42,445 nucleotides of DNA from a virus, in the IMG/VR virus record IMGVR_UViG_3300022226_000012, positions 1 through 42,445 of that record; one strand, written 5' to 3'. This document shows, piece by piece, positions 1-42,445 of the stretch; position 1 is the first letter of the stretch; the number at the start of each line of letters is the position of its first letter. Below the pieces are notes generated by a model. The model ran no database searches. It was not told the origin of the DNA and saw nothing but the letters and a program-made list of their open reading frames with translations. Both the position numbers and the translations under genes were made by a program.

Positions 1-1
1 C

Positions 2-118
2 GAAAACGCGTTGAACGCGTTCGGGAAGCTACGCCGCATCGAGGAACTAGGTTGGACGGACGGAAAGCGAGCTATTGATATTTTATACGACATAAAGGAG
101 TGTTTGCACGATGTCTGA
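2..118 (+). CDS. C-terminal fragment of an unidentified protein (runs in from the left)
   Basis: An open frame without a start enters from the left edge and gives 38 residues, ending at a TGA (116-118). The peptide reads like a real protein end (ENALNAFGKLRRIEELGWTD and on to CLHDV). It is followed at once by an AT-rich promoter region, so it looks like the last gene of an upstream transcription unit. No family is recognised from so short a piece. Confidence 0.55.
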   Translation, partial: ENALNAFGKLRRIEELGWTDGKRAIDILYDIKECLHDV

Positions 119-148
119 AGTTGGCTGTAATTCAATTTTATTCAATGC

Positions 149-205
149 TTGCAATAACTCAATAAGATGTTAGTATTATAAGACAACGGGAGCAATACCG
201 CTGTC
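149..205 (+). promoter_or_regulatory. Promoter and 5' leader hairpin before the DUF932-like gene
   Basis: TTGCAA (149-154) is followed by TAGTAT (171-176, spacer 16) or TATTAT (174-179, spacer 19). Just downstream, GACAACGG (182-189) can pair with CCGCTGTC (198-205) with one mismatch. An AGAAAGGAG Shine-Dalgarno follows. The same order of promoter, leader hairpin and AGAAAGGAG recurs elsewhere in the window. The promoter call is inferred from consensus only. Confidence 0.5.
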
Positions 206-230
206 GTTAAATTTAGAAAGGAGTATTATC

Positions 231-992
231 ATGCCTTTGAATCTCATGTTGCATTGTGGCGCTTCCGCTATTGAGCGAAAAGCACTCACGAAAGTCAAGC
301 TTCCGCCGGTTACCAGAAGCTTCTGTCCTATCAACCATGATTATTTCGTCAACCTGGTTCAAGATCGTCTCGAAGATCGCAACCTACGCGTCATGAGTGA
401 AGCCCACGGCTTAACCAAAGACGGCGCCAATTACTTCGGCATGTTCGAGGTCCGCGGGCAAGATGCCCATGAAGATTACTCGACGGTGATAGGTATGCGC
501 AACTCGCACGTCAAATGGTTTGCGGCATCTATCGCAGTAGGCGGCGGCGTGTTTGTTTGTGACAATCTAGCCTTTTCGGGTGAAGTTGTTGTCGGCCACA
601 AGCACACCACGAACGTCATGGATCAGTTGCCCGGGCGCATCGAAAGCGCGATGGATAACGTCATCAAACTCGATGTCTTCCAGGGTGAAAGGTACCAGTC
701 TTATAAGGACCGAGACTTTGGTGATCGTGAAGCCGAGTTCACGATGGTAGAGCTTTTTCGCTCCGGCGTATTGAACACTCGCAGTCTACCCAAAGTCGTC
801 CAACAATGGGATCAGCCAGACCACGAAGAGTTCAACGCTTCCAATGTATGGCGGTTTTTCAATGCCTGCACTGAGGCCTATAAAGGGCTCGATCCATACA
901 GCCTGCAACGTACCACCTCCAAGCTTCATGAGCATTTGGATGTGATGTGCGATGTGCCGGCCCTCGAGCTCATCCAAGAAGAAGCCGCCTAG
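231..992 (+). CDS. DUF932-like phage/plasmid protein
   Basis: 253 aa starting at an ATG 7 nt after AGAAAGGAG. The central segment at residues about 86-118 (VIGMRNSH, then GGGVFVCDNLAFSGE) matches the signature block of DUF932/TIGR03299-type proteins, which are common in phages and plasmids and have no firmly established biochemical role. No signal peptide or membrane segment is visible. It is a single-gene transcription unit, with its own promoter upstream and a strong terminator 20 nt downstream. That layout suggests independent and probably high expression, as for an abundant DNA-associated early protein. The family call is from motif memory; the function is unknown. Confidence 0.7.
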   Translation: MPLNLMLHCGASAIERKALTKVKLPPVTRSFCPINHDYFVNLVQDRLEDRNLRVMSEAHGLTKDGANYFGMFEVRGQDAHEDYSTVIGMRNSHVKWFAASIAVGGGVFVCDNLAFSGEVVVGHKHTTNVMDQLPGRIESAMDNVIKLDVFQGERYQSYKDRDFGDREAEFTMVELFRSGVLNTRSLPKVVQQWDQPDHEEFNASNVWRFFNACTEAYKGLDPYSLQRTTSKLHEHLDVMCDVPALELIQEEAA

Positions 993-1012
993 GCGCCAGG
1001 CGCTTCACGGTT

Positions 1013-1047
1013 CCCGGGGTCGTACTGCTATACGCCCCGGGTTTTTT
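1013..1047 (+). terminator. Rho-independent terminator after the DUF932-like gene
   Basis: CCCGGGG at 1013-1019 pairs with CCCCGGG at 1035-1041, extended inward by CGTA/TACG, and is followed directly by six T (1042-1047). It separates the DUF932-like gene from the next cluster, whose Shine-Dalgarno begins a few bases later. No clear new promoter is seen in between, so the next genes may depend on read-through. Confidence 0.9.
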
Positions 1048-1064
1048 AGAAAGGAGGAATGATT

Positions 1065-1334
1065 GTGAATTGGATTGATGTACATGAAAAACTACCGATA
1101 GTTAACGGCCCGCCTGTTATTGGGATTATAAATATTAAGGGTACGCAAACAGCTATAGGCTCGCTGCGCTTTACCACTGAGCGGGGGGATTGTTATAAAG
1201 GGACACCAAACGAAGGCGAACCAGTTTGGGAGTTGTGGCAGCCTTATGCAGAGGAATGCACTGTTGTAATAGGTCCGCACGACGTAACCCACTGGATGCC
1301 CCTACCCAAACAACCAAGCGTAAAGGAGGAATGA
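1065..1334 (+). CDS. DUF551-like small protein
   Basis: The chosen start is GTG (1065), 8 nt after AGAAAGGAG. An ATG at 1059 is only 2 nt from the Shine-Dalgarno and would add two residues. The 89-aa product begins NWIDVHEKLP and ends VTHWMPLP, the two hallmark ends of DUF551 proteins (W-I-x-V...LP and T-H-W-M-P-L-P), which are common in phages and of unknown function. It overlaps the next gene by one base. Confidence 0.7.
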   Translation: MNWIDVHEKLPIVNGPPVIGIINIKGTQTAIGSLRFTTERGDCYKGTPNEGEPVWELWQPYAEECTVVIGPHDVTHWMPLPKQPSVKEE

Positions 1335-1501
1335 TGCTGTTTAAAATAAAACTAAAATGTATTTGGTTGATTATTACCGCGCCCTCTATTGCCTTGTTTC
1401 AAGATATGACCTTTGTCGGCGGTGAAAAATTTGTATCTGGCGACTACGTTGTAGTGGCTAAAAACATCATTTGGGAAAATGACCGCGTAAAGGAGACATA
1501 A
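1334..1501 (+). CDS. Small hypothetical protein with hydrophobic N-terminus
   Basis: About 55 aa. Of two adjacent ATGs (1331, 1334), the second has the better distance from AGGAGG (1324-1329) and sits on the TGA of the preceding gene. Residues about 3-22 (LFKIKLKCIWLIITAPSIAL) are hydrophobic with basic residues in front, so it may be a membrane anchor or a poor signal peptide. No family is recognised. The next gene follows after two bases. Confidence 0.55.
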   Translation: MLFKIKLKCIWLIITAPSIALFQDMTFVGGEKFVSGDYVVVAKNIIWENDRVKET

Positions 1502-1503
1502 TC

Positions 1504-1791
1504 ATGAGCACTATATTTAAATACCATCTTGACATAAGAGACGAGCAAATCCTTTATTTACCGGCCGGCCATAAAATCTTGTCTGTGCATGAACAAGCGG
1601 GTAGCTTGATGTTGTGGGCTATTGTTGATCCATCGATTGAGGAGACGGTTCCACGTGTCATCCATATCCGTGGAACTGGTCACCCCATGCCAAAAGGGGA
1701 GGATGTCCGTTTTATCAACACTGTCTTGTTACTAGAAGGATCGCTTGTCTTCCACGTTTTCTGGAGCCGTTGCAATGTCAAAAGAGTGTAG
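1504..1791 (+). CDS. DUF7352-like conserved phage protein
   Basis: 95 aa. The sequence TIFKYHLDIRDEQILYLPAG, then ILSVHEQAGSLMLWAIVD and GTGHPMP, matches a small widespread phage family (DUF7352 type) that usually ends with a VFHVF/VWHVF stretch. Here that stretch is followed by an extra basic tail, SRCNVKRV. The function of the family is unknown. It is the last gene before an 86-bp gap that leads to the methyltransferase pair. Confidence 0.6.
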   Translation: MSTIFKYHLDIRDEQILYLPAGHKILSVHEQAGSLMLWAIVDPSIEETVPRVIHIRGTGHPMPKGEDVRFINTVLLLEGSLVFHVFWSRCNVKRV

Positions 1792-1877
1792 TAATTCAGT
1801 ATTTTGACTTTGAAGTTTGCCGTGTTATTGTGTGCTAATACAGTTCGCCAACCTGCCAAAGGCCGAAAGGAAATGTA

Positions 1878-2423
1878 ATGGAAGAAGTTGAAAAATATAC
1901 TCTGCTGTGGGACCTGCCTCAAGGTTACGGCAACAATTATGAGCATCCTTATTGGGTGGAGATAATTGGGACGCTGACAAAAGAGATGGGGTTGCACTCT
2001 TTTCATTCCGTGCTGGATGTTGGTGGTGGAGATGGTCGGATGAAAAAATTCTTCCCAAACCACGAATATACGGCACTTGACCTCGCACCCAATAGTGGCG
2101 CTGACATTATCGCTGACATCGTTACGTGGGATCGTGACGATGTTTATGATTGGGTGATATCGATCGATGTGATGGAGCACCTGCCCACCATCCAAGTCGC
2201 CGAAGCCATAGCGACTATATACGACGCCACACGTGAAGGAGCAGCGTTCCTAATCAGTACGCGCCCTGACCGAGGCGGAAAGAAGATCGGCCAAATTTTA
2301 CACATGACTGTGCGGCCGCCGGAGTGGTGGGTGAAAGAGTTCGGCAAGTTTTTTCAAGACGTCACTCTTTTACGAGTTGTGAAAGGCGAGTATTGCCTGT
2401 TGGTGTGTCGCCATGTTAACTGA
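1878..2423 (+). CDS. Class I SAM-dependent methyltransferase (first of a tandem pair)
   Basis: 181 aa, ATG after GAAAGGAAATGTA. Residues 45-54 (VLDVGGGDGR) are the SAM-binding motif I, and DVMEHLP at about 97-103 is the post-motif typical of Methyltransf_11/UbiG-like small-molecule or lipid methyltransferases. A C-terminal PPEWW motif is shared with the next gene (KEWW), so the two are probably diverged duplicates. They overlap by 11 nt and are likely translated together. The substrate is unknown. The position just upstream of the queuosine genes permits, but does not prove, a role in modifying the deazaguanine base. Confidence 0.8.
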   Translation: MEEVEKYTLLWDLPQGYGNNYEHPYWVEIIGTLTKEMGLHSFHSVLDVGGGDGRMKKFFPNHEYTALDLAPNSGADIIADIVTWDRDDVYDWVISIDVMEHLPTIQVAEAIATIYDATREGAAFLISTRPDRGGKKIGQILHMTVRPPEWWVKEFGKFFQDVTLLRVVKGEYCLLVCRHVN

Positions 2424-2982
2424 AAAAGCCAAATACGAAAAGGTTTGGGACGAGTGTTCGCGGTACGGCAAGGATTGGACAGACGCCGGCCTCGGCAAGC
2501 CCTATAAAGTTCCTTTCTTGAAAGAGGTGAAGCGCGGATCAACTGTCTTTGATTTCGGTTGTGGCAACGGCACTTCATTAGGCTGGATGAAATCGCAAGG
2601 CTTCTACCCGTTGGGTATTGAGATCGCAAGCAATGCCATTCTTCCGAGGTATTTTGATGACGTACACTTCGCTGATTTGCGTGACGCCTCGGCATTGGAA
2701 ACCTTGTACGAGGCGTCGTATGGTCTTTGCACTGACTTAATGGAGCACATACCAACTGAAGATGTAGACACTGTCTTGGAGAACATCGCTTCCATGACAA
2801 GTGTTGGCGTCTTGTTTGGCATCGCAAGACTACCTGATAAAGATGGCGATGCTCTTGGTTTGCAATTGCACCTGACCATCAAAGATAAAGAATGGTGGGA
2901 TATGCGATTACTCGCTTGGTTCGGCCGTGTCGAACAAGTCAGGTATGACGACGGTTGCTACATTGTTTGGGGATGGAAATAA
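2413..2982 (+). CDS. Class I SAM-dependent methyltransferase (second of the pair)
   Basis: 189 aa. SAM motif I is VFDFGCGNG (residues 45-53), and DLMEHIPTEDV follows at about 109. It shares layout and local motifs (MEHxPT, EWW) with the preceding gene but is otherwise diverged. It overlaps the upstream gene by 11 nt and the downstream small membrane protein by one base (TAATG), consistent with one operon. The substrate cannot be deduced. Confidence 0.78.
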   Translation: MLTEKAKYEKVWDECSRYGKDWTDAGLGKPYKVPFLKEVKRGSTVFDFGCGNGTSLGWMKSQGFYPLGIEIASNAILPRYFDDVHFADLRDASALETLYEASYGLCTDLMEHIPTEDVDTVLENIASMTSVGVLFGIARLPDKDGDALGLQLHLTIKDKEWWDMRLLAWFGRVEQVRYDDGCYIVWGWK

Positions 2983-3113
2983 TGTTCACTAGATGGATTA
3001 ACAGGGTGGTAGATTTCATGATCAGATATCCTGAAGTAGAGATTCTAGTTCATACGATTTTGGTAATGGGGATGCTGCTATTGTTCATCACGATTGTGAA
3101 GGTGCTGTCCTGA
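2982..3113 (+). CDS. Small single-span membrane protein
   Basis: 43 aa. It starts on the TAATG junction with the methyltransferase and stops on a TGATG junction with queE. The arrangement strongly suggests a real gene. The N-terminus is basic (FTRWINRVVDF), and residues about 21-42 (ILVHTILVMGMLLLFITIVK) form one clear transmembrane helix. The function is unknown. Confidence 0.6.
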   Translation: MFTRWINRVVDFMIRYPEVEILVHTILVMGMLLLFITIVKVLS

Positions 3114-3853
3114 TGTTTGGCAACAACCCTATCCGCAAGCAAGATTTGACACCATCCAATTCCCTGCGAGTCCAGGAAGTATTTCCCACCATCCAAGGTG
3201 AAGGCCCCTTCCAGGGTGTCCCTGCGGTATTCGTTCGTTTATGGGGGTGCAATCTGAAATGCTTTTGGTGCGACACTGATTTTGAAAGTGGCACGTGGCA
3301 TCCCAGCGTTGATATGCTCGCCAAGCATATTGTCCTCGCCTTTGCTGAAATGGGGCATCAGTACGCTGCGCATGAACATGGTTTAGTCGTCATCACTGGC
3401 GGAGAACCCCTGCGACAAGACATAACTAAATTTCTTTATAAATGTCGTCAACATGGGTGGCGCGTCCAAATTGAAACAAATGGAACACTATGGATTGAGG
3501 GTTTGGAGACGTTTATCAAGGAGGGTCTCGTGACACTCGTTTGCTCACCCAAAACGGGCAGAATACATGACAAATTTTACTCATGGTGCTACCATTGGAA
3601 GTACATAATTGACGCTGATACGGCATCACCTGAAGACGGGCTGCCGATGGCATCCACTCAGGTAGAAAATAAGCCCATGCGTCTTGCACGACCCAACCGA
3701 GGCCCCAAAGACACCGTTTGGGTGCAGCCTATGGATATGGATCACGTGGACCCTAGTATAACCCGTTGGAATACCCGTTACGCTTGCGACATAGCCATGC
3801 GCTACGGCTATCGCTTATGTATCCAGCAGCACAAAATAGTGGGATTACCATAA
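3113..3853 (+). CDS. queE: 7-carboxy-7-deazaguanine synthase (radical SAM)
   Basis: 246 aa. QueE converts 6-carboxy-5,6,7,8-tetrahydropterin to 7-carboxy-7-deazaguanine with a 4Fe-4S cluster and SAM. The radical SAM motif C46-x3-C50-x2-C53 (GCNLKCFWCDTD) is intact. It is preceded by the typical QueE start VQEVFPTIQGEGPFQGVPAVF and followed by TGGEP at 95-99, which binds SAM. It overlaps its neighbours by single bases and sits next to queD, queC and folE, so the pathway assignment is firm. Confidence 0.95.
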   Translation: MFGNNPIRKQDLTPSNSLRVQEVFPTIQGEGPFQGVPAVFVRLWGCNLKCFWCDTDFESGTWHPSVDMLAKHIVLAFAEMGHQYAAHEHGLVVITGGEPLRQDITKFLYKCRQHGWRVQIETNGTLWIEGLETFIKEGLVTLVCSPKTGRIHDKFYSWCYHWKYIIDADTASPEDGLPMASTQVENKPMRLARPNRGPKDTVWVQPMDMDHVDPSITRWNTRYACDIAMRYGYRLCIQQHKIVGLP

Positions 3854-4137
3854 TGCCAGAATTTTATGGGATCGGTGGAAAAGAATATCCTAATTTTCAG
3901 GTAGCGTGGGATGAGTATTATTCATTTGCACATGGATCAGATCCGTTAGACGCAGAAACGTATCACGTAGAAAGGAAGGCTTTCTTTTCAGGAGCCATAT
4001 CCGCGATTAATGTACTGTCCGTCAGAATAAACGAGCTATCCGATAAATCTGTATCAGTTCAGCATCAGGTAGGAACAGCGATAATGTCAACCTTAAATGA
4101 AGCCATGCAATCAGCTTCTGAAGAATTTGGAAAATAA
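3853..4137 (+). CDS. Hypothetical protein between queE and queD
   Basis: 94 aa beginning on a TAATG junction with queE (MPEFYGIGGKEYPNFQVAWD). It is predicted soluble and mostly helical in the C-terminal half. Its last bases lie one nucleotide before the queD start. No motif is recognised, and its place inside the deazaguanine operon is the only clue to its role. Confidence 0.6.
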   Translation: MPEFYGIGGKEYPNFQVAWDEYYSFAHGSDPLDAETYHVERKAFFSGAISAINVLSVRINELSDKSVSVQHQVGTAIMSTLNEAMQSASEEFGK

Positions 4138-4138
4138 T

Positions 4139-4564
4139 ATGAGTGAAATCTACGCAACCAGGTATCACGACATTTCTTGTGGCCACCGAGTAGTTGGGCA
4201 TGAATCAAAATGCAGGTTTCTTCACGGTCATAATTATCGGATTACTTTCGTTATCCGCGGCAGAAACGGGCTTGATAATATCGGGAGGGTGATTGATTTT
4301 TCGGTAATAAAGTCCATACTATGTGAATGGTTGGAGGAGAATTGGGACCACAAATTTCTATTATGGGAATCTGACCCAATCTTGCCAGGTCTACGAGAAG
4401 TGGCGAATATCGGATTGAAAGCTGTACCTTTCAATCCAACAGCAGAAAACATGGGCCGATATCTTGTGCATGACATCGGTCCATCGCTACTTCCTAAGGA
4501 TGTTGTGCTAGTCAAAGTCGTTGTTGAAGAAACCAGAAAATGCTCAGCGGAGGTCACCTTGTGA
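4139..4564 (+). CDS. queD: 6-carboxy-5,6,7,8-tetrahydropterin synthase
   Basis: 141 aa. QueD turns dihydroneopterin triphosphate into CPH4, the second step towards preQ0. Zinc ligands H16, H29 and H31 are seen in SCGHRV and FLHGHNY, with the catalytic C25 just before HGH. WDHKFLL (69-75) and PTAENMGRYL (100-109) are the usual PTPS/QueD blocks. The start was placed at ATG 4139, giving the normal family length; a longer frame begins inside the upstream gene. It overlaps the queC start. Confidence 0.95.
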   Translation: MSEIYATRYHDISCGHRVVGHESKCRFLHGHNYRITFVIRGRNGLDNIGRVIDFSVIKSILCEWLEENWDHKFLLWESDPILPGLREVANIGLKAVPFNPTAENMGRYLVHDIGPSLLPKDVVLVKVVVEETRKCSAEVTL

Positions 4565-5265
4565 GTAAGAAAGCAGTAGTCGTATTGTCAGGCGGAATGG
4601 ATAGTTATACTATGATTCATTGCCTACACCAAGAAGGGTGGGAGTTGGCCGCATTGTCATTTAATTACGGCCAGCGACATAAAAAGGAACTGCGGTATGC
4701 TCAAGGCACTTGCAATGTCCGTGATATACCTCACACGATCGTTGACTTGCAGGTACTCAATCCATTGCTCCAGGGTAGTTCATTGACGAGCGATATCGAT
4801 GTGCCGGAAGGGCACTACAGCGAGGATACCATGAAAGCGACAGTGGTACCCAACCGCAATATGATAATGCTGTCGATCGCTGTCGGTTACGCGGTGTCGC
4901 TTGAATACGATCATGTCTATACCGCGGTCCACGCCGGCGACCATGCAGTGTACCCTGACTGCCGTGACGAGTTCATTAAAGCGATGACCGCGGTCACGAT
5001 GATATCGAATTACCATCCAGTCACTATCCAGGCACCCTTTATCAATATTGACAAGGGTGAGATTCTTCAGGAAGGTCGCCGGCACGGATTGAACGAAGAC
5101 GACTATATCCACGCTTGGACTTGCTACAAGGGCTTAGACAAGGCTTGCGGGAAATGTGGTGCCTGCGTGGAACGGCTCGAGGCCTTCGATTGGATGGGGT
5201 GGGTGGACCCACTTGATTATGAAGACCGTGAGTTTTACAAGGAGGCCATTATCAATGCCAAATGA
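4561..5265 (+). CDS. queC: 7-cyano-7-deazaguanine (preQ0) synthase
   Basis: 234 aa with the start placed at GTG 4561, 7 nt after GGAGG and overlapping the queD stop. An ATG at 4540 would add seven residues. QueC uses ATP and ammonia to convert CDG to preQ0. The PP-loop SGGMDS (10-15) is intact, and the zinc ribbon C188, C196, C199, C202 (TCYKG...CGKCGAC) is complete. It is not fused to a glutamine amidotransferase domain, unlike the phage Gat-QueC proteins linked to archaeosine-like DNA, so preQ0 is the expected product. Confidence 0.95.
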   Translation: MSKKAVVVLSGGMDSYTMIHCLHQEGWELAALSFNYGQRHKKELRYAQGTCNVRDIPHTIVDLQVLNPLLQGSSLTSDIDVPEGHYSEDTMKATVVPNRNMIMLSIAVGYAVSLEYDHVYTAVHAGDHAVYPDCRDEFIKAMTAVTMISNYHPVTIQAPFINIDKGEILQEGRRHGLNEDDYIHAWTCYKGLDKACGKCGACVERLEAFDWMGWVDPLDYEDREFYKEAIINAK

Positions 5266-5899
5266 TGACTGGGGCAACTCGTTTTTCAACGCGTTGGATA
5301 AAGAGCATGATGACTCCGCCGTGTCTGAAATTTATCCGGACTTCAACTTTGATTTAAAGAAGTCCTGCAACCATTTACTAAGAGCAGTGGAGGGAGAAGG
5401 TGCTCATCGGGAGGGTCTTTTAGACACACCTGCCCGTTTCGCGAGCGCGTGGAGGTACTGGACCAAAGGGTACGAAGAAGATCCTGCGTCCATTTTAAAG
5501 ACTTTTCAGGACGGAGCATCAAATTATGACGAAATGGTTCTGGTTCGTGACATACCTGTGTATAGCAAATGTGAGCATCACCTTGCTGATATTTTTGGGG
5601 TCGCCCATGTCGCGTATATCCCCTTTGGACGTATCGTTGGCCTGTCTAAACTTAGTCGTTTGGTTGACTGTTTCGCTCGGCGACTCCAGGTTCAAGAAAG
5701 ACTCACCACGCAGATAGCTGACTCTTTGGTAGAACACTTGCAACCACGGGGCGTGGCCGTGATGCTGCGATGTCGCCATCTCTGCATGGAGTCTCGTGGC
5801 ATTTGCCAGCAGGGCCACACAACTATAACCAGCGCACTGCGCGGCGCCATATTGGACGAGGCCAGCGCACGAGCGGAGTTTATGAGTTTGGTGACATGA
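5255..5899 (+). CDS. folE: GTP cyclohydrolase I
   Basis: 214 aa with ATG 5255 positioned 9 nt after AGGAGG and overlapping queC by 11 nt. FolE makes dihydroneopterin triphosphate from GTP, the entry step for deazaguanine synthesis. Zinc ligands C106, H109 and C177 lie in KCEHHL and RHLCMESRG. The ICQQGHTTITSALRG block completes the active-site signature. The length is normal for bacterial FolE-I. Its presence makes the phage independent of host supply of this precursor. Confidence 0.95.
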   Translation: MPNDDWGNSFFNALDKEHDDSAVSEIYPDFNFDLKKSCNHLLRAVEGEGAHREGLLDTPARFASAWRYWTKGYEEDPASILKTFQDGASNYDEMVLVRDIPVYSKCEHHLADIFGVAHVAYIPFGRIVGLSKLSRLVDCFARRLQVQERLTTQIADSLVEHLQPRGVAVMLRCRHLCMESRGICQQGHTTITSALRGAILDEASARAEFMSLVT

Positions 5900-6321
5900 G
5901 CTTTGATTGCATCTACTGTTTTGAAACAGTTCCGTCTTTCGTAAAGGTGGGCATGACTAGCTGTCGTCATTACAGTCAGTGGGTGCATAGGGTGAAATCG
6001 GTTCAAGGTTACTTTCCGAATGATTTATTTGCCAATGCTAAATGCTGGCTGATTGAAGGTCCTGTCACGATGTACTATGTTCATTCAGAAGTGGAAAAAA
6101 TCATCCACAAAGAGTTGTCCAAAAGATACGAAAGGGTACAGACAGAACTTTTCAAATGTACTACAGATGACGTTGAAGAAGTTATCAACGAACACGAATG
6201 GACGGGTGAATTTTTACTCAGATTTTATCCAAAAAATGAAAAATTTGAGAGACTAGTTGACGGGTATAAACGATACCCAGTTGGCTCATCTCAATGGCGG
6301 GAGGGGTTTAATGAACAGTAG
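5896..6321 (+). CDS. T5orf172/GIY-YIG-like domain protein
   Basis: 141 aa starting on an ATGA junction with folE. The arrangement DCIYCFE..., FVKVGMT, a run of basic residues, VEKIIHKEL and YERVQTELFKC is like the T5orf172/Mug113 branch of the GIY-YIG superfamily (KVGxT, an R helix, E...H..L, then E-x-F). The catalytic Arg cannot be assigned with certainty. Such domains occur as nucleases or DNA-associated proteins in phages. Its role inside the modification operon is unclear. Confidence 0.55.
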   Translation: MSFDCIYCFETVPSFVKVGMTSCRHYSQWVHRVKSVQGYFPNDLFANAKCWLIEGPVTMYYVHSEVEKIIHKELSKRYERVQTELFKCTTDDVEEVINEHEWTGEFLLRFYPKNEKFERLVDGYKRYPVGSSQWREGFNEQ

Positions 6322-7000
6322 AGAATCGATCGTAAAGATAGTCACTCAATACTTTGCGCCGATGACCAAAGAACCGTTTGAATTCCGCGGCAAGATATAC
6401 GAGCCGAAAACCCTGCGGGTGTCGCCGATGATATTTACTCGGCGAATGGGCTGCCCACCGATGTGCGGCGGTTGTTGTGCGAAGCTGTCGGTGGAATACA
6501 TCATGCCAGAGGTTAATAAAGAAGATGAGGTTCCATTTTTGAAAACTGATGGAACTGAGCCCCATTTCAAAATGCGTCATGTTGAGATCAATGGAGTGGG
6601 TAAACCAATCGTAAGTGATCTTCAGAAAGACAACAAAGATCACTTTTGCCATTACTTGAACCAGGCGGATGGTCGTTGTAACATCCACGGACGTCATCCG
6701 TTCTCCTGTGACTTTGAGTTACTTCGTTTCTCCATAATGAGCCGACCAGATCGCGCTAACCAGTTGAACCATCGTCCGTTTGGACGCGGCTGGGCCATGC
6801 TTACGGTGGACGGAACGCGAGGCGCCAAATGCACATGGGAAGACACCGATCGCATCAGCATCGCTGAACAGCAAGACATCGTTCGCAAGCTAGAAAGACT
6901 GAAGCAGTGGATGGAATACTGGCGCCTAGACCACAAGGTTGATCGAGTGATCGACTGGGTTGCAAGCGGCCCGCACAAAGAACCAATCTACATTGACTAG
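6311..7000 (+). CDS. YkgJ-like cysteine-cluster protein (possible Fe-S or zinc binding)
   Basis: 229 aa; the start ATG 6311 overlaps the previous gene and follows GGGAGGGGTTTA. Cysteines are grouped as C-x3-C-x2-CC (GCPPMCGGCC, residues about 48-57), followed by FCHYL, RCNIHGRHPFSC and a later Cys. This pattern is typical of the YkgJ family of zinc/iron-chelating proteins. Enzymatic activity is not established for the family. It lies between folE and queF, so it may assist a metal-dependent step of base synthesis; that is inference. Confidence 0.65.
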   Translation: MNSRESIVKIVTQYFAPMTKEPFEFRGKIYEPKTLRVSPMIFTRRMGCPPMCGGCCAKLSVEYIMPEVNKEDEVPFLKTDGTEPHFKMRHVEINGVGKPIVSDLQKDNKDHFCHYLNQADGRCNIHGRHPFSCDFELLRFSIMSRPDRANQLNHRPFGRGWAMLTVDGTRGAKCTWEDTDRISIAEQQDIVRKLERLKQWMEYWRLDHKVDRVIDWVASGPHKEPIYID

Positions 7001-7009
7001 GAGAATAAC

Positions 7010-7489
7010 ATGACAGATACAAGCAACCTGAAAGCGTTGGGTGAGAACTCAAAGGTCACGCAATATGACAGCCCGAGCATCGATATACTAGAAAGGTTCG
7101 AGGCACCGACCTGGAGTGATCTCGGTAATAAACCTGCGGGCGCCCAACAGGTTTCAATAAAGGTTCCTGAGTTCACGAGCCTTTGTCCGTTAACCGGCCA
7201 ACCCGACTTCGCAACGATTGTCATTGAATATTCACCGAAGCAATGGTGCGTCGAGAGCAAGAGCCTGAAGCTTTATATGTTCGCATTTCGCAACCACGGA
7301 GAATTTCATGAGGCGTGTGTCAATAAAATAACGCATGATTTTATTGAGCTGTTGGATCCATGGTGGATACAAGTTCAAGGACAATTCACCCCTCGCGGTG
7401 GCATTCCTTTCTGGCCAACGCAGCGATGGGAGAATCCGATACTTCGTGAACCGTCGAGTGGTATAATGACTCCCGGAGGCCTGCGGTAG
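7010..7489 (+). CDS. queF: NADPH-dependent preQ0 reductase (unimodular QueF type)
   Basis: 159 aa after a good TAGGAG site. QueF reduces the nitrile of preQ0 to the aminomethyl of preQ1. The nucleophile C59 is in [12 protein letters not shown] with the proton donor D66. The NADPH motif ESKSLK (82-87) and the substrate-binding E98 in RNHGEFHE are present, and the conserved RGGIPFWP block follows. The size fits the short (B. subtilis-like) class. With folE, queD, queE and queC this completes the route from GTP to preQ1. Confidence 0.93.
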
Positions 7490-7653
7490 TGGAAGAAGAC
7501 TACGCACAAATCCAAGCTGATTTCAATAGCGCGATAGATTTCGCTATTGAAACAGATGACCCAAGGTCGTTCTTGATTGCCTGGCGCGAAGGTGATTGGG
7601 ATGCTCTGCGAGAAGAGTGGCCTGAATTTGTTTTACCATCCATTGCGACATGA
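7489..7653 (+). CDS. Small acidic hypothetical protein before dpdA
   Basis: 54 aa from a GTG (7489) that overlaps the queF stop, about 9 nt after GGAGG. It ends on an ATGA junction with the dpdA-like gene. The sequence is acidic and rich in Trp and Asp/Glu (SFLIAWREGDWDALREEWPE). Tight coupling on both sides supports it as a real gene. No family is recognised; a small partner of QueF or DpdA is possible. Confidence 0.55.
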   Translation: MEEDYAQIQADFNSAIDFAIETDDPRSFLIAWREGDWDALREEWPEFVLPSIAT

Positions 7654-8576
7654 AAGTATTTTTCAGTGGAATCGGAAAAGGTTCTGTTGAGTCCGATGAA
7701 CGGCTCGGCTCACCACGGTACCGATTATTTTCATGTCACGGTAATTATTTCAATTACGCTGTAAATACGATTCCACTTTGCGCGACCATTGACAATGAAT
7801 TTGAGGTGATGTTAGACAGCGGCGCGTTCACCGCGTGGACGAAAGGAGAAGAGGTGAAATTAGATGAGCTCAAAAGAACTTACGGAGCAATCCTTGAAAA
7901 ATATGGCGATCTTGGCCAGCAATTTTGGCTCATTAACCTTGACAAAATCCCGGGTGCTCCAGGAAGAACCCCAAGCACTGAGGAGATTGATGAGGCAATT
8001 AGAATTTCAGATGCGAATTACGAACTCCTTGTCAAGGAATTCGGAGAAATTGTCCTCCCTGTTTTCCACCAAGGAGAATCGTCAGCACGACTTTTAGAAG
8101 TACAAGATATGGGAACCTACATCAACGTCAGCCCGCGGAATGATGTAGGTGAAAGAATGCGCGTCAGGTGGGCCAAAGACGTGCATAGACAACTCAAGAA
8201 AGAAACGCGGACCCATGGTCTTGCGGCCACAGGTCTTCCAATGATGCAAGATACGCCGTGGCACTCAGTGGACTCAGCTTCGTGGATTATGGTTGCGTCC
8301 TATGGGCATATTTGGTGGCCGCGTACCATGACGATTATATCTATCAGCGACGACAGCCCTAATAAACATCTTGCGGATAAGCATTATGTCAATTTAAGTA
8401 AACCTGAGCAGGAACAGTTCACAGCCTACGCTGAAGAATTTGGTATGACAATTGAAGAGTTACGAACGGACTTTGTTCATCGAGCCATATGGAATAGAAT
8501 GGTACAAAGTGCCATTTATCGTGCGGTGCCTGACGAAGTCGTCAAGCCAGAGCAAGAAAGTTTATTTGATTTATGA
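7650..8576 (+). CDS. dpdA: DpdA-like DNA 7-deazaguanine transglycosylase
   Basis: 308 aa. DpdA belongs to the tRNA-guanine transglycosylase superfamily and exchanges guanine in DNA for a 7-deazaguanine base. Family-like blocks are DSGAFTAW (56-63), NLDKIPG (96-102), PVFHQGES (137-144), HGLAATG (189-195) and SVDSASWI (206-213); the Asp residues in the first, second and last are candidate active-site residues. It carries no tRNA-recognition PUA domain. It overlaps both neighbours by 4 nt. The assignment rests on these motifs plus the adjacent que genes and is strong, though the exact base inserted (preQ0 or preQ1) is inference. Confidence 0.85.
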   Translation: MKVFFSGIGKGSVESDERLGSPRYRLFSCHGNYFNYAVNTIPLCATIDNEFEVMLDSGAFTAWTKGEEVKLDELKRTYGAILEKYGDLGQQFWLINLDKIPGAPGRTPSTEEIDEAIRISDANYELLVKEFGEIVLPVFHQGESSARLLEVQDMGTYINVSPRNDVGERMRVRWAKDVHRQLKKETRTHGLAATGLPMMQDTPWHSVDSASWIMVASYGHIWWPRTMTIISISDDSPNKHLADKHYVNLSKPEQEQFTAYAEEFGMTIEELRTDFVHRAIWNRMVQSAIYRAVPDEVVKPEQESLFDL

Positions 8577-9346
8577 AAGTTGTCATACATTACCAGCAAG
8601 GAATCAAATGGCAGCGTCGCTATTTGGATTTTTTTGTTGAAGGATTCCGCAAGCATGGCATACGCGCCATCGCGACATCCGCCGCTTCCGCTGACCCAAG
8701 AAGTGACGTCGCAGTACTGTTCGGCCCTAATTATTGGAAGGCTGTTGAAAGAGGCCACACCCAATATTTAATGGTAAATCGAAAATTTTTGGGTGACGTC
8801 AATGACAACGTCGCAATTGGTTGGAACGGTCTCAATGGAAGGTCTCAATTCTGTGTTGATGAGGTCAATCCTAAACGACTCAATCGTCATATTTTTGAAC
8901 TTGAACCATGGCGTGAAAAAGAGGACGGGTATACTTTACTCCTTGGTCAGTTTGATGTCGGGAGGTGCGGAAAACATACCACGCTTCAAGAATGGTATGG
9001 TTACGTTAAGGGTAACACTGGTGACAAGATACTTTTCAGAGCTTGGCCAGGAAACCGCGATCTAAAAATCGATTGCAAAGGAGCCAGGATGGCGGTGTCG
9101 TTAAATTCTACAGTCGCCATTGAAACTGTGTTGCTTGGAGTGCCGACTGTCACTTGCGATGAAGGAAACCCTGCGTGGCCTATATGCGCCCACCACTTAG
9201 GGCACGTCCGTAGATCAGAAAATCGATTGCAGTGGCTTGAATACCTGGCTAATTGCCAGTGGCATTATATGCAAATTCGCAATGGTGATTTCTGGCGCCA
9301 ATTATGGCCACCACGTGGTCCAAGGTTGTGTGATGTCGAATTATGA
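8573..9346 (+). CDS. Putative GT-B-like glycosyltransferase coupled to dpdA
   Basis: 257 aa starting on an ATGA overlap with dpdA. The C-terminal half has RMAVSLNSTVAIETVLLGVPTV (about 176-197), the SxxxxE...G.P.V pattern of nucleotide-sugar binding sites in GT-B fold glycosyltransferases. The N-terminus (MKVVIHYQQG...DVAVLFGPNYW) fits a Rossmann half. It is shorter than most GT-B enzymes. The sugar and acceptor are unknown. Coupling to dpdA makes transfer onto the modified base, for example the amine of preQ1, an attractive but untested idea. Confidence 0.5.
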   Translation: MKVVIHYQQGIKWQRRYLDFFVEGFRKHGIRAIATSAASADPRSDVAVLFGPNYWKAVERGHTQYLMVNRKFLGDVNDNVAIGWNGLNGRSQFCVDEVNPKRLNRHIFELEPWREKEDGYTLLLGQFDVGRCGKHTTLQEWYGYVKGNTGDKILFRAWPGNRDLKIDCKGARMAVSLNSTVAIETVLLGVPTVTCDEGNPAWPICAHHLGHVRRSENRLQWLEYLANCQWHYMQIRNGDFWRQLWPPRGPRLCDVEL

Positions 9347-10301
9347 AACCGCAAAGCTAGTCCGTAGCGTAGTCAGTGATCGTGACCTCATACCGGTAAT
9401 GACTCATTTTCATATGTACAATGGGCGTTTACAAGGCACCAACGGAAAGCTCACATTGGATGCTTCGTGGCCTGAATATCTGTCCGAAGAATCAATCAAT
9501 ATCCCTGCGGAGCCATTTGTAAAAGCTTTTGAAGCGATGGATGACCCCAATCTTATTCTGAAAGATGAATTCCTTTACGTTACTGAAGGTCGTATGCGAG
9601 TTCGCATACCGACAAATCTAGAAGTCTTTCCTGTGTGCCATAAACCTGAAAAATGGGATCCAATGGATAACTCAATTCTTCACGCTATACGACACATCCG
9701 CGAATTCGTGAGTGATGATGCCAGTCGCCCGTGGGCTTGTAGTGTCCTTTATTTGGATGGCTATCTGTACGCGACCAATAATGTAACGATAGTTCGCACG
9801 CCGTGGAATGTTAGTTCTTTCAGTGATGTTGAATCGTTTACTCTGCCGTCGTTTGGAATCGATCAACTCGTTCGATGCAATAGAGAAGTCACCGCAATCC
9901 ATGTTCGTACGAATGCGATTGGATTTGAAATGGAAGGCGATGTTTGGATGGAATCTGTTCGGTACACAGAGAAGTGGCCAGAGGTATCAAGATTTTTTGA
10001 TGATGTTGAATGGAACTCGATTCCAAAATTACGTGGTGATGAAAAAGGCATAGTTGAAAAGCTCTTACCGTTCGTTCCTGATAAGCGACATCCAGTTATT
10101 AAATTTGAGGGTGATAAGATATCAACGATGGAAGGCGCTATGGAGGCGGCAATTGATACGAACTGCGGATATGGCGCCTTCCATGCCACTCCATTGCTGA
10201 AAGTTTTAACCGAAGCGACAGCAATGGACCTCGAAAAATTTCCGAAGGTGCCTTTCGAAGGGCCTTATATTGAGGGTATTATCGCGGGGGTCCATATATG
10301 A
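9333..10301 (+). CDS. Probable DNA polymerase sliding clamp (beta-clamp-like)
   Basis: 322 aa, with the start placed at ATG 9333 inside the end of the previous gene. The layout looks like a DnaN-type fold: SVVSDRDLIPVMTHFHMYNGRLQGTNG near the N-terminus, and VLYLDGYLYATNNVTIVRTPW around residues 130-155, the usual 'ATDG' strand pair. It lies directly before and overlaps the DNA polymerase gene by 4 nt, the expected place for a processivity factor. Sequence similarity to host DnaN is weak, so the call relies on pattern and position. Confidence 0.6.
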   Translation: MSNYETAKLVRSVVSDRDLIPVMTHFHMYNGRLQGTNGKLTLDASWPEYLSEESINIPAEPFVKAFEAMDDPNLILKDEFLYVTEGRMRVRIPTNLEVFPVCHKPEKWDPMDNSILHAIRHIREFVSDDASRPWACSVLYLDGYLYATNNVTIVRTPWNVSSFSDVESFTLPSFGIDQLVRCNREVTAIHVRTNAIGFEMEGDVWMESVRYTEKWPEVSRFFDDVEWNSIPKLRGDEKGIVEKLLPFVPDKRHPVIKFEGDKISTMEGAMEAAIDTNCGYGAFHATPLLKVLTEATAMDLEKFPKVPFEGPYIEGIIAGVHI

Positions 10302-12283
10302 GATGGGACACCGCGGGATTTGCCTGGCAGGAGGAAGTCAAAGAAAAGAAGAAAGGAGGCGGTTACATTGGACGCAAGCCGCCAATACCAGAAGAATGTG
10401 ATTGGAGGCCACGTGACTTTCCTCGGTTAGACTCCGCTGAAGAGTTGATTATAGACATCGAGACTTATGACCCCGATCTTCGTTCAAAGGGTCCGGGCGT
10501 CAGGCGTGATGGGTACATTGTTGGTATCGCGGTCGCTACTGAAGATGATTCTTGGTACTTCCCGATGGAGCATGAACAACAATATGATCCCAATGGTTTG
10601 AACCTTGACCGCGATATAGTCCTGCGGTGGGCCAAACGTGAATTGGTTCGGGAAAAAATACCAAAGATTGGAACCAACTTGATGTACGATCTTGATTATC
10701 TTTGGGAGGCTGGTGTCAAGGTTCCGGGGCCTTACTACGATGTTCAAGTGGCGGAGCCACTGATAGACGAGAACGCTTTTACTTACAGCCTGGATTCGTT
10801 GGCCAACAAGTATTTGGGGGAGGGTAAAAGGGACGAGGCTCTTTATACGTGGCTATCTCTCGCATATGGCGGGCAACCCACACGCAAGGACCAGGGTGGT
10901 AATATATACCGAGCACCACCGCAGATGGTGGGTCATTACGCGCTGGGTGACGTAGAGCAGCCGCGTGAAATATTGCGCAAGCAAAAAATGATAATGGAGA
11001 TGAAAGATGAAAATGTCACAGGTATATTTGATCTTGAAACAAGGCTCATACCTCTTCTACTTGCTATGCGGCGTCGTGGAGTGCGCGTTGACGTTGAAGG
11101 AGCTCAAAAGCTTGACACCCGACTCGTGGATAAGGCTGCGGAACTCCGCGAGAGGTTGACACTCGAAGGCATAGATCCCAATAGTGGTGAAACTATAGCG
11201 CGATGGTGCGAAGCTAATGGTCTAGGCTACAAAAGAACTGAAGCTGGTAATCCATCCTTCCGTGCCGATTGGCTTGAGAATCACAATAATGAAATAATTC
11301 GATCGATCCGTGAAGTTCGCAGGTTAGAAAAACATGCTGGAACTTTCGTACAAGGAACCATTCTAAATAATCAGGTCAACGGTCGTGTGCATTGTCAATT
11401 TCATCAATTGCGAGGTGATGAATACGGAGCGGTATCCGGTCGTTTCAGTTCAAGTCACCCTAATCTTCAAAATATCCCAGCACGTGATGAAGAGCTAGGG
11501 CCGCTTATTCGAGGGTTATTTCTTCCCGATGAAGGTGAAGATTGGTACAGCGATGACTGGAGCCAAATTGAATTTCGATTGCTCGTTAATTACGGTAAAG
11601 GTATATCTGCCTGGCGAACTCGTCAGCAATATTTAGAAGATCCAAACACAGATTTTCATAAGTTCGTGGCCGATCTAACTGAAATTGATAGGCGGCCCGC
11701 AAAAAATATCAACTTCGGTCTAGTTTATGGGATGGGTGAGCCGACTATGGCAGCGAACCTTGGGCGGCCGTTGGAAGAAGTGAAACCCATGTTCAATACT
11801 TACCATGCACGATTACCTTTCATTCGTGAGCTATACAATGAATGTGACAGACTGGCTAAACGTCGTGGATGGATTCGTACTATACTAGGGCGAAAACGCC
11901 GATGGGACAGATGGCAATCGAAAGACCGAAAGGAAGCGAAGAAAGATGGTGCCTTTTCTTTTGAGGAGGCTGAAGAAAAATACGGCAAAGAACCACGCAT
12001 ACAGAGAGCATATACCCACAAAGCTCTCAACTCATTATTGCAGGGTGGTGCTGCCGACATAATGAAAAAGGCAATGGTAGACATATGGGAAACTGGTATT
12101 TGCGACATATTAGGGGCGCCTCTGCTAACCGTACACGACGAGCTCAATTGGTCAGTTCCGAAAACGCACGAAGCGAAAGAAGCTCACGACCACGCAAGGT
12201 TGATAATGGAGACTTGCGTGCCGTTGCGCCTCCCACTACTGGTAGATTCCGGCTCGGGGAACAATTGGGGCGAGGCAAAGTAA
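10298..12283 (+). CDS. Family A DNA polymerase with 3'-5' exonuclease
   Basis: 661 aa, the phage replicative polymerase. The exonuclease motifs are DIETYDP (D53, E55), GTNLMYDLDYLW and YALGD. The polymerase motifs are A (DDWSQIEFR, about 419-427), B (RRPAKNINFGLVYG, about 464-477; O helix R, K, F, Y present) and C (VHDE, about 611). No 5'-3' exonuclease domain is present, as usual for phage enzymes. An early basic stretch (KEKKKGGG) follows the start. All catalytic carboxylates are intact. It follows the probable clamp gene. Confidence 0.96.
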   Translation: MRWDTAGFAWQEEVKEKKKGGGYIGRKPPIPEECDWRPRDFPRLDSAEELIIDIETYDPDLRSKGPGVRRDGYIVGIAVATEDDSWYFPMEHEQQYDPNGLNLDRDIVLRWAKRELVREKIPKIGTNLMYDLDYLWEAGVKVPGPYYDVQVAEPLIDENAFTYSLDSLANKYLGEGKRDEALYTWLSLAYGGQPTRKDQGGNIYRAPPQMVGHYALGDVEQPREILRKQKMIMEMKDENVTGIFDLETRLIPLLLAMRRRGVRVDVEGAQKLDTRLVDKAAELRERLTLEGIDPNSGETIARWCEANGLGYKRTEAGNPSFRADWLENHNNEIIRSIREVRRLEKHAGTFVQGTILNNQVNGRVHCQFHQLRGDEYGAVSGRFSSSHPNLQNIPARDEELGPLIRGLFLPDEGEDWYSDDWSQIEFRLLVNYGKGISAWRTRQQYLEDPNTDFHKFVADLTEIDRRPAKNINFGLVYGMGEPTMAANLGRPLEEVKPMFNTYHARLPFIRELYNECDRLAKRRGWIRTILGRKRRWDRWQSKDRKEAKKDGAFSFEEAEEKYGKEPRIQRAYTHKALNSLLQGGAADIMKKAMVDIWETGICDILGAPLLTVHDELNWSVPKTHEAKEAHDHARLIMETCVPLRLPLLVDSGSGNNWGEAK

Positions 12284-12948
12284 AACATGGTTACATTGTA
12301 CCCAAGCCATCAAAAATAATAAATAATGAACCCATTCCCAGATTATTTGAAGGAGAAAAAGCTTTTGTCATGGCAACGGGACCAAGCCTTGATGAAGAAA
12401 CGATCAATCGAATTTATTCAGAATCGGGTTGGAGGTATATCGGCATCAGTGATTGCTATCGTATTTGTCCTTACGTCGATTTTTTCTACGCCTGTGATAC
12501 GCGGTGGTGGAACATCCACTATGAAAAAGTGAAAGAATGGGGGCAATGTGAAAATGGGTTTTGGGGTACTGAACAAGAAACAAAAAAACGTTACCCTGAC
12601 ATTCATTGGATTATGGGTTCTGGTGGTGTTGGTTGGAGTGGAACGCAGGATAAGATCCATTATGGATCAAACAGTGGATTTCAGATCACCAACATCGCCT
12701 ATCTGCTCGGTATCAAATATATGGTGCTGGTTGGTTTTAATATGACTTTGGTCGATAACAAATCTCATTTTTTCGGGGATCATCCAAAAGGTTTAGCACG
12801 GAATACATCGTACCATTCTTTTGCGACCCAGTTCGATAAAATCAAAGTACCACCTGATATGAAAGTAATCAACTCAACGAACCCGACTAAACTAACCGCT
12901 TTTCCAACGATGAACTTAGAAGATGCCATTTCGAACGCTCCAAAATGA
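12265..12948 (+). CDS. DUF115/MptE-like protein (first paralog)
   Basis: About 227 aa. The start is uncertain: no in-frame ATG lies between the polymerase stop and the conserved core, so TTG 12265 (after GGGGA) is chosen; an ATG at 12085 would overlap polymerase by 199 nt. The motifs AFVMATGPSLDEE, DFFYACDTRWW, IHYGSNSGFQI and KYMVLVGFNM, then HFFGDHPKG, resemble the Rossmann-like DUF115/MptE fold that includes sugar- or pterin-phosphate-transfer enzymes. It shares this order of motifs with the next gene. The substrate is unknown. Confidence 0.6.
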   Translation: MGRGKVKHGYIVPKPSKIINNEPIPRLFEGEKAFVMATGPSLDEETINRIYSESGWRYIGISDCYRICPYVDFFYACDTRWWNIHYEKVKEWGQCENGFWGTEQETKKRYPDIHWIMGSGGVGWSGTQDKIHYGSNSGFQITNIAYLLGIKYMVLVGFNMTLVDNKSHFFGDHPKGLARNTSYHSFATQFDKIKVPPDMKVINSTNPTKLTAFPTMNLEDAISNAPK

Positions 12949-13546
12949 AAAGGGCATCATCCTTGCGACAGGGCCTTCATTAAACGCCTATGCGATACAT
13001 TGGGCAAAGATGAAACAGCGGAAAGGTTGGAACCTATTCGGTATCAATAATGTCTACCAGCAGGTTCCGAAGCTAGATGTTCACATGGCGTGCAATCCTG
13101 AGTGGTGGGACGAGTACTGGAGTGACCCAAACCTACAAAAGGGTGAATTCGACAAATGGACTTGGGACAAAAAGACGAGTGAAAAATATGGCATCAACTA
13201 CATTGAAGGAAGGTGGGCTGACTCCCTTTCAAAAGACTCACGCTACATTCACTATGGGCACGCCAGTGGGTATCAAATACTCGGAGTTGCTTACCACTAC
13301 GGAGTTCGAGAATTCTATCTACTCGGATATGATATGGCGTACCCGCCTGGACAACCACGTCATTATTTTGGTGAGTACCCCAAGTCACTTTACCATAACC
13401 CGAGGACCGGCCCGAATGGAGAATTCACGGGATTGATAAAACAATTTGAAACGATTGATGAGAAGGACCTGGGCATCAAAGTTTATAACCTCTGCCCAAC
13501 GTCCGCGTTGGAGCATTTTGAAAAGGCAACGATAAATGACTTCTAA
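12923..13546 (+). CDS. DUF115/MptE-like protein (second paralog)
   Basis: 207 aa, overlapping the previous gene by 26 nt. ILATGPSLNAY, KLDVHMACNPEWWDEYW, IHYGHASGYQILGVAYHYGVR and FYLLGYDMA...RHYFGEYP correspond one-to-one with motifs in the upstream paralog, so the pair arose by duplication. The conserved GPS loop and the Asp in the CNPE/CDTR strand probably form a nucleotide or sugar-phosphate site. The position among transferases suggests a role in a small-molecule or glycan modification. Confidence 0.65.
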   Translation: MPFRTLQNEKGIILATGPSLNAYAIHWAKMKQRKGWNLFGINNVYQQVPKLDVHMACNPEWWDEYWSDPNLQKGEFDKWTWDKKTSEKYGINYIEGRWADSLSKDSRYIHYGHASGYQILGVAYHYGVREFYLLGYDMAYPPGQPRHYFGEYPKSLYHNPRTGPNGEFTGLIKQFETIDEKDLGIKVYNLCPTSALEHFEKATINDF

Positions 13547-14276
13547 AGACAGACCATTTGACAATATGCACGAGCAATGCGAATACATCGAATTTCAAGG
13601 ACGCCGCTGGCTTTGGCCTAAATGCGATGCCAAACTGAAAGCTGTAAATGACTGGGTTGGCGATCTTAATGCTGTATACCTTGCGATGACAAGAGCTGGC
13701 CGAAAGATGCGGGTAGCCATACAGGCAGGAGGTGCCTGCGGAGTATGGCCAGTGGCTCTCGCAGAGAATTTCGAGGTCGTTCTCACGTATGAACCCGATC
13801 GATTAAATTACTGGTGCCTTTGCGCGAATACGGCCCATGTACCAGAAACCATCATGTGTGTCAATGCAGCCCTAGGTGAGATCCCCGGTGAAGTGAACAC
13901 TGTGCTTGACGCAAGCGAAAAAAATAACGTGGGTGCCTATTACACGATGGATGCGGTACCGGGTATCGGTGTTCCAGTTCCAAGACTAGTTCTCGACGAT
14001 GTTCCATTATATGCCTGTGACCTCATATGTCTTGATATTGAAGGTCGTGAAGTAGAAGCATTGCGAGGAGCGCACGGGGTCATCGAGAAATATCAACCTT
14101 TCATAATGATAGAAGAAAAGCCGCTCCCACAAATGGGTCCGGGTAGACACGTTCAACACAGACCAGGCGAGGCCACAGAATGGTTAGAGAAGATACACGG
14201 ATACCAAATAATCAGTCGAGTTCACAGAGACATAATTCTAGCACCACCGGAGTCACGCTCTCCACGCCTCCACTGA
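13536..14276 (+). CDS. FkbM-family methyltransferase
   Basis: 246 aa, overlapping the preceding gene by 11 nt. RVAIQAGGACGVWPVALA (about 59-76) is SAM motif I with Gln in place of the usual acidic residue. LICLDIEGREVEALRGA (about 165-181) followed by QPFIMIEE is the diagnostic FkbM (Methyltransf_21) block. FkbM enzymes O-methylate sugars and natural products. Gene order with glycosyltransferases supports a glycan or sugar-modification role. Confidence 0.82.
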   Translation: MTSKDRPFDNMHEQCEYIEFQGRRWLWPKCDAKLKAVNDWVGDLNAVYLAMTRAGRKMRVAIQAGGACGVWPVALAENFEVVLTYEPDRLNYWCLCANTAHVPETIMCVNAALGEIPGEVNTVLDASEKNNVGAYYTMDAVPGIGVPVPRLVLDDVPLYACDLICLDIEGREVEALRGAHGVIEKYQPFIMIEEKPLPQMGPGRHVQHRPGEATEWLEKIHGYQIISRVHRDIILAPPESRSPRLH

Positions 14277-14326
14277 GCACGACTCATTACTCAATTGAAT
14301 CCGATAAGACGATCGGAGAACTCATT

Positions 14327-14947
14327 GTGGTGTGTGTTTATTGGGGGACCAAATACGATACAAATTACGTCATTCGCCTCAAGCGCATGGTAGAGCGAAA
14401 TCTTTCAGTGCCACACCGATTCGTTTGTCTTTCAGATGTTCACATTGGTGGTGTAGATTGCATTCCAATTTTTGCTAAGAAATGGAGCGGTTGGTGGCAA
14501 AAGGTGAGCCTTTTTATGCCCGGGCTATTTCCATCAGGAGCCAGGATTTTGTACTTTGATCTTGACGTGGTCATCACTGGTGATATTGATGTCTTGGCAC
14601 GGCAGTGGGCATCGCAGCCTATAATTATGATCTACAATTTCGGCCCCAACCGCAGTCATGCTGCTCACAATTCATCTGTAATGATGTGGACTTCTGGAGA
14701 TCCTCGTTTGAATGCCATATACGATTTTTTCAGTGAGGACGTGATGAAAAAACTCCACGGTGACCAATGTTGGATTTGGCGAGTGCTGCGTGAAGACATT
14801 GCGAACTGGCCTGGTAATCTGATCAAATCTTACAAGTACGATTGCCGTGTTGGGCAGATAAGCGGGCAGACACGGGTCGTTGTCTTTCATGGTGACCCAA
14901 AGCCGCACCAGGTCGGTGATGAATTTGTTCGTAGGAATTGGCTATAA
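14327..14947 (+). CDS. GT-A fold glycosyltransferase
   Basis: 206 aa from GTG 14327, 6 nt after GGAGAA. An ATG at 14180 would overlap the FkbM gene by 97 nt and add a low-complexity N-terminus. VVCVYWGTKYD starts the fold. YFDLDVVITGDIDVLA (about 75-90) contains the metal-binding DxD of GT8-like enzymes, SSVMMWTSGD is the acceptor-side strand, and VVFHGDPKPHQV near the C-terminus supplies the late His. The acceptor is unknown. It is the last gene before a new promoter. Confidence 0.8.
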   Translation: MVCVYWGTKYDTNYVIRLKRMVERNLSVPHRFVCLSDVHIGGVDCIPIFAKKWSGWWQKVSLFMPGLFPSGARILYFDLDVVITGDIDVLARQWASQPIIMIYNFGPNRSHAAHNSSVMMWTSGDPRLNAIYDFFSEDVMKKLHGDQCWIWRVLREDIANWPGNLIKSYKYDCRVGQISGQTRVVVFHGDPKPHQVGDEFVRRNWL

Positions 14948-14955
14948 TTCATGGA

Positions 14956-15017
14956 TTGCAATTTGCCGTTAATGGGTGTATCATATATTACATAGTTAAG
15001 AGTTGGTCTTAGCTATG
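14956..15017 (+). promoter_or_regulatory. Promoter with 11-bp leader hairpin
   Basis: TTGCAA (14956-14961), 17-bp spacer, TATCAT (14979-14984). Seven bases later CATAGTTAAGA (14991-15001) pairs along its full length, with one G-U pair, with TCTTAGCTATG (15007-15017) around a GTTGG loop. AAGAAAGGAG follows and then the ATG of the next gene. The hairpin sits at the predicted 5' end of the mRNA. Confidence 0.7.
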
Positions 15018-15036
15018 TTTAAGAAAGGAGATACAC

Positions 15037-15474
15037 ATGAGCGATCATGTATTTGTAGAGCCGGGAAAGAGCAATCCTGGTGGTGATGATGAAGGGCACT
15101 GGAAAATTATGCTCGAAGAGAACGGCAAGTCTCGTCATCTCAATGATGGTACCAGTTATGGTGACGCGGCAAACAAAGCTCAAAGGGCTGCGGTGAAACG
15201 TGGCGTTGAATTTAAAATTGACAGAGATTATTCAGTTGTCGTTAATTTAACGAGTTCAACAATTCCGGTGAAGGACTTTATCAAGAAAGATTACATGGAT
15301 GTTCAGCCGCCACGCGGCGCGCCTCAGAAAGGAGACGTAGTTCAATTTACAGCACCGGATGGAACCAAGTACGAAGGCGAGGTTGTTGGTTATCTCGCAG
15401 AGCAATTCATAATCGAGTTTATGGCGCCCACGCAACGGATAGTCCATATGAATGAAGATTGGGTTAAAGTTTGA
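15037..15474 (+). CDS. Hypothetical protein, first gene after promoter
   Basis: 145 aa. The N-terminal part (EEGHWKIMLEENGKSRHL-like) resembles a small DUF2188-type fold, with GDAANKAQRAAVKRG in a helix. The C-terminal half (QKGDVVQFTAPDGTKYEGEVVGY) reads like an SH3/KOW-type beta barrel. It has its own promoter, leader hairpin and strong Shine-Dalgarno, and a GC-rich stem-loop follows, so it is probably expressed well and separately. The function is unknown. Confidence 0.65.
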   Translation: MSDHVFVEPGKSNPGGDDEGHWKIMLEENGKSRHLNDGTSYGDAANKAQRAAVKRGVEFKIDRDYSVVVNLTSSTIPVKDFIKKDYMDVQPPRGAPQKGDVVQFTAPDGTKYEGEVVGYLAEQFIIEFMAPTQRIVHMNEDWVKV

Positions 15475-15513
15475 TAACGGGGGTACACCAACTGGCGACA
15501 CGGCACGCCATGA

Positions 15514-15548
15514 GCCGCACCGATCCCCCACGCTCCTGTCGGTGCGGC
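15514..15548 (+). terminator. GC-rich stem-loop, possible weak terminator
   Basis: GCCGCACCGA (15514-15523) pairs perfectly with TCGGTGCGGC (15539-15548). Only a short T-poor tract (GCCATTT) follows, so it may act as a partial terminator, a processing signal or an mRNA 3'-end protector rather than a full stop. Confidence 0.5.
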
Positions 15549-15595
15549 GCCATTTCATATATTGCAGGGATGCTTTTAATATTTTAAAATAGGGT

Positions 15596-15937
15596 ATGGA
15601 AAGGATGGGTGGGATAATAGACCTAGATCGATTTGACACTACGCCACAAATCGCAGCGTGGGCTCTTCAATACTTAATGGACCAACGTGGGAGTCATGTT
15701 CATGTCAAACGAAGGGATAACCAGACTTGGTTTATAGGCTGGGGAGGACGATCTGTCATACGGTCGGGACACGGTAGAAATTGTACATATCAACTCAAAT
15801 CCTTCCGGCGATTTGAATACAGAATTTTCGATAACTTGAGAGATCAAGCGATCGATTTTAAAGCGGTGGCTGCCCAATTTCGTTGGCTATACCTCAAACA
15901 AAGAAAGGAGATTATTAATGAGCAAGATAAAAGTTGA
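15596..15937 (+). CDS. Hypothetical protein
   Basis: 113 aa. It is rich in aromatic and basic residues (GSHVHVKRRDNQTWFIGWGG, CTYQLKSFRRFEYRIFDNL), and the C-terminal tail is helical. The start ATG 15596 has only a weak upstream AGGG. It overlaps the following gene by 20 nt. No family is recognised. Confidence 0.5.
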   Translation: MERMGGIIDLDRFDTTPQIAAWALQYLMDQRGSHVHVKRRDNQTWFIGWGGRSVIRSGHGRNCTYQLKSFRRFEYRIFDNLRDQAIDFKAVAAQFRWLYLKQRKEIINEQDKS

Positions 15938-16268
15938 TTTACACGCCGCGGTTGAATTCGCCCAAAAGGGATTCGAAATTGAGTGCTACGTCATCCCTGA
16001 TAAACACGCCCCAAATAAAACCAAAAAGAGGGGGACCATCGTACCTAAGGACGCAATGATCGGTCTTTCGTTGGAAGGGCGGCCACCGCGGAAAGGTAAA
16101 TCTGTCGAGTGGTGGAATACTCTAGAGAAAAAACTCTGGGGTAAGGATGTCACGAAGACGTATCCACGCAGTGCCATTGACAAAGAAATAGAATCGTTGG
16201 GGGCTTTTTCTTCGTTTTTTTCTCACCTGTTAAATGCGTATGGATTGATACGGGTGGTGGAAAAATGA
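15918..16268 (+). CDS. Hypothetical protein
   Basis: 116 aa after a strong GAAAGGAG site. It begins SKIKVDLHAAVEFAQKGFEIECYVI and has a basic middle (NKTKKRGT). No known motif is seen. It ends on an ATGA junction with a tiny membrane protein. Confidence 0.6.
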   Translation: MSKIKVDLHAAVEFAQKGFEIECYVIPDKHAPNKTKKRGTIVPKDAMIGLSLEGRPPRKGKSVEWWNTLEKKLWGKDVTKTYPRSAIDKEIESLGAFSSFFSHLLNAYGLIRVVEK

Positions 16269-16360
16269 TTGAGCGTATCCTATGGTATTTGGCTGCCGCA
16301 GCAATTATCGCGGTAGTCCTTACCGACGCGGAAGGTTTCATCAAATGGTTGGGATTTTAA
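16265..16360 (+). CDS. Tiny membrane protein
   Basis: 31 aa between an ATGA junction upstream and a TAATG junction downstream. Residues about 5-20 (ILWYLAAAAIIAVVLT) form one hydrophobic helix, followed by a short polar tail ending in KWLGF. The double overlap argues that it is translated. The function is unknown. Confidence 0.5.
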   Translation: MIERILWYLAAAAIIAVVLTDAEGFIKWLGF

Positions 16361-16560
16361 TGGAGCAGAATAATTTAACAATTGAAGAACTTATTCACTA
16401 TGGTAAGCTTGGGGCGGTGGAGGGTCTAAGTCCCGCAATAGCCGAGCGATTTGACGCTTATCTTGATTCTTGCGAGGTCAATGTCAATCAAACTATGGCC
16501 AATGAGATCGAAGATCTCAAGAGCAAGCTTGACGAAATTGAATCCATAGCATCATATTAA
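16360..16560 (+). CDS. Small acidic hypothetical protein
   Basis: 66 aa starting on a TAATG junction. It is acidic and helical; the C-terminal half (MANEIEDLKSKLDEIESIASY) looks like a short coiled coil. No family is recognised. Confidence 0.55.
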   Translation: MEQNNLTIEELIHYGKLGAVEGLSPAIAERFDAYLDSCEVNVNQTMANEIEDLKSKLDEIESIASY

Positions 16561-16578
16561 AATTTCCAGGAGAAAATA

Positions 16579-16845
16579 ATGAACGAAGAAGCGGATATTA
16601 AAGTTGTTGACATGCGGGAATGGCTACGCAACGATAGCCTAATCAGCATGTTCGAGATTATGCTGGCGTCAGCGAAAGCAGGCAAGTTGATTGGCGCGGC
16701 GGGGGTGTTTCTACTCATTGATGAAGGTGACAGTACGCCTTCTCTCGGAATCATGAAAACCGAGAATATGGGTGGCAACGTCTTTACAGTGGTAGGCGCC
16801 ATAGAAAAAATAAAAACCCAGCTGCTCAATGAGATAGGTGACTGA
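16579..16845 (+). CDS. Hypothetical protein
   Basis: 88 aa after CCAGGAGAAAATA. It contains a short glycine/alanine-rich, partly hydrophobic segment (AKAGKLIGAAGVFLLIDEGD) and is otherwise mixed alpha/beta. It overlaps the next gene by one base (TGATG). No recognisable motif. Confidence 0.6.
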   Translation: MNEEADIKVVDMREWLRNDSLISMFEIMLASAKAGKLIGAAGVFLLIDEGDSTPSLGIMKTENMGGNVFTVVGAIEKIKTQLLNEIGD

Positions 16846-17129
16846 TGTTCCAATTTGCGACAGCGTGGGTCGCGAAGGCCGAGGCAATCGGCTCTGAAGA
16901 TGCTCAGGTCCTGGTGTATTTGTCGCAGGAGCCAGGCCAGTGGCGGGCACATCACAGGTGCATCTGCGACGGCATGTATCTCGAATGGTCTCTTAAATGG
17001 GAAGACGATGACAGGTATATTAAAGCTACGGAATATATCAATGCCGTGAAACAACCAGAAAGTGAAACGCGGAGCGATATTGAAGCTGCATTTCGAACCC
17101 AATTGATACAAGCATGGCCGATACCTTAA
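16845..17129 (+). CDS. Hypothetical protein
   Basis: 94 aa, translationally coupled to the gene before it (TGATG). It contains a run of His and Cys (WRAHHRCICDG) that could bind metal. It overlaps the sulfotransferase-like gene by 16 nt. No family is recognised. Confidence 0.55.
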   Translation: MFQFATAWVAKAEAIGSEDAQVLVYLSQEPGQWRAHHRCICDGMYLEWSLKWEDDDRYIKATEYINAVKQPESETRSDIEAAFRTQLIQAWPIP

Positions 17130-17764
17130 CAGTAGTTCTAATGACATCGCGTAGTGGAAGTTCCATGGTGTGTAAAATACTTGCGGAACACGGCTTACTC
17201 TGGCGCGACGGTACCAGCGACCCATTTCAAGCCGCACGTGGCAACGATACCCATGCCTATAAAACGTACGAGCATCCAACGATTAAAGCGGCTCTCAAAT
17301 CCTGTATCGACCGTGATCCAAAAAAACGACAATGGCCCAAAGGCACCATGGTTGAAGTCACCAACCCTCGACTAGATATAATGAAAGATACGATGCAACG
17401 GTGTGATAATTGGCACCCGATTGATTTCGTCAAGAGTGGTGTTGAGTTTGCCGATTTATGGAGTGCATGGGGTGCCTTGGCGTCCCGCAAGATCAATTTC
17501 ATTAAAGTCTACCGCCCGCCTGAAGATATCGCTGCTAGTCTGGAACGGCGCGGCATTGGGCCCTATGATTTAGGGTATGAAATCGCTGCCAAAAGGATAA
17601 AGCTTATGGACGGCATTCCAGGAGTCACTGTCGCAACCAACATGCTCATGAATGAATTGGACTGGGGATACAGTGGGATAGAAGATGCCGTATTGTCCTG
17701 CGGGATAGAGTGGAATCGAGAATCAACCCTATGGGGAATACAACGGGAGAAATTTCATGGCTAA
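17114..17764 (+). CDS. Sulfotransferase-like P-loop protein
   Basis: 216 aa. The N-terminus VVLMTSRSGSSMVCKILAEHGLLW (7-30) fits the PAPS 5'-phosphosulfate loop of sulfotransferases (SRSGSS). INFIKVYRPPEDIAASLERRG in the middle matches the 3'-phosphate-binding strand with 'R-P..D...S'. Sulfotransferases move a sulfuryl group from PAPS to sugars, lipids or small molecules. The acceptor is unknown. It overlaps neighbours on both sides. Confidence 0.65.
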   Translation: MADTLTVVLMTSRSGSSMVCKILAEHGLLWRDGTSDPFQAARGNDTHAYKTYEHPTIKAALKSCIDRDPKKRQWPKGTMVEVTNPRLDIMKDTMQRCDNWHPIDFVKSGVEFADLWSAWGALASRKINFIKVYRPPEDIAASLERRGIGPYDLGYEIAAKRIKLMDGIPGVTVATNMLMNELDWGYSGIEDAVLSCGIEWNRESTLWGIQREKFHG

Positions 17765-17963
17765 AAATTTCTACGCAGTCCGCAAGGGCTGGCAAAACAT
17801 GACAATCTTGACGAGCTGGCAGGAATGCGAACCTCTCGTGTCAGGATTTTCCGGGGCTGAGTTCAAGGGATTCAACACATACGAAGAAGCGGAGGCATAT
17901 TTGGATGTGGGTTGCCAAATTAGAACAATGAGAAAAGAGGAAGGAAATGAGAAAAGCAGGTAA
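17757..17963 (+). CDS. Stand-alone RNase H1 N-terminal (viroplasmin) domain
   Basis: 68 aa, almost entirely one domain. FYAVRKG, then ILTSWQECEPLVSGF and GAEFKGFNTYEEAEAYL (residues about 5-49) match the caulimovirus viroplasmin/RNase H1 N-terminal hybrid-binding domain (YAVrkG...sW.Ec...v.Gf.gA.FK.F.t.eeA..yl). No RNase H catalytic domain follows. The family binds RNA/DNA hybrids or dsRNA. In a phage it might protect or mark hybrids at replication, which is inference. Confidence 0.8.
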   Translation: MAKNFYAVRKGWQNMTILTSWQECEPLVSGFSGAEFKGFNTYEEAEAYLDVGCQIRTMRKEEGNEKSR

Positions 17964-18456
17964 AATCTGGGGCGAGACGGCGCTCATACATGCCAATGGT
18001 GTGCTGGAATTTCACCGCATCGAGGCGCTCGCACAGACGCAGTGCTCAAAGCACAAGCACCAATTCAAATGGAACGGATTCTATGTTGAGACTGGCCACC
18101 TAATAATCCGTGTGTGGCAGAAGGATTACGACCTTTGCGATGTGACTCATTTGCGGCCCGGTGATTTCATGCAAGTGAAGCCAGGCCTGTACCATTCGTT
18201 TGAGGCCCTAAAAGACACTATCGCTTTTGAATTATATTGGGCAGAATTTAATCACGATGACATAGTGCGTGAGACTGTCGGCGGGCAAACGAACGCTAAT
18301 CCAGTGCCAACGACTTTTGATTGGAAATCTAATATACCGGAACATGACGAGCGAGTTTGCGGTCATCCTGGTTGTACTAATTGGACGAATTTAACGACAG
18401 GTGATAATGGTATGGTTCGCTGCCCATTTCATTATGAGGATTTCAAAATTGATTGA
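17947..18456 (+). CDS. Cupin-domain protein
   Basis: 169 aa after AAGAGGAAGGAA, overlapping the previous gene by 17 nt. The central region HKHQFKWNGFYVETGHL..., DLCDVTHLRPGDFMQVKPGLYHSFEAL and IAFELYWAE has the two cupin motifs (H..., G...PGD...PG..H). A C-terminal CGHPGC...CPFH segment may bind zinc. Cupins include sugar epimerases and isomerases and small sensors. The exact role is unknown. Confidence 0.65.
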   Translation: MRKAGKIWGETALIHANGVLEFHRIEALAQTQCSKHKHQFKWNGFYVETGHLIIRVWQKDYDLCDVTHLRPGDFMQVKPGLYHSFEALKDTIAFELYWAEFNHDDIVRETVGGQTNANPVPTTFDWKSNIPEHDERVCGHPGCTNWTNLTTGDNGMVRCPFHYEDFKID

Positions 18457-18673
18457 CATAGCAAAACTAAGGTTTGGGCAAAAGGTTCATTACCAACCCG
18501 ACCATTACGCCGACCATGAATGGGAGAATGGTGTCATCAAAGAAATCCGAAAGGATAAACTAGATGGGGTTTGGGTAGTCTATAATTGCAATGGTGAATG
18601 GGACCGTTTTATAGATTATACGGGATGCCTGACAAATTTACGTGACCTGAAACTGGGTTGGAGATTTAAATGA
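18449..18673 (+). CDS. Conserved phage hypothetical protein
   Basis: 74 aa from TTG 18449, about 9 nt after GAGG. An ATG at 18434 would add five residues but has no ribosome site. FGQKVHYQPDHYADHEWENGVIKEI, VWVVYNCNGEWDRF and TNLRDLKLGW match a small family often seen in phage genomes and of unknown function. It overlaps genes on both sides. Confidence 0.65.
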   Translation: MIDIAKLRFGQKVHYQPDHYADHEWENGVIKEIRKDKLDGVWVVYNCNGEWDRFIDYTGCLTNLRDLKLGWRFK

Positions 18674-18891
18674 TTATCACTCGAAGGGGTTTCTTAAAAG
18701 GCGTGGCAGGTGGTGTGGCGGCTGTGGCCGTGCCGCAGTTGGTAACGGGCGCGCCAAGCCCCGTACCCAATCTCTTTGTAGATGAAGAACACAAGGTGTC
18801 AATGATTTCATTGTCAGGTAAACCACCATGGTGGGAGGGGCCTTGGGATAAAGTCTGCGACGGCTTATTCTACTATGATTGGAATCGATGA
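18670..18891 (+). CDS. Small protein with twin-arginine (Tat) signal peptide
   Basis: 73 aa, starting on an ATGA overlap. Residues 3-28 have the Tat pattern: ITRRGFLKG (R5-R6), then a hydrophobic stretch GVAGGVAAVAVPQLV and a small-residue TGAPS cleavage region. The remaining 45 residues are Trp-rich (KPPWWEGPWDKVC). It therefore appears to be an exported, possibly cofactor-bearing or folded small protein. Tat export is rarely reported for phage products. The function is unknown. Confidence 0.7.
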   Translation: MIITRRGFLKGVAGGVAAVAVPQLVTGAPSPVPNLFVDEEHKVSMISLSGKPPWWEGPWDKVCDGLFYYDWNR

Positions 18892-18903
18892 ATCATCACC
18901 TAC

Positions 18904-19398
18904 GTGGGCAAAACGGGTTTCAGTCTTCAGGATATGTATGGTAATGCCAAGGAGCAATGGCACGATAACGAAATGCTTCGACGATTTGAATTCCCACTTT
19001 CGATGATTACGCCGGAGTTTGGTTCTTTGCAAGGTGGCTGGAATGTGAATCCATCTTCCTGGGATTGGATGCGGGTGGGTTGCTGCGTCTCAGAAGACGA
19101 GCAAGTGAAAATGGTCGCTATAATAGGACTGGGTAATATTGATGATCCCACCCCGCCAGCGTATATACAAAATGCGGAACTGGCCGAAGTTGAAAAAGTT
19201 AATCCCTGGAACCATACCGTTCGGGTAACCAACGACGTTCATTTCTTGCGATGGAGGATGCTTGAGCCTGAGTACCTTTATTATGAATTTGTATCTAACC
19301 AAGCGGGTTACCCGAAGGGTCCAGACTTCTTACATTCTATGACGGGGTCATTACGAGTACCTTTCATATTGGCACGTGACTTATACTACGAGGGTTAA
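18904..19398 (+). CDS. Hypothetical protein (start uncertain)
   Basis: 164 aa if GTG 18904 is used, which lacks a clear ribosome site; ATG 18934 (after TTCAGGAT) would give about 154 aa. It is rich in Trp, Pro and Met (SLQGGWNVNPSSWDWMRVGCC) and ends three bases before the next gene. No family is recognised. Confidence 0.55.
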   Translation: MGKTGFSLQDMYGNAKEQWHDNEMLRRFEFPLSMITPEFGSLQGGWNVNPSSWDWMRVGCCVSEDEQVKMVAIIGLGNIDDPTPPAYIQNAELAEVEKVNPWNHTVRVTNDVHFLRWRMLEPEYLYYEFVSNQAGYPKGPDFLHSMTGSLRVPFILARDLYYEG

Positions 19399-19998
19399 AT
19401 GAATATTATACCAATAGATGAACAATGGGCATTACCTCCACCTAAGTGGTTCAAAAACAAACTGGTTTTTGAGTTGGGCAACAAAAAGAATGCCAATGGT
19501 CTGTACCGTGACCAATACCTTGCATGGAGTGCGGGTTATCAATGTTTTGATTGGAACGAGTTGGATGGCGCTATCAACATTGATTTTGGAATACGGATAC
19601 CTGAGAAGTATGAAGGTGTAGCTGACTTGGTCACTAATTTTGGCTTCACTGAGCATGTTTACACGGACCAGGTACAGTGTTGGGAAAATGTCGCACGGCT
19701 CTCGTCCAAGCTAGGCTGCTATCTCGCAATGGTTTTGCCGTATCCAGGACATTGGGAACACCATGGCGTTTACCAACCTCAAATGGAATGGCTTATTGAA
19801 TGGTGCAAAATGAATGGGTATGACGTGGATACTTCTGTCATCAACGATAATCGTCGGAGATGGGTCAATGTAGTTGGCGCTCAACGCACGGCCGGATTCA
19901 ATCCTGATACCTACATTACTCCAGGAATGGACAAGATGCATATCACCAATCCGAGGATGCGGGTTAATCTGAAAGAACGCAATTGCGGTATTCAGTAA
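19399..19998 (+). CDS. Methyltransferase-fold protein, possibly degenerate
   Basis: 199 aa. LVFELGNKKN (about 22-31) is a motif I-like strand without the full glycine loop, FDWNELDGAINIDFG follows as a second strand, and DLVTNFGFTEHVYTDQVQCWENVARL resembles the '..EHv.d' region of class I methyltransferases. The missing glycines suggest either a diverged SAM site or an inactive partner for the other methyltransferases here. It is the last gene before a promoter. Confidence 0.5.
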   Translation: MNIIPIDEQWALPPPKWFKNKLVFELGNKKNANGLYRDQYLAWSAGYQCFDWNELDGAINIDFGIRIPEKYEGVADLVTNFGFTEHVYTDQVQCWENVARLSSKLGCYLAMVLPYPGHWEHHGVYQPQMEWLIEWCKMNGYDVDTSVINDNRRRWVNVVGAQRTAGFNPDTYITPGMDKMHITNPRMRVNLKERNCGIQ

Positions 19999-20027
19999 TT
20001 GTATTAAATAGCACCTTATAGTATTAT
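19999..20027 (+). promoter_or_regulatory. Sigma70-like promoter
   Basis: TTGTAT (19999-20004), 17-bp spacer, TATTAT (20022-20027). It begins one base past the preceding stop codon. The leader that follows carries AGGAAAGGAG and then the ATG at 20056. Confidence 0.6.
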
Positions 20028-20055
20028 ATGGTTTACATAGGAAAGGAGTATTAAA

Positions 20056-20373
20056 ATGAAATTATTTATTTATGTATCAAACCCAGAAGCATTTATGGAC
20101 CTTGATCAGTGGACTCGTGAGCACTCAATAACGGCTACCACATCTGATGGAATGGAGGATCACGGATGGGTTCTCATACAAGAAATTGAAATTGATGTCG
20201 ATAGCATTGATATCAATAGGGTGCGTGAATTGGCACTCAAATCAATCAAAGAAGCTGAGCAAAAAGAGAGGGCCGAATTCGAGGTCAAGATGCAATCTTA
20301 CGAAGAGCGCCGCCGCCGTCTTCTCGCCATAACGCATCAGCCATCGAGCATAGGAGCACCACTCGATGAATGA
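20056..20373 (+). CDS. Hypothetical protein with helical tail
   Basis: 105 aa, first gene of its transcription unit. The N-terminal part is alpha/beta (MKLFIYVSNPEAFMDL, HGWVLIQEIEIDVD); residues about 57-95 form a charged helix or coiled coil (AEQKERAEFEVKMQSYEERR). No family is recognised. It overlaps the next gene by 8 nt. Confidence 0.6.
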   Translation: MKLFIYVSNPEAFMDLDQWTREHSITATTSDGMEDHGWVLIQEIEIDVDSIDINRVRELALKSIKEAEQKERAEFEVKMQSYEERRRRLLAITHQPSSIGAPLDE

Positions 20374-20683
20374 TCTTCGCTCATCGCAACCGAAAACGTG
20401 GGGCGTACTTGAGCGCTGGTGGGCGGTAGAGTGGGCGCGAATGAAGGCGGACCTTTACGCCATGTTTCACCCTTCCTGCCGTGTTTATATTGAAAACACC
20501 TGGGTAGAAGATCGCAACCATAAGGATCTTCATGGCGAAGCGATGTTTAAGGAGTACATCACCTACATCGCTGTCATTAAAGGTACCATTCAAAAAGGTG
20601 ATTTACGAGTAGTCAAAGAATACTTTGGTGCTCTTCGCATACCGCTGGAGGCTTATAATGAGCCGAATCAGGAGGTAGAGTGA
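20366..20683 (+). CDS. Hypothetical protein
   Basis: 105 aa, translationally coupled to the gene before it. Trp-rich N-terminus (TWGVLERWWAVEWARMKADL), then mixed alpha/beta. No recognisable motif. Confidence 0.55.
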   Translation: MNDLRSSQPKTWGVLERWWAVEWARMKADLYAMFHPSCRVYIENTWVEDRNHKDLHGEAMFKEYITYIAVIKGTIQKGDLRVVKEYFGALRIPLEAYNEPNQEVE

Positions 20684-20687
20684 GGGC

Positions 20688-20909
20688 ATGAGTGAGAAGA
20701 TAATCGACGATGATTACCTTGGTGACGGCGTCTATGCGAGCTATGATGGGTACAGCATCATATTAGATTTGCGAGGGCAGGATAGTTTCACTCGTATCGT
20801 CCTCGAGCCTAAGGTCTTGCAGGCTCTTAATCGTTACGCGGAAAGGGCGGAATCAAAACGAAAGGAATATTTGGAGAAAAATAATGAAAACGAAGTTCAA
20901 CCTGAATGA
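20688..20909 (+). CDS. Conserved small phage protein
   Basis: 73 aa after GAGTGAGGGC. YLGDGVYASYDGYSIILDLRG, then RIVLEPKVLQALNRY is a recurrent small phage protein pattern (a beta sheet followed by a helix) with no assigned function. It overlaps the following gene by 26 nt. Confidence 0.65.
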   Translation: MSEKIIDDDYLGDGVYASYDGYSIILDLRGQDSFTRIVLEPKVLQALNRYAERAESKRKEYLEKNNENEVQPE

Positions 20910-21276
20910 ATTACCAGCTATCTTTGACAAGATAAACGAGCTGGCCGAGCTACTTTCTGAACCCGAAGAGGTTGAGAAAGTTGTACCTATGCGAGGCAAC
21001 ATGACCCTGGATGAGGTCAATGTCTCGTTGTTTGATGAATGTCAACGACTGCAGGCGGGTCTGCTCGGTATGAAGCCGATGGAGGACGCACCACGCGATG
21101 GAACGTACATCATCCTGTTTGCGCCGAGTGGCTATAACACCACTCAGTGGAGGTGTGAAATTTGTCATTATGACGCAGAGTACCGACCTCGTCAACCCTG
21201 GGTTAATCACGCCAGTGATTCATTCACGGAGGGAGGAGATGAACCCTGCGGATGGTTGCCGTTACCAAGTGAATAG
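20884..21276 (+). CDS. DUF551-like protein with helical extension
   Basis: 130 aa after GGAGAAAATA. The N-terminal third is helical and acidic. The C-terminal part has MKPMEDAPRDGTYIILF, a Trp/Cys-containing middle and ends GWLPLPSE, the layout of DUF551-like proteins (APkDGt..I ... W.PLP). The function is unknown. It overlaps the next methyltransferase gene. Confidence 0.6.
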   Translation: MKTKFNLNELPAIFDKINELAELLSEPEEVEKVVPMRGNMTLDEVNVSLFDECQRLQAGLLGMKPMEDAPRDGTYIILFAPSGYNTTQWRCEICHYDAEYRPRQPWVNHASDSFTEGGDEPCGWLPLPSE

Positions 21277-21757
21277 ACCGACTAAATGGGATAGCGGTTG
21301 GCCTGAAACTATTTGCGGCAAGGGCGCGAAGATCAGTGAAACCAAAGCCATACGCGAATGGTTACCGCAGGTTATTCGTGACTGGGATCTTCACACCATC
21401 GCTGATGTCGGTTGCGGTGACCGCAATTGGATCAAAGAGGTGGATTGGGGCAAGAGTCCGATTTACTACCAGGGGTTCGATATCGCCAACCACGGTCCTT
21501 CGTTTGACTGCACTAAGGATATACTGCCCATTCCATTTGACTTGGTTCTTTGTATCTATGTCCTCAATCATTTATACGGTTCAAAAGACATGGAAACTTC
21601 GATCGAAAATTTTCGGAAGAGTGGATCCAAATATCTGCTGGCCACCTTTAATGACGTAGATAAATTTCTGTTGGAACCTCAAGATTTCATATGGCACAAG
21701 GAGAAGACAAGCGGCTCGGTATCAAGGAATTGGTACTACGGAATATTCAAATTATGA
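21239..21757 (+). CDS. Class I SAM-dependent methyltransferase
   Basis: 172 aa from ATG 21239; the ribosome site GGGAGG lies unusually close, and GTG 21269 is an alternative. IADVGCGDRNWIKEVDW (about 55-71) is SAM motif I, and FDLVLCIYVLNHLYGSKD corresponds to motif IV. The N-terminal KWDSGWPETICGKGAKISET segment is typical of a phage methyltransferase group. The target is unknown. It ends on an ATGA junction. Confidence 0.7.
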   Translation: MNPADGCRYQVNRPTKWDSGWPETICGKGAKISETKAIREWLPQVIRDWDLHTIADVGCGDRNWIKEVDWGKSPIYYQGFDIANHGPSFDCTKDILPIPFDLVLCIYVLNHLYGSKDMETSIENFRKSGSKYLLATFNDVDKFLLEPQDFIWHKEKTSGSVSRNWYYGIFKL

Positions 21758-21990
21758 TTAGGGCGTTCAGAACTGATGCTATTGGCGTCACATCAATTGT
21801 GTTCGCAGACTCAGCGAGCAAGGCACGGTATGATACCTATTTGTGCGCCAAGGATGCTGGGTACAGTTTAAGGTTCAGTGATATAACTGTCCTCCGCGCT
21901 CCAGAGTACGACAATAGGCGAACGTTCGACGGTAGTATACCAACGGGCAGGATGTGCCATAACCCTGAAACATTAAAGAAAATCGAATGA
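21754..21990 (+). CDS. Hypothetical protein
   Basis: 78 aa starting on an ATGA junction. IGVTSIVFADSASKARYDTYLCAKDAGYSLRF looks like a small alpha/beta fold. No family is recognised. It ends on a second ATGA junction. Confidence 0.55.
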   Translation: MIRAFRTDAIGVTSIVFADSASKARYDTYLCAKDAGYSLRFSDITVLRAPEYDNRRTFDGSIPTGRMCHNPETLKKIE

Positions 21991-22091
21991 CTGAAGATGT
22001 CCTCGTATGCGGTTGTTTGCATGAAGCTCATAAGCAATATATTGAAACCTACCAACCTCCTAAATTGAACGGAAATATTCAAAATGAGTGA
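21987..22091 (+). CDS. Very small Cys/His-containing protein
   Basis: 34 aa between two overlapping junctions (ATGA upstream, 8-nt overlap downstream). CGCLHEAHK could be half of a metal site. Only position and coupling support it. Confidence 0.4.
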   Translation: MTEDVLVCGCLHEAHKQYIETYQPPKLNGNIQNE

Positions 22092-22512
22092 GGCTGGTCT
22101 ATGGACCACAATGCGGCAGCAAATGGGTGCCAACAAATATTGGAGAGAGGCGACTCGGCACGAGGACTCATTGCAAACTGGTATTGCAGACGTTTCCTTC
22201 GTTTCCAACAACGGGTTCCATGGTTGGATGGAACTGAAAAAACTCAACGAGTGGCCTAAACGAGAGAGCACGATCGTAAGAATCGATCACTACACTGATG
22301 ATCAAAGAATATGGCTTGCACGGAAAGGACGCGCTGGTGGCTATACGTGGCTCTTCCTGCAAGTCGGGCGAGATTACCTGCTGTTCAATTGGAAAGCGGC
22401 GCAGGAAGTCGGTAGGCTGCCCAAAGAGCACCTAATGAGGTCAGCCAGCCTCGTAAGCGAGAAGGGTATGAATTGGGCGCAGCTAGGTCGAATTTTGTGC
22501 TTTCCTTTTTGA
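22084..22512 (+). CDS. PD-(D/E)XK (VRR-NUC-like) nuclease
   Basis: 142 aa. E27, GIADV (33-37), then HGWMELKK (46-53) give the E...G.(P/A)D...ELK active site, and TDDQRIW (71-77) supplies the helix Gln. The order fits VRR-NUC/Holliday-resolvase-like nucleases of phages, which cut branched or modified DNA. It is directly followed by the AATATTCAAA repeat region. It may act in recombination or at a replication site (inference). Confidence 0.72.
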   Translation: MSEAGLWTTMRQQMGANKYWREATRHEDSLQTGIADVSFVSNNGFHGWMELKKLNEWPKRESTIVRIDHYTDDQRIWLARKGRAGGYTWLFLQVGRDYLLFNWKAAQEVGRLPKEHLMRSASLVSEKGMNWAQLGRILCFPF

Positions 22513-22616
22513 AAAAAATATTCAAAAAAAATATTCAAATGATTCAAATAATTGAACTCAAAAAATGATTTCAGTTTTGAGGAAAATATTCAAAAAAATA
22601 TTCAAATGATTCAAAT
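22511..22616 (+). repeat. AT-rich direct repeats (AATATTCAAA family), left copy
   Basis: Two near-identical blocks of about 35-39 bp (22511-22549 and 22582-22616) each carry two AAATATTCAAA elements followed by TGATTCAAAT. The surrounding DNA to about 22665 is extremely AT-rich and has no gene. A second cluster of the same element is at 27837-27922. Candidates are a replication origin (iterons) or binding sites for an AT-preferring DNA protein. Confidence 0.7.
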
Positions 22617-22667
22617 CAATTTTGAAATTATTTTAAAATATTATCTCAAATTAAATAGGAAAATGAT

Positions 22668-22910
22668 ATGGAAATTGAATGTGAACACGATTGGGAATTC
22701 ATTGCAGACTGGGAGGGTGACTCCAGTTTGCCAAATGGAACACGTGACTTATCGCATTGGCGATGCCTTGCGTGTGACCTAGAGCAGATAGAGACTCCCG
22801 AAGGTATTGAGCCTAGTTGCGAACCTGATTACGAGGATGAGGATAGGCTAAATCGACGAGGAGAACATGAGTTAGATTACACTTATGACCCTCTGCGCCG
22901 TGACCCCTAG
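22668..22910 (+). CDS. Small acidic hypothetical protein with Cys pairs
   Basis: 80 aa after TAGGAAAATGAT. CEHDWEFI near the start and WRCLACDLEQIETPEG form C..H...C..C spacing suggestive of a zinc ribbon. The C-terminus is very acidic (CEPDYEDEDRL). No family is recognised. It is bounded by repeat arrays on both sides. Confidence 0.55.
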   Translation: MEIECEHDWEFIADWEGDSSLPNGTRDLSHWRCLACDLEQIETPEGIEPSCEPDYEDEDRLNRRGEHELDYTYDPLRRDP

Positions 22911-22915
22911 TCATC

Positions 22916-23017
22916 ATTTCTTGCGGCCCTGGTTTTTTCTGAGAGAAAGAAGCGGGCGGCGGCGCAACCAGGCTGCTGAAAATTTCTTGCGGCCCTGGTT
23001 TTTTCTGAGAGAAAGAA
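22916..23017 (+). repeat. 36-bp exact direct repeat, two copies (TTGCGGCC family)
   Basis: The 36-bp sequence at 22916-22951 recurs exactly at 22982-23017; its core is TTGCGGCCCTGGTTTTTTCT. The second copy ends on the base before the ATG of the next gene, so it forms that gene's leader. Two more copies of the core lie at 28243-28334. No known element matches. The position before an HTH regulator gene suggests operators (inference). Confidence 0.85.
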
Positions 23018-23245
23018 ATGCGTAGACTGAAACAGATTGCAGTGAATGAAACGAGCCTTTTCGCGGTCGCTGAAGATGGAACCTTCTGGCGAGCTGAATT
23101 GTGGACTGAGGGTGACCCACAATGGCGAAGAGTGAAATGCCCACCTGAAGGAGACGACCATCCCGAATTAACAATTGAAGAAATCGGGGAAAGGTTGAAG
23201 AAAAAGAGCCGAGGAATGATAATTGGAAGAGGTAAGAAAGAATGA
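23018..23245 (+). CDS. Hypothetical protein
   Basis: 75 aa whose start codon directly follows the second 36-bp repeat, so translation starts from GAGAAAGAA inside the repeat. QIAVNETSLFAVAEDGTFWRAELW reads like a beta-propeller-type blade, and the C-terminus is basic. It overlaps the regulator gene by 4 nt. Confidence 0.6.
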   Translation: MRRLKQIAVNETSLFAVAEDGTFWRAELWTEGDPQWRRVKCPPEGDDHPELTIEEIGERLKKKSRGMIIGRGKKE

Positions 23246-23622
23246 AATTAAAGCCACATGAAATATTCACCATTTGGAGAAAACGAAATAATTTTTCTCA
23301 GGAAGAACTGGCTGAAAGGTTTAAAGTCAGCCAAGGTTACATTTCACATATGGAGATGGGAATAAGGCCGATACCGAAACGAGTACGAGACGCGATGCCG
23401 AAGAAGATGCGGATCAAAGAGGGCGACGAATTTCAGGTGCGTGTTCGTCGTCAAGGTATCAATATGCTGCTCGCAGTGAAGATGTTCAAAGCGAGTCACC
23501 AAAAGCTGCTTCAGTACATGCGCAATGAAATTCCAATTCCGAAACAAATCTGGGAAAAACTCGAGCACGACGAAAAGAAGTTTGCGGAATACAAGGAGAA
23601 GAAAAAGGCGGAAACCGCGTAA
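23242..23622 (+). CDS. XRE-type HTH regulator with apparent second HTH
   Basis: 126 aa, overlapping the previous gene by 4 nt. Residues 8-47 (IFTIWRKRNNFSQEELAERF, KVSQGYISHMEMG) are a Cro/CI-type HTH. Residues 68-103 (GINMLLAVKMFKASHQKLLQ, then MRNEIPIPK) parallel the first in order (FKxS..., PIPK), which suggests an internal duplication. It is likely a DNA-binding repressor or activator. The repeats just upstream, and again near the far end of the leftward block, are candidate targets. Confidence 0.75.
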   Translation: MKLKPHEIFTIWRKRNNFSQEELAERFKVSQGYISHMEMGIRPIPKRVRDAMPKKMRIKEGDEFQVRVRRQGINMLLAVKMFKASHQKLLQYMRNEIPIPKQIWEKLEHDEKKFAEYKEKKKAETA

Positions 23623-23867
23623 CAGTGCGGTTTTGCGGCGCATTTCTAAGCGTGTCTACGGCTATCTAAGCCACTTTCATGTAATACAGTACTTAGGGTG
23701 GGTGTATTATTTGGACGCGAGAGGTAGCCAATGTCGCGGTCCTGTACTCTATGGCTGTCTAAGCGTGGGTAATATGCGGGTGGCTAGTGTATTGGGTATT
23801 ATATGAACGTGGCGTGTCGCGCAAATCTCGCGGTCCATTTTAGTGGTGAAAGCAACCAGCGACCCAC
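23623..23867. other. Non-coding convergent gap
   Basis: About 245 bp between the rightward regulator gene and the terminator of the leftward block. It contains loosely repeated TATCTAAGCC / TGTCTAAGCG and TGTATTAT-type elements but no convincing gene, tRNA or terminator for the rightward transcript. Confidence 0.4.
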
Positions 23868-23892
23868 AAAAAAGCCCCGCCGGAGCGGGGCC
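23868..23892 (-). terminator. Rho-independent terminator of the leftward block
   Basis: On the minus strand, GCCCCGC and GCGGGGC pair around a TCCG loop and are followed by TTTTTT. It lies just after the stop of the first winged-helix-like gene. Confidence 0.9.
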
Positions 23893-23900
23893 ATGAAGCT

Positions 23901-24290
23901 TTACTGAGCGATGCGGTACTTGTTGTCGTCACCGCGGGCAATTTTCAGAACCGGACCCTTCGCCCACTTGGGGTTCTTCAGATCGACGATTGCTGTTTCA
24001 ATCGTGTTAGGCTTCACCGTGGGGCACTTCTCGATGAGCTCGTCCATCGTGAGCGCGACCTTTGCGTTCTTGAAAACGCTGCGAAGAACTTCCTTGGTTG
24101 AAGGACCGCGCTTCTTTTTGCGACGCTCTTCTTCAACTTCCAGGTCACCGACTTCCATCATCACATCAGCCAGTTCAGCGATGAGTTTGTCTTTCGGCAT
24201 TTTGCGTTTCTTGACGCTGGTACCGGCGTAGTTGTTCAGCTCTTCGTTGAGCTGGGCGACGGTCATGTTTTCAAGGTCTTCGAGTTTCAT
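23901..24290 (-). CDS. SAP/HeH-like plus winged-helix-like protein
   Basis: 129 aa with ATG 24290, 7 nt after AGAAAGGAG. The N-terminus (MTVAQLNEELNNY...KKRKMPKDKLIAEL, 9-40) looks like a SAP/HeH helix-extended-helix DNA-binding motif. A charged linker (EEERRKKKRG) follows. Residues 66-129 (VLRSVF..., TMDELIEKC, KPNTIETAIVDLKNPKWA, KYRIAQ) form a winged-helix-like domain, paralogous to the protein at 29348-29590. It has its own promoter, leader hairpin and terminator, so it is probably an abundant early DNA-binding protein. Confidence 0.7.
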   Translation of the reverse strand: MKLEDLENMTVAQLNEELNNYAGTSVKKRKMPKDKLIAELADVMMEVGDLEVEEERRKKKRGPSTKEVLRSVFKNAKVALTMDELIEKCPTVKPNTIETAIVDLKNPKWAKGPVLKIARGDDNKYRIAQ

Positions 24291-24317
24291 ATTCATACTC
24301 CTTTCTGGGTTTAAATG

Positions 24318-24376
24318 ATGACGCGCAATTGCGACGTCATGTATTAAATGATAGTTCCATTTTATCTGAAATGCAA
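24318..24376 (-). promoter_or_regulatory. Promoter and leader hairpin of the SAP/winged-helix gene
   Basis: On the minus strand TTGCAT (24371-24376), 17-bp spacer, TATCAT (24348-24353), then TTAATAC. The leader contains ATGACG / CGTCAT flanking the palindrome CGCAATTGCG (24318-24340), a stable hairpin with one bulge, before AGAAAGGAG. Confidence 0.75.
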
Positions 24377-24457
24377 GTATTCTTTTAAATTCATTTTGAG
24401 AAAAGTTTTTCAATTTTGCGGGCATAATACCAGCGACGGTACAGGTTGCGGATTCGA

Positions 24458-25132
24458 TTAATCATGTTCAACCTCCGCAGGATCAAGCTCACCTTCGTAA
24501 CCGACGCCGATTCGACGACGCGCTGCCCTCCAGGCAGAATCTTCGGCGTCCCATTCACTGTACTTGGTATTCAACCAACGAACCTTACCGTTCTCACGAA
24601 AGTAAATTCGATATTCACCGTGCGTTCCTTTCTCAAGATGGTGGTACCAAAATATGATATCGTCGAGTCGGCTGATGCGCTCGACTTTCGGCCGGTACTT
24701 GTTCTCTTCCATGAGGTCCTTTTCTTCTTTCGCAATGTGGTAGACTTGCTTAACACGGTGGCGCCGTCCCTTCGTCCAGTCAACAATTTCATTTCCATCG
24801 AAGGCGCAAAGGTGAGCATTAACAAGAACGAAGAACTTTTTGCCTTTGGGCAATTCTTTTTCGAGAGAGTTGACCGTCTTGCCTTCAAAATGGCCAGTCA
24901 CTGTGACGTGATGATGACCGAGATCATTCACCGCAGGCAACCACAGCCCCATGTTCGCGCCCTTGCCCTTCCGTCTACCTCGAGCTTTCATGACGGCATG
25001 AGCTTCGTCATACGTGGAGTCAGTGACGAGTGCGAGTGCCTTCACAGTGCAGTCATTGCCTTCGCCTAACTCGTTGCTTCTGGTACGGAGGTGCGAGTGT
25101 TTTTCTTTGGATGTTAAATTTTCTAACGCCAT
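24458..25132 (-). CDS. Papain-fold cysteine-peptidase-like protein
   Basis: 224 aa after AGAAAGGAGCAAACGAA. GEGNDCTVKALALVTDSTYDEAHAVMK (residues 23-49) with C28 at a helix start, and FFVLVNAHLCAFDGNEIVDW (100-119) with H107, follow the Cys-then-His order of phage papain/C39-like fold proteins. The C-terminal 100 residues form an extra, basic and Trp-rich region. Proteolysis is possible but not shown; such proteins may cut a host or phage target early in infection. Confidence 0.6.
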   Translation of the reverse strand: MALENLTSKEKHSHLRTRSNELGEGNDCTVKALALVTDSTYDEAHAVMKARGRRKGKGANMGLWLPAVNDLGHHHVTVTGHFEGKTVNSLEKELPKGKKFFVLVNAHLCAFDGNEIVDWTKGRRHRVKQVYHIAKEEKDLMEENKYRPKVERISRLDDIIFWYHHLEKGTHGEYRIYFRENGKVRWLNTKYSEWDAEDSAWRAARRRIGVGYEGELDPAEVEHD

Positions 25133-25172
25133 TTCGTTTGCTCCTTTCTAATGTACTGTGCTACTGTATTAA

Positions 25173-25200
25173 ATGATAGTATACTGTGAGTTTTTTGCAA
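25173..25200 (-). promoter_or_regulatory. Promoter of the peptidase-like gene
   Basis: On the minus strand TTGCAA (25195-25200), 16-bp spacer, TATCAT (25173-25178), followed by TTAATACAG and an AGAAAGGAG site. It matches the other leftward promoters in spacing and downstream sequence. Confidence 0.7.
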
Positions 25201-25236
25201 CCTGAAAATTGCATTGATTTAAAATGAATTGTCAAT

Positions 25237-25260
25237 AAAAAAGAGCGGCCGAAGCCGCTC
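25237..25260 (-). terminator. Rho-independent terminator with TTCG loop
   Basis: On the minus strand GAGCGGC-TTCG-GCCGCTC is followed by TTTTTT. It closes the operon that starts at the 26.2-kb promoter. Confidence 0.92.
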
Positions 25261-25315
25261 AATCCGTCACTGCCGATTACTGATAAGCAGGTCAGGAATA
25301 CGCGAAAGGAGCAAC

Positions 25316-25633
25316 CTACGCGTTTGGTGGATTGTTGCAGACGAGTTTCACTGCCCGCCAATTGAACGAATCTCTGAAGCGCTGGTGGTCTTCATCTGTC
25401 CATTGCTTGAAAGGCTTGTGCTCCAAATCCGAAATTGATTCATGGAAATTAAATCGTGTGGAATATTCAGTATCGTCGTCCTCGGGGATACCAAAATCCG
25501 TGATAGTGATGTCCTCGATTTCTAGGCCCAGGATGTCACTGACGATTTCAATTGCGTGACGTCTTGCGAAGTCATGCTTGAGTAGACCTTCATCGCTGAG
25601 TGCTTTTACGATATTTTCTGCCATAGTGCTCAT
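25316..25633 (-). CDS. Acidic hypothetical protein
   Basis: 105 aa with ATG 25633, 7 nt after AGGAG; a longer frame lacks a better site. It is acidic (TITDFGIPEDDDTEYS) with a helical N-terminus, last gene of its operon. No family is recognised; small acidic proteins like this are common among phage early host-takeover genes. Confidence 0.6.
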   Translation of the reverse strand: MSTMAENIVKALSDEGLLKHDFARRHAIEIVSDILGLEIEDITITDFGIPEDDDTEYSTRFNFHESISDLEHKPFKQWTDEDHQRFRDSFNWRAVKLVCNNPPNA

Positions 25634-25643
25634 TTCAATTCTC

Positions 25644-25946
25644 CTAAAATTGGTTGCCGGTTTCGTATTCTTCATATTTGAATACGATCGTCATGTACGA
25701 GAGCTTTTCATCGTAGCTCAACGCGTCCCAGTACTCCAAACACTCCTCATCCATCTCACCATACACGCGAACATGATCGATGCAAAGATCAAAAAGGTCG
25801 TCGCGTGTGATTGAATCACCAGGTAGGTCGAAAGCGATGGTCTGGTAGGTGTATTCAAATGCTTGGATCAGCTTTTCGTCGATGGGAGCCGGGTTAATGT
25901 TCGGGTCCATCACGCTGACGCCTGGTGGAAGGTTAAAGTTGCTCAT
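25644..25946 (-). CDS. Acidic hypothetical protein
   Basis: 100 aa after GGAGGTCGCAGA, overlapping the previous gene by 4 nt. Strongly acidic in the second half (GEMDEECLEYWDALSYDEKL). No recognisable motif. Confidence 0.6.
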   Translation of the reverse strand: MSNFNLPPGVSVMDPNINPAPIDEKLIQAFEYTYQTIAFDLPGDSITRDDLFDLCIDHVRVYGEMDEECLEYWDALSYDEKLSYMTIVFKYEEYETGNQF

Positions 25947-26173
25947 TCTGCGACCTCCATTTCTTCTTTCTCGATGTTCTCGAGCAATACCTCGAAAGTG
26001 TTGTCGTAGCGATTGACACTGTGACCGAAATCAAATACTCGGTAAGCGTGGGCCCAGCTCATTTCGTTCGGGAAGTGCTCACGGGTGATAGATTCAGCTC
26101 TTTCACCCAGCTCTTGCAGCTCTTGCATGATTTCGGATAGCGCATTGTAGGCTTCATGTTGTTCGTGATTCAT
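25943..26173 (-). CDS. Small acidic helical protein
   Basis: 76 aa, first gene after the 26.2-kb promoter, with AGAAAGGAGCAACCAAA before the ATG. It is mostly helical (YNALSEIMQELQELGERAES) with an acidic C-terminus (ENIEKEEMEV). The function is unknown. Confidence 0.6.
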   Translation of the reverse strand: MNHEQHEAYNALSEIMQELQELGERAESITREHFPNEMSWAHAYRVFDFGHSVNRYDNTFEVLLENIEKEEMEVAE

Positions 26174-26192
26174 TTTGGTTGCTCCTTTCTAA

Positions 26193-26244
26193 ACAGCTTT
26201 ATTGCTGTATTAAATGAGTATAGCAAATGGGGTCGCTTCTGCAA
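26193..26244 (-). promoter_or_regulatory. Promoter and ACAGC/GCTGT leader hairpin (26.2 kb)
   Basis: On the minus strand TTGCAG (26239-26244), 16-bp spacer, TATACT (26217-26222), then TTTAATACAGC. The 5' leader ACAGC-aataaa-GCTGT (26193-26208) forms a small hairpin. The leader is nearly identical to that at 27.75 kb. Confidence 0.72.
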
Positions 26245-26253
26245 CCTATGAAT

Positions 26254-26598
26254 TTACCATGAACAATATTCTTTTATGCGGGCCGGATACAGGTGACCCT
26301 GTTTATTGCCGTAAACATCTTCGATCCAACGGATGCCGAAGGTTATGCGCGGGATTGCGAAATCGCCGACGTCTTCACTGTGGACCGCAAAGAAAACGTC
26401 GTGCCGCCCACCTGTTCCTTCAACCGGATACCCGTTTTTCATATCCGGTGCTGTTTCTACGGTTTCAAGGAACTGTATGCGACACTTGAAATTCTCAAGC
26501 ATGAACCCCACGAAGGCTTCCACCTCGGTTTCTTTGACTTCCGTCCCGGGCCAGACGCAGACCTGGGTGAAATTGTCATTGAGTTTTACGTTTTTCAT
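26254..26598 (-). CDS. Hypothetical protein
   Basis: 114 aa after TTGGAGAACCAAA. The middle contains GRHDVFFAVHSEDVGDFAIPRI and the end IRWIEDVYGNKQGHLYPARI, an alpha/beta pattern. It is the last gene of the 27.8-kb operon. Its stop lies only ten bases from the next promoter. No family is recognised. Confidence 0.6.
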   Translation of the reverse strand: MKNVKLNDNFTQVCVWPGTEVKETEVEAFVGFMLENFKCRIQFLETVETAPDMKNGYPVEGTGGRHDVFFAVHSEDVGDFAIPRITFGIRWIEDVYGNKQGHLYPARIKEYCSW

Positions 26599-26611
26599 TT
26601 TGGTTCTCCAA

Positions 26612-26671
26612 TTAAAAGAAAATAATCAAAATCATAATTATGACGAATGGTCCGATGTAGCGCGGCCGCAT
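26612..26671 (-). CDS. Tiny hydrophobic peptide
   Basis: 19 aa (MRPRYIGPFVIIMILIIFF) after GGGAGAATGAT. It consists of a basic start and one hydrophobic helix. It fills the gap between two genes of the operon exactly. Only the ribosome site and placement support it. Confidence 0.4.
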   Translation of the reverse strand: MRPRYIGPFVIIMILIIFF

Positions 26672-26672
26672 A

Positions 26673-26954
26673 TCATTCTCCCAGTTTAATTGTATAGACT
26701 TCATCGAACGAGCCCGGTTCATCGCTCGCTTTTAAGACGACCTCGGCAGTCGTTTCATCTACCCACGTCCAGATGAAGTCGTACGGGGTTTGGCCATTGT
26801 CAAGTGCTCGGCCGTAGAAACTAGCCCACGCATCCAGAAGGATTCGGTTGGTGTTAGTGTAGGGCCCGCATTGAAAACCTTCGGTCCAGATGGGGCCGTC
26901 GTCATCTTCATAAGGGAATTGGGTTTCGAAAATGTGAATCGTGCGAGTAGTCAT
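26673..26954 (-). CDS. Acidic hypothetical protein
   Basis: 93 aa, acidic and aromatic (ETQFPYEDDDGPIWTEGFQC, FIWTWVDETTAEVVL). It overlaps the upstream gene by one base. The pattern of strands resembles a small beta-rich fold; no family is recognised. Confidence 0.6.
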   Translation of the reverse strand: MTTRTIHIFETQFPYEDDDGPIWTEGFQCGPYTNTNRILLDAWASFYGRALDNGQTPYDFIWTWVDETTAEVVLKASDEPGSFDEVYTIKLGE

Positions 26955-27280
26955 TAGTCTTCCTCGTCTACGAATTTAAGTTTGGCTTCGCTTAAGGTTT
27001 CAGCAATCCCCGCAGTGTAATCTTCATCTCCGATAAACTGCGCTTCTCCTTTCAACAAAGCCTCAAGATCGAAATTATTGTACTTGTCGATCGTGCCGGC
27101 GAGCACTCTTCCCAGCGTCCAACCTTCAACGTTCATTAAATATTCATCGAGCGCATCTTCATCATCTCTGAGATCCTGGACCGCTTGCAATTGGTCACGG
27201 GTGACGGTGAGGTTGAACTTGCTCGTGTCAAATCGGTCATATGTCTTACCGAAGACGTGATACTTCGCTACTTTACTCAT
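26954..27280 (-). CDS. Acidic hypothetical protein
   Basis: 108 aa with AGAAAGGAGCAAATAGAA upstream. It is acidic throughout (VQDLRDDEDALDEYLMNVEG) and ends VDEED. No recognisable motif. It is the third gene of the 27.8-kb operon. Confidence 0.6.
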   Translation of the reverse strand: MSKVAKYHVFGKTYDRFDTSKFNLTVTRDQLQAVQDLRDDEDALDEYLMNVEGWTLGRVLAGTIDKYNNFDLEALLKGEAQFIGDEDYTAGIAETLSEAKLKFVDEED

Positions 27281-27316
27281 TTCTATTTGCTCCTTTCTGT
27301 TGATAAAAAATATTCA

Positions 27317-27511
27317 CTACAGGTTGAGTGAATTCATGTACGCTCTCCATTCTTCACTATGAATGAGAGGCATTTGATTGTCATTCAAGAAGAGCTCGAG
27401 GAGTATAAGAAGATCAATCTCGAGCTTTGATCCTGGGCCGTTGGTTTCGCAACCGAGCCACCCATCTTCATGGAACTCGGCGGCTTCTTTCAAATGATCA
27501 AAGTTTGGCAT
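27317..27511 (-). CDS. Small acidic hypothetical protein
   Basis: 64 aa after AGAAAGGAGCAACCAA. Helical and acidic, with a Leu-rich middle (LEIDLLILLELFLNDNQMPL). No family is recognised. Confidence 0.6.
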   Translation of the reverse strand: MPNFDHLKEAAEFHEDGWLGCETNGPGSKLEIDLLILLELFLNDNQMPLIHSEEWRAYMNSLNL

Positions 27512-27525
27512 TTGGTTGCTCCTTT

Positions 27526-27729
27526 CTAATAAATGATTATGATGGACGGGTCTTCTGCATCAGTGCGATCTTCGCTGGTGACATAATTAATGTACTTTGC
27601 GAGGCGCTGAGCGTAAGTCAGTTCAGGCTCAAAATCTTTGCGTGGGTCGAGCTGCGGGCAACACATTCCGTCAGCAGCGATTTGCTCTATGAGCTCTTTG
27701 GTGAAGGTGACTTGTTTTTGCTTGTGCAT
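27526..27729 (-). CDS. Small hypothetical protein, first of the operon
   Basis: 67 aa, ATG preceded by AGAAAGGAGCAACCAA and the conserved leader. Contains CC (DGMCCPQLDPRKD) and a helical segment (YAQRLAKYINYV). No family is recognised. Confidence 0.6.
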   Translation of the reverse strand: MHKQKQVTFTKELIEQIAADGMCCPQLDPRKDFEPELTYAQRLAKYINYVTSEDRTDAEDPSIIIIY

Positions 27730-27747
27730 TTGGTTGCTCCTTTCTAG

Positions 27748-27799
27748 ACAGCTTTATTGCTGTATTAAACGATTATAGTTACTCGTATGTCTTCTGCAA
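27748..27799 (-). promoter_or_regulatory. Promoter and ACAGC/GCTGT leader hairpin (27.8 kb)
   Basis: On the minus strand TTGCAG (27794-27799), 16-bp spacer, TATAAT (27772-27777), then GTTTAATACAGC. ACAGC and GCTGT (27748-27763) form a small hairpin before AGAAAGGAG. It drives the run of small genes down to 26254. Confidence 0.78.
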
Positions 27800-27836
27800 C
27801 CAATGAATTTATATGAATTTAAAATCAATTTTCACC

Positions 27837-27922
27837 AAAATATTCAAAGAAAATATTCAAATTCTGAAATGAAAAAACCATTTTCGGTTTGAAGAAAATA
27901 TTCAAAAAAAATATTCAAATTC
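27837..27922 (+). repeat. AT-rich direct repeats (AATATTCAAA family), right copy
   Basis: AAAATATTCAAA elements occur as two pairs (27837-27863 and about 27893-27922), spaced like those at 22511-22616. They lie in gene-free AT-rich DNA just upstream of the 27.8-kb promoter. The two clusters flank the main leftward gene block. Confidence 0.7.
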
Positions 27923-28242
27923 ATCATTTTTATTTTTGAATTCTTTTGAGTTTTGATTTGAAAACGTCTAGGATTTGATTTCATATTTATTTGGGATTGG
28001 TGAAGGAATCTGTCGGGGTTTCGTTTGGAATTGTGTCAGAAGGCTGGTGAGGTTGCGAGCCTCGCTGTCACTCACGCGAAGTAGGTTGATTTGGACGTGA
28101 GTATAGGTTTGTAGGTGAAAGCCTCTTATAGCGATTCATTGCTTGTGGCATGAAAGGATGAGGTTCGCGAGCAAAGGACGACTGGAAGTCGTCAGGTTTC
28201 TCTCTCACAAATCGTCTTCATTCATTTTTAAGGCGACTCATT

Positions 28243-28334
28243 TTCTTGCGGCACGGCTTTTTTCTGAGTGGCTGAAATCACCTGCGGCTCCAAAAGTTCT
28301 TGCGGCCCTGGTTTTTTCTGAGTGGCTGAAATCA
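28243..28334 (+). repeat. TTGCGGCC-family repeat, two further copies
   Basis: Two 38-bp copies (28243-28280 and 28297-28334) share TTCTTGCGGC, TTTTTTCTGAG and GGCTGAAATCA; the first differs by a few bases in the middle. The first 26 bp of the second copy match the 36-bp repeats at 22.9 kb. After the shared core the tails differ: TGGCTGAAATCA here and AGAAAGAA there. Confidence 0.8.
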
Positions 28335-28373
28335 GTCGCGGTTGATCGTCTGAAATGTAATCATTTTGAGCGA

Positions 28374-28449
28374 CTCTGATCAGTCAAACTCTGGTCATTC
28401 ACGATGATCTGTCTGCGATCGGCCGATCGGCTCTGATCAGTCAAACTCT
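28374..28449 (+). repeat. 19-bp direct repeat around a 14-bp palindrome
   Basis: CTCTGATCAGTCAAACTCT occurs at 28374-28392 and again at 28431-28449. Between them lies the perfect palindrome CGATCGGCCGATCG (28416-28429). The repeat itself contains the palindrome TGATCA. This looks like a protein-binding array. Confidence 0.75.
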
Positions 28450-28604
28450 ATATCGTCACAGGTCATGCGATGATGTGTCTGGCACTGTGAGCCACTGAAA
28501 TGGAGGAGTGGTACATGGGTGTGGGTATTAAGTGAAAGCGGGAGAGAGCCACAGAGCTTTGGTGAAAGCCAGTGCTGGTCCCATATGTGGGCTCATATGT
28601 GATC

Positions 28605-28632
28605 CAAAATGAAGCCCCGGCGAACCGGGGCT
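28605..28632 (-). terminator. Stem-loop terminator with TTCG loop
   Basis: On the minus strand AGCCCCGG-TTCG-CCGGGGCT is followed by TCATTTT. The T-tract is imperfect but the stem is strong. It closes the operon that starts at the 29.0-kb promoter. Confidence 0.75.
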
Positions 28633-28641
28633 GGGGTGAGG

Positions 28642-28860
28642 CTATAGCTTTGCAGCAAACCGCATGGCTGAAGCTAATGAGTTGCTGGAGTACACTGACT
28701 GGATATACGCTTCATCCGTGTCCCAGTTGTGCAGCGTTTGGACAATGTAAAGCCCGCCCTCGCAGCACTGTATGTGAACGTTGGGGTTGGATTTCAGCTC
28801 ATAGCTGTCATCCTCGAGCTCCGGAAATTGCGCCGGAATATGCGTGAATAAGTCTCCCAT
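28642..28860 (-). CDS. Hypothetical protein
   Basis: 72 aa. ATG 28860 is chosen because GGGAG lies 5 nt before it; ATG 28872 is an alternative that adds four residues. It begins MGDLFTHIPAQFPELEDDSY and contains HIQCCEGGLYIVQTLHNWDT. No family is recognised. Confidence 0.55.
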   Translation of the reverse strand: MGDLFTHIPAQFPELEDDSYELKSNPNVHIQCCEGGLYIVQTLHNWDTDEAYIQSVYSSNSLASAMRFAAKL

Positions 28861-28873
28861 TTTTACTCCCATT

Positions 28874-28978
28874 TTAGTGCATGGTGGTCAGCTGAGGGAT
28901 GAGCTCCGCAGCTTTTACAGCGAGTTGAAAACCGGTGTAGGCAGTGTAGGCGATGACTGTGATGACGAAGTATTTCAT
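28874..28978 (-). CDS. Very small protein with hydrophobic N-terminus
   Basis: 34 aa (starts MKYFVITVIAYTAYTGFQLA) after AGAAAGGAGCAAGAA. It is the first gene downstream of a consensus promoter. The N-terminal 20 residues could be a membrane segment or signal. The function is unknown. Confidence 0.6.
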   Translation of the reverse strand: MKYFVITVIAYTAYTGFQLAVKAAELIPQLTTMH

Positions 28979-29015
28979 TTCTTGCTCCTTTCTGTTTTAC
29001 TGTTTAAGTATAATG

Positions 29016-29043
29016 ATTATAGTCCATCTGTCATATAATACAA
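29016..29043 (-). promoter_or_regulatory. Sigma70-like promoter (29.0 kb)
   Basis: On the minus strand TTGTAT (29038-29043), 16-bp spacer, TATAAT (29016-29021). A perfect -10 hexamer and the same 16-bp spacing as the neighbouring promoters. Confidence 0.8.
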
Positions 29044-29308
29044 CCATTCATTTGGCTATTTTACAAATGATGACAATCGCGAAATATCATCTGACGAAGA
29101 TCTACGGGGGCACAGATTGCGGGAGATTGTATTATCTCGTGCCACCCAATGCACTTGTATGGGTAATATTTGAGTGGCGAGAACGTGCCAATAAGAGCGG
29201 GAGAAGTATTGTTTGAGTTTTGAAGGGCGTGAGTACGCTAGGAGAGCAAGACTGAAATCAAGCAAGATTTGTGCCGATTTTGGGAGACTGAAAAAAGATA
29301 TTTGAGGC

Positions 29309-29333
29309 AAAAAAAAAGCGCCCCGAAGGGCGC
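29309..29333 (-). terminator. Rho-independent terminator with TTCG loop
   Basis: On the minus strand GCGCCC-TTCG-GGGCGC is followed by nine T. It closes the single-gene unit of the second winged-helix-like protein. Confidence 0.93.
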
Positions 29334-29347
29334 TAGAAGGGTGGTGA

Positions 29348-29590
29348 TTACTGTGCAATAACGTACTGGTTTTTCTCATTTTTCTCGAGCACGAGCACTT
29401 CGCCGACAGCCCACTTGGGGTTTTTCAGGTCGATGATAGCGGTTTCGACAGTGTTGGGCTTTACTTGACGAACAAGGGCAGCATTACACTTGGTGATGAG
29501 TTGCTCGAGCGTGAAGGCAGCTTTTTTGTTGCTGTAAATTGCACGAATGACAGTTTTGGTAGAACGCTTTTTTTCGGTTTGCTTAGGCAT
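29348..29590 (-). CDS. Winged-helix-like protein (short paralog)
   Basis: 80 aa. VIRAIYSNKKAAFTLEQLIT, then KPNTVETAIIDLKNPKWAVGE and YVIAQ align throughout with the C-terminal domain of the protein at 23901-24290, which additionally has an N-terminal SAP-like part. Its N-terminus is basic (MPKQTEKKRSTK). It has its own promoter, leader hairpin and terminator, so it is probably the first leftward gene expressed. A DNA-binding early protein is likely. Confidence 0.72.
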   Translation of the reverse strand: MPKQTEKKRSTKTVIRAIYSNKKAAFTLEQLITKCNAALVRQVKPNTVETAIIDLKNPKWAVGEVLVLEKNEKNQYVIAQ

Positions 29591-29612
29591 GTTGTATGCT
29601 CCTTTCTGAGTT

Positions 29613-29674
29613 ACAAACGAGCAGTATTGCTTGTTTGTTATATATGATTATAGTTCCGTGCTCATATAATACAA
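29613..29674 (-). promoter_or_regulatory. Promoter and long leader hairpin (29.65 kb)
   Basis: On the minus strand TTGTAT (29669-29674), 16-bp spacer, TATAAT (29647-29652). The leader has ACAAACAAGCA and TGCTCGTTTGT (29613-29638), pairing over 11 positions with one mismatch around an ATAC loop, then AGAAAGGAG. Confidence 0.82.
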
Positions 29675-29990
29675 GGAATCATTTAAATCATTTAGGGTAA
29701 ATAACGCACTTTTTTGAGGTGGTGAAATTGGTGATATCGGCATGGTTCTTGCTATTAGATGAAACGGTAAAAGTATGCAAGAAACGCGCCGATTTGGGAT
29801 TGGTGATGGTGCAGTGATGAAGGTAGGTGGCGGTTTCACTTTTGCTGATCTTTCTTAAAATTTCACTTTCATTTCATCGTCAGTCTACCTTTACCTTCAG
29901 TCGCCACCCCGTCTGCTGCACTGCAACAACCACGGACCTCAATCAGTTGCAAATAGCAACTGAACGATGCTGCACTGCACAAGAGCACAT
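29675..29990. other. Non-coding divergent region, first part
   Basis: No convincing gene on either strand. It contains TGCTGCACTGCA twice (29914-29925; again at 29968-29979), and between them AGTTGC-aaata-GCAACT (29945-29961), a small hairpin. It lies between the leftward early operons and the packaging genes. Confidence 0.5.
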
Positions 29991-30229
29991 GACATCTGAA
30001 GACGGTGACATCTGAAGACGACATGATAGACGATGACATCTGAAGACAATGACACAGAGTAAGACGACACAGAAGGGAGGGGCATCACTCATCTATCTGA
30101 TGACGATTGTACAGAGTGTGATGACACAGATGACTGAGCACTGACGCTGACATATGAAGATGACTACACAGAAGGTGAAGACAAATCACTGAAGGTGAAG
30201 GCTGACATATGAAGACGACTACGCAGAAG
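29991..30229 (+). repeat. Degenerate short repeats upstream of the terminase genes
   Basis: GACATCTGAAGAC occurs at 29991-30003, 30007-30019 and 30035-30047. A 29-bp unit (GCTGACATATGAAGA then GACTAC.CAGAAG) occurs at 30146-30174 and 30201-30229 with two differences. Many GATGACA/GACGACAC variants lie between. There is no coding frame. A packaging (pac/cos) or replication role is possible from its place. Confidence 0.65.
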
Positions 30230-30519
30230 TGAAGACAGACAGGCGGACCCGAGTTTTGGTTCAGGGGTGAAGGTGGGGCGAATTTGACAAAGAAGCGTTG
30301 CCTACGTGTACAGGCAAAACGAGCAGTGATGGGGTGCAACTATACTATAGCAAAATCCACCTGAAACCGCAAGATTTCCCGCACCCTCAGCCCATTAAAA
30401 TCCATCCAAGAATCCACCATTTTTACCACCTTTCAAAACGCCATGATCAACCGCCATTTCATCATAGATCATCGCCTGATCTGCGTCGCCCATAAATAAA
30501 CTGTTTTTGAGTTGATTCC

Positions 30520-30547
30520 TTGAATCATACAATACAACTCATATATT
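30520..30547 (+). promoter_or_regulatory. Candidate promoter of the packaging operon
   Basis: TTGAAT (30520-30525), 16-bp spacer, TATATT (30542-30547). The region overlaps an inverted repeat GAGTTG...CAACTC (about 30509-30540) that might be an operator. Confidence 0.45.
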
Positions 30548-30584
30548 TCCAGTTTACAGTTTACAACACTATTATCAATTGCTT

Positions 30585-31370
30585 ATGTCGGTCTACCTTC
30601 ACAAGTGTAATATCTCAACCTTGATTTTCTGCGTCATTTCTTGGGCGCGCGAGGCAGAATTGGCAAAAGTAGTGTGTGAAATTTGGCGTTTGACGAAAAA
30701 CAGTTTACTATTGAGCGATGCAGAACAGCCGCGAGCGAGGGTTAAAGAATTGGACGAAATAACAGAAGATCGGTATGGTGAATTACTGTCCATAGAAGAC
30801 AACACGAACCCCAAATTTCGTTGGACCCCGAAAAAACGAAGATTCTGCTATTACATGGGCCGTTTGGGGTCTGTTCGCGAGGCCACAACCAGGGCTGGAT
30901 ATACCAACCCGGAATATGGAAATATCCTGATGATGGAGCCCGCGGTACGATTGCAGGTGCAGCACGAGGTTCGCGCCGTGCTACGTGCCGAAAGTGAAAA
31001 CGAAGAAACAGTGATTGCTCGGTGGGCACGGTGGGCCCAAGTTGATATCGGGCATTACTTCAAGAATGACTGGGACTTGGTTGATATCGATCAACTGACG
31101 GAAGGTCAGCGCAAGTGCATCAAGAAAGTGAAAATAACCCAGAACCAATTTGGTCGCAACGTGGACCTTGAGCTGCATGACGCTCACAAGGCCAACAACG
31201 ACCTTGCTGTTATGATGGGGATCCTCGGAAAAGCAGAAGAGGGCAAACTACCACCAGAAGAGCAAGCCAAGACTATTCAGCAGATGTTGAAGGAGATGAG
31301 AGAAGTCGATGGCTTACAGGAGCCCCCACTGGAAAGCGGTACCAAACGAACCGATTCAACTACTCACTGA
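30585..31370 (+). CDS. terS: Terminase small subunit
   Basis: About 261 aa from ATG 30585. None of the possible starts is ideal: TTG 30579 lies just upstream, and TTG 30660, five bases after GAGG, would remove a hydrophobic 25-residue N-terminus that looks unlike the family. Core region KKRRFCYYMGRLGSVREATTRAGYTNPEYG is the HTH-like DNA-recognition part of Terminase_2-type small subunits, followed by helical oligomerisation segments and an acidic C-terminus. It recognises the phage packaging site and hands DNA to the large subunit, whose gene it overlaps by 62 nt. Confidence 0.75.
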   Translation: MSVYLHKCNISTLIFCVISWAREAELAKVVCEIWRLTKNSLLLSDAEQPRARVKELDEITEDRYGELLSIEDNTNPKFRWTPKKRRFCYYMGRLGSVREATTRAGYTNPEYGNILMMEPAVRLQVQHEVRAVLRAESENEETVIARWARWAQVDIGHYFKNDWDLVDIDQLTEGQRKCIKKVKITQNQFGRNVDLELHDAHKANNDLAVMMGILGKAEEGKLPPEEQAKTIQQMLKEMREVDGLQEPPLESGTKRTDSTTH

Positions 31371-32748
31371 TAGATGGACCCCGCTCCGATACCATCCTGA
31401 ACAAACCCGGTTAATAACTTCTCCGGCGCGTTTCAAAGTCGTACCAGCGGGAAGACGCTCAGGGAAGACAGAGCGAGCCAAACGGCGGTTGGTCCAAGCT
31501 TGCCTATCTGGGGAATCGAGGTTTGCAGACCCGAATTATTTTGCTGCGGCGCCAACCCGCGACCAAGCGAAACGAATCTACTGGGATGACCTGAAGCTTC
31601 TCAGCCCTAAATCAGTCATTCGTAAAATCAGTGAAACTGACCTATCAATTCATTACACGACTGGAGCCATGCTCAGTGTTGTGGGGATGGACAAGCCAGA
31701 ACGCATAGAAGGAAGTCCATGGGATGGCGGGGTCCTCGATGAATACGCTAACATGAAGGAAGTGGCGTGGGGCGCGAACGTCCGGCCGGCACTGTCAGAC
31801 CGAGATGGGTGGTGCTGGTTGATTGGGGTGCCAGAAGGTCGCAACCACTATTACGATACGTGGAACGACGCCATAGGGCCAATGAATATCGCGAACGGTG
31901 GAGACTGGGATGGTTTCACTTGGTTCTCGTCTGATATCTTGCCCGCTGCGGAAATAGAATCGGCTCGCCGGGGGCTTGATGAGCTGACATATCGTCAGGA
32001 GTATGAAGCGAGCTTCGTCAACTTTGAAGGCCAGGCGTACTACCCATTCGATAGGCAACTCCATTGCGCGAAATTGAAAGATCGTTACAATCCACGAGCC
32101 GACCTTGTGCTATGCTTGGACTTCAACGTGGACCCGGGAATTGCGGTTATTGCGCAAGAAATGGATTTTCCGCGTAAAATACAGGCAGCGTCTATAGTCG
32201 TGAAGGGTCGCGAAATGTTCAAAAACGTCGCGCAACCCGCGCACGGTGGAACAGGAGTTATTGGTGAGGTTCACATTCCGAGAAACTCAAATACCCCGGC
32301 AGTATGCAAAAGGTTCATTCAGGACTGGGGCGGGCACGAAGGAAACGTTTACGTTTATGGAGATGCCACGGGTGGCTCGAGAGGGACGGCTCAGACTGAG
32401 GGAAGCGATTGGGATCTGGTTCGCAGGGCACTCTTCAATCACTTCGGGACAGAACGCACGTTTTTCAGGGTGCCACCGTCCAACCCGACTGAAAGGGCCC
32501 GCATCAATGCTGTTAATACGCGCTTGCAATCAGGAGACGGAGAAATACATTTCATGATCGACCCCGCCGAAGCTCCGATGACGGTGAAAGATTTCGAAGG
32601 TGTTCGCTTGCTCGCGGGAGGCAGTGGCGAACTTGACAAAAAGGCCGACCCGAAACTCACCCACTTGACAGATGGTGTCGGTTACTACATCGCACATGAA
32701 TGGCCGATTCGTCCTCGTAGCGTCTCGGTACAGCAGGTTCAAATATGA
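31309..32748 (+). CDS. terL: Terminase large subunit
   Basis: 479 aa, the packaging motor and headful/cos nuclease. Walker A is GRRSGKT (48-54), Walker B GGVLDEYA (about 140-147, with the catalytic Glu), and the C-terminal RNase H-like nuclease has its acidic residues in LCLDFNVDPG (about 267), VYGDATGG (about 349) and LTDGVGYYI (about 452). All catalytic residues are present and the length is normal. It overlaps terS and the portal gene, as expected for a packaging operon. Confidence 0.95.
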   Translation: MAYRSPHWKAVPNEPIQLLTDRWTPLRYHPEQTRLITSPARFKVVPAGRRSGKTERAKRRLVQACLSGESRFADPNYFAAAPTRDQAKRIYWDDLKLLSPKSVIRKISETDLSIHYTTGAMLSVVGMDKPERIEGSPWDGGVLDEYANMKEVAWGANVRPALSDRDGWCWLIGVPEGRNHYYDTWNDAIGPMNIANGGDWDGFTWFSSDILPAAEIESARRGLDELTYRQEYEASFVNFEGQAYYPFDRQLHCAKLKDRYNPRADLVLCLDFNVDPGIAVIAQEMDFPRKIQAASIVVKGREMFKNVAQPAHGGTGVIGEVHIPRNSNTPAVCKRFIQDWGGHEGNVYVYGDATGGSRGTAQTEGSDWDLVRRALFNHFGTERTFFRVPPSNPTERARINAVNTRLQSGDGEIHFMIDPAEAPMTVKDFEGVRLLAGGSGELDKKADPKLTHLTDGVGYYIAHEWPIRPRSVSVQQVQI

Positions 32749-34460
32749 CAGAAAAGAATCCCGTCGCAATACCCTCCGAGCAATGGGCCGCTCAAGCATC
32801 AACCTGGGACTTGGTTGATACCCTATGGGGCGGAACCAAAGCGATGCGCCAGGCAGGCAAGGTATATCTGCCCCAGGAGCCGGCCGAAGCGGAACCCGCG
32901 TATTTCAATCGTCTCGAACGCAGTGTATTGACGCCGATGTACCCCGACACGATCAAGAAGCTGATGGGCAAAATCATGCGGATGCCCGTCGTGCTGGAAG
33001 ACGATGTGAAGCCGGCAGTCCTGCGATATATGGATGACGTCGATGCAGAAGGAACCGACATAAACGAGTGGACGATGCGGATAGGGCAATCGGCTCTCAA
33101 TCATGGAGTGACATTCATTCTGGTGGATAGCCCAAACGTCCAAACGCTACAGAATGAAAGGGGTACCAACATCACGCGTCTGGACGCACTGCGAGGCACG
33201 ATGCGACCGTATGCCGTGCATGTCAAGGCGCCGCAGGTCATCGGTTGGAAATCCAAAGTAGAAAATGGGCAGGTGATATTGACCCAGGTACGGATCGTCA
33301 TGGTGACGACTGAAGATTCGGCAGAAGACGAGTTCACCACTGTCGAAGTGAAACGGATCCACGTTTGGGAGATCGGTCGCAAGAGGATCTATCGCCTAGT
33401 GAAGAAAAACGACAAAGAAGCTGAAGAATGGATCCTCGAAACAGATAACACCGTGGATTTGGATTTCATCCCGCTCATTCCGGTCTATGGATACCAACAC
33501 AGTTTCATGATAGGTCACCCGCCGTTGCTCGACGTGGCTTACCTGAACATCGCCCACTGGCAGAGCGACAGTGACCAGAGGCACATCCTTCACGTTGCTC
33601 GCGTGCCATTACTGTTCGGATCTGGTCTTGGTGATGACGATCGCGGAGATTTTCAGATACAGGTCGGCCCCAATACCATGACGCGTGGTCCGCAGGGCAG
33701 CGACATGAAATATGTGGAGCATAGCGGAGCGGGGATTGAGGCAGGCGCATTCGATCTCGAAACTCTCGAATCAAGGATTGCGAAACTCGGCCTGAATATG
33801 GTTATTCGCCGCCCCACTGGTGATGTTACAGCGACTAGCCGTGCCCTGGACCAAGCAGAGACCGACAGCCCACTCGGCATGTTCGCTCGGCACCTCGAAG
33901 CCAAGCTCGAAGACATGCTCGATTTGTTCGCACTGATTCTGGACCTGGGTGAAGATATGGGTGGCAGTGTGACCGTATTCAAGGACTTCACAATCACTCA
34001 ACGAGACGCGGATGATATCAAAGCACTCGCTGACATGCGGGCACGGAACGACATCAGCCAGTTGACGTATTGGGAAGAGTTGAAACGCCGCGGGCTGCTC
34101 AACGAAGATTTCGACCCCTCGAAAGAGGTAGACTTGCTAGATCTTGAGTTTCAGGACAGTGAACCGGGTTTCACAGAGAAAGAATTGGATTCCGCGAACA
34201 AGGTTGGTGATGAAACTGATATAGCTGATGGGCATACGCATGTCTTGCAAGCGAACGGTTTCACCAATATAGTGGATGGTCACAGACACACCTGGGAGCC
34301 CACGGGTAGTGAAACATCTGAAGACCAAGGGCATAAACATAGATTAAGAGGAATTGCAGATGGCCAAACGAACAGTCGCCAAGGGGAGCAAGATGAGGGC
34401 ACACCGTCAGCCGGGGCGGGCGGAGAAGTCGATCAATCGCTCAGCGTCGGTGGGCAATAA
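32745..34460 (+). CDS. Portal protein (DUF4055 type) with His-rich tail
   Basis: 571 aa, overlapping terL by 4 nt. The N-terminal part (GGTKAMRQAGKVYLPQEPAE, YFNRLERSVLTPMYPDTIKK, LMGKIMRMPV) is typical of DUF4055 portal proteins, which form the dodecameric channel of the capsid vertex. The last 80 residues add three histidine motifs: DGHTH, DGHRH and QGHKH, spaced by about 20 residues, which could bind metal. A different frame of the same DNA encodes the start of the next gene. Confidence 0.85.
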   Translation: MTEKNPVAIPSEQWAAQASTWDLVDTLWGGTKAMRQAGKVYLPQEPAEAEPAYFNRLERSVLTPMYPDTIKKLMGKIMRMPVVLEDDVKPAVLRYMDDVDAEGTDINEWTMRIGQSALNHGVTFILVDSPNVQTLQNERGTNITRLDALRGTMRPYAVHVKAPQVIGWKSKVENGQVILTQVRIVMVTTEDSAEDEFTTVEVKRIHVWEIGRKRIYRLVKKNDKEAEEWILETDNTVDLDFIPLIPVYGYQHSFMIGHPPLLDVAYLNIAHWQSDSDQRHILHVARVPLLFGSGLGDDDRGDFQIQVGPNTMTRGPQGSDMKYVEHSGAGIEAGAFDLETLESRIAKLGLNMVIRRPTGDVTATSRALDQAETDSPLGMFARHLEAKLEDMLDLFALILDLGEDMGGSVTVFKDFTITQRDADDIKALADMRARNDISQLTYWEELKRRGLLNEDFDPSKEVDLLDLEFQDSEPGFTEKELDSANKVGDETDIADGHTHVLQANGFTNIVDGHRHTWEPTGSETSEDQGHKHRLRGIADGQTNSRQGEQDEGTPSAGAGGEVDQSLSVGGQ

Positions 34461-34551
34461 CGGGTATCCTGGCGCCGGCGGTAGTGGTAATACCGACAAG
34501 AGCGGTACCGCAGGGGGTTCTTCCAACGCCATGAAGAGCGGTACCCCATGA
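34360..34551 (+). CDS. Small basic Gly/Ser-rich protein overlapping the portal gene
   Basis: 63 aa, ATG 34360 six bases after AGAGGAAT. The first 101 nt overlap the end of the portal gene in another frame. The N-terminus is basic (AKRTVAKGSKMRAHRQPGRA), the rest is Gly/Ser/Asn-rich (NNGYPGAGGSGNTDKSGTAG). It ends on an ATGA junction. The good ribosome site and the coupling support it despite the large overlap. Confidence 0.5.
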   Translation: MAKRTVAKGSKMRAHRQPGRAEKSINRSASVGNNGYPGAGGSGNTDKSGTAGGSSNAMKSGTP

Positions 34552-34712
34552 AACGGATCGCGCTGATATGCGCCGGCGGGATTGCGGTAGGGTACTGGTA
34601 CCCAGAACTCGCAATCGCCGCCGGAGTGGGGGTCTTGATCGGCTGGAATGTTCTCGAGCAACCCAAAGCCATGAAAGATTTTATCGATGGTCTCAAGATG
34701 ATGCTGAAATGA
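34548..34712 (+). CDS. Small membrane protein
   Basis: 54 aa between two ATGA-type junctions. Residues about 4-35 (IALICAGGIAVGYWYPELAI, AAGVGVLIGW) are hydrophobic with Gly, consistent with one or two short membrane helices, followed by a charged tail. A holin-like or head-associated membrane role is possible, but nothing identifies it. Confidence 0.55.
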   Translation: MKRIALICAGGIAVGYWYPELAIAAGVGVLIGWNVLEQPKAMKDFIDGLKMMLK

Positions 34713-35125
34713 AACTTTTCCGTGTAACGCAATTTTTACTGGTGATGTTCGCTCTCACGATGGTCTTCCTGGCTTTCAGCTCAGCGCAGGCGCATGGCGA
34801 CAAAATCACGAACCATTATTATTACACCACAGGTTCGGAGACGCCACCTGACCCAAACACATCACCACCGAACTTTACTGGTCTTTCTGAAGCAGATCAA
34901 ACCGCGATACGTGGGAATGCGATTGCTATGTGTTTGAGTGGTGCCCAATTTGATTTCGCTTCTGGGTGGCAAGGCTCTGCGGCCGGCTCCTGGTGGAAGA
35001 ACGAGCAAGCTATCTGCGGAACTTTCGCGAAACGGATTGATGACATTTTGTTCACTGGCGGGGTGGGTTGCGATACTGGTTTCGGGGACTGCGGCGGCGT
35101 GATTTCTGGCAACTGGCATTTTTAA
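34709..35125 (+). CDS. Secreted protein with signal peptide
   Basis: 138 aa. MKLFRVTQFLLVMFALTMVF followed by LAFSSAQAHG is a classical Sec signal peptide with AxA cleavage near residue 27. The mature part contains four or five cysteines (AMCLSG, AICGTF, GCDTGFGDCGG), which may form disulfides in the periplasm. Exported proteins in a head operon are unusual; roles could be lysis or superinfection exclusion. No family is recognised. Confidence 0.65.
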   Translation: MKLFRVTQFLLVMFALTMVFLAFSSAQAHGDKITNHYYYTTGSETPPDPNTSPPNFTGLSEADQTAIRGNAIAMCLSGAQFDFASGWQGSAAGSWWKNEQAICGTFAKRIDDILFTGGVGCDTGFGDCGGVISGNWHF

Positions 35126-35422
35126 GTGGGCAAGCCAACCGCGAAAGAAACCTGGGCCGGTGTCGTCATGGCGGCACTTGCTATACTTTCTTCGTATCTT
35201 GGATATGACAAGTATGAACAAATCCAAGCCGCGAAATCTGAGCCCGGTAACCAATCTGTTGAGGTGAACATTGCATCAGTTCCTGACAGCTTGGCGTCAC
35301 ATACACATGGACCGGTATTGAGCAGGGTGGAGGTCGAACGAATGATTGAAAAAGCCGTGCGAGACCGCCACGCGAAAGATTTGGAGGTTTTCAAGCAGCT
35401 GGAGTCTTGGGAGAAGAAGTAA
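35126..35422 (+). CDS. Membrane-anchored protein with C-terminal helix
   Basis: 98 aa from GTG 35126, directly after the stop of the previous gene. Residues about 10-28 (WAGVVMAALAILSSYLGYDK) form one membrane helix; the C-terminal part (SRVEVERMIEKAVRDRHAKD) is a charged helix. The layout resembles spanin- or holin-associated proteins but no specific match is recognised. Confidence 0.6.
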   Translation: MGKPTAKETWAGVVMAALAILSSYLGYDKYEQIQAAKSEPGNQSVEVNIASVPDSLASHTHGPVLSRVEVERMIEKAVRDRHAKDLEVFKQLESWEKK

Positions 35423-35424
35423 CC

Positions 35425-35592
35425 ATGCCGTACAACCCGAGCAGAGCAAGATTGCAGGGAATGAACAGATTCCCACCACACCCCACGAATCAGAATAGAA
35501 GGACCCGGTTTCGTCAACTGCGTTTCAGTACTCGTTCGCCAGCTTCTTTTAGCAAGGTTTTCAGCAACGTTTTTACACAAAGGATTCGCTGA
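35425..35592 (+). CDS. Small basic protein
   Basis: 55 aa with ATG 35425 after GGGAGAAGAAGTAACC. It is rich in Arg, Pro, Asn and Ser (NQNRRTRFRQLRFSTRSPAS). Its stop overlaps the start of the next small gene. It could bind DNA or RNA; unknown. Confidence 0.5.
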   Translation: MPYNPSRARLQGMNRFPPHPTNQNRRTRFRQLRFSTRSPASFSKVFSNVFTQRIR

Positions 35593-35753
35593 TGCCCGTG
35601 CAAGCATGTCAATCTGGAGGAAAACCTGGTTACAAGTGGGGTTCCAGAGGAAAATGCTATACTTACAACCCCAATTCAGCCGCTAGCCGTCAACAGGCAC
35701 GAGCCAAGGCCGCGAAGCAAGGCAGAGCGGTCGAAGCAAATAGGAGCCGGTGA
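35592..35753 (+). CDS. Small basic protein with Cys pair
   Basis: 53 aa, starting on a TGATG junction. C6 and C22 (QACQSGGKPGYKWGSRGKCY) and a basic helical C-terminus (ASRQQARAKAAKQGRAVEAN). It ends on a TGATG junction. Probably translated by re-initiation. No family is recognised. Confidence 0.55.
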   Translation: MPVQACQSGGKPGYKWGSRGKCYTYNPNSAASRQQARAKAAKQGRAVEANRSR

Positions 35754-35800
35754 TGGCGAAGAAGCGAAAAGGCAAAGGCAAAGGCAGGAGAAAATACTGA
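35753..35800 (+). CDS. 15-residue basic micro-ORF
   Basis: MAKKRKGKGKGRRKY, bounded by TGATG junctions on both sides. Ten of the 15 residues are Lys or Arg. It may be a real nucleic-acid-binding peptide, or a translational bridge keeping ribosomes on the mRNA between its neighbours. Support is positional only. Confidence 0.4.
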   Translation: MAKKRKGKGKGRRKY

Positions 35801-35973
35801 TGGCTTTACAGAAACAAACGCCTTCTACGGGCGGATTTTCCAGCGGTGGTAAACCGATTACTCCACCGATCAACACTCGCGTTGATTCGAATGGCAATGC
35901 CCGCAAATCTGTGGGAGGTTCGTACCGCCCGACCAATTTTCGAAATGCGGGGCCACGCGGAAAGAAAAGCTGA
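35800..35973 (+). CDS. Small Gly/Ser/Pro-rich basic protein
   Basis: 57 aa (begins MALQKQTPSTGGFSSGGKPI), chained by TGATG junctions to both neighbours. Low-complexity, basic, ending RGKKS. No family is recognised; perhaps a capsid-associated or DNA-binding peptide. Confidence 0.5.
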   Translation: MALQKQTPSTGGFSSGGKPITPPINTRVDSNGNARKSVGGSYRPTNFRNAGPRGKKS

Positions 35974-36305
35974 TGGCTGAAACAGCGGCCCAGGCAGTTC
36001 GTGATGATTTGATTAAGCAGGAGGTCCTGTATCGACGAGCAGATGCCGGTGTTCGTCGTGAGATTGACGCTCGGTTGATACAAATGGGGCGTGAGTTGAA
36101 AGAAATGGTCCTTCGAATTGATGTCGCCGGTACGCAACGAAAGGATGCTCGTGCTCGTCGATTGAAAAAGATCGACGACGAATCAAAAATCATAATTAGA
36201 ACCGCCTATAGTGAAGTCAACGGAATACTTCGTTCGGCCGCTCGTCGTATCGCAAAAGTGGAAACCAAAAATACCGCCAGAGTGATACGAAGCGCCGTTC
36301 CTTAA
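35973..36305 (+). CDS. Head-associated helical protein, upstream part of a split head gene
   Basis: 110 aa, almost wholly helical and basic (QAVRDDLIKQEVLYRRADAG, RRLKKIDDESKIIIRTAYSE). In many phages the N-terminal half of the SPP1 gp7/Mu gpF-type head protein looks like this and is fused to the part encoded next door. Here the two lie in the same reading frame but are separated by a TAA and a TGA within 36 bp, and the downstream part has its own ATG. Confidence 0.6.
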   Translation: MAETAAQAVRDDLIKQEVLYRRADAGVRREIDARLIQMGRELKEMVLRIDVAGTQRKDARARRLKKIDDESKIIIRTAYSEVNGILRSAARRIAKVETKNTARVIRSAVP

Positions 36306-36341
36306 AATTGCGGATATCAGTGAGCCGAGGGCGACTCACCA

Positions 36342-37124
36342 ATGGCTGACGTCTTAGTAGAATTCAACGATGATGAACTACCACCTGAAATGACGAATGC
36401 CATTGCGGGCGGAATCACTATTGAAGGTGCTGCCATGTCAACTCATTGGCAACGACAATCAAAGAAGTTTCAAGAATCTTTCATGGACCAGATCCGTGTT
36501 TCGTTAGAAAACGGTGAGTCTACGCAGCAGGCCGTGACACGAATAGTGGGCGGCACTGTCGATGGTATTCCGGTCACTGGAATTATCAGTATGGCCAGGA
36601 ACCGAGCAGAAGCTATCGTACGAACTGCAATCAATGAGATCGTTAATCAAGTCAGGATCAATACCTTCCAAGATATGGGAGATGTTGTGAAGGCGGTGCA
36701 GCAAATTTCAACGTTAGATAGTAGGACCAGCAACATCTGCATCGCGTACTCTGGCCTCGTCTGGGATATCGTGGATTTCTCTCCCATTGGACACAACCTG
36801 CCGTTTAACGGTGGGCCACCCAGACACTTTAATTGTCGCAGTTCTCTCGTACCCGTCCTACGCTCTTTTGAAGAACTGGGCATAGACGCCAATGAAGTGC
36901 CGCTAGAAACGCGAGCGAGCATGGATGGCGAAGTTCCCGGTGATATCACATTTGATGAATGGTTGCGATCAAAACCAAAATCATTTCAAAATGAGGTGCT
37001 GGGCCCAACAAGGGCACGGCTGTGGCGAAATGGTGACATCACATTGACTCAACTCGTTGATATGCGAGGTCGGGCCATGACTTTGGATCAGCTTGAAGAA
37101 GTTGTAGGTCAACCGTTGAATTAG
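36342..37124 (+). CDS. Head morphogenesis protein (Mu gpF/SPP1 gp7 type)
   Basis: 260 aa after GAGGGCGACTCACCA. The C-terminal half has LDSRTSNICIAYSGLVWDI (about 124-142) and GPPRHFNCRSSLVPV (about 159-173), the conserved core of the Phage_Mu_F/SPP1 gp7 family, a minor head protein present in a few copies and linked to early capsid assembly and DNA ejection. Order after the portal and before the scaffold is canonical. The N-terminus appears as a separate gene just upstream. Confidence 0.82.
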   Translation: MADVLVEFNDDELPPEMTNAIAGGITIEGAAMSTHWQRQSKKFQESFMDQIRVSLENGESTQQAVTRIVGGTVDGIPVTGIISMARNRAEAIVRTAINEIVNQVRINTFQDMGDVVKAVQQISTLDSRTSNICIAYSGLVWDIVDFSPIGHNLPFNGGPPRHFNCRSSLVPVLRSFEELGIDANEVPLETRASMDGEVPGDITFDEWLRSKPKSFQNEVLGPTRARLWRNGDITLTQLVDMRGRAMTLDQLEEVVGQPLN

Positions 37125-37127
37125 TGC

Positions 37128-37157
37128 TTGCGTTTTCTGTAAGCATTCAAATATAAT
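37128..37157 (+). promoter_or_regulatory. Promoter before the scaffold/capsid genes
   Basis: TTGCGT (37128-37133), 18-bp spacer, TATAAT (37152-37157). It lies in the 74-bp gap before the scaffold gene and would boost capsid expression. The leader then carries GGGAAGGGAG. Confidence 0.65.
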
Positions 37158-37198
37158 CGCGGCACAGTTTAAAACCAACCCGGGAAGGGAGAATAGAA

Positions 37199-38005
37199 AT
37201 GCCATTACAAGCCACCGTAGACAGCCTTGACGGGCTGCCTGAAGAAATACATGATGCATACGAGAAAACTGATGATGGAAAATATCGTTTGTCGATTCTC
37301 AAGGATCTCGTACCCAAGGACCAGATCGAAGATGTTTCCGGTCTAAAATCGGCGCTCTCGAAAGAGCGCGAGAATGCGAAAACCGCCGCGCAAAGGGCCC
37401 GCCAGCTGGAAGAACAATACAGCGGTTTTGACCCTGAAGAATACCAGCGTTTGAAAGAGCTGGAAGCGCAGGAGGAAGAACGCAAGGCCGAAAAGAAAGG
37501 CGAATGGGAAAAGTTGAAATCCCAGATGACCGAGCAACATCAGACAGAGCTCGGTAAGCGTGAGGAGCGAGAAAAGAAACTCCTGGCGGCGCTCGAAAGA
37601 AAGACAATAGACGCCGATGCCGTAGCGGCACTGAATGAATATAAGGGCAATGTCACGCTGCTCTTGCCTCACGTGAAGGGTCACGTGAAGATGGTCGAGG
37701 AAGATGGATCTTTCGTTGCACGGGTGGTTGATGACGCTGGCAACCCGCGTGTTAACGGAGAAGGCAACTACCTCACTGTGCGTGAACTGGTTAGCGAGAT
37801 GCGGGACCAAGAAACTTACGCCAACGCGTTTGACAACACTGTGAAATCTGGAGGTGGGACACCACCAGGTGGAGGAGGTGGCAAACCGCCTGGCGGAAAG
37901 GGAGCGATTCCCTCGGACCTGAAGCGGTCAACAATGAGTACCAAGGAAAAAGTCGCCTTCATTCGTGAACACAGTGAAGACGAATACATGAACTTGCCCG
38001 CTTAA
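37199..38005 (+). CDS. Capsid scaffolding protein
   Basis: 268 aa. A long charged coiled coil occupies residues about 50-140 (EEYQRLKELEAQEEERKAEK), followed by a Gly/Pro linker at about 217-237 (GGGTPPGGGGGKPPGG) and a short basic C-terminal helix that usually binds the capsid protein. The length, charge and position directly before the major capsid gene are typical of phage scaffolds. Sequence identity is not the basis of the call. Confidence 0.8.
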   Translation: MPLQATVDSLDGLPEEIHDAYEKTDDGKYRLSILKDLVPKDQIEDVSGLKSALSKERENAKTAAQRARQLEEQYSGFDPEEYQRLKELEAQEEERKAEKKGEWEKLKSQMTEQHQTELGKREEREKKLLAALERKTIDADAVAALNEYKGNVTLLLPHVKGHVKMVEEDGSFVARVVDDAGNPRVNGEGNYLTVRELVSEMRDQETYANAFDNTVKSGGGTPPGGGGGKPPGGKGAIPSDLKRSTMSTKEKVAFIREHSEDEYMNLPA

Positions 38006-38037
38006 GGAAAAACTAGTTCATTTAGAGGACATTTAAA

Positions 38038-39060
38038 ATGCCAGAAGGTACACGCGAATCCTTTGCCGGCGTCGGTCGTCTTCCAGAGGGTATCATTTAC
38101 CCTGAACTGGTGCACAGTGGAATGGTAGAAACGTTGGTGCAAAACACCGATGCTTTCAACGCCGCATCACTCAACACCATTCGCCTGGTTACGCAACGCC
38201 GCAGGGGTGATTTCCATCAGGAGTCGTTCTTCAAGAACGTTTCTTCTCTCATCAACCGTCGGGATGTGAACACGTCTCCGGCGAACCCGGCCGTAACTGC
38301 CAGTTCGGTGCCTGTCGGCGAAAACGTCAACGTGAAGTTGAATCGTCGTATCGGCCCGATCGATCAGACTTACGATTCCTTTCGCAAGCTCGGCGACAGC
38401 GCCGACCTCGAAGTTCTGTCCTTTCTGCTCGGTGAGCAGATTGGTAAGGCGATGCAGGTCGAGATGCTCGATTCGGGTTTACGGTCTGTCGTTGCTGCTA
38501 TCACTGCCAACGCCGGTCTCGTCTTCGACGGCGATGTCACCACCGCGGGGCTGGATACCCTGGACCTGGTCAACGGCCTTGGCCTGTTCGGTGATGCGAG
38601 TAATCGTATCTCGATGTGGGTCATGCACTCCAAGCCGTTCTTCGAGTTGATCCGTTCGCAGATTACTGCGAATATCGACGGCATCTCGAATTTCAACATT
38701 GCCCAGGCTTCGCCCGTTACCCTGAACCGCCCGGTTCTGGTAACCGACTCCGCTGCCCTGATCGATTCCAGTGTTTCGCCGACCCAGTATGTGACGCTGG
38801 GACTGGTTGAATCCGGCGTCGTGATGGAGGACAGTGAAGAAGAGCTGATGTACACTGATGTCATCACCGGGAAGGAGAACATCACGACTCGGCTGCAAGG
38901 TGAATACGCCTATAACATCGGTTGCAAAGGCAGCGCGTGGGATGTCACCAATGGTGGCATCAACCCCAACGATGCCGCGCTCGGAACGAGCACCAACTGG
39001 GACATCATCATGGACGATGTCAAGGACCTGGCTGGTGTTGCCATCCGGTCACAACTGTAA
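38038..39060 (+). CDS. Major capsid protein
   Basis: 340 aa, directly after the scaffold and followed by a strong terminator. The sequence has a HK97-like layout: an N-terminal arm, a P-loop-like EESFFKN.../RRIGPIDQTYDSFRKLGDSA stretch, and MWVMHSKPFFELIRSQITAN, a recurrent capsid segment. Its codon usage looks more GC-rich than the neighbours, as is common for the most expressed phage gene. Confidence 0.85.
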   Translation: MPEGTRESFAGVGRLPEGIIYPELVHSGMVETLVQNTDAFNAASLNTIRLVTQRRRGDFHQESFFKNVSSLINRRDVNTSPANPAVTASSVPVGENVNVKLNRRIGPIDQTYDSFRKLGDSADLEVLSFLLGEQIGKAMQVEMLDSGLRSVVAAITANAGLVFDGDVTTAGLDTLDLVNGLGLFGDASNRISMWVMHSKPFFELIRSQITANIDGISNFNIAQASPVTLNRPVLVTDSAALIDSSVSPTQYVTLGLVESGVVMEDSEEELMYTDVITGKENITTRLQGEYAYNIGCKGSAWDVTNGGINPNDAALGTSTNWDIIMDDVKDLAGVAIRSQL

Positions 39061-39076
39061 GATCGCGTAAAGCGGA

Positions 39077-39110
39077 GGGCGGCTACTTGAAATGGTAGCC
39101 GCCCATTTTT
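39077..39110 (+). terminator. Rho-independent terminator after the capsid gene
   Basis: GGGCGGCTAC (39077-39086) pairs perfectly with GTAGCCGCCC (39095-39104) and is followed by ATTTTT. It ends the scaffold-capsid transcript. Confidence 0.93.
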
Positions 39111-39126
39111 AACAAGAGGAAGAATT

Positions 39127-39528
39127 ATGTCAAAGCCACTAGCATTACTCTACTTCACTCGTGATAAAGACGCTATCGCGAAAGATATCGCAGCACGAAT
39201 TCGAAATGAAGGTAACCTTGTGAACATGGTTTTCGCAACCGGGTTTCGCGATGCTCATCAAGCCATCAAATGTGACGCCGTCATAATTCAGCAATCTTGC
39301 GGACGCGCTGAAATGATTGCGAGCGCGTACCAGGAGAATTTTCCTGAGACGGAAATACACCTCTACAACGATGAAGGTGAATTTGATGATAAGGTTACGC
39401 CACCGCCCGCCGACACCGGTACTGAAGAAAAAGCCCGTGATCCTGAGCCCGCCGGAGAAGAAATTTCTAACGACGCGGCAGCTGAAGAAAGCAATGACGA
39501 TGGGGGAAGCCCAACCGTCACTGAATAG
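39127..39528 (+). CDS. Hypothetical protein with acidic tail
   Basis: 133 aa after CAAGAGGAAGAATT. The N-terminal 85 residues are alpha/beta (ALLYFTRDKDAIAKDIAARI, DAVIIQQSCGRAEMI), the remainder is a disordered, strongly acidic tail (EEKARDPEPAGEEISNDAAA). Position after the capsid suggests a capsid-stabilising or head-completion role; not identified. Confidence 0.6.
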   Translation: MSKPLALLYFTRDKDAIAKDIAARIRNEGNLVNMVFATGFRDAHQAIKCDAVIIQQSCGRAEMIASAYQENFPETEIHLYNDEGEFDDKVTPPPADTGTEEKARDPEPAGEEISNDAAAEESNDDGGSPTVTE

Positions 39529-39934
39529 TCTGATCTTTGAGATCTGCCGTGGGCCAGTCTGGAAAAAAGGCAACACGGTAATCATCGGGATATTGCAGCA
39601 TACCAGTGCCATTGAAGTAATTGCTTCATTAGGCAAGGATGTCAGGTGCTACGACACTAGGACCAATCGTGTGAAATCTAAGCTGACGGGCTTATTGTCA
39701 GCTTTTGCGCTGCCAAAGAAACCTTCCAATGCAGAATATCTGATAGACAATCAAGAAGCAATTGATGAAGTTGGTACCGCTTTTTTGCTGGAAGACATTC
39801 CTTCTCCTTGCATGTCGTTCATGTCTGGCGCTACAATCGTAGGCGAAGAATCCTTGCTGCGGGAAGCTTTAAAGGGTCATAAATTCATTCCACGCGCCTA
39901 TTGGCGTGATATCGCTGCGATGGAGATTCAGTAA
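39494..39934 (+). CDS. Hypothetical structural-region protein
   Basis: 146 aa from ATG 39494, overlapping the previous gene by 35 nt (ATG 39500 is nearly equal). Contains VWKKGNTVIIGILQHTSAIE and YLIDNQEAIDEVGTAFLLED. In this position a head-tail connector component would be expected, but no family is recognised. It ends directly before the large structural gene. Confidence 0.55.
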   Translation: MTMGEAQPSLNSLIFEICRGPVWKKGNTVIIGILQHTSAIEVIASLGKDVRCYDTRTNRVKSKLTGLLSAFALPKKPSNAEYLIDNQEAIDEVGTAFLLEDIPSPCMSFMSGATIVGEESLLREALKGHKFIPRAYWRDIAAMEIQ

Positions 39935-42184
39935 ATGCCCTTAGTAACCGATCCCGATTTTTTAAGCCAAGGTGCATCACAAGCTTGCGCGGGTGTGACC
40001 TTCACAGTAGGTTCACCTCTTGACCAAGTTGTGATGACGGCTACAGCAACCCTGCCAGTTTTATCAGCAGGCGAATTTTTCGAAGTCCGTGATCATAGTG
40101 TTGGCAACAACAATGGTCTTTACCAGGAGGTTGGTGGTTCACCTACGACCAGCTCAATTACCGCCAAAAAAATATCAGGTAATAACCCGGTTACCGCAGC
40201 CAGTGAAGCCATTACCACACTTGGTAATTCCAGCGCTTCTCCCATCACTGACTCACAGAAATCAATTCATATTGCGACAGACGATCGTGATATCTATACC
40301 CTGGAACAGGGTAACGTTGACGCTTTTGGCGTGACGGAGCAAGCGAAGTATTCATTCTTGAAAGAAGAATGGAAGGACGATCCTACTCTGATACCGTTCA
40401 TTTTTCCGATGGTGGCAATCACGCCGGAGCAATATGAATACAGTGACAACTGGAATCCGGCAGATGACGTTTCGTCTTCACCGGCGTCTTATCGGAGTCG
40501 AAAACTCACAAGGACAGGCGGTTGGTCAGAACTGGATCAGCAGGGGCGTTTACTGAAATCGTACATTTGCGCGATAACGCTGGGTTCATTTGTTGAGGCA
40601 ACGGACCGCGCATACTACCAGCAAGGCAACGATCCAACTGATACCGGCGCCGCAATCGACTTTGATTTTGATGGTCCGGTGAATGAATCTATTCTCACTT
40701 ACAATCGGATCATTACTGGATCTACCGATGCCAATGGGCTCGATTTCACTACCAATTCCGTGACAAGGAATGACGGTGGATCTTTCATTGATGATGGTGT
40801 TCAAATCGGTGGCCAAATAACGATCGAACTCTGCAGTGCGACATCGCCACTCAATGATGGCACGTTTGTCGTCGCTGCCGTGACTGCGGGAACTGTGACA
40901 GTTGAAGGAACTCCTTTCACTGCTACGGGCTCACCCAATGAACGAACTGCTAACATCGCGGTTGACAATCGTAACGCGCTCACACTATTCTTGAGAGAGG
41001 GTTTCACTACCGCATTGAATCCAGATTCAGGGAAAACTTACGCACAAGCCAACCTGGCGGATATCGGTGTAACGGCATTGACCAACCAGGTCTATCGATT
41101 CCCGTTGGCGAACTCCGCGGATCTGAAAGTCACAAACAACGATGCGACAGTCAGCACTCGGTCGCCGACAGTGACAATTTCGTACTTTGCTACTCCGCAA
41201 ATCATATCTGGTTTTAACCTTAACGCGAGTTCAACTCTGTCACCGCAAACCACAGGCGCGTTTGGCATCGTCATTGATGCAAAAGGTCTGGTACTTGAAG
41301 ATGTTTATGAATATGTTCAATACTCATTGCGGCAAGCCGCCGACATCAATGACAACATACTCAGCCCAGGCAACGATGTAGTCACTGGACGGACGGCAGA
41401 TGAACTTGTTGCCTTCGTCGGTGATTCTCTCGGCACCTTGGCATCGTCTAATCCGAGTGGTGGAGGCAATGGCGTCACCATCATCAATTTTAACGCCGCA
41501 GACACGAACAGGATATCCTTCATTGACAATGATCTCCTTACGCGTACATTTCCGTTCGTTGCGGCCGGTAATATTTTCTTCAATGAAAACCTACAGAATG
41601 ACTCCGGCCCAGCCAGATTTACTATGTTTTTCCAATACACCACAAGAACAGCAGTCGCTGATTTGACATTCACATTGGTATCCGGAAGTGACGGTCTTCT
41701 AACCAGTGCCACTGATGCTTTACCATTGACGGCAGTCAATAATTACATTGCCACTTCCGGTTTCGTTGATCCGAACCTTAATGGGGCATGGCTAGTCACC
41801 GCATTGAATTCTCCTGAAACTGGTAGCATATCTGTTCAGCGATATGACTCTACCGTGGTACTGCCAGCGTCAGAGGGGCCAGTTTCCGGTAATGTTGATG
41901 AAAATCCAATCGATACTCCTGATGCGCAGATCGTGAATTCCAATAGCGCATTCAGCCCGCAACCAATCACTGGTGTTGTGGCTGGTGCCAGTGTTTCTTA
42001 CGATTTCGATTATGATGGTAATACGCAGGGTGGAAGAACACCTTCTCAACCGGCGGCGGTAGTCGTTAGAGCGATTGGCACAGACCGAGCCCAATTTGTT
42101 GAAACTACGGGCTCAATAATCGCTTCGACGACTAACAACTTCACATTGGTAGCGCCGCTCGAAAGAAACTTCAGCAACCCGTAA
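39935..42184 (+). CDS. Large virion structural protein with repeated beta modules
   Basis: 749 aa. It is Ser/Thr/Asn-rich and beta-rich throughout, with few charged helices. At least two modules share the order GxSFIDDGVQIGGQ..., SPLNDGTFVVAAVTAGTVTV (about 265-310) and TLVSGSDGLLTSATDA..., PNLNGAWLVTALNSPETGSI (about 580-640). A third related piece is near the N-terminus. Such composition and repeats are typical of virion or tail proteins, decoration or adhesin-like. The exact place in the virion is unknown. Confidence 0.65.
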   Translation: MPLVTDPDFLSQGASQACAGVTFTVGSPLDQVVMTATATLPVLSAGEFFEVRDHSVGNNNGLYQEVGGSPTTSSITAKKISGNNPVTAASEAITTLGNSSASPITDSQKSIHIATDDRDIYTLEQGNVDAFGVTEQAKYSFLKEEWKDDPTLIPFIFPMVAITPEQYEYSDNWNPADDVSSSPASYRSRKLTRTGGWSELDQQGRLLKSYICAITLGSFVEATDRAYYQQGNDPTDTGAAIDFDFDGPVNESILTYNRIITGSTDANGLDFTTNSVTRNDGGSFIDDGVQIGGQITIELCSATSPLNDGTFVVAAVTAGTVTVEGTPFTATGSPNERTANIAVDNRNALTLFLREGFTTALNPDSGKTYAQANLADIGVTALTNQVYRFPLANSADLKVTNNDATVSTRSPTVTISYFATPQIISGFNLNASSTLSPQTTGAFGIVIDAKGLVLEDVYEYVQYSLRQAADINDNILSPGNDVVTGRTADELVAFVGDSLGTLASSNPSGGGNGVTIINFNAADTNRISFIDNDLLTRTFPFVAAGNIFFNENLQNDSGPARFTMFFQYTTRTAVADLTFTLVSGSDGLLTSATDALPLTAVNNYIATSGFVDPNLNGAWLVTALNSPETGSISVQRYDSTVVLPASEGPVSGNVDENPIDTPDAQIVNSNSAFSPQPITGVVAGASVSYDFDYDGNTQGGRTPSQPAAVVVRAIGTDRAQFVETTGSIIASTTNNFTLVAPLERNFSNP

Positions 42185-42197
42185 ACGGTGACTAAAT

Positions 42198-42434
42198 ATG
42201 CCAATAAGTCCGCGACCTACTCCGGATTATCCCCCCCGGTCGCCAATATCGACGGCGCTGAATCGTTACCAGATTATTGTAAACTGTCGAATTACAATAA
42301 CTGTCGATGCGCCCGATACTGCTGAAGCGCAAGACCGGGCGGGGGATGAACTTGATACTATTGGCGACGTTTCGAATATAAACTTCCCCGGGCAACCGAC
42401 TTTGGTGGAAGCTAATGTCGGGACTACCGGATAA
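42198..42434 (+). CDS. Hypothetical protein
   Basis: 78 aa. Pro-rich start (PISPRPTPDYPPRSPISTAL), then RYQIIVNCRITITVDAPDTAEAQDRAGDELD, a beta strand and helix. It is the first small gene after the large structural protein. No family is recognised. Confidence 0.55.
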   Translation: MPISPRPTPDYPPRSPISTALNRYQIIVNCRITITVDAPDTAEAQDRAGDELDTIGDVSNINFPGQPTLVEANVGTTG

Positions 42435-42445
42435 TGGGCGGTGTT
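42434..42445 (+). CDS. Start of a further gene, cut by the window edge
   Basis: ATG at 42434 on a TAATG junction with the preceding stop; only M-G-G-V is visible. Coupling is the sole evidence. Confidence 0.35.

Follow-up and report, generated by a model that had tools for sequence, protein, structure and literature searches.

Paired AT-rich iterons and core repeats as a duplicated, fixed-geometry module, best read as a nucleoprotein site, in a virus fragment

Tandem iterons and AT-rich DNA are the elements of which the origin of phage lambda and those of iteron plasmids are built. In the Bacillus phage SPP1 there are two similarly organised origins, each with direct repeats and an AT-rich unwinding element, one of them located in a gene and the other intergenic (PMC6316719). 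Replication of SPP1 is unidirectional from oriL, and the G38P protein bound at oriR may stall the fork (PMC3485210). Repeated sites are also known in L5-type mycobacteriophages, whose stoperators are asymmetric short intergenic sites and whose HTH repressor has two DNA-binding halves (PMC9283540).

The window studied here is the whole of a 42,445-base virus fragment (IMG/VR record IMGVR_UViG_3300022226_000012), in which profile scans recognise genes for DNA polymerase A and a clamp, for the 7-deazaguanine pathway, and for terminase, portal and capsid. An earlier note on this DNA had described a repeat family consisting of two exact 36-bp copies and two related 38-bp copies, and both the copies and their extents are right. 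However, this is only the right half of a module of about 500 bp, which comprises two iteron pairs, a fixed spacer of about 340 bp and two cores, all in one orientation; the iteron pairs, AT-rich and located at 22515-22606 and 27837-27919, had been missed. The loose observation of repeats thus becomes that of a conserved cis-acting module, well delimited and of a geometry that can be tested, in an early region of a phage lineage that is without match among annotated phages.

Among the known systems, the closest architecture is that of SPP1 oriL/oriR, the sites of gp38/G38P. Here, too, two distant sites of the same organisation carry direct repeats and AT-rich DNA, and one is in coding DNA while the other is in a long intergenic region. 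However, the modules are 5.3 kb apart instead of 12-13 kb, show no sequence match to SPP1, contain two repeat classes with a fixed spacing of about 405 bp, and are accompanied by no gp38-like initiator or gp40-like helicase recognised in these fragments. With the L5-type stoperators they share asymmetric short sites in gaps and a nearby HTH protein possibly having two DNA-binding halves, but there are four sites in this 42-kb fragment as against more than 20 genome-wide, the right pair is oriented as the left one although leftward genes surround it, and a fixed distance links the sites to AT-rich iterons. The lambda origin and iteron plasmids likewise combine tandem iterons with AT-rich DNA, except that the AT-rich DNA here consists of the iterons themselves, which occur solely as pairs stepped by 13 bp and are accompanied by a remote second class of site. 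The kind of phage DNA-site module is known, whereas its sequence family and arrangement are new. The features are collected in Table 1.

Table 1. Features of the two modules and their neighbourhood in the window
Feature	Position	Strand	Remark
Left module iteron pair 1	22515..22539	+	AAAATATTCAAA x2, 13-bp step; within most AT-rich stretch of record
Left module iteron pair 2	22583..22606	+	direct-repeat pair
Left spacer ORF, 80 aa	22668..22910	+	49% identity in G001
Left module core site 1	22916..22951	+	exact 36-bp copy, ATTTCTTGCGGCCCTGGTTTTTTCTGAGAGAAAGAA
Left module core site 2	22982..23017	+	exact 36-bp copy, ATTTCTTGCGGCCCTGGTTTTTTCTGAGAGAAAGAA; abuts ATG at 23018
75-aa protein, function not assigned	23018..23245	+	45% identical in G001
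HTH_3 (XRE-type) DNA-binding protein, 126 aa; candidate site binder	23242..23622	+	60% identical in G001
Leftward block of small genes, between modules	23901..27729	-	ORF list and profile scan
Right module iteron pair 1	27837..27861	+	second most AT-rich stretch of record
Right module iteron pair 2	27895..27919	+	direct-repeat pair
Right module spacer	27990..28242		noncoding; no detectable similarity to left spacer
Right module core site 1	28243..28280	+	38-bp copy, TTCTTGCGG..TTTTTTCTGAGTGGCTGAAATCA
Right module core site 2	28297..28334	+	38-bp copy, TTCTTGCGG..TTTTTTCTGAGTGGCTGAAATCA

The core, TTGCGGCCCTGGTTTTTTCT, is found exactly at 22921, 22987 and 28300 and with three mismatches at 28246, and the two right 38-bp copies are identical at 35 of 38 positions. 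With up to three mismatches allowed, these are the only four matches in the 42 kb, all on the plus strand, compared with none in 100 dinucleotide shuffles. Ten copies from the window and two relatives, G001 and G002, were aligned and gave the consensus TTGCGGCYC-N3-YTTTTTCTGAG-N5-GAAAT, of which TGCGGC, the C two positions further and GAA do not vary (10/10). After GCGGC, all six copies of the relatives have T and three of the four in the window have C, on both sides. When a sequence-only profile is made of the ten copies, they score 36-44 bits by construction and everything else 27.2 bits at most, while a degenerate pattern has 11 other matches, all single, of which two (contigs L040 and L044) are evident terminators with the loop TTGC and the remainder look like chance. 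G002 also holds a partial core-like copy on a leftward gene junction (L006 577-615; 22 bits at 585-615), where G001 has an ordinary ribosome-binding leader. A TTTC-N9-GAAA dyad within the core was considered and rejected, as it fits about 8 of the 10 copies, breaks in g1_R1 and g2_R1, and makes no clean palindrome.

Of the IMG/VR relatives obtained via portal search, two carry the element. G001 (IMGVR_UViG_3300027872_000016) has both core pairs at orthologous places (L029 8111 and 8178, 14709 and 14774), and G002 (IMGVR_UViG_3300037247_001617) has the right pair, likewise at the orthologous place (L006 1379 and 1445), its contig beginning within the leftward block and so showing the right side only. 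The more distant portal relatives (G003-G005 and others) are without the sites. The core has no match in 50,697 annotated phage records, the region has none in annotated phages or plasmids, whether by DNA or by protein, and viral contigs scanned for iterons, cores and proteins revealed no distant homologues beyond G001 and G002. With no Rfam match at the repeats either, the family deserves to be called novel, as had been proposed, and it is conserved in the two relatives with no stray copies elsewhere in the window. Since the neighbouring proteins of the window and G001 are only 45-69% identical, the surroundings have diverged while the short sites stayed.

The core pairs do flank the leftward block, but to say that they bracket it, as the earlier note did, is loose, in that the left pair is separated from the block by two rightward genes and leftward genes continue beyond the right pair (28642-29590). 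Direct repeats around a block of small genes, with 26 exact bases common to cores 5.3 kb apart, might be thought of as recombination or packaging sites by which the enclosed genes are exchanged, duplicated or deleted. We consider this hardly probable, as no recombinase was found among the scanned proteins, no relative was found that lacks the block and has one module, the left and right modules remain distinct across the phages, and terS is 2.3 kb beyond the right module.

Each core pair is preceded on its left, in the same orientation, by two AT-rich direct-repeat pairs of the form AAAATATTCAAA-N-AAAATATTCAAA, in 13-bp steps. Ranked by AT content in 120-bp stretches, the two iteron clusters of the window come first and second in the record, with 84% and 82% against 73% for the third; in G001 the left cluster comes first and the right one fourth. 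Across the phages left iterons resemble left ones and right iterons resemble right ones, so that the module seems to have been duplicated before the phages diverged.

Table 2. Distances (bp) between repeat starts in five modules from three related contigs
Module	Iteron spacing	Iteron2 to core1	Core spacing	Iteron1 to core1	Iteron2 to core2
Window left	68	338	66	406	404
Window right	58	351	54	409	405
G001 left	69	339	67	408	406
G001 right	67	339	65	406	404
G002 right	67	339	66	406	405

Regarding the distances (Table 2), iteron 1 and core 1 are 406-409 bp apart and iteron 2 and core 2 are 404-406 bp apart in each of the five modules. In the right module of the window the iteron and core spacings are both about one helical turn shorter, yet both long distances are kept, a compensation with a probability of ~0.035 under a crude independent-indel model. 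Alignments of left with right spacers score at or only slightly above shuffled sequences, and that of the right spacers of the window and G001 falls among the shuffled scores; when words at common offsets were sought, only the iterons, TTTTGA just after them, and the cores emerged. One copy of the module is inside a rightward operon and the other in a long noncoding gap. The fixed geometry, which comes from three related contigs, is the strongest evidence for a single function at the DNA level. A rigid, duplicated module in the same orientation is best read as a nucleoprotein site, and most likely the modules are putative protein-docking sites for starting DNA copying or for controlling early genes. 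One can go further and take each iteron pair as matched one-to-one with the core about 405 bp off, in two interleaved units duplicated as a whole around the small-gene block, which would make an initiation or looping site of a new kind, one that includes a distance ruler; such a device we regard as rather improbable.

The T tract in the core follows a GC-rich stretch and one copy adjoins a start codon, from which it might be supposed that the core works at the RNA level in rightward transcripts, be it as leader, as terminator or for processing. Some copies can indeed form a hairpin in front of the T tract (w_L2, -15.8 kcal/mol), and a true terminator of similar sequence is present in the unrelated contig L040. 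However, no consensus pairs are predicted, the fold z values of -0.5 and -0.8 are unremarkable, the conserved GAAAT sits past the T tract, and the right pair, located in noncoding DNA, points against the genes around it. An action in RNA, which also leaves the fixed iteron distance unexplained, thus seems very unlikely. The earlier note had taken one copy as the leader of a gene before an HTH regulator; left copy 2 does abut the ATG of the gene at 23018-23245, after which the HTH gene follows, but a leader role is incidental because the equivalent copy in G001 is some 15 bp further from the ATG and the right pair is in noncoding DNA. The intrinsic terminator was rejected, the hairpin before the T tract being absent in w_L1 and w_R1 and overall not above shuffles, and so was the sigma-70 promoter, as no promoter-like site (-35/-10 hexamers at 16-18 bp) coincides with any core. 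Rfam covariance models have a single sub-threshold match, which is elsewhere, at 30.1 kb.

By analogy with SPP1 oriL/oriR, the modules may be a pair of replication-origin-like sites. A phage protein would bind the iterons and cores and fold each module into a defined nucleoprotein complex, the AT-rich iteron stretch would be the part that opens, and one module would fire while the other serves as a second origin or a fork barrier. From conserved repeats, a fixed geometry, a high AT content and the absence of RNA, terminator and promoter signals we infer protein binding, strand opening and replication at the modules; what is more, the spacers are unrelated and coding on one side only, yet the distances are constant. 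On the other hand, the right iterons of G001 are only its fourth most AT-rich stretch, and the geometry comes from only three related contigs. Profile scans of the record and its relatives, all of them fragments, recognised no initiator, helicase loader or DnaB-type helicase. A DnaA-dependent origin was rejected, as there are no DnaA boxes at the modules, and so was a bidirectional origin judged by GC skew, which has no reversal at either module; this is compatible with unidirectional replication, without lending it positive support. The tandem repeats that immediately precede terS compete as a candidate origin. Because no initiator or helicase was recognised in the fragment and this other candidate exists, we hold the interpretation as an origin pair tentatively, at somewhat less than even chances. 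If it is right, the two-origin layout of SPP1 would extend to an unrelated phage with 7-deazaguanine-pathway genes.

The main rival concerns the HTH_3 protein (residues encoded at 23242-23622; Pfam PF01381, E 1.3e-7), which might bind cores or iterons at both ends as an operator set and regulate both the leftward block and the rightward operon to which its gene belongs, perhaps through a loop of the ~5.3 kb between the two ends. In both phages whose left side is covered, this gene, 60% conserved, follows the left cores at a distance of about 0.2 kb, the right module is just upstream of the first leftward promoter-like site (~27.79 kb, located by eye), and the base after GCGGC goes with the phage on both sides, C in most copies of the window and T in those of the relatives, as expected of one binder or of gene conversion. 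The C-terminal half of the protein aligns weakly to the N-terminal half (hhalign E 5e-4, probability only 32%), and as with the L5-type repressors it could be a two-headed binder of an asymmetric site; this is possible and no more, because the likeness of the halves is weak and the structure model is of moderate confidence (pLDDT 73), with no strong fold match. Against genome contigs the protein gave only short HTH matches. An operator set has to face, however, that the right cores are about 450 bp from the leftward promoter and overlap no promoter-like site, that the left cores are downstream of the first gene of the operon, and that ordinary operators need no rigid 405-bp spacing between iteron and core. 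We therefore think it possible but doubtful; it would point to a likely early-gene switch, and the origin and operator readings can both hold.

Several minor observations were made along the way. The noncoding stretch before terS, a candidate packaging or origin region, has tandem repeats differing from lineage to lineage (window 29700-30560; L029 16607-16823; L006 3062-3194; L009 7544-7663), and in L009 it also holds a perfect DnaA box (TTATCCACA, minus strand). The right noncoding gap (window 27990-28605; L029 14480-15235; L006 1150-1930) has positive GC skew and is strongly strand-asymmetric, TGAAA occurring 8-11 times on the plus strand and 0-2 times on the minus, and TGCGGC 3-8 times on the plus strand and never on the minus. 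In the window, the genes at 3113-8576 are QueE-, QueD-, QueC- and GTP cyclohydrolase-like together with a tRNA-guanine transglycosylase-like one, and they suggest that the phage DNA carries a 7-deazaguanine modification. Window bases 1-119 recur without a difference inside G003/G005-type contigs (L008 203-321, L032 16276-16394) that are otherwise about 70% alike; either an overlap made in assembly or a segment common to both is the probable cause. Between leftward genes there are single iteron-like half sites (AAAATAWTCAAA or close to it), always in plus orientation (window 26619 and 27305; L029 10745, 12102 and 12782; L006 392). Finally, a GGGTATTAAATGA-like element recurs close to leftward-gene promoters and, beside leftward terminators, in noncoding gaps, at 23796, 24341, 25166, 26207 and 28525 in the window, and also in G001 and G002, its positions in the relatives being 5625, 5714 and 6440 on L005 and 1726, 1815 and 2541 on L006.
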